Shown: positions 1 through 39,040 of the stretch, one piece after another
Numbering within the stretch: position 1 is the stretch's first letter
Layout: every line of letters starts with the position of its first letter
NCBI GenBank assembly: GCA_031269685.1
Contig: JAISYU010000054.1
Span: 1 to 39,040 of the forward strand
Direction: 5' to 3'
From: Dysgonamonadaceae bacterium
Lineage (GTDB): Bacteria > Bacteroidota > Bacteroidia > Bacteroidales > Azobacteroidaceae
DNA length: 39,040 bases
Notes under the pieces: generated by a model
The model's database searches: none
What the model was told of the DNA's origin: nothing
The model's input: only the letters and a program-made list of their open reading frames with translations
Position numbers and translations under genes: made by a program

Positions 1-2915
1 CCTGCTTGTACTATTGCCTCAGCCTTCTCCCACTTCGCCTGTTTTAACTGCATTTCCCGCCGTTGCGCGTCAAATTCTTTCTCTTTCTGTAACCATGTTT
101 CCTCAATTATACGGCGTTGCGCATCTGCCTGTTCTTCCGAAAGTATACCTTGTTCATATTTTTCATCAATATTTTTCAAACTTTCTTCATAAGCCTCCCT
201 TTCTCTCTTTTCCTCCTCGTCAATGCGTTGAATCTGCTGGTCGTAGTAATCGTTCATCATATCCGTCGCGCTTGACCAAAGATCCGTATATATATCCATC
301 TGCTTTTCGGCATTTGCTTTTGCCGCACGATATTCACTTTCGCCAGACTCTGATGTTGTATTAGGATCTAATCCAAATATAACATCGTTAAAATCCTTTG
401 TTTTGTTGCTTTTCCTGCCTTTACCCGTTGCCTGTTTAACAGTATTGACAGTTGAATCTTCGGCAGAGGAAAAGGCATTTTCTGAAAGTTGCTTTCTGAG
501 ATCTGCCAGACGTGCATATATTTGTTCCTGTAATTGCAAATTGTTTTCTGTTGCAGCCAATAGATTAGTCAAGTATTCAATTTCCGAATCCAAAGCCATA
601 TTGTTATACTTGTCAATAATAGCCTTCTTCTTTTGTTGATATTGCTCTTCCAAAGATAAAAGCGCCGCCTTGTTTCCCATGTTTGCCTCAACCTGTTTCG
701 TAAAGTCACGCAGAAGGTCGCCAAGTTCTACCTGCCGAAGTTGGTCAAGGTCTTCACCTATTGCTTGCGCTTGCTTGTATTGCTCGGCTTGCGCCTGTTT
801 GATAATATTGAGGATTTCATCCTGTTTGGCTTGTTCCAGCACAGTCGACGCCCGCTGCCTGTCCGCCTCTATATACAATAATTCCTGATTGCTTACTTCA
901 TTCGCCGATGCTTCTTTTTTTGCCCCCAAATCAATTATTTCCTGACGGCGTTCATAGTAGGACATTAATGCAGATAGACGGGTCTCTGTATCATTCTCCT
1001 CGTTTTCATAAATGCGTTTTTGTTCGTCTGCAAGTACCTGCGTTTGTTTAATTTCCTCCTCAATAGCGGCTTGCCGTTCCTTTGCATCGTCTTTTCTTTG
1101 TTTTACTTCCTCTTTACGTTCTTTTGCTTCCTCTTTTTCATCTACGGGATTCATAAGATCGTATCGTTGTTTTAGCAAATTATTTTCTTCTATCAGATCG
1201 GCAATATTCTGGATATTACCTTTAGTCTCGTCTTTCTGCATAGCAAGTATCTTTTGCTTGTTTTCGGCTATTTGTGCCTCAATTTTAGCCCGTTCAATAG
1301 CAAAATCTATGTCTTTGTCTCCCTCAACTGGTTTTATTTCGGGGATTAACTTTTGATATTTGGTTATTTCCTGCTGTAACTGTTTATAGCCGCTTGCTAT
1401 TTTGTCAACGAATATTTGCTGAACAGATTTGCCAGCGATGTGCTTTACAAATGAGTCAATATCTTTTTGCATCTCATCCGACAATTTATCGCCGCTGAGT
1501 AAAGTACTTATCAATTTATTATATTTATCCGCCCCCTCTTCTCCAAACTTGGAAATATAGGAATTATAGAGAGCTTGCATTTCACGCGAAATATTCTTCA
1601 AAAACTTATCCGATTCCTCTTCTGTAATTTTTTCTATCGCCCGCGATTTTGCCGCAGTCATGGCGGCGCGTGTTATTGCGTTATATGCACTCTCTATATC
1701 ATGTAGGGAACTGACCTCATACGACAGGTTTTTAAGATAATCACCGTATTGTGAGATAATTGCCTTTTTTGCCTTATAGTATTCTTCTGTTCCCTCCTTT
1801 GCATTTTTCAAAGCATCAAACAATCCATTTATTTTTAATATCTCGGCGCCCATCTCCGAATTTGCCTCCGACAATACTGCGGTTATCTTTTTTTGTGTAT
1901 CCATCCAAGATTTAACAGCAGAAACAACTGCAAGTATTCCTGCTATTAGCAAGCCGACACCGGTTAACATTAACACTTTCGACGCTTTGGCAGTCAGATT
2001 AAGCGAAGCGGCGAGTTTAATATTGGCTTTTGTCCATAAATCCTTGACGAATGTCACTGATGTCACCTTAGTTACCATTGCACCTAATTGAGGATTAATC
2101 ATTGCGGTAAATTTGCCAATATCGGTTAATCCTTTTTTATAGTCACCTACATTCGCCTGAAAGTTGCCTATACTGCCTGCCGACGCTTTAACCGCATCAT
2201 CAAACTGTACGATTGTATCAAAGAGTTCTTTACCCGCTTCCGATTCTTTTTCCTCGTCCGTCATTTTACGGTAAGCGATTCGCATCTGTTCGAGTTGCAG
2301 ACGTACCTTGTCATAACTCCCAGCCGCAGCATTAGCGATTTTCTGTTGATTGTTCATTGTCTGACTAACTTCCTGAATACCTTTTTTCAGTTCGTTTTCC
2401 TGCAATGTTATTTCAACAAGAAGATCATGCGCCTCTTTACTTGAAATTATCCCCTTCTCTTCTTCCTGTTGTACCTTTTTACGCTGCTCTGCTAAATCCT
2501 TTAACTCTTTTTTTAACCTTACGTATAACTCGGTATTTGTCGATAAATTTCCGTTTATTAGATCTATAATTTCCAATGTCTTTTCGGAAACTTGCAAATC
2601 TTTAAGCATAACCTGCCGGCGTTCATTGATACGTGCCACCTCTACCTGAATGATTCGGGCGCGCTCCTGTGAGTCTTTATTGATTTTTTCAACTGTTGCC
2701 GCCGCTTCCTTTTCTACATTATTGGATTGTTGAATGGCGTCATTAACCTGCGAAAACGATATTCCCATTTTCGATAATGTCGTCTGCAGTTCTGATGCCT
2801 TAGTTAGCAGTATGCCCATCTCTTTATAAGAGTTTGCAACCGCCGTGTCCAATTTAGATAACTGTTCAAGTGCAGTAGAGGATACTAATGAATCAACAAT
2901 CTCAGTGTTTGCCAT
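1..2915 (-). CDS. Phage tape measure protein (C-terminus runs off the left edge)
   Basis: Minus-strand open frame from ATG at 2915 (MANTEIVDSLVSSTALEQLSKLDTAVANSYKEMGILL...) through the window start. Long coiled-coil, K/E/Q-rich, with a hydrophobic stretch (KVLMLTGVGLLIAGILAVVSAVKSW). Absent from the ORF track because it has no stop inside the window. Confidence 0.88.
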   Translation of the reverse strand, partial: MANTEIVDSLVSSTALEQLSKLDTAVANSYKEMGILLTKASELQTTLSKMGISFSQVNDAIQQSNNVEKEAAATVEKINKDSQERARIIQVEVARINERRQVMLKDLQVSEKTLEIIDLINGNLSTNTELYVRLKKELKDLAEQRKKVQQEEEKGIISSKEAHDLLVEITLQENELKKGIQEVSQTMNNQQKIANAAAGSYDKVRLQLEQMRIAYRKMTDEEKESEAGKELFDTIVQFDDAVKASAGSIGNFQANVGDYKKGLTDIGKFTAMINPQLGAMVTKVTSVTFVKDLWTKANIKLAASLNLTAKASKVLMLTGVGLLIAGILAVVSAVKSWMDTQKKITAVLSEANSEMGAEILKINGLFDALKNAKEGTEEYYKAKKAIISQYGDYLKNLSYEVSSLHDIESAYNAITRAAMTAAKSRAIEKITEEESDKFLKNISREMQALYNSYISKFGEEGADKYNKLISTLLSGDKLSDEMQKDIDSFVKHIAGKSVQQIFVDKIASGYKQLQQEITKYQKLIPEIKPVEGDKDIDFAIERAKIEAQIAENKQKILAMQKDETKGNIQNIADLIEENNLLKQRYDLMNPVDEKEEAKERKEEVKQRKDDAKERQAAIEEEIKQTQVLADEQKRIYENEENDTETRLSALMSYYERRQEIIDLGAKKEASANEVSNQELLYIEADRQRASTVLEQAKQDEILNIIKQAQAEQYKQAQAIGEDLDQLRQVELGDLLRDFTKQVEANMGNKAALLSLEEQYQQKKKAIIDKYNNMALDSEIEYLTNLLAATENNLQLQEQIYARLADLRKQLSENAFSSAEDSTVNTVKQATGKGRKSNKTKDFNDVIFGLDPNTTSESGESEYRAAKANAEKQMDIYTDLWSSATDMMNDYYDQQIQRIDEEEKREREAYEESLKNIDEKYEQGILSEEQADAQRRIIEETWLQKEKEFDAQRREMQLKQAKWEKAEAIVQA

Positions 2916-2963
2916 CTTAAATTAATAATTTAGTGAAAATTCCACATATCTTTTTATATATTT

Positions 2964-4841
2964 TTAACTTATCTTCTTATAAATCTTCATCGTTCCTGGC
3001 TTAGCCGTGAAAAACCTTGCAACGTTATTTTCAACCCTTGCCGGCGCAATATCCGCCTTTTGTATAAAAGTCGTAACACTGCTATCTGAGAGGGCTAATG
3101 AGAACTTAAACACCTGACCAGACTTTACAAACAGCGGCGGGGACAGGTAAGAGTTATCTTGACGTCCTATGTAGTAATTAACAAGCATGGGGTCATCGTT
3201 AATAAATACGGTAGCGGTGTTATTGACAAGTGCGGTATTGACTTTTAACCGCATGTAACAATTCGCGGCAGCGGTAACGCTACCGGTTATTGTTCCTGTC
3301 GCCGGTTGTGTTTCAACCGCATCCACCCAATACGACCAACTATAAGCGCTGTATGCAGACTGTGAAATCCAAACGGCATAAGCGCCGCCCGTGCCGCTGT
3401 CGTCGTCCGTGCCGTCGAAAGCAGTTAACGGCTTGTAAGTAACTCCATCCTCCGAGAACTCTATTATGTAATCGTCGCCTATCTCTGCGTTGCCCCAAGT
3501 GCCGGACAGCAGGTTGTCGGGCAAGTTAGTTGCGTAAATTTGCTGCCCTGCACTATCGAAATACAACGTCTGCAACAGCTCGCGGTCAGGCGACGAACCG
3601 CCGGTCGAAACCGGCTGCGGGAGCGTGCCCCACACTATGCGCGTGCCGTCGTCGGTCGTTTCATTGCCGCTACCTCCGGTAAACTGCGATATACGCAACA
3701 CTCCGCCTCTGTCGGCAAAGTAATCATGCATCGTATAACGTTTGCTCGATTTGATAAGATTTGCCGTAATCTTGCTGTCAAAATCCAGCATCGCAAAGTA
3801 GCAGTTATTCCATGTCTGGTTGGAGAGGTTGACCTCTCCAAAGTCAGCCGTTGCCCTCTGGAAGAGGTTAAAAATAGCGCCCCGATACTCGCTCTCGACG
3901 GCAACAAAAATCAATGTTCCCTGCGCCTTAACAAAACAGTCGGCAAAGTCGATGTCCCATTCGTAAGAACAGGACTGCAACCATGCAATCGAGGCGATAG
4001 AATGAATCAATGACCCTGCCTTGAGAATACAGTTGCTCAGCGTAAGAGCCTGAATGTTTTGCAGGTTAAACTGTGATTCCGCCCGCGTCACGTAAAGCGT
4101 ATCAAGGTTCGCAAGTCTTAGCGTGAACTTGTTCGGATAATCATTGTCGCATATCAGCGTCAAGTTCTTGGTGAGTTTTTCCGAAAAATCGACTTCGATA
4201 GTCTCGGCAATAGATGTCGAGATATATATTGTCAGGTTTTCCGTATTGTTTGCATAAAGGCTTAACGCCCTATTTATATTCCTTAATGCCGTTCCCTGCG
4301 ACAATCCGTCGTTACTGTCGCTTCCGTTAGTTCCTGCAACATAAACAGTCTTTTTAAGGGCGGTCAGGTCGGCGCCAAGAGATTCCCATTTAGACGCCCA
4401 CGCCCCGTATGTCCATGCGCCCGAACCTACTTTTTTGCGGTATCCTATATCATCGTATGTAAACCGCACCTGTATATACCTTAACGACGGTGATTGGCTC
4501 TTTACTACCAGCAAAAGGTATTCCTGGATTGAACCGTAAGACGTTTTATACTTATACAATCCCGTTGTCGTTAATGTGTCGAGGTCGATCGTGTTATCGC
4601 CATAGGCGCCAATATCACCCAAATCAATGATGTGGGCTGTTGTAGCGCTACCGAAAGCCCCGCTGATGGCTTTGTGCAAGGTTAATGCCGTCTGTGCATC
4701 GTTCAATTCTTGACTCAATCCGTCAATGAATTCCACCGTGTCAAGAAGTTGCCCCCCTACTCGCGTCGCTGTATTAGAACTTGGCTGCGTTGCATTTTTA
4801 ATTTCTGTGGCTTGCGCCATTAATTGCTCGATTGTTTTCAT
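2964..4841 (-). CDS. Tail fibre/tailspike-like protein with probable right-handed beta-helix segment
   Basis: Start placed at MKTIEQLMAQATEIKNATQPSSNTATRVGG (phage tail-protein-like N-terminus). VYVAGTNGSDSNDGLSQGTALRNINRAL resembles entry motifs of pectate-lyase-like beta-helix spikes. Confidence 0.65.
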   Translation of the reverse strand: MKTIEQLMAQATEIKNATQPSSNTATRVGGQLLDTVEFIDGLSQELNDAQTALTLHKAISGAFGSATTAHIIDLGDIGAYGDNTIDLDTLTTTGLYKYKTSYGSIQEYLLLVVKSQSPSLRYIQVRFTYDDIGYRKKVGSGAWTYGAWASKWESLGADLTALKKTVYVAGTNGSDSNDGLSQGTALRNINRALSLYANNTENLTIYISTSIAETIEVDFSEKLTKNLTLICDNDYPNKFTLRLANLDTLYVTRAESQFNLQNIQALTLSNCILKAGSLIHSIASIAWLQSCSYEWDIDFADCFVKAQGTLIFVAVESEYRGAIFNLFQRATADFGEVNLSNQTWNNCYFAMLDFDSKITANLIKSSKRYTMHDYFADRGGVLRISQFTGGSGNETTDDGTRIVWGTLPQPVSTGGSSPDRELLQTLYFDSAGQQIYATNLPDNLLSGTWGNAEIGDDYIIEFSEDGVTYKPLTAFDGTDDDSGTGGAYAVWISQSAYSAYSWSYWVDAVETQPATGTITGSVTAAANCYMRLKVNTALVNNTATVFINDDPMLVNYYIGRQDNSYLSPPLFVKSGQVFKFSLALSDSSVTTFIQKADIAPARVENNVARFFTAKPGTMKIYKKIS

Positions 4842-4848
4842 ATTTTTA

Positions 4849-5661
4849 TTAAAAAAAAGTTTCATTAAATGTAAAATCAAATGTAGATAACAGATAAATA
4901 AGATTGAATTGCTCTTTATCGCCCATCTCTACTTCAAGTTTAAAAACGTACAACGGATAACAATTAGAGATTCTGTTGAGTTCAGGAGTTGATTTCTCAC
5001 TCCGTACACAAGGGACAGAATCAATCATTATGTCAGACAGATTAAATATGTGATTGACACGATTTCCGACCCAAACCGGTACACCGGTAGAAAGTCCAAC
5101 GGTCAATACACTTGTTTCATAAGCCTCTGCACTGATTTCGTGTAAATCAAATCTCTGGTCGCGGAATGTTTCGTTATCCAAATTTAGAACCCTGTCGCCA
5201 GGATATAAGCCGCCGTCAACCCTGAAATTAAACATCTTATTCGTTCCGTTTGGGTTTTTGAAAATCGTATCGTATTCATCGCGTCTGTGCGTATAGGTCA
5301 ATAATACGGTATTATCTTTCAATTTTTCAAGCGGTAGAACTTGAAATTTTGAAGAAAAACTGTTTCCGGTATTATTATAGAGATAAAATGTATATCTCCC
5401 TTCTGCTGAGGCTGTGAAAACAGCCTCGCACATATTAAATTCGTTTATGGTTTTAAGTAATTCAACGGAAACATCAGTATCAACACCATCCTCATCTATT
5501 ACTTTCGCTTGAAGCGAAAAACCCAAGCGAGATGAAAACTGTATACGCAATTCATCTCCGACGGCAAAACGCGGACAAAAGAAGTGCTTCATGTCAAAGG
5601 GAGATTGCCATGTTTCCTCTTTTCCGAAGTATAAACTACTGTATTTTGATATAATTAACAT
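4849..5661 (-). CDS. Phage tail-associated hypothetical protein
   Basis: 270-aa ORF tightly packed in the late operon. Confidence 0.6.
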   Translation of the reverse strand: MLIISKYSSLYFGKEETWQSPFDMKHFFCPRFAVGDELRIQFSSRLGFSLQAKVIDEDGVDTDVSVELLKTINEFNMCEAVFTASAEGRYTFYLYNNTGNSFSSKFQVLPLEKLKDNTVLLTYTHRRDEYDTIFKNPNGTNKMFNFRVDGGLYPGDRVLNLDNETFRDQRFDLHEISAEAYETSVLTVGLSTGVPVWVGNRVNHIFNLSDIMIDSVPCVRSEKSTPELNRISNCYPLYVFKLEVEMGDKEQFNLIYLLSTFDFTFNETFF

Positions 5662-5671
5662 AATAGTTTTT

Positions 5672-7663
5672 TTAATTTACAGGTACATATTTTTTCATTA
5701 ATGTCCACTGCGTTTCAGTTTCCCATGCGTAATTCTTCATAATCTCCCTTATATAGCCCTCTTTTAATTCACCTTTATATTTGAATCTTACCAAGCCATT
5801 TCTTTGACCTGGTAATGAACGTATATTTTTACTCGCAAATTCGTAAGTGACAGCATCTAATATTTTCAATTCTGTCGGAATAATATAATTTTGATTAATT
5901 GCCTCACCATCAATTATTATATCAGAATTGGTTTCGCTTGATGTAAATTCTACACTGTTAGCGCTGGCGCCGATAATATCAAGATTTCGTTTTAATAAAT
6001 TGAATGGATTATATTTACCATTAAAGAGATTTAATCCGTTATAAGGTGGATTAAAGTTATTTTTAATCGTTTCAGCATAGAATATTTCATCAGGTAATCC
6101 AGGATCTTCATGATGTTGAACTATCGCTTTTACATTGACAAAGAAAACCGCTTTGTCTGCTTTATTATCGGAAGTATCTTTGCCAAGCGATTCGGAAAGC
6201 ATAAACTCTATGCCGTATGCGTCTGCACGGAAGGGGGATTTAAGTTCTATAACGCTTCCGAAGGCATCTGTTTTATACTCAGTCATTCCGTTATTAAATT
6301 CAAACCTTCCGTTTACATTTTCATAACTCTGCTTATCATATCCAACTTTGACACCCGAAAAAAGCAAGTCACTGTTTAATGTTTCGTTCATGCCGGCAAC
6401 GTCCGCCTCTTCTAATTCAAAAACATTGACCGAATCGTATAATGAGCGGCGCGAAACAAAAGATATAGCGTTGCCATTAATTTCAGGTTCATATCCCAAC
6501 ATACTAAGCCATGCGGCAAAATCATTGTAGTTAATATACAGTTTTGCATCGTCAAGTTTACGTATTGATTCGGCTGCAATTATCATATCAAGATCCGAAT
6601 AGTTCGTATTAAAATCTAAAATATCAGTTGAATATGTACCCGTTGTATCTGTAATTTTATCTATAAGGGTTTGCAAAACTCGCTTAGGATTGATAATATC
6701 AATCATCTGTTCTTTGTCTGCGGCTATGTATTTTAATTCTATTTCAGCAGATAAGGTTGTAGTTATTTCCGTCTTTATACTTATATTATACTCTACCATG
6801 AATTTAAGTTTGTCGCCAGGGTTTAATGTTATTGTTTCAGTAAAATTCAAGTCTAAGTCTACATTATAATATCCACTAGGTGACGAGAAATCTGTAATGG
6901 CTTTGCCATTGTTTAAGAATATGCCAAGACGAAAATAATAAAACGGCGTCTTGGATGAAGCCATTTTACCCGAACATTTAAAGCTAAACTCTATTTGTAT
7001 TGGGTGTGTTCCGTTGTACTCTAAAAAATACAAGTCTCCGCTATCGTTATTCGAGAAAGGGATGGTTTTTTGTTCAAATCCCACATCGACAGTAATTTCA
7101 TTTTGACCAAACGAACTGGGAATAGGATAACGTATCTTAAACAAAGGATCCGCACTTGGAGATTGTTCTCTCTTTTCATTGTCCAGGTCTGCTAAGGTTC
7201 TTAATTTTTGTTTTAATGTAATCCTGTCATATTTAAGTGGATACGGGTTATTTATTTCATTAACCGGAATTTCAAATTTAATTTTCCCGTTGGATTTAAT
7301 CTTTGAAACAAGCGAACTGTTTACGATATTCATCTCAATAGTCGCATCCGTTCTCGAATAAGTCGAAAAATCCAATTCAAAAATATACGGAGCGCTATAT
7401 GTCCAGTCTTCCTGCCTGAGATATACATATAACTGCGCTTGTGACTTGTATTTATGCTGCTCAAAGATGTTTTTTACAGCATCGTAACCCTCTAATTTGA
7501 ATTTGAGCGGAAATGAAATTTCCTGAAACACGCCGGAAAAATCTTCACGGGTGAGTTTTATTTCAAGTTCCTGCCAGTCTTCGAGACAGTTACTCACGTC
7601 CAAAACTTGCCCGTATGCGTGAAGTTCATATTTTACCGCTATCGGTGTTACAATAGTGCTCAT
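5672..7663 (-). CDS. Large phage tail (tip/baseplate-like) protein
   Basis: Start MSTIVTPIAVKYELHAYGQVLDVSNCLEDWQELEIK; ATGA overlap with the upstream gene stop; position among tail genes. Confidence 0.6.
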   Translation of the reverse strand: MSTIVTPIAVKYELHAYGQVLDVSNCLEDWQELEIKLTREDFSGVFQEISFPLKFKLEGYDAVKNIFEQHKYKSQAQLYVYLRQEDWTYSAPYIFELDFSTYSRTDATIEMNIVNSSLVSKIKSNGKIKFEIPVNEINNPYPLKYDRITLKQKLRTLADLDNEKREQSPSADPLFKIRYPIPSSFGQNEITVDVGFEQKTIPFSNNDSGDLYFLEYNGTHPIQIEFSFKCSGKMASSKTPFYYFRLGIFLNNGKAITDFSSPSGYYNVDLDLNFTETITLNPGDKLKFMVEYNISIKTEITTTLSAEIELKYIAADKEQMIDIINPKRVLQTLIDKITDTTGTYSTDILDFNTNYSDLDMIIAAESIRKLDDAKLYINYNDFAAWLSMLGYEPEINGNAISFVSRRSLYDSVNVFELEEADVAGMNETLNSDLLFSGVKVGYDKQSYENVNGRFEFNNGMTEYKTDAFGSVIELKSPFRADAYGIEFMLSESLGKDTSDNKADKAVFFVNVKAIVQHHEDPGLPDEIFYAETIKNNFNPPYNGLNLFNGKYNPFNLLKRNLDIIGASANSVEFTSSETNSDIIIDGEAINQNYIIPTELKILDAVTYEFASKNIRSLPGQRNGLVRFKYKGELKEGYIREIMKNYAWETETQWTLMKKYVPVN

Positions 7664-8178
7664 CTCGTATTTTTCCAAAGTTGTTCTATCACAGGACGCA
7701 GGTATTCAAAATAATAATGCCGTCTCGATGGCGGCGCAAGCCCATAAGTCCTGTTATTGTACTTTTTACTAATATCGCCTTCCTTTATTCCATACGACCC
7801 TATTGTATACGTGCCCTCACCGACATTGATAAACAAGTGATTCATGAACCAAGCCCCGTTAATTATCAAGTTGGGCGTTCCTCTCGGTTTGCCGGTGAAA
7901 AGGTTCAACTCAGGAAAGCGGATAAGACTTTCATGCATATCCTCAAGGTTTATTTTTCCGTTCAGGTAATTCAAAGCTTTCTCTTTGTCTCCTTCAAAAT
8001 AAGGATCATCCATGTAATCGGGTTTTAAAAGTTCGCCGTCCGCGTTCCGTCCATAAAGCAACTGATCTTGATTAAGGCTCAATATAACATCGCGCGTCCT
8101 GTGTACCTCTTCATTAATTGCAGGTTTAAGCGCCTTGTTGAACGCTTCTATTTTATCTTTTAACCCTTTTACGGTCAT
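7660..8178 (-). CDS. Phage tail/head completion-type hypothetical protein
   Basis: 172-aa ORF in the structural operon; family not recognised with certainty. Confidence 0.5.
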   Translation of the reverse strand: MTVKGLKDKIEAFNKALKPAINEEVHRTRDVILSLNQDQLLYGRNADGELLKPDYMDDPYFEGDKEKALNYLNGKINLEDMHESLIRFPELNLFTGKPRGTPNLIINGAWFMNHLFINVGEGTYTIGSYGIKEGDISKKYNNRTYGLAPPSRRHYYFEYLRPVIEQLWKNTR

Positions 8179-8192
8179 CCTGATTTTGTTAA

Positions 8193-8217
8193 TAGAAAAA
8201 AGGGGCTATTCAGCCCC
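8193..8217 (-). terminator. Intrinsic terminator (minus strand)
   Basis: Minus strand GGGGCT-GAAT-AGCCCC-TTTTTT: 6-bp GC-rich stem, 4-nt loop and T6 run; overlaps the 3' end of ORF 8206..8421. Confidence 0.75.
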
Positions 8218-8421
8218 CTCTTCTTCGTTCGCGTCTTGTTTTGGGAAGGCTTCTCTCCAAACCTTATCAATAGTTTTTTTTAACGGCTTTTCGTCGACTC
8301 CTGGATTATCGGTAAGTATCTCACGTGTAAACGCCTCCTTATCGCTAACCTTATACCGTTGTCTTATTGACTCAGCAGAAAAACCGAACGTAATAGCGCC
8401 TATGGTATATTGGGAATTCAT
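8206..8421 (-). CDS. Small phage protein downstream of tail tube (possible tail assembly factor)
   Basis: 71-aa acidic-tailed ORF (MNSQYTIGAITFGFSAESIRQRYKVSDKEAF...EEEGAE) directly after the tail tube gene. Confidence 0.5.
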   Translation of the reverse strand: MNSQYTIGAITFGFSAESIRQRYKVSDKEAFTREILTDNPGVDEKPLKKTIDKVWREAFPKQDANEEEGAE

Positions 8422-8423
8422 AA

Positions 8424-9308
8424 TTATGCAAGGTTTACATATTCGTTAATCCCCTCTACACCCTCAAGCCCTGCCGCAGTCAGCGTCTGAGCATCTGCCA
8501 GTTTGTAAGAAGCACTTGACGGAGTAAACGACAAGTCCTGCGTAGCGGTATTGTAAGATACACTCGAAGGTGCGGTGCCTGCCGAATTAACATATAGCCC
8601 CGCTACTGCCAAGTCCGCTCCGAAAGTTTCGGTAAGATCGTCACCACTGCAAGCGCTGATAACCTTTGCCTTTCCCGATGTAGTCTTTTTCAGTGCAATT
8701 CCCGTTAAACCTTCGACAAGTTTAGCAAGTTGCAGTGTCGTAAAGTTGCTGTCCTCGTTTTCGTAGTTTGAACCAAAATAAACCGAGAAAAGAATCGCTC
8801 CTTGCTGGCTGCCGGTGTTTTCGCGCCTCGTTACCCAAATGGTAGCCTGGAAGCCGCAAAATTTATCAACGCCGGCAACATTACTTTTTACCGTACCGAA
8901 AGCAATGCCATTTATATCAACAGGAATTACACGAACCGTCCGACCGTTCAGTTTCTTTAACTCACGATACAGACACAATCCGCCCTTGTTGATTATATAC
9001 ACTACGCTCTTGTTGTTCAGTCCGACAGGTTCTTCCGGTCCAAAACCTTCCTGAGAAGTTTTGACGTCGCCGCCGTTGACTTGATAATCCGTTACTTGAC
9101 CACTTAAAAGCGGATAAATACGGTTGCCGCCCGCCGCCGTAACGCCGGACTGTATTTCAGTGTTGAATGTCTCCTCTACAAGAGAAAACTCCTTCGATTC
9201 ATCGGTTATGATGAACCCTGCCGGTCTGTTCTCAAAAGCGGCGCATTGCCCCGTTTTGGTATAAACCTTTTCTTCACTTTTGCAATTTGTTTTTATTGGA
9301 TAGATCAT
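8424..9308 (-). CDS. Putative major tail tube protein
   Basis: 294 aa, position after head-tail connectors, Gly/Thr/Ser-rich C-terminal domain. Confidence 0.6.
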   Translation of the reverse strand: MIYPIKTNCKSEEKVYTKTGQCAAFENRPAGFIITDESKEFSLVEETFNTEIQSGVTAAGGNRIYPLLSGQVTDYQVNGGDVKTSQEGFGPEEPVGLNNKSVVYIINKGGLCLYRELKKLNGRTVRVIPVDINGIAFGTVKSNVAGVDKFCGFQATIWVTRRENTGSQQGAILFSVYFGSNYENEDSNFTTLQLAKLVEGLTGIALKKTTSGKAKVISACSGDDLTETFGADLAVAGLYVNSAGTAPSSVSYNTATQDLSFTPSSASYKLADAQTLTAAGLEGVEGINEYVNLA

Positions 9309-9964
9309 TGTAATAAATTTTTAATTTCTTCTGTTACATTTATACTCTCTTTTTCTATTTGGCTTCGGGTTCGGTCACAAATATCCGTCATAACACGGAT
9401 ACTAAACTTTGGCAACTCGACAGCATCAATATAATCGCCGTATTGTAGTTTTATCGAAGACCCTAAGGTGTTTCCGGTAGTTGGAACATTATAAACAGTG
9501 TATTCAATTCCTTTAACCCAATAATTAGCTTTATCAACCTGATGGATAAACTCCTCAACGATTGGAGTTAAAAACGGTTCAAATATATATTTATCCCGCT
9601 GTTGTGTTGTCCATCCTGAAACTGATTTTGTGATAAAGGATAAATTGTACTGAATTATCCTGTAATCTTTCGTAAACTTTTGCTCAATACTTGTAAAACT
9701 CAAAACTGCCGGATATTTAAGTATTGCACTTTTGTCCGGTCTGTTTGAATCTAAATAAAGATACTGCGACTGTATCTCCTCTATCGTTCCTGGATAATGC
9801 CAAAGATTCAACCTACCGGTCTGCACCATCGCACTGTAAAATGGGTATTGTTCTCTTAATTGTTCATTCAAATGACTGATATTTTGATTAAAATTTGTGT
9901 TATCGTTCAACGCCTGCGCTGTACGATATATCAAACTCCCTAATATTTTATGCTCGGAAATCAT
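9305..9964 (-). CDS. Phage head-tail joining/tail terminator-type protein
   Basis: 219 aa, ATGA-type overlaps with neighbours, position between connector and tail tube. Confidence 0.45.
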   Translation of the reverse strand: MISEHKILGSLIYRTAQALNDNTNFNQNISHLNEQLREQYPFYSAMVQTGRLNLWHYPGTIEEIQSQYLYLDSNRPDKSAILKYPAVLSFTSIEQKFTKDYRIIQYNLSFITKSVSGWTTQQRDKYIFEPFLTPIVEEFIHQVDKANYWVKGIEYTVYNVPTTGNTLGSSIKLQYGDYIDAVELPKFSIRVMTDICDRTRSQIEKESINVTEEIKNLLQ

Positions 9965-10536
9965 AAATTACAATCATTGATTTTATAATAAATAGAATCT
10001 TCCCTCATGCTTAACGGATTGCACATAGTGTCATTGTCGGCATATTCTCTGTAAGTATCGGTATTTTGGTAATACCAGGATACAAAACCGCCTAACATAT
10101 CTACCATGTCGTTCCAAGCCTTTACAAACTTTCTGCGAGCGTTCACGTTATCAGCGTTATTAAAACGCTCATCCGCTTCGCCGGCTATGGTTGTTTTTGT
10201 CATCGCATCGCGCATTATCCAGAAATAAACATAGTTAGCGATGGGTGACTTTTTTACGGAGCCAAATTCTAAAAGCAAGTGACTTTTTAGATCAACCCAT
10301 ATTTCGTCGGGTTCCGGCTTCTGAATCTCTGTAAGGAATTTTGTTGCTAATTTCCAACCGAACAGATGAACGAGAAAATCAACAACATACTTATCTCCAA
10401 ACCAGTTAAGATTCTTTTCGCCTACTGCCTGCAATACCGCCGCCACCCCCGAAATCTCTTGAACTTCAGGAGAGGTTACGGGTATATTAGGTAGCGATAA
10501 TTCCCCAACGAAATATGAATTGTCCAACAAAATCAT
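9961..10536 (-). CDS. Phage head-tail connector/adaptor-like protein
   Basis: 191-aa ORF located just after the capsid gene; helical composition. Confidence 0.5.
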   Translation of the reverse strand: MILLDNSYFVGELSLPNIPVTSPEVQEISGVAAVLQAVGEKNLNWFGDKYVVDFLVHLFGWKLATKFLTEIQKPEPDEIWVDLKSHLLLEFGSVKKSPIANYVYFWIMRDAMTKTTIAGEADERFNNADNVNARRKFVKAWNDMVDMLGGFVSWYYQNTDTYREYADNDTMCNPLSMREDSIYYKINDCNL

Positions 10537-10537
10537 C

Positions 10538-10699
10538 TTAGTCTTTTATGATTTTTGCAATTCCGGCGGCGACAAATTTTTTCGCCTGAATTTCATGCAG
10601 GACGCTTTTTGTACCTTTTTTGTGGTACTTTGCGCCCTCTCCCCACTCAACAGTTACAGGTTCTTGACCTTTAACTTCTTTTTCTGTTTCTTTTGCCAT
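10538..10699 (-). CDS. Small phage protein (53 aa), absent from the supplied track
   Basis: Manual translation: MAKETEKEVKGQEPVTVEWGEGAKYHKKGTKSVLHEIQAKKFVAAGIAKIIKD*; fills the capsid-connector gap. Confidence 0.65.
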   Translation of the reverse strand: MAKETEKEVKGQEPVTVEWGEGAKYHKKGTKSVLHEIQAKKFVAAGIAKIIKD

Positions 10700-10727
10700 G
10701 ATTTATACGTATTTAATAGTTGCTAAA

Positions 10728-12179
10728 TCAACTTTCACTCGTCAAGGTAAGCGCTTCTTTGATGTCTGCAAAGTCACCATGAATCGCACCGCCTATGTTG
10801 TTCGACGGCACGTAAAACAAGAAACGAATTTCCCCAACAATGGTAGTCCTGTTATGTAGGAGGTCATCGTTAACAAGTCCGGTACGCAGAGACGGAGACT
10901 CTTCTTCACCTTTCCAGATGTTTGACTCCAACAGGAGAAACTTACCGGCTGCGATTTTATTCGTAGTGATTACATTGAGACTCAACAGTTGGAACTGTCC
11001 CGTACCCGTCATAATCGGGAACAGGTACGCGCCAGTTGAGGTCGTTGTAAGAGCCATCGCCCACTTGTCACTCGGATTGATTACCAAAGTATCCGGCGCA
11101 AAATTCAGCGTTTCCAGTTGGCAAATAGCGGCTGCAATAGCATCAAAGTTTGTCGGATTTGCAATAGATCCGTCCAAAGATGTGCTAATGTACTGCGTAG
11201 CCTTTGCCAGAAGTAAAGTCGTGAGTTGATTCTCATAATCGCGATAAACCTTGTCGTTGAAAAGACGCTGGATAGCAGTCCAAACACGCGGCTTGTTGTT
11301 CATAAGCTCTTCGGTGACGACAATATATCCCGCTGCCTTCTGTACGTTCGCCTGATTGCGAATAAGCGACATTTTAACGTGTGGCTTCAATCCATTTTCA
11401 GCAACAACAGCAATAACGCCCGTTTCCGAACCTTCCTCATCAAATACATACGCTTCCGGCACTTGCGGAACTACCGAGATGTCGGCGATCTGGTGTATAT
11501 ACTGACGGGAACTGCGTGCGCGATACAGTTCGGGATCGCGGGTGACATTATCCAAAAGGTTGGCGCCGGTAGTGGTAGTAATGGCATTTGCCGTTGTCTG
11601 AATGTTTGCTGCAACGTGTTCGTTAGGCGCTTTTACAACAAACCCCGCAACCTCCCGCTTTATAGCATCCGCAAATTTGTCATACTGTTCAAAAAACGCC
11701 TTTTTCAGTCCGCCAATCACACCACCCCTTGCGTAAGGTGATTCCTTTAGGCTTGCGATCTCTGCACCTTGCGTTTTTAAAGTCTCTTGCATCTTTTTAA
11801 TCGCTTCGGGAGAGATACCGTTCTGTTCTCCATACTCTTTAAGTCTGTCGTTGAACGATTTCATCATTTTTTCCTCTGTGATAGCGCCTTCGTTAAATTG
11901 CTTAAATGTGGCGTTAAAATGGTCGGCTAATAACTGCAAACCTTTCCTTTCCTCGTCGGAAAGATTTACACCATCAGGCACAGAGAATCCGAGGACGGGA
12001 GCTGCGGCAATCATAGTACCAAATGCAATCCCTTCCAATGTTCCACTAAGACAAAACATTACGACAACAAGAGCAATCAAGCCCAGAGCCATAAAAGAAA
12101 GTCTCAGGTTACGGCGCCCCTGATAGCCAGGTAAGCCGCTTTTCTTTGAATTTCTGATTAAATTTTTTAAATAATCCAT
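10728..12179 (-). CDS. HK97-fold major capsid protein with hydrophobic N-terminal segment
   Basis: Long N-terminal coiled-coil region followed by capsid-like domain (VVAENGLKPHVKMSLIRNQANVQKAAGYIVVTEELM...LVINPSDKWAMAL...); directly after a protease gene. Confidence 0.82.
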   Translation of the reverse strand: MDYLKNLIRNSKKSGLPGYQGRRNLRLSFMALGLIALVVVMFCLSGTLEGIAFGTMIAAAPVLGFSVPDGVNLSDEERKGLQLLADHFNATFKQFNEGAITEEKMMKSFNDRLKEYGEQNGISPEAIKKMQETLKTQGAEIASLKESPYARGGVIGGLKKAFFEQYDKFADAIKREVAGFVVKAPNEHVAANIQTTANAITTTTGANLLDNVTRDPELYRARSSRQYIHQIADISVVPQVPEAYVFDEEGSETGVIAVVAENGLKPHVKMSLIRNQANVQKAAGYIVVTEELMNNKPRVWTAIQRLFNDKVYRDYENQLTTLLLAKATQYISTSLDGSIANPTNFDAIAAAICQLETLNFAPDTLVINPSDKWAMALTTTSTGAYLFPIMTGTGQFQLLSLNVITTNKIAAGKFLLLESNIWKGEEESPSLRTGLVNDDLLHNRTTIVGEIRFLFYVPSNNIGGAIHGDFADIKEALTLTSES

Positions 12180-12184
12180 TGTTT

Positions 12185-13090
12185 TTAATTTTTTACTGTT
12201 TTACCAATTTTCTCAAATAAACTCTCTTGTTTGAGTGTCGACGGCGCAGGTTCAGATAGCACAATGCTGACGACCTCAAACATACTTCTCCTTTTTTGCG
12301 TGTCCTGGGACGGCGCAGGTATTCTATTTACAGTGTCCTGGGACGGCTGTATAGTTTTCGTTTCAATAGTAGGTGTGATAGGATTAGAACCAAAAAGAAC
12401 CGCCGAACCCTCTTTTAATTTCGCTTCGGATACTGCATAGAAATAGCCTTTCTTTTCTACTGCTTCACGGTTTACTATCCGGTCAATATATTTGTCCCAG
12501 CTCGCCTTCTCTTCTTTATAGTACTCGTCGTCGGAATTGACACACAACTCAAGGCGGACATATTCCATTCCTACCGAATGATTAAGAACATTACCTTTTG
12601 CATAATGTTCAAACATTTTCTGATTGTCCGATTTGCGTATTTTAGCCTCAAAGATTAAAGCCTCTGTTTCTCCGTCAACGTCTAAACCCAGATCGCGCCA
12701 TTTCATTTTCTCGGTCTTGGCTTTTACATCACGGGAAATAACGCCGTCAAAATCATGCTTATGTTGCTCCAACAAATACAGCCCTTTTGTTTCCGACAAT
12801 GTCTTTTTCCAAAGTCCATCTATATGAACGTCGCTGTGGCTATCTAAAACATTTGTAGTATTGATAATCGCATGGACGGTTATCTCTTCTTTAGCCAAAA
12901 GAGTCTCAACGGTTTCGGCTTCCGACTTGTTAGTCGATCCTTCTCCCTCTTTAACAGGGCTTTTGAAAACAAATGAAAATGCATCCGCATGTTTTATTCC
13001 ATGCTTCTTATGCTGAAGCAATTCATCTTTGTTTTTCTTTAAAAACTCAAAAATCTCCTGCGTTGTCTCGAATTTACTTAAATCTATCAT
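12185..13090 (-). CDS. Prohead maturation protease-like protein
   Basis: EITVHAIINTTNVLDSHSDVHIDGLWKKTL, LLEQHKHDFDG (candidate His) and GNVLNHSVGME (candidate Ser); between portal and capsid. Confidence 0.75.
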   Translation of the reverse strand: MIDLSKFETTQEIFEFLKKNKDELLQHKKHGIKHADAFSFVFKSPVKEGEGSTNKSEAETVETLLAKEEITVHAIINTTNVLDSHSDVHIDGLWKKTLSETKGLYLLEQHKHDFDGVISRDVKAKTEKMKWRDLGLDVDGETEALIFEAKIRKSDNQKMFEHYAKGNVLNHSVGMEYVRLELCVNSDDEYYKEEKASWDKYIDRIVNREAVEKKGYFYAVSEAKLKEGSAVLFGSNPITPTIETKTIQPSQDTVNRIPAPSQDTQKRRSMFEVVSIVLSEPAPSTLKQESLFEKIGKTVKN

Positions 13091-13200
13091 TTCAGTATAA
13101 TTTTTTTATCCTGCAACTCTTTGTTTCTTTTCTCTCTACACCGCTCAATCTCTTTTTTTGATATAGGTGGTAGAGATGTATTTTCCCTTTGATTACTCAT
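13087..13200 (-). CDS. Small basic phage protein (37 aa)
   Basis: MSNQRENTSLPPISKKEIERCREKRNKELQDKKIILK; start overlaps the portal stop and its stop overlaps the protease start. Confidence 0.5.
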   Translation of the reverse strand: MSNQRENTSLPPISKKEIERCREKRNKELQDKKIILK

Positions 13201-14473
13201 TGCCTTCCTGTTTAATGTAATACCTATCCCCGTCGGGAATTTCGTCCATTCCAATCGACGACCGCCACTCATTGATGGTTATCGCTCCATTCTGATATGC
13301 TATCTGATTGGCAGCGTTATGTGATCGCAAGGCTTCCGCTTCTTCCTTTTTTGCCTCTTTCAAATACTCAACTTCTGAAAAGTCTATGATAAATTGCTTA
13401 TTTTCCTTATCTAAACCCATAAAATGGGTAAACTTTTCACTATATATTTTTGAGAAAGGAATTACCGCATCTTGATACAGCCGTTTTGTTGCTGTATCTC
13501 CATTGGTAAAAGTTGCACCTTTTGAGTTCGCTAAAAGTTCAAACGGGAAATTAAAGGCGTCGCTTATCTGTTCTTTATTTAATTTGATACCATCAAACAA
13601 CATTAACTCTTGTACGTTGTATGTGATTGGTATCCAACCGAGATTAGCATCGGTAATAATTACTTTCTTCTGACGCTCTTTAAGCCCATAACTACTCCAA
13701 CCTCTTTGCAGATTGTCCTTCTCGCCTTTTGTAAGTGGAACACTGCCGCCATCGTCGGTTTTCTTGTTCGTAAGTATACCTTGCGCCCCACGGTCTTTAT
13801 TGAGTGTGTACACGGCTTCATTTGCCAAAACAGAGTTTCTTACCTCATACGCAAGCGATGCAAGACGGGATTTCCCGCGAATATCATACGGGGAAAAGTT
13901 CAAATTTTGATAAACGTCCCTGACGTGCAATATGCAACTCTTGTCTATCTCTTTGCGATTACCATTAATATTAAGTATATACGATTTTACAATATCATTA
14001 ATATCATGTTGCAAATACATCTTTCCTGTATACTCGATTTCGATATTTCGAGGGCTAATCACACAAATGCTTGTCGCATCTTTTGCCGAAAATCCAATGG
14101 GAATACCAAAAATAAAAAACACCTCGCCATATAAAAGACGGTACGTTTCCGCCTGAATGATAAACTCCGTCCATGTCTGAAGTGGATTAGGATTGCTAAA
14201 TAATTGAAAAACACTTCTGTTTTGGCTTTTGACGTCGTTGTCGGCACCATCTACCAGCCACCATTTGCCGTTTGCCATTGCAGAAGATAATTTGCCAATA
14301 ATGGTCGATACGGAGCTGCATTCCTCATACGCACGCGCTAAATCCCCACTTCTTTCAAAATCAAAAGTAATAGGCGCGTGCTGACTGTCTCCTCCCCAAT
14401 GGAAAAACTGAATATCACTGTTATTAAATTTATGATACCCAAAAGTCGATAAAAAATTGTCTACTAAACCCAC
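13193..14473 (-). CDS. HK97-type phage portal protein
   Basis: VSTIIGKLSSAMANGKWW, FSNPNPLQTWTEFIIQAETYRLLYGEVFF, FELLANSKGATFTNGDTATKRLYQDAVIPFSKIYSEKF are portal-like; position after terminase. Confidence 0.87.
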   Translation of the reverse strand: MGLVDNFLSTFGYHKFNNSDIQFFHWGGDSQHAPITFDFERSGDLARAYEECSSVSTIIGKLSSAMANGKWWLVDGADNDVKSQNRSVFQLFSNPNPLQTWTEFIIQAETYRLLYGEVFFIFGIPIGFSAKDATSICVISPRNIEIEYTGKMYLQHDINDIVKSYILNINGNRKEIDKSCILHVRDVYQNLNFSPYDIRGKSRLASLAYEVRNSVLANEAVYTLNKDRGAQGILTNKKTDDGGSVPLTKGEKDNLQRGWSSYGLKERQKKVIITDANLGWIPITYNVQELMLFDGIKLNKEQISDAFNFPFELLANSKGATFTNGDTATKRLYQDAVIPFSKIYSEKFTHFMGLDKENKQFIIDFSEVEYLKEAKKEEAEALRSHNAANQIAYQNGAITINEWRSSIGMDEIPDGDRYYIKQEGNE

Positions 14474-14526
14474 TGCCTACTTTTTAATGCACAAAAGTAA
14501 GCAAGTAAATGACAAAGAAAAAGAGG

Positions 14527-14582
14527 TATAAATAGTATATAAATAACTTATAAATAAGTCGGTTATGTGAAGTATATAAATT
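14527..14582. repeat. Helically phased TATAAATA octamers upstream of portal gene
   Basis: TATAAATA at 14527, 14538 and 14549 (11-bp period) plus TATAAATT at 14575. Confidence 0.7.
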
Positions 14583-15051
14583 AAGATTTTATATCATACA
14601 GCAATCTCCGTCTGTAATAATTTGCAGCATCGGAAAGTACATCGACGGATATGGTAGGGTTCTGTTTGTCCCCTATCATATAATTCTCAGTCATTCCAAT
14701 AAAACGGACATATTCAACCTGTTCATAGTCTGGGTCGGTAATAAGGTTTTCATTCAGCCATTCGGATTGTGCCGTCACGCGCTCTATTAGTTTTTTCTTC
14801 GGAGCATAAAGCCTTATATCAACATCAGGCAAAAGGGCGCGTAAATTTTTGCCGTCCTGCATAAAAATAGAGCAGTCATAACGGATTTGTTCAACGTTTG
14901 CTGCATTTTCGGCTATTAACTTGTTCAACTCTTCCGCGCCGTCAGCAAAGAAAACATCGTCAAGATACATCTTTCCTCCTTGTTCAAAGGTTACGATAAA
15001 ACAAAAGCCAGCCGATGATGGTTTGGCAAATATTATTTTTTCTTGTGCCAT
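14581..15051 (-). CDS. Standalone TerL nuclease-domain-like (RNase H-fold) protein, apparently degenerate
   Basis: FCFIVTFEQGGKMYLDDVFFADG...YDCSIFMQDGKNLRALL...LIERVTAQSEWLNENLI...SVDVLSDAANYYRRRLL matches the layout of terminase C-terminal nuclease domains. Confidence 0.55.
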   Translation of the reverse strand: MAQEKIIFAKPSSAGFCFIVTFEQGGKMYLDDVFFADGAEELNKLIAENAANVEQIRYDCSIFMQDGKNLRALLPDVDIRLYAPKKKLIERVTAQSEWLNENLITDPDYEQVEYVRFIGMTENYMIGDKQNPTISVDVLSDAANYYRRRLLYDIKS

Positions 15052-16355
15052 GATTCAAATTTTTGAAGTTGTATTTGTTTAACACCTAAATGGTATATCA
15101 TTCCCATCAACAGCATATCAAGATAGTCGGGCGACCTTTGTATTATCTCCTTCATTCTTTCCTTTGAAATGATACGCTTTTTCGCCTTGTCATCATCTAT
15201 ATTGGCATTGATAAGCAACTGTAATTCTTCAATAATCAACTGTTTCTGTTCCTCATTACAAATTATCTGCAACTCGCGATTATTGATTTTCTCGGCAAGT
15301 TTGAACGCACACTCATCTTTGATTGAAGCGTACAAATCAGGATTAAGAGCAGTCGCCCCGCCGTGAAACGTCTTTATACCCTCTATGTAACTGTTTAGAT
15401 ATGCACCTAACCCGTCACTATCGGCTACTGTTTGAGAATGTCCTACGCCGTTTTTTTGCATCAAATCCCGCAGATCTTCCTCTATACTTTTGCCTGTCGA
15501 TTTATCTTTGTCTATCTTAATCGTGCATCGTAGCCCGTTCCATAAGCCGACAATAAATTTATCCCGCCCCTGCATTGCAAGATCGGCTGATATAGATTTC
15601 TTTCCTGCCGGCGCCGTGTTCGTGAAACAGTCGGAAATTGCATCAAAATCACACAGGCTGCCAGGTTCATTTTCATAATCCCAATTTCCATACAATAACC
15701 GTTCACGCATCGCCTTGTCTTTTATCTCGTTAAGGTTGCGTATGTAATCGTCCGTCAAATATGGATTATCAGTACATAGAGCAGGGATATAGCAATACGG
15801 CGCTTTGATTATTCCCAATATATGGGGTTTGTAAAAATCGGTATATAGCCAATTTTTTTTAGGATTACAGGTTAAAAACAGTTTGGGGGGTATGCCGTAT
15901 TTATCATTTAGATGCCGACCTATTCGCGATTTTAATACTTCAAATGCTTTGTAATGCACTTCACCAGCCTCCTCGATCCAACCTCCGGTATATTCCTTTG
16001 ACCCTAACCGCTCAAACATCGGATCTTTTTTAGGATATAGCGTTAAGTCCAGAAAAATAATCTCAGAGCCGTTGGAAAACTTTATACCGTTATCATTCGG
16101 CTTATAATGCGGGAAATTGTGCCGCTGCGCCACTTTCGTCCACGTAACTAATACGGATTCCCGACAATCTTTCAGATTATTGCGCCCGATAAACCATCGC
16201 GTTTCAGGTAAGAAATATCCGCATTGCATCAACCATTCACAACCCAAAAAACTTTTACCGGAACCGGCTGAGCCACCATAAAGAATGTACTTATAAATAT
16301 CATCTTTAAGATATTCATACGCCTTTCGCTGTCTCAGATTGATCACCTCTTGCAT
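15033..16355 (-). CDS. terL: Terminase large subunit
   Basis: Walker A GGSAGSGKS, EAGEVHYKAF near Walker B region, nuclease domain SADLAMQGRDKFIVGLW and TVADSDGLGAYL. Confidence 0.93.
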   Translation of the reverse strand: MQEVINLRQRKAYEYLKDDIYKYILYGGSAGSGKSFLGCEWLMQCGYFLPETRWFIGRNNLKDCRESVLVTWTKVAQRHNFPHYKPNDNGIKFSNGSEIIFLDLTLYPKKDPMFERLGSKEYTGGWIEEAGEVHYKAFEVLKSRIGRHLNDKYGIPPKLFLTCNPKKNWLYTDFYKPHILGIIKAPYCYIPALCTDNPYLTDDYIRNLNEIKDKAMRERLLYGNWDYENEPGSLCDFDAISDCFTNTAPAGKKSISADLAMQGRDKFIVGLWNGLRCTIKIDKDKSTGKSIEEDLRDLMQKNGVGHSQTVADSDGLGAYLNSYIEGIKTFHGGATALNPDLYASIKDECAFKLAEKINNRELQIICNEEQKQLIIEELQLLINANIDDDKAKKRIISKERMKEIIQRSPDYLDMLLMGMIYHLGVKQIQLQKFESWHKKK

Positions 16356-16893
16356 CTTCTTTTATATTAGGCATTGATGGTAGGAAACTAAAACCGGTAA
16401 ATTCAACCTTTTTGCCTTCGGATGTGTGATCAATTTTTATTGGCTGTTTATTCCATATTTCCGGCTTCTTCTGTTTGAGCCACAATGCAGCCGCACCCGT
16501 ATCCGGTGGTAGTTCCTGTATTGTTTCTTGGACAATCTCTAAATCTGTAATAATTTTCCCCTTGCCATCGCAATAAGGACAATCTTCGTCTCGACCACCG
16601 CAGTCACATTTTTTCTCAATGAATTTCCGTACCTGCGTTTTTACTTTTAATCCGGTAGCCCTACGGTAAAGCGAGTTTTCCACCACTATTTCAAGTGGTT
16701 TGCGTCCCCTTTTTAATGCCTTTAATAATTCGGGCGTTTTTTGAACAAGGGTAGAGAAATAAGAGGTGTTATAACCAAAATACTTTGCTATGTCCTTGTT
16801 GTCAAGACCATCGCGCGCTAAACCTTCGACTATCGCCAAATTATCAGCATCATTAATCGGATCTGCGAAAGTGTATGTTATTTTTCGTGCCAT
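16315..16893 (-). CDS. terS: Terminase small subunit-like, with zinc-ribbon-like Cys cluster
   Basis: N-terminal HTH (AIVEGLARDGLDNKDIAKYFGYNTSYFSTLVQKTPELLKALKRGR); CDCGGRDEDCPYCDGKG; upstream of terL. Confidence 0.75.
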   Translation of the reverse strand: MARKITYTFADPINDADNLAIVEGLARDGLDNKDIAKYFGYNTSYFSTLVQKTPELLKALKRGRKPLEIVVENSLYRRATGLKVKTQVRKFIEKKCDCGGRDEDCPYCDGKGKIITDLEIVQETIQELPPDTGAAALWLKQKKPEIWNKQPIKIDHTSEGKKVEFTGFSFLPSMPNIKEDARGDQSETAKGV

Positions 16894-17627
16894 TATAAAA
16901 ACATTTCTGTTTTTTGCATCAATTCTTCGCCCTTTACATACTTGTCATCGGGATTGTATCCAAAGAGTTCAAGAAAAGCGGCTTTATTGTCTATATTGTC
17001 AAAAGAAACCATAAAATAATTTTCACTTGCTTGCCAGTTATCTTTTATGCTCTCTTTGATGTTTTGCTTTAATTCCTTCATTGCTTCCCTACGTTCTTCG
17101 TAAGGTTTGTCAATGTCAGCCATGTCCTTTTCTATGAGGTCTATCGGTGCACTTTTAAGAGCCAACGATGTTTGAGCCGCAATCAAGTTCATATCCCCAT
17201 CATCCAAGCCCGCCAATTTGTAATCTATCTCAGGTAGTATTGCCCCCAGCAAGTCCAAGTCAAACGCCCCTTGTACAGTTTTTGAGTTCATGAAGACATT
17301 TTGTTCTTTTTCTGTCTTCTCATCCAAATTGACCTTTTCAACCTTTATATCGTAATCCGCCTCTGTCGTTCCGTCATAACCGTTCAGAATATCCAGCGCC
17401 TTTAACCGTTTGTGTCCACTTATCAGCGTGCCGGTACGTTCATTCCAAACGATACCGCCGCAAAAGGCTACCCGCTTAAAATTCTTTTTGAGTTCGGAAA
17501 CTACATTGGCATTTTCTTTACGTGGATTGTAAGGTGCGATCTGTATCTGGCTACGTTTTATTACAACCGTTTCGGATTCGTTATAATTTCGCTTCTGCTC
17601 TTTTCCTTTCGTGATATTCATATTCAA
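16893..17627 (-). CDS. ParB/sulfiredoxin-fold domain protein
   Basis: IQIAPYNPRKENANVVSELKKNFKRVAFCGGIVWNERTGTLISGHKRLKAL is ParB-like; paired with PAPS reductase. Confidence 0.85.
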   Translation of the reverse strand: MNMNITKGKEQKRNYNESETVVIKRSQIQIAPYNPRKENANVVSELKKNFKRVAFCGGIVWNERTGTLISGHKRLKALDILNGYDGTTEADYDIKVEKVNLDEKTEKEQNVFMNSKTVQGAFDLDLLGAILPEIDYKLAGLDDGDMNLIAAQTSLALKSAPIDLIEKDMADIDKPYEERREAMKELKQNIKESIKDNWQASENYFMVSFDNIDNKAAFLELFGYNPDDKYVKGEELMQKTEMFL

Positions 17628-18285
17628 ATACTTTTTGTTCTGTTATTGGAAACATCTTTATTACTTTTCGGTAATCATCATGATGATTACGCTTGCACCA
17701 TAAAAGAAAATTTATATCATTTACCGCACAACCGGAAGATGCTGAACCCACCTTCCCATAATTTATCGGCTCAATAAGATCGTTTTGCCTGATATATGCC
17801 AGCACATCCCTGTTTTTCCATTCGGACAGAGGATAGCATTTTTTTGTCTTTTCACAAATACAATTACCCTCGTATGTCCGTAACATTAACCGCCTGTTTA
17901 GCCCGTCCGATTGCTTGAAACCATAAAAAACCCATTCGATGCCCGTTTTCATACGGATAGAATCGGTTATTTTTCCGAGTGTGTAGTTTTTAACTTTGCC
18001 GTTTTGCCTCATTCCGAGATTGCCTGATTTTATGTAACTTGGCAAAGCATAGTGTAATGTCTGTATGAATTGTACACTATACCGATTTTCCGCCCACAAG
18101 ATATATTTATTAATGTGTTCCAGATTCGGAACAATGTACATATATACGCAAATAATATCTTTAAAGTGTGGGCGAATCATATCTAATAAGGCTATACTGT
18201 CTTTACCCGTTGCAGAGTGAAACAATATAGCCTTATCTGTCGCCGAAGCAACTTTTAAAATTGCCTCAAAGGGTGACATCACCAT
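17581..18285 (-). CDS. PAPS reductase/PP-loop ATP pyrophosphatase family protein
   Basis: PP-loop LFHSATGKDSIALLDMI, plus GFKQSDGLNRRLML, YPLSEWKNRDVLAYIRQNDL. Confidence 0.87.
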   Translation of the reverse strand: MVMSPFEAILKVASATDKAILFHSATGKDSIALLDMIRPHFKDIICVYMYIVPNLEHINKYILWAENRYSVQFIQTLHYALPSYIKSGNLGMRQNGKVKNYTLGKITDSIRMKTGIEWVFYGFKQSDGLNRRLMLRTYEGNCICEKTKKCYPLSEWKNRDVLAYIRQNDLIEPINYGKVGSASSGCAVNDINFLLWCKRNHHDDYRKVIKMFPITEQKVFEYEYHERKRAEAKL

Positions 18286-18356
18286 CTTTCTCCTACCCTG
18301 TTACGCAACCAGGTTTGTACCTGTGGGTTTAACCCCCTTGCTCCTCCTTCTGCCAT
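18279..18356 (-). CDS. Candidate 25-aa micro-ORF overlapping the PAPS reductase start
   Basis: MAEGGARGLNPQVQTWLRNRVGERW*; its TGA lies inside the ATGGTGATG start region of the next gene. Confidence 0.45.
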   Translation of the reverse strand: MAEGGARGLNPQVQTWLRNRVGERW

Positions 18357-18382
18357 AATTTTGTAAATTAAAGTGTTAATAA

Positions 18383-18832
18383 TTATTTATAGTTGTTTTC
18401 AACTATCTCACCAAGACTGAATATAAACAAGCCATCAGAATCTTTTTCATCACCGTTAATTTCTTCATCGTTTAACAGCAAATCATAAAGGCTTTCAGGT
18501 TTTTCTTTTTTATATTCATCGTATAATATACGGTTTTCATCGAAACTTCTTAGACTGTCATAGGTCACAGCCTCATAACCTTTACATCGACAAACAAAAA
18601 ACTTGCCGGTATAGCCCACCCTGAATTTGATGAACTCTATATGTTTTAACCCGTAATATTTATTACCTGCTTTTGTAAAATTCGGTTTAGGTTCTTTACT
18701 TTCAACCGATAATCTACTAAAATAAAATTGAGATACGGCACGATATTCACGTACTTTTGTACCTGCAACAATTTCATCTGCATATCGTGTCTGCAAAATC
18801 AATTCAATGCTATTGTCTTTGTTTAGAATCAT
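18383..18832 (-). CDS. ASCH/PUA-like domain protein
   Basis: ELILQTRYADEIVAGTKVREYRAVSQFYFSRL (K/G-x-K-x-x-E-x-R signature) and YTGKFFVCRCKGYEAV. Confidence 0.65.
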   Translation of the reverse strand: MILNKDNSIELILQTRYADEIVAGTKVREYRAVSQFYFSRLSVESKEPKPNFTKAGNKYYGLKHIEFIKFRVGYTGKFFVCRCKGYEAVTYDSLRSFDENRILYDEYKKEKPESLYDLLLNDEEINGDEKDSDGLFIFSLGEIVENNYK

Positions 18833-18836
18833 GCAA

Positions 18837-18867
18837 CAAAAGTACTATTATTTTTTTTAAACGCAAG
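18837..18867 (-). promoter_or_regulatory. Bacteroidetes-type promoter for ASCH gene
   Basis: Minus-strand -7 TACTTTTG (plus CAAAAGTA 18837-18844) and imperfect -33 CTTG (plus CAAG 18864-18867), 19-nt spacing; predicted near-leaderless start at 18832. Confidence 0.5.
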
Positions 18868-18909
18868 GGTATAAACGGAAAAGTTATTTATATTTTATTT
18901 ATACCCTTG
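18864..18909. repeat. 12-bp perfect inverted repeat, candidate operator
   Basis: CAAGGGTATAAA (18864-18875) and TTTATACCCTTG (18898-18909), overlapping the predicted -33 element. Confidence 0.75.
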
Positions 18910-18923
18910 TGTCTGATGCTTTA

Positions 18924-19448
18924 TCACCACTCAAATACACGGTTATTTGAATATTTGCAGCCCTTATAATCATGAAACCGCCCAAAGGTAATTATTTTAC
19001 CGGTCGCTTGATTCAGCAAGGCAAAGCGTGAACACTCAAAAATTGCACATTGTTCTAACAATTCACCGACTTCATCTGAATCAAACCCATATTCATTAAT
19101 AACAGGCACAACATCGTTAATAAAAAATATCTCGCTGTCGGTCTGGTCGTTTTTTGCTTTGACATTGTGCAAAACGCCATTATGAGAGAAGCAAACACCG
19201 TCTTGTTTGAACGGGTGGCTATTTGAAGTTTTTACTGAGCCTTGCGTTGCAAACCTGAAATGCAACACGCAAGGCTCGTTTGTCTCTACCTTGCCGACTT
19301 CATTTAGAAACCGCTCAATAGAAAGTGTCTTAAACAACCTTCTCTTTGTGCAGAACCCGAACCCATGCGGGTTGTACACAGCCGCTTTTCGCAGCATATT
19401 TTCAGACGGTAATTTAATACCAGCCTCTTTAACTATGATTACACACAT
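18924..19448 (-). CDS. Class II glutamine amidotransferase domain protein
   Basis: N-terminal Cys nucleophile (MCVIIVKEAG), LHFRFATQGSVKTSNSHPF, FSHNGVLHN, TDSEIFF. Confidence 0.85.
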   Translation of the reverse strand: MCVIIVKEAGIKLPSENMLRKAAVYNPHGFGFCTKRRLFKTLSIERFLNEVGKVETNEPCVLHFRFATQGSVKTSNSHPFKQDGVCFSHNGVLHNVKAKNDQTDSEIFFINDVVPVINEYGFDSDEVGELLEQCAIFECSRFALLNQATGKIITFGRFHDYKGCKYSNNRVFEW

Positions 19449-19771
19449 ATTTTTATCAAATTTGCCTTTTTAAAACATCTAAATTCTTGCCGTTCAGTAT
19501 CATAATAGATCTGTACCGTGTCGTTTTTTGCCCGCCGGTCGTTGCCTGATATTTCAGGCATTATCGCCGGTGAAAATGTGCCGTATGCTTCGCGTAAAGT
19601 TGAATCTACCTTTTGATAGTAGAATTTCACTATACGCTGTTTGAAGGCAAACAGCAGTTTAATATTTAACCATGCAGCCCTCAAAGCCTCTGACATCGTA
19701 AAACCATTACGCTTTACAAACTGCCACGCAAGGCGCATTATCTCTCTTAGTGTTGTACTATTGATTTTCAT
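19439..19771 (-). CDS. DUF2693/SH3-like beta-barrel type protein
   Basis: REIMRLAWQFVKRNGFTMSEALRAAW...VKFYYQKVDSTLREAYGTFSPAIMPEISG...DTVQIYYDTERQEFRCFKKANLI. Confidence 0.6.
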   Translation of the reverse strand: MKINSTTLREIMRLAWQFVKRNGFTMSEALRAAWLNIKLLFAFKQRIVKFYYQKVDSTLREAYGTFSPAIMPEISGNDRRAKNDTVQIYYDTERQEFRCFKKANLIKICV

Positions 19772-19797
19772 TTTTTTTACATGTTAAAGCCGCACCC

Positions 19798-20661
19798 TTA
19801 TGCAAGGGTTGCGGCGCGGTTAATAAAATATTGTTTGTCGCTCTCTGTTATAAATGGTATTGCTGAGATTTCTGTTACAGGCTCTGTTAATTGTGTCAAT
19901 TTTGAAAACTCAATTAACAGAATTACAAAGCGTAACCACATCGCAATTTTATCAGGGTCGGTTGTGCCTTGATGCTGTCTAAATTCAAGGGTGTTGTGTC
20001 TCAAATATGAAACAGGGTTTAACTTAAAATACCGATCTGACCGAAACAAGTTAGATATTTCGGCACGATCAGCGGTCGCTTTGATGCTTTCGACGCTTAT
20101 TGTTTTAAGAGACTTACAATAAATATTGTCGTTTGCCCGCCTCGACTTTGACATAAACTTGTCAATTACACCTTCTAAATAATAGTAGTTGACGAAGACG
20201 TTCTTGTAATGAACATCATCTACATTTTGCAGCCCGATATGCACGTGCAAGCCACATGTTTTATTGACTTTTGCACCCGCTTCGTTAAGAGCGTCACAAA
20301 CTTTCTGTAATTTGTTCAGGTCTCTCTCTGATTTTAAGACAGGCGTAACGACTTCTAAACAATTACCATCAGCACCACCTGATATAGAACTGTCAGACAC
20401 CACTTTAAAATGGTTTTTCGATTTGTGGTTGTAATTTTCAAAAACCACTGCTACGCCTTTCTTTGACGCAATTTGAATAAATTGCTCTTTTTTTACGTTG
20501 AAACATTCTATTTCAACGCCCGCCGTTACGAAACGACTTTTGTCGTAATCGTTTATTATACGGCTCGCTTCTCTGGCTGTTAAGCCGATCTCAACAAGCG
20601 ATTTGCGCTTGTTTTGGTTTGTGTCTGTGCTTGTTAGCACGTTTTTAATTCTTTCGTTCAT
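19798..20661 (-). CDS. Amidoligase (glutamine-synthetase-like COOH-NH2 ligase) family protein
   Basis: FVTAGVEIECFN, VVSDSSISGGADGNCLEVVTPVL, NKTCGLHVHIGL, YLRHNTLEFRQHQGTTDPDKIAMWLRFV. Confidence 0.83.
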   Translation of the reverse strand: MNERIKNVLTSTDTNQNKRKSLVEIGLTAREASRIINDYDKSRFVTAGVEIECFNVKKEQFIQIASKKGVAVVFENYNHKSKNHFKVVSDSSISGGADGNCLEVVTPVLKSERDLNKLQKVCDALNEAGAKVNKTCGLHVHIGLQNVDDVHYKNVFVNYYYLEGVIDKFMSKSRRANDNIYCKSLKTISVESIKATADRAEISNLFRSDRYFKLNPVSYLRHNTLEFRQHQGTTDPDKIAMWLRFVILLIEFSKLTQLTEPVTEISAIPFITESDKQYFINRAATLA

Positions 20662-20751
20662 TCTTGTTCTTATTTAATTTATTAAATATTTATCTTTTAT
20701 AAAGAGCCGCAAATTAAATACAAATATTTAACATGAACAAATCATTTTTAT

Positions 20752-20776
20752 GTTATAAAACATGTTTTTATATAAC
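20752..20776. promoter_or_regulatory. Imperfect palindrome, candidate operator between amidoligase and XRE gene
   Basis: GTTATAAAACATGTTTTTATATAAC centred on ACATGT in the divergent intergenic region. Confidence 0.4.
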
Positions 20777-20851
20777 TCACTATTATTCAATGAAATAAAA
20801 TTTTGTTAAAGTTTGTTAAATATTAAGTGTATAGGTATTATGAGTACCCTA

Positions 20852-20884
20852 TTGTATAACTGTCAAGTTATTTTTGTACCTTTG
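20852..20884 (+). promoter_or_regulatory. Bacteroidetes-type promoter for XRE gene
   Basis: -7 TACCTTTG at 20877-20884, weak -33 TTG at 20852. Confidence 0.55.
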
Positions 20885-20917
20885 CAGCCTGAAACAAGTA
20901 ATTAAACTTATATAAAT

Positions 20918-21160
20918 ATGAAGTTAAGAATCGCAGATATTTTAAGAGAAAAAAAACTAACCCAAAAAGAGTTAGCTGCACAAATCAAAATGTCAGAGGT
21001 AGGGTTGTCACAGAGGTTAAACGGCAACCCAACAAAAAACACTCTGGAGAAAATCGCCGCAGCGCTTGACGTTACAGTCACAGAACTTTTCGAGCAACCG
21101 GCAAAGTACGAAATTTCTTGCCCTCACTGTGGAAAGCCGATAAAAGTCTCGGCTGGGTGA
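20918..21160 (+). CDS. XRE-family HTH regulator with C-terminal CxxC zinc-ribbon motif
   Basis: LRIADILREKKLTQKELAAQIKMSEVGLSQRLNGNPTKNTLEKIAAALDV and CPHCGKPI. Confidence 0.85.
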   Translation: MKLRIADILREKKLTQKELAAQIKMSEVGLSQRLNGNPTKNTLEKIAAALDVTVTELFEQPAKYEISCPHCGKPIKVSAG

Positions 21161-21179
21161 GATTCTTTACAGGGACAAA

Positions 21180-21212
21180 AAAAGCCCACCCCGATTGGAG
21201 TGAGCTTCAAAT
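21180..21212. terminator. Terminator-like hairpin between convergent genes
   Basis: AAGCCCACCCC-GATT-GGAGTGAGCTT imperfect stem preceded by an A-run, between the XRE (+) and VRR-NUC (-) genes. Confidence 0.5.
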
Positions 21213-21284
21213 AAATCATATATCCCCCTTCCAGGATAAAGTTTTTATTTGCAGAGAAAATCCAGTAGGACGTTAAATGATTGT

Positions 21285-21626
21285 TTATAAAATATAACCA
21301 TTTACTACGCTAATAAACTCATCGAGAGAGTAACAAACAGCGCATCTGTAACCCTCTGCAATGAGTTGTTTCATTACTTGCTCCTGGTTTGGGGTGGTTT
21401 TGTTCTTGCCTGCTTTCAACTCAATATAAAGCCCGTGAAAGCCTTTTCTTGAAACAGGTATACAAAGGTCAGGAACACCGCTTAAAACTCCCTCCGCTTT
21501 CATTTTGGCGGCTACAATGACATTTCGATGCCCGCCGTTAGGTACTGCGTAGAGTATCATATTCGGATACTGATACCTGAACCACATCACACATGCTACC
21601 TGGATGTCATGCTCGGTTTGTTTCAT
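21285..21626 (-). CDS. VRR-NUC domain nuclease
   Basis: HDIQVACVMWFRYQYPNMILYAVPNGGHR...GVPDLCIPVSRKGFHGLYIELKAGKNKTTPNQEQ. Confidence 0.9.
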   Translation of the reverse strand: MKQTEHDIQVACVMWFRYQYPNMILYAVPNGGHRNVIVAAKMKAEGVLSGVPDLCIPVSRKGFHGLYIELKAGKNKTTPNQEQVMKQLIAEGYRCAVCYSLDEFISVVNGYIL

Positions 21627-21641
21627 TCTCTATTCGTGTAC

Positions 21642-22022
21642 TTAGAAGACACAATCGTCGTCGTCAAACAAATCAGGCTCTCTTTTAGTCATGCAAGTTC
21701 CCATACATGCCATTCCAATCATGCCGTACCGAAACGACAATATCGGGTTTACCGTACAGGGGAAATCAACACAGTTGCACCATGCCTCTTTTTCGTTCAG
21801 ATGTAGGCAGCCGTAACAACCGCTACAATCTGCCCATATCTGTTTCATTCCCTTATTAAACGACATTACTTTGTTCCAGCGTCGCTTCCTTTCGTCTGGC
21901 GTGTACTCGTCGTCTTTTCTTCCCAAGATTTGCTCAAATGAATTATATTGGCAAAGTTCGTCAAATTCAACCGGATACTTTTCCCGAATCCGGTCAATCC
22001 TTTTTTCCGATATTCTTTTCAT
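21642..22022 (-). CDS. Cys-rich hypothetical phage protein
   Basis: CSGCYGCLHLNEKEAWCNCVDFPC cluster. Confidence 0.6.
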   Translation of the reverse strand: MKRISEKRIDRIREKYPVEFDELCQYNSFEQILGRKDDEYTPDERKRRWNKVMSFNKGMKQIWADCSGCYGCLHLNEKEAWCNCVDFPCTVNPILSFRYGMIGMACMGTCMTKREPDLFDDDDCVF

Positions 22023-22055
22023 ATTCTACCGAATCAAAATAAATAACTTCCTCCT

Positions 22056-22355
22056 TCATTTTAATTCAATCGGTCGCCAGTGGGTTGCTTCTACGGGATT
22101 ATCGTTACTTTCCGAATAAAAAATATCATTGCGATTACAAAATTCCGCAACGATAACATCACAATTTTTTGGGGGACGGGGAGTTTTTACAAAATAACAA
22201 CAGCCGTTTTCTTCCGGCAACTCATCCTTAACGCTTATCCATCGTTGAGCAAATTCGACGCCGGCGATGAAGTCTTCTGCAACAAATTCGGCATTTGCCT
22301 TATCTGTCCTTTGGGCGTACTCTTGTGCTGCTTCTTTTTTTGTTTTCATAATCAA
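22056..22355 (-). CDS. DUF551-like hypothetical protein
   Basis: RWISVKDELPEENG ... ATHWRPIELK. Confidence 0.65.
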   Translation of the reverse strand: MIMKTKKEAAQEYAQRTDKANAEFVAEDFIAGVEFAQRWISVKDELPEENGCCYFVKTPRPPKNCDVIVAEFCNRNDIFYSESNDNPVEATHWRPIELK

Positions 22356-23005
22356 TATCTGAATTTTGTAAAGTGAATAATTGTCATACGATCGTTTGTA
22401 TCATAATCTTTGAACCATGCGATAAAATCGTCGCAGGAAAGCCCGTCGTTTACTGCAAGATCTTTATAGGAGAAACACCGCCCTCCTACGCTCACATCGA
22501 GCCGAAGCGGGAAACTGCCTTTAATGTCATTCCCGCCAAAATCAATTGGATGTACGGGAATTATTTTTAATTCCTGTGTTCCAATCCCGCTGTCAATAAC
22601 CGGGATAGCACGTTTGTACTTTTCAGTACTCAACAGTTCGTTTATGAACTCTCTAACTGCACTCGTTCCGAATACGAACAGGTTAGTACTACCTTCCCTA
22701 CTGTAAGGTTTGCCGTTCCATTGATACACGACCAATACGGCGTTACCTTGCTGTACCTTTTCGATACGGTGTTTCCACAATCCTTTTTTGTCGGCGCGGA
22801 TGGTGTGGAGTTTACTTCGTATTGACGGGTCGTTACAATCCCAGTCCATGTAGATAATTTTGTTATCCTTGCCTGAACACATTAAACATCCCTGCCCGTT
22901 AATAACGAACTGTGCAAAATGCGTTTGCTCTCCCGCTCTGGGATGCGTCGCCGGAAAAACGCGGCTCAACGGCATCCAGTAAATTTTAATTTTCTGTTTC
23001 ATCAT
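22352..23005 (-). CDS. Hypothetical phage protein
   Basis: 217-aa ORF overlapping neighbours by a few bases. Confidence 0.6.
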   Translation of the reverse strand: MMKQKIKIYWMPLSRVFPATHPRAGEQTHFAQFVINGQGCLMCSGKDNKIIYMDWDCNDPSIRSKLHTIRADKKGLWKHRIEKVQQGNAVLVVYQWNGKPYSREGSTNLFVFGTSAVREFINELLSTEKYKRAIPVIDSGIGTQELKIIPVHPIDFGGNDIKGSFPLRLDVSVGGRCFSYKDLAVNDGLSCDDFIAWFKDYDTNDRMTIIHFTKFRY

Positions 23006-23228
23006 ATTCTAAATTAATAATTTCATAACTCCATTCGTAAGCATCCGCTTCGCAAATATTTTGGTTTAACCATTCTACGGCGTCTGCATGTTTATCGCTA
23101 TCGAAATTACATCCCCCGCAATCATACACGTCGATAAATTTCTTTAACATCTCATCGGAAATCTCGACATCACAGTAACCTACCTTGTAAGTTACGGTAA
23201 TTTCCAAACTTTTAATTTTCTTTTCCAT
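22986..23228 (-). CDS. Hypothetical phage protein
   Basis: 80-aa acidic ORF in a packed operon. Confidence 0.55.
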   Translation of the reverse strand: MEKKIKSLEITVTYKVGYCDVEISDEMLKKFIDVYDCGGCNFDSDKHADAVEWLNQNICEADAYEWSYEIINLEYDETEN

Positions 23229-23235
23229 ATCTCAA

Positions 23236-23694
23236 TCATTTATAAAGGTTAAAATCCAAAGTGTTTATGTTGATTGCGAGCCCCTCATCAATCAAACCTC
23301 TGTAATCAATTTTTAACTCGTTCAGGTAGTCGAAAAAAACTATTTGATCATTCAACGGATATGTCTTGCCATATCCGTCCATTTTCTGAAATAGTCCTTC
23401 GTTGTAGAAGAATCTAAAAATATTTCTATATTGAGCGTATATTTCACTTCCTTTTATATTAACTACTTGAAAATCACCCTCAGGATACGCTATTTTTGCC
23501 AACTCTATAATCGGCACAATCTCTTTTCCGTTATGCGTGATTGTCCGGTACAGGTCGGATAGAGGGCGTAGGATGGGGATATTGGGTTCCAAAGCAGGAA
23601 GTGAATAAAAAATAGTGACAGTGTTGTCAATATATTTCATTGCCAATCCATACGGCAAATAGCCGATAATGTCTTTTAATTTGAGTTGTCTCAT
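23236..23694 (-). CDS. Hypothetical phage protein
   Basis: 152-aa ORF in operon. Confidence 0.55.
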   Translation of the reverse strand: MRQLKLKDIIGYLPYGLAMKYIDNTVTIFYSLPALEPNIPILRPLSDLYRTITHNGKEIVPIIELAKIAYPEGDFQVVNIKGSEIYAQYRNIFRFFYNEGLFQKMDGYGKTYPLNDQIVFFDYLNELKIDYRGLIDEGLAININTLDFNLYK

Positions 23695-24143
23695 TGTTCT
23701 TCCTCCTCTTCTAAAATGTCTAACAACTCGTTTAACAAGGTGCTTTCAGCTTGTTCATAATTTAGGGTGTCAGGTGAGAAATAAACGGTAGTTCCGCATT
23801 CTGCTTTGCAAATCTCAAAATACCACTCTGTGGCATTTCTCGCAATTAGACCTGTTAAGTTTTTTTCGTCCCTAACCCATTTAAGCGCTAACGCAACTGT
23901 GGGAGTGGCAAAGTCTTCATTATTCTCGAACGTGTCGAAGGTTGGGTCTGCGTACTCACTCTTAAGGAATAAGCGTGTATCCTTGTCTAAGACAGAATTT
24001 AACACATATTCGCCGGTTTCTTCTACGGAATCTGTGAGCGTTCCAGAAAAGTCATATTTATGGGTGCAAGGAAAGTTGAACCCTAATTTTTTTAGCCTTA
24101 CGGCTTGCTCGAAATCAACGAGCGAAAGTTGTTTTTCGTTCAT
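23691..24143 (-). CDS. Hypothetical phage protein
   Basis: 150-aa ORF, ATGA overlap with the downstream gene. Confidence 0.55.
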   Translation of the reverse strand: MNEKQLSLVDFEQAVRLKKLGFNFPCTHKYDFSGTLTDSVEETGEYVLNSVLDKDTRLFLKSEYADPTFDTFENNEDFATPTVALALKWVRDEKNLTGLIARNATEWYFEICKAECGTTVYFSPDTLNYEQAESTLLNELLDILEEEEEQ

Positions 24144-24147
24144 ATAT

Positions 24148-25782
24148 TTAATTTTGAAATTGTTTTAATTCCTTAACCAATGCTTCGCAGAGTACCCGCG
24201 ACATGTTTACCTCGACAGCGTTTCCGATATACTTCTTTAGCTCTGCCTGTGTGCCTATAAGCGTATAATCTTCGGGAAATCCCATTATTCGCTTTAACTC
24301 CGGTATTTTCAACATCCGCATCTTGATGTCAACAATGCCGTACAATGCCATAAATGCCTTTATCCGGCGCATCGGCTCGGTGTCCGTTTCGTAAACTTCA
24401 ATCGCTATTTGTCCGGTTTCTGTGGAAATCAAATAGGGCGGTTTTTTATCCATTCGGGCGATTATGGTAAAACATGGATTTTCTACCGAGCCGCCTGTGC
24501 TCAAGTATTGCGGATTCATTAAGTAATGCGGGCTAACCAACGATAACCGGTCTTTTACCGTGAGGGTAGGCGCTGGGGCTTCTATCGAAACGGCGTTTAT
24601 TTCTTGGTTTGGCTGCCCGTTATACCTGCCTATGAATTGGGCTTGCACTAACTCTTGATTGCCTCCGGTAGCGGTTACGGTGCGGGCTGGTTGGTACACC
24701 GAAAAAACTTTGCTTTTCGGGTTGCCTGTGTTTCGCTGCTGAATGAAACTCGCATTTATTAGTGCGTGATGGTCGATTGGCGTTACCGTGTGTGCGGGTT
24801 CTTCTACTGAAAAATTTTTGCTTTCGGGGTGTCCGCCGTAATACTTTGATAAAAATTTTGTTTGTACTACTCCTAATCTGTTTTGGCAGCTTACTACGGG
24901 GCAAGGCTCATCTATTGACGGCGGTACATGTTTACCTGTTGCGCCGTTTATTGAGTTGTATTTTAATATCCATTTATCCTTACCGCCTGCGACAAATTTT
25001 ATCAATCCTGCGTATATGCGTTCTAATGTCCTATCCGATAGCGGCTTTTTGCGCGTGAAAATGCTTTCGCCTTCGTCCGAAAAGTCTAAAACGTCTTTTA
25101 CCGGCTTCCATTTCCTGGTGTTACCGAACAAACTTTCACTGCCTGTTTTTGAGTAGGCAGGCTTCGGAAATGTAATCGGTAATCCGTTCTTTGCGAAAAT
25201 TCCGAAAAACCGCTTCCTGCTGGTATACGCTCCGTAATTGGCGGCATTTAAAATCCGGTGTTTGAATGTGTAACCGTATTGTTTGACCTGCTTAACCCAT
25301 TGCAGGTATTTACGCCCGTTGTCCTTGCTTATTGGCTTTCCGTTTTCGTCCAAATCTCCCCAGCACATAAATTCCTCAACATTTTCAATCTGGATGTAAT
25401 CGGGATTAATGTCTTCTATGTACCTGAATAAATGTTCTGCAAGTGTCCGGCTGTCGGCATCGCGGGGCTTGCCGCCTTTGGCTTTGCTGAAATTCGTACA
25501 TTCCAAACTCGCATGTAACACTATTAACGCTTCGGGATAAGCGGCTTTCATTTTTTCAATGTGCGCCACGAGCTGCGATAAATCCAATATGCGTATGTCT
25601 TCGGTAAAATGCAGTGCGTCGGGATGGTTGGCTGCGTGGCTGGCGATAGCGTTTGCATCGTGGTTTACGCAAGCGATTACTTTGGCGCATTTTTCGCCTT
25701 TATATTTTGCTTTCTCTACTCCGGTACTTGTACCGCCTGCGCCGCAAAAGAGGTCAATGTATAGAAGTTTAATATTGCTCAT
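24148..25782 (-). CDS. DNA (cytosine-5) methyltransferase with repeat-built variable region
   Basis: LYIDLFCGAGGTSTGVEKA (motif I), ECTNFSKAKGG (motif IV position), IENVEEF (ENV), YGAYTSRKRFFGIFA, RIMGFPEDY, YIGNAVEVNM. Confidence 0.92.
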   Translation of the reverse strand: MSNIKLLYIDLFCGAGGTSTGVEKAKYKGEKCAKVIACVNHDANAIASHAANHPDALHFTEDIRILDLSQLVAHIEKMKAAYPEALIVLHASLECTNFSKAKGGKPRDADSRTLAEHLFRYIEDINPDYIQIENVEEFMCWGDLDENGKPISKDNGRKYLQWVKQVKQYGYTFKHRILNAANYGAYTSRKRFFGIFAKNGLPITFPKPAYSKTGSESLFGNTRKWKPVKDVLDFSDEGESIFTRKKPLSDRTLERIYAGLIKFVAGGKDKWILKYNSINGATGKHVPPSIDEPCPVVSCQNRLGVVQTKFLSKYYGGHPESKNFSVEEPAHTVTPIDHHALINASFIQQRNTGNPKSKVFSVYQPARTVTATGGNQELVQAQFIGRYNGQPNQEINAVSIEAPAPTLTVKDRLSLVSPHYLMNPQYLSTGGSVENPCFTIIARMDKKPPYLISTETGQIAIEVYETDTEPMRRIKAFMALYGIVDIKMRMLKIPELKRIMGFPEDYTLIGTQAELKKYIGNAVEVNMSRVLCEALVKELKQFQN

Positions 25783-25793
25783 CTCATTCCTTC

Positions 25794-26258
25794 CTATTTA
25801 CCTACCCACACGCACCTCACGGAGAACCCTTCTCTGCGGCTGCATATGTTTGCCGGATTGACGTAATCACTGTCGAGATTCAGGTAGAAGGCATTAACAC
25901 CTAAGAATGTACTGCTCCAGTAGTAGCCGGTACTTCCCTGGTTGTACAGCTCTTCTCTATTGTCGCACATGTAGCCGTCAGCCGGCAGGAATGTGGAGTA
26001 GATTGTCTCCTGTTTCAGGGCGTGATTAGCGCCTATCCAGATTCCTCTCTCTTTATAGTCCCAGGTATGACCTGGCTTAAGCATCAGTTTCCACTCATCC
26101 CTTGTCGGGAGCCGCATTCCCTGCCGCTTTGCCAAGTAGAGGGCTCCCTCGTGAGAAAAGAGTTTGCAGCAAAGACCTTCATTCACCCTCTTCAATTTGA
26201 TGCCGTTTATGTCGGCATAGTCAGGGTTGTAACCCTGGTCTTTTTTTGGGTGTATCAT
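25794..26258 (-). CDS. DUF1566/C-type-lectin-fold protein resembling DGR variable proteins
   Basis: RLPTRDEWKLML ... GYYWSSTFLGVNAFYLNLDSDYVNPANICSRREGFSVRCVWVGK. Confidence 0.65.
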   Translation of the reverse strand: MIHPKKDQGYNPDYADINGIKLKRVNEGLCCKLFSHEGALYLAKRQGMRLPTRDEWKLMLKPGHTWDYKERGIWIGANHALKQETIYSTFLPADGYMCDNREELYNQGSTGYYWSSTFLGVNAFYLNLDSDYVNPANICSRREGFSVRCVWVGK

Positions 26259-26271
26259 ATCACTTTTGTAT

Positions 26272-26874
26272 TTAATTTGAACCTTGATGTGTTTCTTCTT
26301 GCGAGAGGGCTATTACTACCCTGTTCGCAATCCGTCGGAATTTCGGATTGAATTTTAGTTCGTCTCCGTACATTTTGACCGAATAAAGTACCGTAGTGCG
26401 GTCTCTGTTGATGCGTTCCGCAATCTGAGACCATTCCATACCGGCTTGCCGGCAATGGTAGGCAAATATCTGTCGTGCATAAACGTAGGGCGTTTTTCTA
26501 CTGCCGGTAGCGTATTCGGAAAGTTCCATGCCTGTCACTTCACGGATGGCTCTCTCTATCCTGTCTATATTGCCTTTACCGGCTTCAAAGATTATCTCTT
26601 TGCCGGTTTCTAATGCGATGTTATGCTCTATTCGGCTTCCGGTGGAATCCGCCCAGCCGTTTAGCATGTAAATAGCATCGCAGGAAAAGAGCGTTTCTAT
26701 GTCTCGTAGGAGATGCTGCTCCCACTTGTGGGATGCGGTTAACCCGTTCTTGGTCGGGTTTACTACCTCAAAGCCTGTCTTTTTCAGAAAATCCTCTGCC
26801 TTCTGAAACCGTTCTTTGACTTTCTCGAACGGCTCTCCTGTTATTTTGCCTGAGATGTAGATACTTTTTTTCAT
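26272..26874 (-). CDS. DUF4406 domain fused to DnaA C-terminal-like HTH
   Basis: SIYISGKITGEPFEKVKERFQKAEDFL (DUF4406) and RKTPYVYARQIFAYHCRQAGMEWSQIAERINRDRTTVLYSVK (DnaA domain IV-like). Confidence 0.78.
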   Translation of the reverse strand: MKKSIYISGKITGEPFEKVKERFQKAEDFLKKTGFEVVNPTKNGLTASHKWEQHLLRDIETLFSCDAIYMLNGWADSTGSRIEHNIALETGKEIIFEAGKGNIDRIERAIREVTGMELSEYATGSRKTPYVYARQIFAYHCRQAGMEWSQIAERINRDRTTVLYSVKMYGDELKFNPKFRRIANRVVIALSQEETHQGSN

Positions 26875-26905
26875 ATTGAAATCCTGTTTTTTTGTTTAGT
26901 GTTTG

Positions 26906-28399
26906 TTAGAACGGTACCGCCGGTTCGTAATAATTTGTAATTTCCCTCTGTGGCTGTGGTATATGCCGCGCCTGTCCCCGATAGTCCCAATCATAGAAGT
27001 CGGTCATTGAATCGTTATGTTTGATCTTCACTTTGCCGAGTTTCCCGCCGCGATGTTTCTTGATAAACATGTTGATATAGTTTTTGTCGAGAATTTCGTT
27101 TGTTTCCTCATAACGTAATTCATCGACACCCATCCCCGGTCGGGTGAGAAATATCACAATATCCGCATCCTGTTCGAGAGATCCCGATTCTCGAAGGTGA
27201 GAAAGTTGAGGCTCGTTTTTTTTGTCATTCTCAATTTCTCTGTTCATCTGGCAAAGTACGATAAACGGTACTTTTAATTCCTTTGCATGGATTTTTAGCA
27301 GGCGGGACATTTCGCTAACTTCCTGCTCTCGATTACGTCCTTGCCGGATGTTCGGAGTTATCAACTGCAAGTAATCAACAATGACCATTCCACACTTCCC
27401 CTGTTTTTTCAACAATCGGGCTTTGTTAGCAATATTGCCGACTGTTGCCTTCGGATTGTCGTCGATATAAATCGGCAGGCGGGATATGGCATCCGTTGCC
27501 GTTTCCGCCCTGTTCCATTCGTCGGGATGAATTTCACCGGAATTGTACGCATCAGCGTTTATCTGCGCTTCGGCTATTATCATCTTGTCGGTTAATTCCG
27601 TTTTTCCCATTTCAAGGGAAAAGATAACTACCGGAGTGCCGCATTTTGCCGCTTTGCTGGCGAACTTTATTGCGATACTCGTTTTTCCAACTCCAGGACG
27701 CGCCGCCAAAACAATAAATTTTTCAGGCTGCCAGCCGTTCGTTAATCTGTCAAGTTCGATAAATCCGGTAGGTATTCCAGGTGTTATGCCTTCGCGCCGG
27801 TTGGCAATTCGGACGTGCATCCGATTGATTGATTCCTCCGCTGCTGCCGAAATGTGGCTTGTGTCACTTTTGCCTATAACGGATTCTTGCATCCGTTCTA
27901 CTTCGGTATTTAACTTGGCGATTGTTTCATCAACATCTTCTGCTTCGTCAAATCCAAGCGATATGCTTTCCGAACAGACTTCAATCAGCCGGCGGTGCAG
28001 GTATTTGTCTTTCAACACCTCGCAATGATATTCCAAATGCGCTGACGATACTACTGTTTGTGACAGATTGGCAACATACGAAGCCCCACCGACAGCATCA
28101 AAATTGCCGTCCTTCCGCAACTGTTCATAAATCGTGAGTATGTCTATCGGCTTGCGGTCGGCTGCCAGTGAGGTGCAAGCATCCCATATCAATTCATGCG
28201 ACCGGTTGTAAAACATTTCCCCTGAAATGATAGACGATGCGGTTTCAAAGGCTGTTTTTTCGAGCAATATTGCTCCTAAAACGGCTTTTTCAAGGTCGCA
28301 GGCTTGGGGCATCATACGTCCTGTTTCTCTAATCAACGACGTATCTGACTGTTTTTCCTGTCTCTGTTTTTGTTTCTTTTTTTGCTCTGTCGTCATCAT
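26906..28399 (-). CDS. dnaB: Replicative DNA helicase DnaB-like
   Basis: MMPQACDLEKAVLGAILLE, VLAARPGVGKTSIAIKFA, GMVIVDYLQLITP, LSHLRESGSLEQDADIVIFL. Exact start uncertain. Confidence 0.93.
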   Translation of the reverse strand: MMTTEQKKKQKQRQEKQSDTSLIRETGRMMPQACDLEKAVLGAILLEKTAFETASSIISGEMFYNRSHELIWDACTSLAADRKPIDILTIYEQLRKDGNFDAVGGASYVANLSQTVVSSAHLEYHCEVLKDKYLHRRLIEVCSESISLGFDEAEDVDETIAKLNTEVERMQESVIGKSDTSHISAAAEESINRMHVRIANRREGITPGIPTGFIELDRLTNGWQPEKFIVLAARPGVGKTSIAIKFASKAAKCGTPVVIFSLEMGKTELTDKMIIAEAQINADAYNSGEIHPDEWNRAETATDAISRLPIYIDDNPKATVGNIANKARLLKKQGKCGMVIVDYLQLITPNIRQGRNREQEVSEMSRLLKIHAKELKVPFIVLCQMNREIENDKKNEPQLSHLRESGSLEQDADIVIFLTRPGMGVDELRYEETNEILDKNYINMFIKKHRGGKLGKVKIKHNDSMTDFYDWDYRGQARHIPQPQREITNYYEPAVPF

Positions 28400-29219
28400 A
28401 ATTTCCTGATAGAATTTTCTCAAAATTTGACGGTCTGAGTATCCAATCGAATGTAGCGACCCATCCGCGGTTATTGTCTCCGCGCAAAAAATCGCTTTTA
28501 TAGGCTTTTTTTATCACTTCAAATAGCGCGGCTTTTCCGTGTTCCCGCACTCGTGCACGGATGGCTATTTGGCGTTTCTCCCCGAATGGGAGTCTAAGGA
28601 GCCCAAATGCGCCCTTTGTATCGGAGTTGAACCACTCAACAAACTTCCCGTAATCTATCCTTTCGGATGGTACATTGCTTTCACGGGGTGTTTCTTGCAG
28701 CGGTGGCGATTCGGGGTCGGGCTTTTTCGTAAAGTCTGACAAAGAATCTTCGTTAGAAGATTCTATAATATTTACTTTACTCTTATTTACTTTACTTTTA
28801 TTGTTATCGGTTTGTTGTAACTGTGTTATAACAGTGTTATCGGTTTGTTGTAACTGTGTTGATTCCCAGCGTTTTGCCATACCGACTTTTCCGGCGTTTG
28901 AGCGTTTGTCACGCAATTCATCCAGCGGGTTCATACGTCGAAGTAATGTTTCGGAGTAGATGTACTCACCGTCATCGGTGAAGGCAAATAACCCAAATTC
29001 TTCAACAATAGACTTTACTATCGAAGCGTCCACTCGCAGGTCAAAGGCTATAATGTTATAATCTTTGACACACTTGTAATCGGCGCTTTCCCGTAACTTT
29101 TCAATAATCATAAAGTAAATGCCGTATCCTTCAGCACCATATTTCATGCGAACGGAAATAATCTTATTATCGTTCCGTGCATTACTGTCATGGGGAAAAT
29201 AGTACGTATCCTTTTTCAT
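28329..29219 (-). CDS. DUF4373/Lin1244-like phage replication initiator protein
   Basis: YYFPHDSNARNDNKIISVRMKYGAEGYGIYFMIIEKL. Confidence 0.8.
   Translation of the reverse strand: MKKDTYYFPHDSNARNDNKIISVRMKYGAEGYGIYFMIIEKLRESADYKCVKDYNIIAFDLRVDASIVKSIVEEFGLFAFTDDGEYIYSETLLRRMNPLDELRDKRSNAGKVGMAKRWESTQLQQTDNTVITQLQQTDNNKSKVNKSKVNIIESSNEDSLSDFTKKPDPESPPLQETPRESNVPSERIDYGKFVEWFNSDTKGAFGLLRLPFGEKRQIAIRARVREHGKAALFEVIKKAYKSDFLRGDNNRGWVATFDWILRPSNFEKILSGNYDDDRAKKETKTETGKTVRYVVD
28771..28860. repeat. Tandem repeats in the replication-initiator linker
   Basis: 26-bp direct repeat TGTTATCGGTTTGTTGTAACTGTGTT at 28802-28827 and 28835-28860; 15-bp repeat TTTACTTTACTYTTA at 28771-28785 and 28786-28800. 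Confidence 0.9.
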
Positions 29220-29413
29220 GCTCTTTTCATATCCCTCTTTACTGCTTCACGCTTCTTTGCCGCACATGATTTGCTGCAACAAAGTCCCCACGGATAGCGG
29301 TAATAATTCCGCGCATCCGGCTTGTAGGGCTCACCACACCAATCACAGAGCCGCGTTTCAGGGCAAACGCCCTTGTCATTCTTTATTGGTTGTAATGGGG
29401 TTTTCATAATCAA
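29216..29413 (-). CDS. Small zinc-ribbon-like phage protein
   Basis: CPETRLCDWCGEPYKPDARNYYRYPWGLCCSKSCAAKK. Confidence 0.6.
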   Translation of the reverse strand: MIMKTPLQPIKNDKGVCPETRLCDWCGEPYKPDARNYYRYPWGLCCSKSCAAKKREAVKRDMKRA

Positions 29414-29424
29414 TTAGTTAGGAG

Positions 29425-30192
29425 TTATAAATCGTATTCGTTGTCTAATTCGTTGTTTGAATAAAACACAACCGCTTTATCCGGCACAAACACCTTTTCG
29501 ACCTTCAATTCTTGTATTGATTTGAAGTGTCTGTGTTCGACATCGTACCTATTTTTTCGCTTAGTGACTTTTATGGCTTTTAATGCCGTTTCAAAATCCT
29601 TTGCCTGAACGAGGATGTTTTTTGTAGAATAAACTTCTATTTTGCCATCTTCATTCTCAGTCGTTGCTACGAGTTGTGCCTTGTACCATTTTAGACTATT
29701 GCCGTCCGCTTCGTATTCTTCGCGCTCGGTGTCGTATAATTTAGATACTGTATTGTATTTTATCTTTGACACTTTCAAGACTTCGAACGCACAGTCTACG
29801 TTTGTCTCCAAATAATCGGAGATAAACTTTTCTGCGTCGGTCGGGCTTTCGGCGGTTACGATGTACGTCTTTTTCTTTTTGCATTGCTTATGCGCTATTA
29901 TCAGGGTTAAGTTCAGGCTTGCCTCCCACAAGTTCATGCGCTCATACTTACGCCCTTTTATTTGAGTGTCGGAAACGTAGACTGATGTAATGCCGTTCTC
30001 TTTCAAGGTTGCAATGTCAATGTCTGTAATTTTGCAATCTCTATGTAAAATCGTTTCGTTTCGCTCGACGGATACTACTTCGCCTGTTTTGTCGTCTACA
30101 AAGTCTTCAGTCCAAGTTTTGTATACTGTTTGTAGAAGATACCATCCGTTGGCTTCTTCTACCGGCAAGGTTTTTTTAATGACTACTTCCAT
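29425..30192 (-). CDS. Phage hypothetical protein with DUF4494-like segments
   Basis: WYKAQLVATTENEDGKIEVYSTKNILVQAKDFETALKAIK. Confidence 0.55.
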   Translation of the reverse strand: MEVVIKKTLPVEEANGWYLLQTVYKTWTEDFVDDKTGEVVSVERNETILHRDCKITDIDIATLKENGITSVYVSDTQIKGRKYERMNLWEASLNLTLIIAHKQCKKKKTYIVTAESPTDAEKFISDYLETNVDCAFEVLKVSKIKYNTVSKLYDTEREEYEADGNSLKWYKAQLVATTENEDGKIEVYSTKNILVQAKDFETALKAIKVTKRKNRYDVEHRHFKSIQELKVEKVFVPDKAVVFYSNNELDNEYDL

Positions 30193-30204
30193 AATGCTTG
30201 CTAA

Positions 30205-30492
30205 TTAAAAAGGTAAGTCATCATTGTTACTACTTGTGGAAGCGTTATCGATGTCTTGAGCAGTTACCGGCTTTGGGCTATACTCAGTGCCAGAACCGAC
30301 ATAAACCACATCCTTACGTGCTTCCCGCTCCTCTTTTGTCTGGGAGACAAATAATGTGTGCGTCTCCCCATATTGACCTGTTTCCTTCCTGTCAGCAAGG
30401 CACAGGTTAATGTACTTTTTACCGTTGTTGGCGGCTTTGATTTTGTCTTTCGGAAGATCCGTCAGACAGATCGAAATGTTAATTAAACTCAT
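30205..30492 (-). CDS. Putative single-stranded DNA-binding protein (SSB-like acidic tail)
   Basis: Start MSLINISICLTDLPKDKIKAANNGKKYINLCLADRKE; C-terminus NNDDLPF like the SSB DDDIPF tip; between replication and recombination genes. Confidence 0.65.
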   Translation of the reverse strand: MSLINISICLTDLPKDKIKAANNGKKYINLCLADRKETGQYGETHTLFVSQTKEEREARKDVVYVGSGTEYSPKPVTAQDIDNASTSSNNDDLPF

Positions 30493-30555
30493 TTGATAAA
30501 ATTTTTTTAATTTATAAATTCCTCTACTCTGCATTTTACGGACTTGTAACCGTTT

Positions 30556-30591
30556 CCACCTTTACGGGGCGGCAAGTTGCATTAAAGGTGG
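30556..30591. repeat. 9-bp inverted repeat upstream of SSB-like gene
   Basis: CCACCTTTA (30556-30564) and TAAAGGTGG (30583-30591). Confidence 0.7.
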
Positions 30592-30638
30592 GCATCGCCG
30601 TTTCACAACGTCTTAGCCCTGAATAAACTAAATAAGCA

Positions 30639-31433
30639 TTAAATATGAATCACACAAGAATTTTTATCTTTATACTCATCTCTTATAAACGAGTGTATAA
30701 AAGCCCGCCCGCTCTCAGTAAATACCGTGATGGTGTTTGTACCGGTACTGCCATCACAATGCGTGTAGTGATGCGTGCGGGGCTTTGTATAGCCTTTATT
30801 CTGATACTTTGCATAAAGTATCCACTGTCCCGACTGCTTAAACATGACACCCGCATCGTGCAATCTCCTCTCAAGAGCGATTGCCGACATTCCAAGTTCC
30901 TTTGCTACCTGCGTCATAGTGTAGGTAGATGTGGATTGCAGAACCTTGTCGGTATATTCTGCTTTTGGTATGAGCGTCTTTACTTCATTGGCAAGGTGCT
31001 CATTCTTGCCTTCGAGAATCTGAACGCGCTGCCGATGATTCTCAATAGTTCTTTGAGCAATCTGCAATGCCCGCGCCATAATAACTTCGGGAGTGTCGTC
31101 GGGCTTTGATACCATGTACCCGCCGTGCTTGCGAATGGACGGCAAAATTTCTGATGTTATCCACTTGCGAAACAACTTGGCTTCGGGTTTTCGGCTGTCA
31201 AGGATAACATCATACAAGCCGTCTTCATTTACAAAGTTTGCTTGTTGCGTTCTGCCAAGAGCATCAATTATGGGGTGGATTGAAACAACCCCATCGTCAA
31301 GCCTCTGTCTTACATCGGTAGTTTGTAAATCCAATACTTTGCATATATCGGATAAACAAAATACAGGTTCGCTGTTCACTTCGGTTACTCTTACTTCTCC
31401 GAAATTCGGATTATTGAAAATTTGAATGTTCAT
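30639..31433 (-). CDS. Phage antirepressor (BRO-N plus KilAC-like domains)
   Basis: VFCLSDICKVLDLQTTDVRQRLDDG...EAKLFRKWITSEILPSIRKHGGYM; C-terminal TMTQVAKELGMSAIALERRLHDAGVMFKQSGQWILYAKYQNKGY. Confidence 0.92.
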   Translation of the reverse strand: MNIQIFNNPNFGEVRVTEVNSEPVFCLSDICKVLDLQTTDVRQRLDDGVVSIHPIIDALGRTQQANFVNEDGLYDVILDSRKPEAKLFRKWITSEILPSIRKHGGYMVSKPDDTPEVIMARALQIAQRTIENHRQRVQILEGKNEHLANEVKTLIPKAEYTDKVLQSTSTYTMTQVAKELGMSAIALERRLHDAGVMFKQSGQWILYAKYQNKGYTKPRTHHYTHCDGSTGTNTITVFTESGRAFIHSFIRDEYKDKNSCVIHI

Positions 31434-31453
31434 AATTAAGTTTTTAAAAATTG

Positions 31454-31894
31454 TTAAATCATGTGTTTGTACCGTTCATAGAAATCCTGCCATCTGATGT
31501 CATCGGGATTCGGCAAGCGTATTCCGAACTCCGATGCTACATCTGCCTGAACCTGGTCGAGAAAGTGCGACATCGAGACGGTATTAAGACGGCTGGTACT
31601 GCCCGAAACCGTCACTGACGGTTCATCCTTGAACGATACCTGCCTGTTAAGGAAACGGGCGCAATAGTAATCATGCACGTCTTGCTTGTTTGTTCCCGTC
31701 TCATCTTCTATACAGGTAAACCATAACCACATAAGTGCGTTCTGGTCAACGGTGCGTCGCTGCACGTCCTTCTCAATCCTGATGACGTACTTTCCGTTCC
31801 TCAGTGTGGAAACGGCGTTTACAAAATGCTGAAATAAAGCATCTACATTCTGTATTTCACCTGATTGCTTTATGAATGTTACAGTTGTTGCCAT
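31454..31894 (-). CDS. NinB-like recombination protein
   Basis: YVIRIEKDVQRRTVDQNALMWLWFTCI; position in recombination cluster. Confidence 0.65.
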   Translation of the reverse strand: MATTVTFIKQSGEIQNVDALFQHFVNAVSTLRNGKYVIRIEKDVQRRTVDQNALMWLWFTCIEDETGTNKQDVHDYYCARFLNRQVSFKDEPSVTVSGSTSRLNTVSMSHFLDQVQADVASEFGIRLPNPDDIRWQDFYERYKHMI

Positions 31895-31896
31895 AT

Positions 31897-32634
31897 CTAA
31901 AAAGGTGTTTTGTTAAATGATAATTCCAATCCGGAATCTGCTATGTGCACGGTTTTTCCGGTGGCTTTGCGTATGCCTTCCTTAAATTCCTGCTGCGCAT
32001 GGCTGTTACTGTTGGAAAGATGTATCAGCACTATATTGTTTACCGCCCGCAAGTCGTTTGCAAGCAGAGTTTTAATACATGTGTCATACGACATGTGGCT
32101 TTGCAATGTCCGATTTCTCTGTACTGCCGATATTCTTCCATTCCGCGTGTTTTCATCTAAAATATCCATGCGATAATTTACCTCAATTAGGATATTGTTA
32201 AGCGTCAGGAATCGTTTAGGGCAATAGTAACAATCCGTAAGAAACAGTATAACTCCGCTTTCTTTATGATTAATCAGAAACCCCAAACACGGGACATCAT
32301 GCGGAACGTTAAAAGGTATGACCGAAAAATCAGCAATTTCAATTTGGCTGTTCGGCTCGACTGCAATTAATTTTTCACTCGTTATTCCGCTATCCTGCTT
32401 ATGCTCTTTTGAGACATAAACAGGAATAGCATATTGCAAAAAGTCTTTAATTGCCCGTGAATGATCCGAATGTATGTGACTTGACAGGCAGCCGGCAATC
32501 TTATTGATATTGAAATTCAAAGCGCGTTGCACTTCTGCAAACTTTACGCCCGCTTCCAATATCAGGGCTTCGCTATCATTTTCTAAAATGTAGCAATTCC
32601 CCGCACTTGAACTACCTAATACTTTCAGTTTCAT
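31897..32634 (-). CDS. MBL-fold metallo-hydrolase
   Basis: Start MKLKVLGSSSAGNCYIL; SSHIHSDHSRAI metal motif; FLTDCYY; VLIHLSNSNSH. Confidence 0.88.
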   Translation of the reverse strand: MKLKVLGSSSAGNCYILENDSEALILEAGVKFAEVQRALNFNINKIAGCLSSHIHSDHSRAIKDFLQYAIPVYVSKEHKQDSGITSEKLIAVEPNSQIEIADFSVIPFNVPHDVPCLGFLINHKESGVILFLTDCYYCPKRFLTLNNILIEVNYRMDILDENTRNGRISAVQRNRTLQSHMSYDTCIKTLLANDLRAVNNIVLIHLSNSNSHAQQEFKEGIRKATGKTVHIADSGLELSFNKTPF

Positions 32635-32644
32635 ACGGCAACAG

Positions 32645-33415
32645 TTAAAAATCGGGCTGTGCGCCTTGTTGTTGTTGCGCTTCAGTTCTTGGGGCTTCAG
32701 TTCTTGGGGCTTCAGTTCGTGTGTTTGGCTCAGAAGCTTCTGCAAAACTTAAAGGCGTTCCGGTGTTTGCTTTCTCCGAGACTTCCTGTTTGACCTTTTC
32801 TGTGACATCTTCGTAGGGTACATCCTGCACCCCCTGCTCTTCGGCTGTGTACATTGCGCCGAGTTGCGTCGGAAACGCTTCCCGCAACGCCTGTACGATA
32901 GCAGTTTTCCTTATCATCGTGGACTTTTTTTCATTCCACAATGCCTGTTTCTTGTCGTATTCAGAGAGAGACACACGTGATACATACGGGAATTTGCGAT
33001 CCTTGCGGTGCACCTCAGCCCATCCGCCGAGCAATACATCAGTAGGAAGGCTGAAATTTCCCTCTACTTCTATAATGTCGTTGCCGCGCTTGATGATCAA
33101 TCCGGCTTTGAATCCGTCATACTCGGCGCATTGTTCGGCTCGTTTCATTAGCGCCTCTTTGCTGACAACCATCTGAGCCGGACTGTTGCCAAACTTTATT
33201 AAATAGGCTTCTTTTAAGAATGGGTTTAACTGATTGTATTTGCAGATGCAAATAAATTGTGTTAAATCCTGATCGGTGACTTTGCCGTCACCCTTTGTCA
33301 GGAAATCCCTTACTATCGGATATGACAATGTCACATCTTCACCTGCCACCTTATAAGTGGTTTTACCTCTGTCTTTGTCCTGCACAACAGGACTGTTTGT
33401 CTGTCTGTGTTCCAT
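32645..33415 (-). CDS. recT: RecT-family ssDNA annealing protein
   Basis: LTQFICICKYNQLNPFLKEAYLIKFGNSPAQMVVSKEALMKRAEQCAEYDGFKAG. Confidence 0.9.
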   Translation of the reverse strand: MEHRQTNSPVVQDKDRGKTTYKVAGEDVTLSYPIVRDFLTKGDGKVTDQDLTQFICICKYNQLNPFLKEAYLIKFGNSPAQMVVSKEALMKRAEQCAEYDGFKAGLIIKRGNDIIEVEGNFSLPTDVLLGGWAEVHRKDRKFPYVSRVSLSEYDKKQALWNEKKSTMIRKTAIVQALREAFPTQLGAMYTAEEQGVQDVPYEDVTEKVKQEVSEKANTGTPLSFAEASEPNTRTEAPRTEAPRTEAQQQQGAQPDF

Positions 33416-33426
33416 ATTAAACTATT

Positions 33427-35400
33427 TTAATTGATTGTAAGTTCTTTACATGAAGCGTCAACAATCAAATTGATTATTTGACTGTTAATCGGAGGTATCT
33501 CCGTAACGCTTTCTCGGTTGTCGATAAAGATAGGAGCGCAAGCGCCGTTGAAATCGCACAGGGTTTTTATTATATCCAACCCGATGTTTATTTTATCTGC
33601 GTTGTTGGTATCTAAAAACTTCGCGCCTGTTGCCTTGCTGATAAGGATGCAATCCGGCTTTTCTCCTCCGTTAATCTGCTGGGAAAACATCTTAAACCGT
33701 ACCAAATTGAATTTGAGATTTACGCGGCGTTCTACCTCGTTCATTTGTTCCTTTACCAATGAATCAGCAATAAACTCTTGCTTTTCGAGGTCGGCTTTTT
33801 GTTGCGCAAGGGCTTTTTCCTCTTTCAGTAGTTCGGCTTTCCTCTTGTTGTTGGCGTCGATTACGTCCTTTAATGAGAAATTCCGGTTTATGTTGTCTAA
33901 CAGCGTTTGCATTTCTCGCTTTTTTGCTGTCAGTTCGACATTGTCCGGCGTCGCAGGACGTGAGTTAAGCGATGCTTGCAGTTTGTCTATTTTTCCCTGA
34001 ATAACGTTGTATGCAGGTATATCAGAAGGCAATGTTGCTTCAAGCCTTGCAGGTGGGTTGGTGAGTTTTGCCCCGTATTGCTCTAATAGAGGTTTATTAG
34101 CCTCTATCTTGACGGTGATTGCCTCAATGTCGGCTTTCATTTCCTCATTGCGGCTCTCCAACTCCGTCTTGCGGGATGCAAAAGATTTGCCTTCAATGTT
34201 TATCTTTTGCAGAGAGGTTGCTCTTTGCTTCTCAAAGGCTTCCTTAGATTCAAGGATTTTATCCTCCGGATATTTTTGTCCGCAGGTCGGGCAAATCGCA
34301 TCGTCGTTTGGGTTATACTCTTTGGCGTTTTCATCCGTGTATTCCTTCCGTTTTGCGGTTAATTGAATATTCAAGTCCGCAATTTTTAGCAGGTTGGTAC
34401 GTATTCCTGCCTTAATATTCTCTATCTCCCGAAGGGAATTATCGTTCTGCCGCGTCAAAGTAGTATAAAGGGCTTCCGTTTCGTAATACCCTGCGTACTC
34501 TTTGTTATACGCTTCACGTTCTTCCTGCTGAACCTGGAAGATCGCCTGTTGCTGCTCGCTTTTCAGGGTGTTTATCTCTCCCTGAATTTTGAGTTGCGCT
34601 TCGTGTTCCTGTCGGCTTGCTTCTGAGACATTTTTAAGCGCGGCTTCTATGTCCTCCAATTCTTTTTGTGCTGCCTGCCGCTCGGCTTCGAGAGCAGCAA
34701 AATCCGGCGTTGCCGGCGTCGCCCTTGTTACCTCGTCAATGCGGGCGGGAATTAACTCCAAAGCCTCCTTGATTTTCTTTTTCCTTGCGGAAATCTCGGC
34801 TTTGTAATCCGCAAGGCTTTTGCCGGATAACTTTGCGAGCAGTTCTGTAAACTCGGCGCGGTCGTTGGCGATTTCTTCCAACGTTATGCTGCCCGCGATA
34901 CGCAGCAGCATCTCGCGTTGCACTTGCCAATCAAGGCGCGGGAAATGAAGCGGGTTGGTCAGCATACGGAACAAGTCCTCGCTGATAATATCATTTACCT
35001 TTGCCTTGTATTCGCTTTCCTTCAAAGGTACGCCGTTATAGAAATAGGACGTCGTATTCCCCTTTAATTCGGGCTCTGCTTTACCGCGTGGCGTTACCCA
35101 ATCTTCCGACAGAACGCGGCGGAGTTCTACCGTTTGCCCGTCCACGTCCAGCAGTGCCGTTACTTCGTGGTCAAGTCTCGGAATAACTTTGCCGGTTGTG
35201 TCGTTGGTTTTTATTCCGAACTTCGTGTCACTGTTACCGGCGGCATCCTTACCGAACAACACCCAGTTAAAGGCGTCTGCGATGGTGCTTTTGCCGGTAG
35301 CGTTTGCGCCGCGGACCTCCGTAACCTGTCCAAAATCTATTGTCAGGCTCTTAATGCCCTTGAAGTTTACGAGGTTCATTTGTTTAATCCCTACCTCCAT
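33427..35400 (-). CDS. SbcC/Rad50-like AAA ATPase with zinc-hook motif
   Basis: Start MEVGIKQMNLVNFKGIKSLTIDF; Walker A GANATGKSTIADAF; CPTCGQKY within long coiled coil. Confidence 0.88.
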   Translation of the reverse strand: MEVGIKQMNLVNFKGIKSLTIDFGQVTEVRGANATGKSTIADAFNWVLFGKDAAGNSDTKFGIKTNDTTGKVIPRLDHEVTALLDVDGQTVELRRVLSEDWVTPRGKAEPELKGNTTSYFYNGVPLKESEYKAKVNDIISEDLFRMLTNPLHFPRLDWQVQREMLLRIAGSITLEEIANDRAEFTELLAKLSGKSLADYKAEISARKKKIKEALELIPARIDEVTRATPATPDFAALEAERQAAQKELEDIEAALKNVSEASRQEHEAQLKIQGEINTLKSEQQQAIFQVQQEEREAYNKEYAGYYETEALYTTLTRQNDNSLREIENIKAGIRTNLLKIADLNIQLTAKRKEYTDENAKEYNPNDDAICPTCGQKYPEDKILESKEAFEKQRATSLQKINIEGKSFASRKTELESRNEEMKADIEAITVKIEANKPLLEQYGAKLTNPPARLEATLPSDIPAYNVIQGKIDKLQASLNSRPATPDNVELTAKKREMQTLLDNINRNFSLKDVIDANNKRKAELLKEEKALAQQKADLEKQEFIADSLVKEQMNEVERRVNLKFNLVRFKMFSQQINGGEKPDCILISKATGAKFLDTNNADKINIGLDIIKTLCDFNGACAPIFIDNRESVTEIPPINSQIINLIVDASCKELTIN

Positions 35401-35402
35401 AC

Positions 35403-35684
35403 TTACCCCTCCAAAATCTTTTTTACGTCCGACATCCGATACATGCGTTTGCCGCCCACTTCTATGGAGCGCAAATAATTTTCTTTGTGCCACCGCCAGA
35501 GGGTGGAGAGATCTACGGACAACGTTTTCGCCGTCCGCTTGCGAGTAAGGTACTGTTCGGCGGGCTGTTCCTCCTTTTCGTAAATGGAACGCGCGCCGTC
35601 CAGAATCCTGTTCGCAAAATCATTCAGTTGTTCGCCCGTGAGCGAGATAACGATGTTCTGTTTGTTTAAAATTTCTTCGATCAT
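35403..35684 (-). CDS. Helix-turn-helix DNA-binding (excisionase/MerR-like) protein
   Basis: YLTRKRTAKTLSVDLSTLWRWHKENYLRSIEVGGKRMYRMSDVKKILE. Confidence 0.8.
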   Translation of the reverse strand: MIEEILNKQNIVISLTGEQLNDFANRILDGARSIYEKEEQPAEQYLTRKRTAKTLSVDLSTLWRWHKENYLRSIEVGGKRMYRMSDVKKILEG

Positions 35685-35758
35685 CTCTTTTTAATTAAAA
35701 ATCCCGCTCGGCTGCCCTCTTGCGAGGTGGTCAGTACAGCCTTGCGGGTTTTATTCAT
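35681..35758 (-). CDS. Candidate 25-aa micro-ORF coupled to the HTH gene
   Basis: MNKTRKAVLTTSQEGSRAGFLIKKR*; its TGA overlaps the ATG of ORF 35403..35684. Confidence 0.4.
   Translation of the reverse strand: MNKTRKAVLTTSQEGSRAGFLIKKR
35696..35752 (-). terminator. Nested hairpin followed by T-run (terminator-like)
   Basis: Minus strand CCCGC-AA-GGCTG-n9-CCTC-GCAA-GAGG-G-CAGCC-GA-GCGGG-ATTTTT. Also readable as coding for the micro-ORF. Confidence 0.5.
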
Positions 35759-35759
35759 T

Positions 35760-35891
35760 TTAACGCCTGACCATCGCGCTAAATATTCTAAAAAAGCAGC
35801 CGGAAAACATCCCCGTGATGTTCATTAATAGACGGTAGCCTTCGGGCTGCTGTGGGTATAAAGAGGTACACTTCGAATCGTGTAATACCAT
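35760..35891 (-). CDS. Candidate 43-aa micro-ORF
   Basis: MVLHDSKCTSLYPQQPEGYRLLMNITGMFSGCFFRIFSAMVRR*; frame open upstream to 35960. Confidence 0.35.
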   Translation of the reverse strand: MVLHDSKCTSLYPQQPEGYRLLMNITGMFSGCFFRIFSAMVRR

Positions 35892-35964
35892 CCACGTTGT
35901 TCTCGGTATCCTACTTGTCCTCCTTAAACAGTACCGACTTTCAGAAAATACCTCTTTATGTCAG

Positions 35965-36036
35965 TTGGGGATAGCAGATTCGAACTGCTGCCTGCGACCG
36001 ATGAGGTTCGCCGTGTTACCACTACACTAATCCCCT
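35965..36036 (-). tRNA. tRNA-like element, anticodon ambiguous (possibly CAT)
   Basis: Minus strand AGGGGAT-TA-GTGT-AGTGGTA-ACAC-G-anticodon arm-AGGC-AGCAG-TTCGAAT-CTGCT-ATCCCCAA. Acceptor, D and T arms fold well; anticodon arm carries one extra A; 1:72 is A:A. Confidence 0.6.
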
Positions 36037-36038
36037 GT

Positions 36039-36098
36039 GCGTGTCTTCCCACGCTGCCAGGAGGGTTCCACTTTAACAAGGCTGACGTTAAACCCTCC
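36039..36098. repeat. Two strong hairpins adjacent to the tRNA-like element
   Basis: GCGTG-TCTTCC-CACGC (36039-36054); GGAGGG...CCCTCC with inner TTTAAC...GTTAAA (36060-36098). Confidence 0.7.
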
Positions 36099-36130
36099 GA
36101 ACGACACCAGCGCTGCCAGATTTCTTTATG

Positions 36131-36349
36131 TCAGGGGAGTTGTTCCGCGTCCCCCTTTTCCGTTAGGAATTTACCTAACTTGCTTCTCCAAAACTCATCT
36201 GTCCAGCCCTTGTTCTGGGCGTGGATTAGTAGCCACGTGGAAATACAAAACCAGGCAAAGCCTATCACCGCCGCACATAGCGGCTCTTCGATCGCCAACC
36301 CCATGAGGCTGACGAACCAGTTGATTTGAATTAATGCTGCTTTTTTCAT
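36131..36349 (-). CDS. Small membrane-associated phage protein
   Basis: Hydrophobic segment EEPLCAAVIGFAWFCISTWLLIHAQ. Confidence 0.55.
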   Translation of the reverse strand: MKKAALIQINWFVSLMGLAIEEPLCAAVIGFAWFCISTWLLIHAQNKGWTDEFWRSKLGKFLTEKGDAEQLP

Positions 36350-36370
36350 TGCTTATTATTATTAAAATTG

Positions 36371-37063
36371 TTATTCCTCGATCGACCGGATTTTCTCCGC
36401 GCCATAGGCATTGCGCACAAGGTTAAAAAATTCACTTAGGGAGATTTCATCCCTGTCCAAATCTAAATTGTGACTTTTTGCGAACTCCATCCGTCCTAAT
36501 TCGCAAGAACCCGTCAATCTGCCGTGCCAATTAAAGAAGTACCGTACGGGATACTTCTTTGTTGGCGATACTTCTGCCTTGAATAACGCGGCAGTCTCCT
36601 CAAACGAAGCTGAAGAGAAGTATTTATTCTCAGCGTCCTGCAAGGCTTTCCTCGCGGTTTCCCCGTGCGCAAAGTAGCCATTGTATTTTGCAATAAAGGC
36701 TTCTTTAAATGTGAAATCATCCTGCACAATACCGACCTTTGCGAGGTCTCCCTTTACGGAGAAAAACACACATGGGATGTTGTCCACATACCAGACATCC
36801 CAACCATTTAGTTTGGTCAGGACGGATTTGTAGTCGGTTTTGTATCCGCGAGCCTTAAACTCGCTATTGCCAGAGCCATTGCCATAACCATCGCCATCGC
36901 CATAGCCAGAGCCATAGCCATAGCCATCGCCATAGCCAGAGCCATCGCCAGAGCCATAGCCAGAGCCATTGCCATTGTCATAGCCATAGCCATAGCCATT
37001 GCCAGAGCCAGAGCCATCGCTGCGCCCGCTACCGGACAGGAAGATTTTTATTGAATCTTCCAT
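36371..37063 (-). CDS. Phage protein with Gly-X repeat N-terminus and conserved-looking C-terminal domain
   Basis: Start MEDSIKIFLSGSGRSDGSGSGNGYGYGYDNGNGSGYGSGDG...; C-terminal LNGWDVWYVDNIPCVFFSVKGDLAKVGIVQDDF. Confidence 0.7.
   Translation of the reverse strand: MEDSIKIFLSGSGRSDGSGSGNGYGYGYDNGNGSGYGSGDGSGYGDGYGYGSGYGDGDGYGNGSGNSEFKARGYKTDYKSVLTKLNGWDVWYVDNIPCVFFSVKGDLAKVGIVQDDFTFKEAFIAKYNGYFAHGETARKALQDAENKYFSSASFEETAALFKAEVSPTKKYPVRYFFNWHGRLTGSCELGRMEFAKSHNLDLDRDEISLSEFFNLVRNAYGAEKIRSIEE
36864..37019. repeat. Hexanucleotide (GGC NNT on minus strand) coding repeat tract
   Basis: About 25 degenerate hexamers such as gccata, gccaga, gccatc, gccatt. Confidence 0.93.
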
Positions 37064-37356
37064 ACGGGAACGGCGTTGATGTTCTCTACCGCTGCATCTG
37101 TGCAGGGCAGTACTTCGATTGTTTGAGGAAGGTAAACACCTTCCTGGTCTATTATAGTCATGGCAAATCTGCACTCTTTAGGGCGCTTTACGCCTTCGAG
37201 TGCAAGTTGGGACAGACTTGCCGCGCCCGCCCAATAGTGGATTCGGCGCGCGTTTATGACTACACATTCCGTCCCTTTTAAGGACTTGATGTTCCCGAAC
37301 CACACTCCGGCGGAGTAGGTGCGGATGATGTAAAATTTCTTTTCGTTTGTGTTCAT
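37048..37356 (-). CDS. DUF6948-like phage protein
   Basis: IIRTYSAGVWFGNIKSLKG...ARRIHYWAGAASLSQLALEGVKRPKECRF. Confidence 0.65.
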   Translation of the reverse strand: MNTNEKKFYIIRTYSAGVWFGNIKSLKGTECVVINARRIHYWAGAASLSQLALEGVKRPKECRFAMTIIDQEGVYLPQTIEVLPCTDAAVENINAVPVWKIQ

Positions 37357-37365
37357 TTTTTTTAT

Positions 37366-37650
37366 TTATTTATTAATTAAAAGTTTACCTAATTTCTCTG
37401 CTTCTTTTGCCGACAGAAGTTCAGCATAAGAATACAGTCGTTTACTGTTTTTCGACGTGCCCTCTCGAAACGAGTGTATGATATTCATACGTTCGCGGGC
37501 TTTTACCCATGATTCGCCAAACTTGTTGTACGCCTCGCGCTGCGAAAGGCAGTCAGCGACGGGGCAAAACTTTTTTGCATAGTTTGCCGCGCCTAACTCT
37601 GCCATATCAGCGCAAAGTGTCTTTAATTCGTACAAGTCCAGCGTTATCAT
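37366..37650 (-). CDS. Early phage hypothetical (possible DNA-binding) protein
   Basis: 94-aa ORF in the early operon. Confidence 0.5.
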   Translation of the reverse strand: MITLDLYELKTLCADMAELGAANYAKKFCPVADCLSQREAYNKFGESWVKARERMNIIHSFREGTSKNSKRLYSYAELLSAKEAEKLGKLLINK

Positions 37651-37659
37651 AGAAGTGTA

Positions 37660-37908
37660 TTATTTTGTTGACGTCGTTTCCTCTGATACAGAGGATTCCC
37701 AGTCAATCTTTATACCGTATTCTTGGAATAGGTGCTTGATTGCGATCGCCTCTGAGATTTTAGGCTCTCGCACGCCGTTTATGTAATTGCGGATAGCGGC
37801 GTCGGTTGTTACCCCTAAAATAACGCCGAGCCGGTCAAGCACTTCTCTCCCCTTGTTTCGGGGGACTTGCCAGTAGGCGTCTATGATTACACTTTTTTTC
37901 ATACGCAT
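37660..37908 (-). CDS. Early Cro-like/HTH protein
   Basis: First gene leftward from the repressor region; LGVILGVTTDAAIRNYINGVREPKISEAIAI resembles an HTH. Confidence 0.5.
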   Translation of the reverse strand: MRMKKSVIIDAYWQVPRNKGREVLDRLGVILGVTTDAAIRNYINGVREPKISEAIAIKHLFQEYGIKIDWESSVSEETTSTK

Positions 37909-37937
37909 ATAATTTTTGTTTAGTTTAATTTTCTTTT

Positions 37938-37969
37938 TTTGTCACGCAAGAAACTTTTTAGTATCTTTG
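37938..37969 (+). promoter_or_regulatory. Bacteroidetes-type promoter, rightward (repressor)
   Basis: TTTG (37938-37941), 20 nt, TATCTTTG (37962-37969). Confidence 0.7.
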
Positions 37970-38025
37970 CCGTTTGTTTGTGTTTTTGTTTTGCTTTGTT
38001 TTTATATGCATCACAAAACACGCCG

Positions 38026-38057
38026 CAAAGGTAATTCATTTGAATTAAACAACCAAA
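38026..38057 (-). promoter_or_regulatory. Bacteroidetes-type promoter, leftward (early operon)
   Basis: Plus-strand CAAAGGTA (38026-38033), 20 nt, CAAA (38054-38057); reads TTTG-N20-TACCTTTG on minus. Confidence 0.72.
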
Positions 38058-38080
38058 TTTTTTAATTGATTTGCATGAAA

Positions 38081-38096
38081 TTTAGAATATTCTAAA
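38081..38096. promoter_or_regulatory. 16-bp perfect palindrome, candidate repressor operator
   Basis: TTTAGAATATTCTAAA just upstream of the repressor gene. Confidence 0.65.
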
Positions 38097-38134
38097 TAAG
38101 ACATTATAGTTAATAATTTGTAATACAATAAAAT

Positions 38135-38785
38135 ATGACAAATATAAATATGCGATTAAATTTAATACTTTCCAGACTTTTTGCTGGAAATGTATCGGAA
38201 TTTGCCCGAAAAAGTGGCATTCCTCAACCAACACTTAATAATATTGTTGCAAATAGATTAAACAAACCCTCGTCTGATAATCTAGAACGATTACTAAATT
38301 CAATGCCGGATATAAATGCCGAATGGCTAATAACCGGAGAAGGAGAAATGTTAAAAGATAATACAGTAAAAAGTTCTATGGAGGAGATAGTTTATGTTCC
38401 TCTGCTACCCATTTCGGCGCAAGGTGGCTCTTTGGATGATTTTGTAGTATCAGTAAAAGGAAGTGAATGTGAAAAAATTATATCTCCTATAAAAGGGGCT
38501 GACTGGGCAATAACCGTATCAGGTGATTCGATGGCGCCGGAATATCCTTCCGGTTCACAGATTTTAATAAAGAAGATAAACGAAAACGCATTTATCGATT
38601 GGGGGAAAGTCTATGTTTTAGACACCTGCAACGGAATTGTGATAAAAATATTAGTACCATCGGAACGGGAAGGATATATTAAATGCCTTTCGATTAATAA
38701 AGACGAAAGATATGCATCTTTCGAGATCTCGTTTAATGATATTCACGGAATATACCGAGTAATGCTTTGTATGTCAATGAAATAA
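38135..38785 (+). CDS. CI-like phage repressor (HTH plus S24/LexA-type peptidase domain)
   Basis: VSEFARKSGIPQPTLNNIVANRLNKPSSDNLERLL; C-terminal DWAITVSGDSMAPEYPSGSQILIKKI. Confidence 0.93.
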   Translation: MTNINMRLNLILSRLFAGNVSEFARKSGIPQPTLNNIVANRLNKPSSDNLERLLNSMPDINAEWLITGEGEMLKDNTVKSSMEEIVYVPLLPISAQGGSLDDFVVSVKGSECEKIISPIKGADWAITVSGDSMAPEYPSGSQILIKKINENAFIDWGKVYVLDTCNGIVIKILVPSEREGYIKCLSINKDERYASFEISFNDIHGIYRVMLCMSMK

Positions 38786-38880
38786 ACTATATTGATTGTG
38801 AATGATAATAAACTACAACGGCTAAATAAATTGGCAGGGAAAGCGTTAAAAGTTGTACTGCATAATATCAACACAAAACA

Positions 38881-39040
38881 ATGAATATAAACATTGAACA
38901 TAAAATAACCGTTTGGAAAACCAAATTGCTTGATTTAGGCAAACGCAATCGCTTGTTGAATTATAAAGAAACAAAGCGTTCAAGTTTGCAGATATTAACA
39001 CCAGACTGTATTTCGCTTTGGAAATCTTTTGTACAGGATG
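38881..39040 (+). CDS. N-terminus of DUF4011-type (helicase-associated) protein, truncated by window edge
   Basis: MNINIEHKITVWKTKLLDLGKRNRLLNYKETKRSSLQILTPDCISLWKSFVQD; W-x-x-x-LLDL-x-x-RN-x-LLN-Y signature. Confidence 0.75.
   Translation, partial: MNINIEHKITVWKTKLLDLGKRNRLLNYKETKRSSLQILTPDCISLWKSFVQD

Follow-up and report, generated by a model that had tools for sequence, protein, structure and literature searches.

Two sets of predicted modifying enzymes directly upstream of the DNA-packaging genes of a Bacteroidetes prophage

We describe a cassette that forms the head of a phage late operon in a Bacteroidetes prophage and places two sets of predicted modifying enzymes directly upstream of the DNA-packaging genes. 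It consists of nine tightly packed genes on the minus strand, found among the open reading frames of the window (the whole stretch of DNA that was analysed, 39,040 nucleotides). All genes named in the first-pass annotation are present at the positions and on the strand given there.

19798..20661, minus strand: GS-like amidoligase (Amidoligase_2, PF12224), 287 aa, module A; Pfam 1.3e-38
19439..19771, minus strand: WYL_2/DUF2693 SH3-barrel small protein (PF10902), 110 aa; Pfam 1.2e-17
18924..19448, minus strand: class II glutamine amidotransferase, glutaminase domain only, 174 aa, module A; GATase_4 3.8e-7
18383..18832, minus strand: ASCH-fold protein, 149 aa, module B; AlphaFold2 model and Foldseek
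18279..18356, minus strand: micro-ORF, 25 aa, MAEGGARGLNPQVQTWLRNRVGERW; homologues, pN/pS, positional enrichment
17581..18285, minus strand: PP-loop ATPase annotated as PAPS reductase, module B; Pfam PAPS_reduct (PF01507) 6.2e-8, SxxGKD, fold
16893..17627, minus strand: ParB_N-type protein, module B; phrog_9353 2e-65, ParB-like PHROGs
16315..16893, minus strand: TerS, terminase small subunit; phrog_309 1.8e-25
15033..16355, minus strand: TerL, terminase large subunit; Terminase_3, Terminase_6N, phrog_2

In this order, the amidoligase gene is followed after 26 nt by the WYL_2 gene, which overlaps the gene for the class II glutamine amidotransferase (GATase II; spacing -10 nt); 91 nt further on lies the ASCH gene, and another 25 nt lead to the micro-ORF. 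From there the spacings are negative: -6 nt to the PP-loop gene, -47 nt to ParB, -1 nt to TerS, whose start overlaps the ParB stop by that single nucleotide, and -41 nt to TerL.

We assign a probability of about 0.85 to a two-module anatomy of this cassette. Module A is the amidoligase and the GATase II, often with WYL_2/DUF2693, while module B comprises ASCH, the micro-ORF, the PP-loop "PAPS reductase", ParB, TerS and TerL and is a conserved packaging-gene neighbourhood. Module B occurs without module A in many phages, including Riemerella phage RAP44 and Bacteroides phage BS-TP2, and on most contigs with the PP-loop gene, only 12 of 50 of which carry an amidoligase. Phage neighbourhoods likewise show the amidoligase-GATase II pair without module B in most phages. 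The first-pass annotation had put the whole combination forward as the best candidate for an undescribed system. Co-occurrence is seen: of the 22 contigs whose GATase II is a close relative, 16 have the PP-loop gene, compared to 0 of 28 with a distant one (counts that ignore shared ancestry), and so do both of the two Bacteroidales genomes in which GATase II matched strongly. The modules are directly adjacent, repeatedly, in around ten distinct loci, and are also found on the same large contigs though far apart. Nonetheless, because each module occurs alone, the whole combination is not one obligate pathway; a single unified pathway was rejected, and we consider this reading very improbable. 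The claim of one undescribed system is thus not supported, since the modules travel separately and the amidoligase-GATase II pair is already published. What appears to be undescribed belongs to module B and is chiefly a small basic protein.

Module A is the previously predicted amidoligase-GATase II phage pair, reportedly predicted by Iyer et al. in 2009 and known from phiEco32, OM43 phages and mycobacteriophage Marvin. As in those phages, the same two enzyme families are adjacent with intact active-site residues; here, however, the GATase is a short, glutaminase-only form, usually joined by WYL_2, and the pair stands beside a PP-loop-ParB-terminase module. Of 73 related phage loci, 70 have both genes. 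WYL_2/DUF2693 is a frequent companion of module A and also occurs close to module B where a phage has no module A. The GATase II active site, described earlier as apparently intact, is so: C2, R65 and N90-G91 are invariant in 18 homologues, and T103/D104 are conserved in at least 90%. In the amidoligase, E50, E52, D90, H139, E226 and R228 are invariant (31 homologues). With the key PP-loop residues, given below, this invariance across relatives supports the reading as a cassette of modification type whose active sites are intact. Neither condition set in the first-pass annotation for refuting it, co-occurrence no better than chance or catalytic residues missing from most orthologues, was borne out.

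Based on these families, GATase II would supply ammonia, taken from glutamine, with which the GS-like amidoligase would build an amide at a carboxylate of its substrate (a cell-wall peptide or a protein) at the expense of ATP; the pair is accordingly predicted to form amides from glutamine nitrogen on a carboxylate. We slightly favour the view that module A is an independent accessory pair altering the host cell wall and blocking superinfection, with its adjacency to module B reflecting mosaic phage architecture. Its frequent occurrence without module B agrees with this, as does a published suggestion for phiEco32, as cited in PMC10580990, while the direct adjacency in around ten loci and the co-presence at a distance argue against it. 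Such a role covers module A alone and does not conflict with any of the readings of module B.

Within module B, the PP-loop protein had been called a PAPS reductase. The PP-loop domain and its motif stand: S24, G27, K28 and D29 (SxxGKD) are invariant, and D127/R132 are conserved in at least 90% (52-56 homologues). A single-sequence scan found no relatives; these were recovered with an alignment. The reductase identity does not stand. The PAPS reductase reaction needs conserved cysteines, and this protein has none, with no cysteine column above 26 of 52, so it is unlikely from its sequence to be a PAPS reductase; the conserved catalytic C-terminal cysteine of a true CysH is missing, and NCBIfam cysH scores are far below the cut-off. 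DndC was ruled out for the same lack of conserved cysteines. Nor does it fall in the QueC family (PF06508): Pfam gives PF01507 only, and the zinc cysteines are missing. The AlphaFold model (pLDDT 96) has Foldseek matches to TilS, TtuA, LarE and CysH but resembles solved enzymes only moderately (TM about 0.5), so the chemistry is not readable from structure.

The PP-loop and ParB genes are neighbours in almost every one of 80 loci, and terminase is nearby in most. The window ParB protein matches Spo0J (6sdk, 8e-5) by profile and has the ParB_N motifs NPR and GxxR (NPRK invariant; SGHKR in the window protein). Its C-terminal domain is fused here, and sister loci encode it as a gene of its own (117-128 aa). 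No ParA gene was found among the scanned window proteins, and ParB is flanked, in the loci examined, by PP-loop and terminase genes; the ParA partner and the HTH/parS domain of ParABS systems are not seen for this protein. The ASCH assignment, a weak call at first and not reached by Pfam, is supported by the predicted fold: the AlphaFold2 model (mean pLDDT 85.8) has top Foldseek matches almost only to ASCH domains, including ZmASCH (best E 1.8e-3). In most loci of the Bacteroidetes type, an ASCH gene precedes the PP-loop gene, and a literature search mostly outside subscription papers turned up no account of a phage module that combines the two.

The micro-ORF, previously listed without comment, turned out to be a real conserved gene that, judged by its sequence, is under purifying selection. 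It has homologues in three other loci (L012, L013 and L036), and pN/pS is 0.43 in the window family of four and 0.34 in the MNGAG family, which rules out a chance ORF. Its stop codon TGA overlaps the PP-loop start codon (TGATG), placing the likely PP-loop start at 18279. A tblastn search of phages with the 25-aa peptide found nothing, and when viral and genome collections were searched by DNA pattern, most matches beyond the known relatives were due to chance.

This peptide is an atypical member of a broader class. Small ORFs with a charge of at least +5 are found directly upstream of the PP-loop gene in 45 of 75 loci compared to 33 of 321 for other cassette genes (Fisher 8e-19), or 45 of 53 compared to 33 of 104 (1e-10) when restricted to positions where any small ORF fits; the charge threshold was chosen after inspecting the data, and the enrichment treats related phages as independent. 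By the present criteria, about 40% of PP-loop loci are without a qualifying small ORF. The proteins are usually glycine-tailed: at least two glycines are found in the last six residues of 28 of 38 (98 of 1888 comparable basic ORFs), and a terminal GG in 11 of 38 (7 of 1888). The GG codons vary and keep their place relative to the stop codon, not to the start that lies downstream, so the tail is not simply a Shine-Dalgarno site, and we do not favour it as a by-product of one. For example, three dissimilar basic proteins of the Lactobacillus phage JNU_P7 cluster share a G-S-[KR]-G-G end, and the only 3 of 389 ORFs ending in [GS]xGG all lie in this cluster; in Pm86, the only 2 of 561 ORFs ending in SGS are both in the cluster. 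The window micro-ORF has a charge of +2 and ends in VGERW, without a glycine tail. This class of tiny, positively charged, usually glycine-tailed proteins appears to be undescribed, and the small basic protein may be what the module B enzymes work on.

Gene order, conservation, catalytic motifs, folds, the coding character of the small ORF, its enrichment and the common C-terminal tails are observed; for module B we infer a substrate, a chemical step and a link to packaging. Our leading, though tentative, proposal is that the small protein, or DNA bound by it, is modified or conjugated prior to packaging by the PP-loop ATPase acting with ParB. The PP-loop ATPase would act with the ParB_N protein, the ASCH-fold protein and the dedicated, very small and usually basic and glycine-rich protein, all translationally coupled to the terminase genes. 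It would activate its substrate with ATP and then modify or conjugate the small protein, or the DNA bound by it, and the ParB domain would bring the modification to phage DNA before packaging. This reading draws on the adjacency of PP-loop, ParB and terminase genes, the enrichment and glycine tails of the small basic ORFs, their pN/pS values and a ParB_N-methyltransferase at the corresponding site before TerL, whereas the low charge and missing tail of the window peptide and the PP-loop loci without a qualifying small ORF speak against it. A precedent is given by PP-loop enzymes of the QueC family, whose protein targets carry terminal glycine motifs (PMC11996544, PMC13279940).

A more specific version, peptide tagging, is unlikely: the ATPase would adenylate the glycine-rich end of the basic proteins for ParB-guided joining to a packaging protein or phage DNA. 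QueC in type IV CBASS and qatABCD combines a PP-loop ATPase with a protein that has an unstructured glycine-motif end. Glycine ends are seen in the small-protein class, although not in the window's own peptide. Compared to Cap9/QatC, the PP-loop family here is a different one without zinc-binding cysteines, and the glycines are mainly C-terminal, not N-terminal.

It is possible, though doubtful, that module B modifies DNA: ParB would pick phage DNA, the PP-loop ATPase would modify a base or the backbone with the basic protein as a DNA-binding cofactor, and the modification would protect phage DNA or mark it for packaging. Several neighbourhoods point this way. In phage NatCom_35866, a ParB_N-type DNA methyltransferase occupies the equivalent site upstream of TerL; like module B, such genes set a ParB_N-like domain and a modifying enzyme before the terminase, but here the PP-loop ATPase stands in for the methylase. 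Bacillus phage 031MP002 carries a ParB-PAPS-methyltransferase gene string, and the window ParB has PADLOC and PHROG matches to ParB-type methyltransferases. That ParB-domain similarity to type II methyltransferases was all that PADLOC yielded, and a known defence system was rejected. In Dnd systems the ParB-superfamily DndB accompanies the PAPS reductase-like DndC (PMC12839542), a pairing resembling the one here. Unlike Dnd/Ssp, however, the PP-loop protein has no conserved cysteine and no cysteine desulfurase, DndD or DndE family turned up in the scan of window proteins, which makes phosphorothioation unlikely; no cassette protein had a Dnd/Ssp match in PADLOC, and no known DNA-modifying partner was recognised in the cassette.

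The PAPS reductase-like and ParB-like pair, likened by domain content, is also that of the prophage-encoded IbrA/IbrB, co-activators of prophage gene expression (PMC4490671). A comparable regulatory pair for late genes, with the small basic peptide as an RNA- or DNA-binding regulator, would suit the basic, helix-like peptides and a place at the start of the late operon. We regard it as unlikely, as the conserved ATPase motifs suggest catalysis and the genes are tied in place to terminase, not to a regulatory region; unlike IbrA/IbrB, the pair comes with ASCH, an extra C-terminal domain of ParB and the small protein.

"PAPS reductase" genes have been reported as phage sulfur-metabolism genes (e.g. 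PMC10434257). Despite that label, the family described here is linked to packaging and is without the required cysteines. Its pairing with ParB is found in phages of Bacteroidetes, Lactobacillus and Pasteurella and in many uncultivated ones, and the small basic protein, usually missed by annotation, offers a concrete substrate candidate for this phage enzyme pair.

All seven genes of the cassette described in the first-pass annotation are found tightly packed on the minus strand. Several of them overlap, and the run leads directly into the terminase genes; the cassette is genuine. The window features referred to here are:

16893-20661, minus strand: the cassette
18279-18356, minus strand: 25-aa micro-ORF directly upstream of the PP-loop gene
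22352-23005, minus strand: gene of the phrog_8581 family
24148-25782, minus strand: C5 cytosine DNA methyltransferase, strikingly like that of Bacteroides phage BS-TP2 (phmmer 3e-232, locus L010, 137-1972)
31897-35493, minus strand: metallo-beta-lactamase-fold hydrolase (phrog_392), then an SbcC-like AAA ATPase (phrog_77)
35964-36036, minus strand: doubtful tRNA-like gene, with a two-base anticodon according to ARAGORN and no Rfam match

Family scans of the cassette identified an amidoligase, WYL_2 (DUF2693), a class II glutamine amidotransferase (GATase), a PP-loop 'PAPS reductase' domain and a ParB-like protein. A Pfam scan of the ASCH-like protein did not reach the ASCH domain. The solved structures nearest to its AlphaFold2 model are ASCH domains, which backs the earlier call; with a best Foldseek E of 1.8e-3, support for this predicted identity is good but not overwhelming. 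The phrog_8581 protein, which has a stretch like ASCH-type sequence (LHTIRADKK...VYQWNGKPYS), is possibly a second ASCH-like protein, and a relative adjoins a clear ASCH-like gene in comparison locus L011 (13381-14377).

Residue conservation was scored across relatives from viral contigs. The GATase active site, previously described as apparently intact, has C2, R65 and N90-G91 invariant or nearly so, with D104 at 90% or more. The same near-invariance holds for GxExE, D90, H139 and EFR of the amidoligase and for SxxGKD and the D127/R132 pair of the PP-loop protein. By these motifs, all three enzymes look functional. The 'PAPS reductase' name is unlikely to be right: the PP-loop family alignment has no conserved cysteine, which speaks against both a PAPS reductase and a DndC-type sulfur enzyme. 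The modelled PP-loop fold (pLDDT 96) is about equidistant from TilS, TtuA, LarE, FAD synthase and CysH.

The cassette combines two modules. Module A, the amidoligase-GATase pair, is already published and widespread: an amidoligase is recognised beside or close to the GATase in 70 of 73 GATase loci. In module B, a ParB gene follows the PP-loop gene in nearly all of 80 loci, usually near a terminase, and Bacteroidetes-type loci have an ASCH gene in front. The proposed co-occurrence of all members holds in part. Among contigs that carry a close relative of the GATase, 16 of 22 also have the PP-loop gene, versus 0 of 28 with a distant one, but module B occurs without module A in Riemerella phage RAP44 and BS-TP2. 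The full combination forms a single operon in the window and in comparison loci L001, L002, L036, L045/L046, L052 and L134 (WYL_2 sometimes absent), and, minus ASCH and with a different ParB/PP-loop lineage, in L012, L013 and L035. Six large contigs carry both modules far apart, and 12 of 50 PP-loop contigs carry an amidoligase. Among 393 Bacteroidales genomes, six have the PP-loop gene and two, of one genus, have both it and a strong GATase match (a third GATase match is marginal, 4e-11). The association is real but confounded by phage lineage.

ParB itself can be split. Loci L011-L013 and L035 run from ParB_N through PP-loop and a 117-128 aa protein to terminase; the micro-ORF sits before the terminase in L012 and L013, and L011 has a similar small ORF. 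Fused ParB proteins match this 117-128 aa protein in their C-terminal part (E 1.2e-5 for L143; 8e-5 by profile comparison). Whether split or joined, the same components keep appearing.

Other PP-loop loci vary further. The gene is in two ORFs, apparently frameshifted, in L115 (4977-5663), where neighbours look intact, and a human gut phage contig (L203, 4151-5666) reads PP-loop, ParB, PP-loop, the second PP-loop directly after ParB. OQ791282 (Shigella phage Henu10) has the ParB/PP-loop genes of a Riemerella phage at coordinates identical to Riemerella phage PT15 (ON933637); its host label may be wrong. Lactobacillus phage JNU_P7 has an ASCH-like gene (L200, 2988-3455) immediately before its PP-loop gene, carrying the ASCH/PP-loop association into Firmicutes phages.

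The combination had been proposed as the best candidate for an undescribed system. This fails for module A, while the small protein partner of module B appears undescribed in the literature searched. Homologues of the window micro-ORF occur in L036 and in two genomes of the same genus; other phages have different small proteins at this position, usually strongly basic and glycine-rich. In 45 of 75 loci the PP-loop gene has a small basic ORF immediately before it; for other cassette genes the count is 33 of 321 (Fisher test, 8e-19, or 1e-10 among genes with any small upstream ORF). These P values overstate the strength because the charge threshold was chosen after the data were viewed and related phages were counted as independent. 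Codon analysis shows that selection is purifying, with pN/pS of 0.34 and 0.43 and synonymous sites close to saturation. At least two glycines among the last six residues are found in 28 of 38 distinct small proteins versus 98 of 1888 comparable ORFs, and a GG terminus in 11 versus 7. Three dissimilar basic proteins of the JNU_P7 cluster end in G-S-[KR]-G-G and are the genome's only ORFs ending [GS]xGG; Pasteurella phage Pm86 has just two ORFs ending SGS in the 49.9 of 56 kb scanned, and they adjoin each other in the cluster. Each coincidence has a probability of about 1e-3, for a motif picked after inspection. The window peptide is atypical of the class (charge +2, end VGERW).

The module B gene pair is known by name. 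The module has a PP-loop ATPase whose ATP motif is intact, a ParB_N protein beside it, a dedicated small protein and, in many loci, an ASCH protein, all coupled to terminase. We infer that the PP-loop enzyme would activate a substrate with ATP and modify either the small protein or the DNA to which that protein binds, while ParB would provide the DNA contact. Two parallels lend support. The proteins that QueC-family PP-loop enzymes modify carry glycine motifs at their ends (PMC11996544, PMC13279940), which favours protein modification; ParB_N-type methyltransferases occupy the equivalent place in other phages, which favours DNA modification. By these two parallels, one each way, the module B enzyme would modify protein or DNA.
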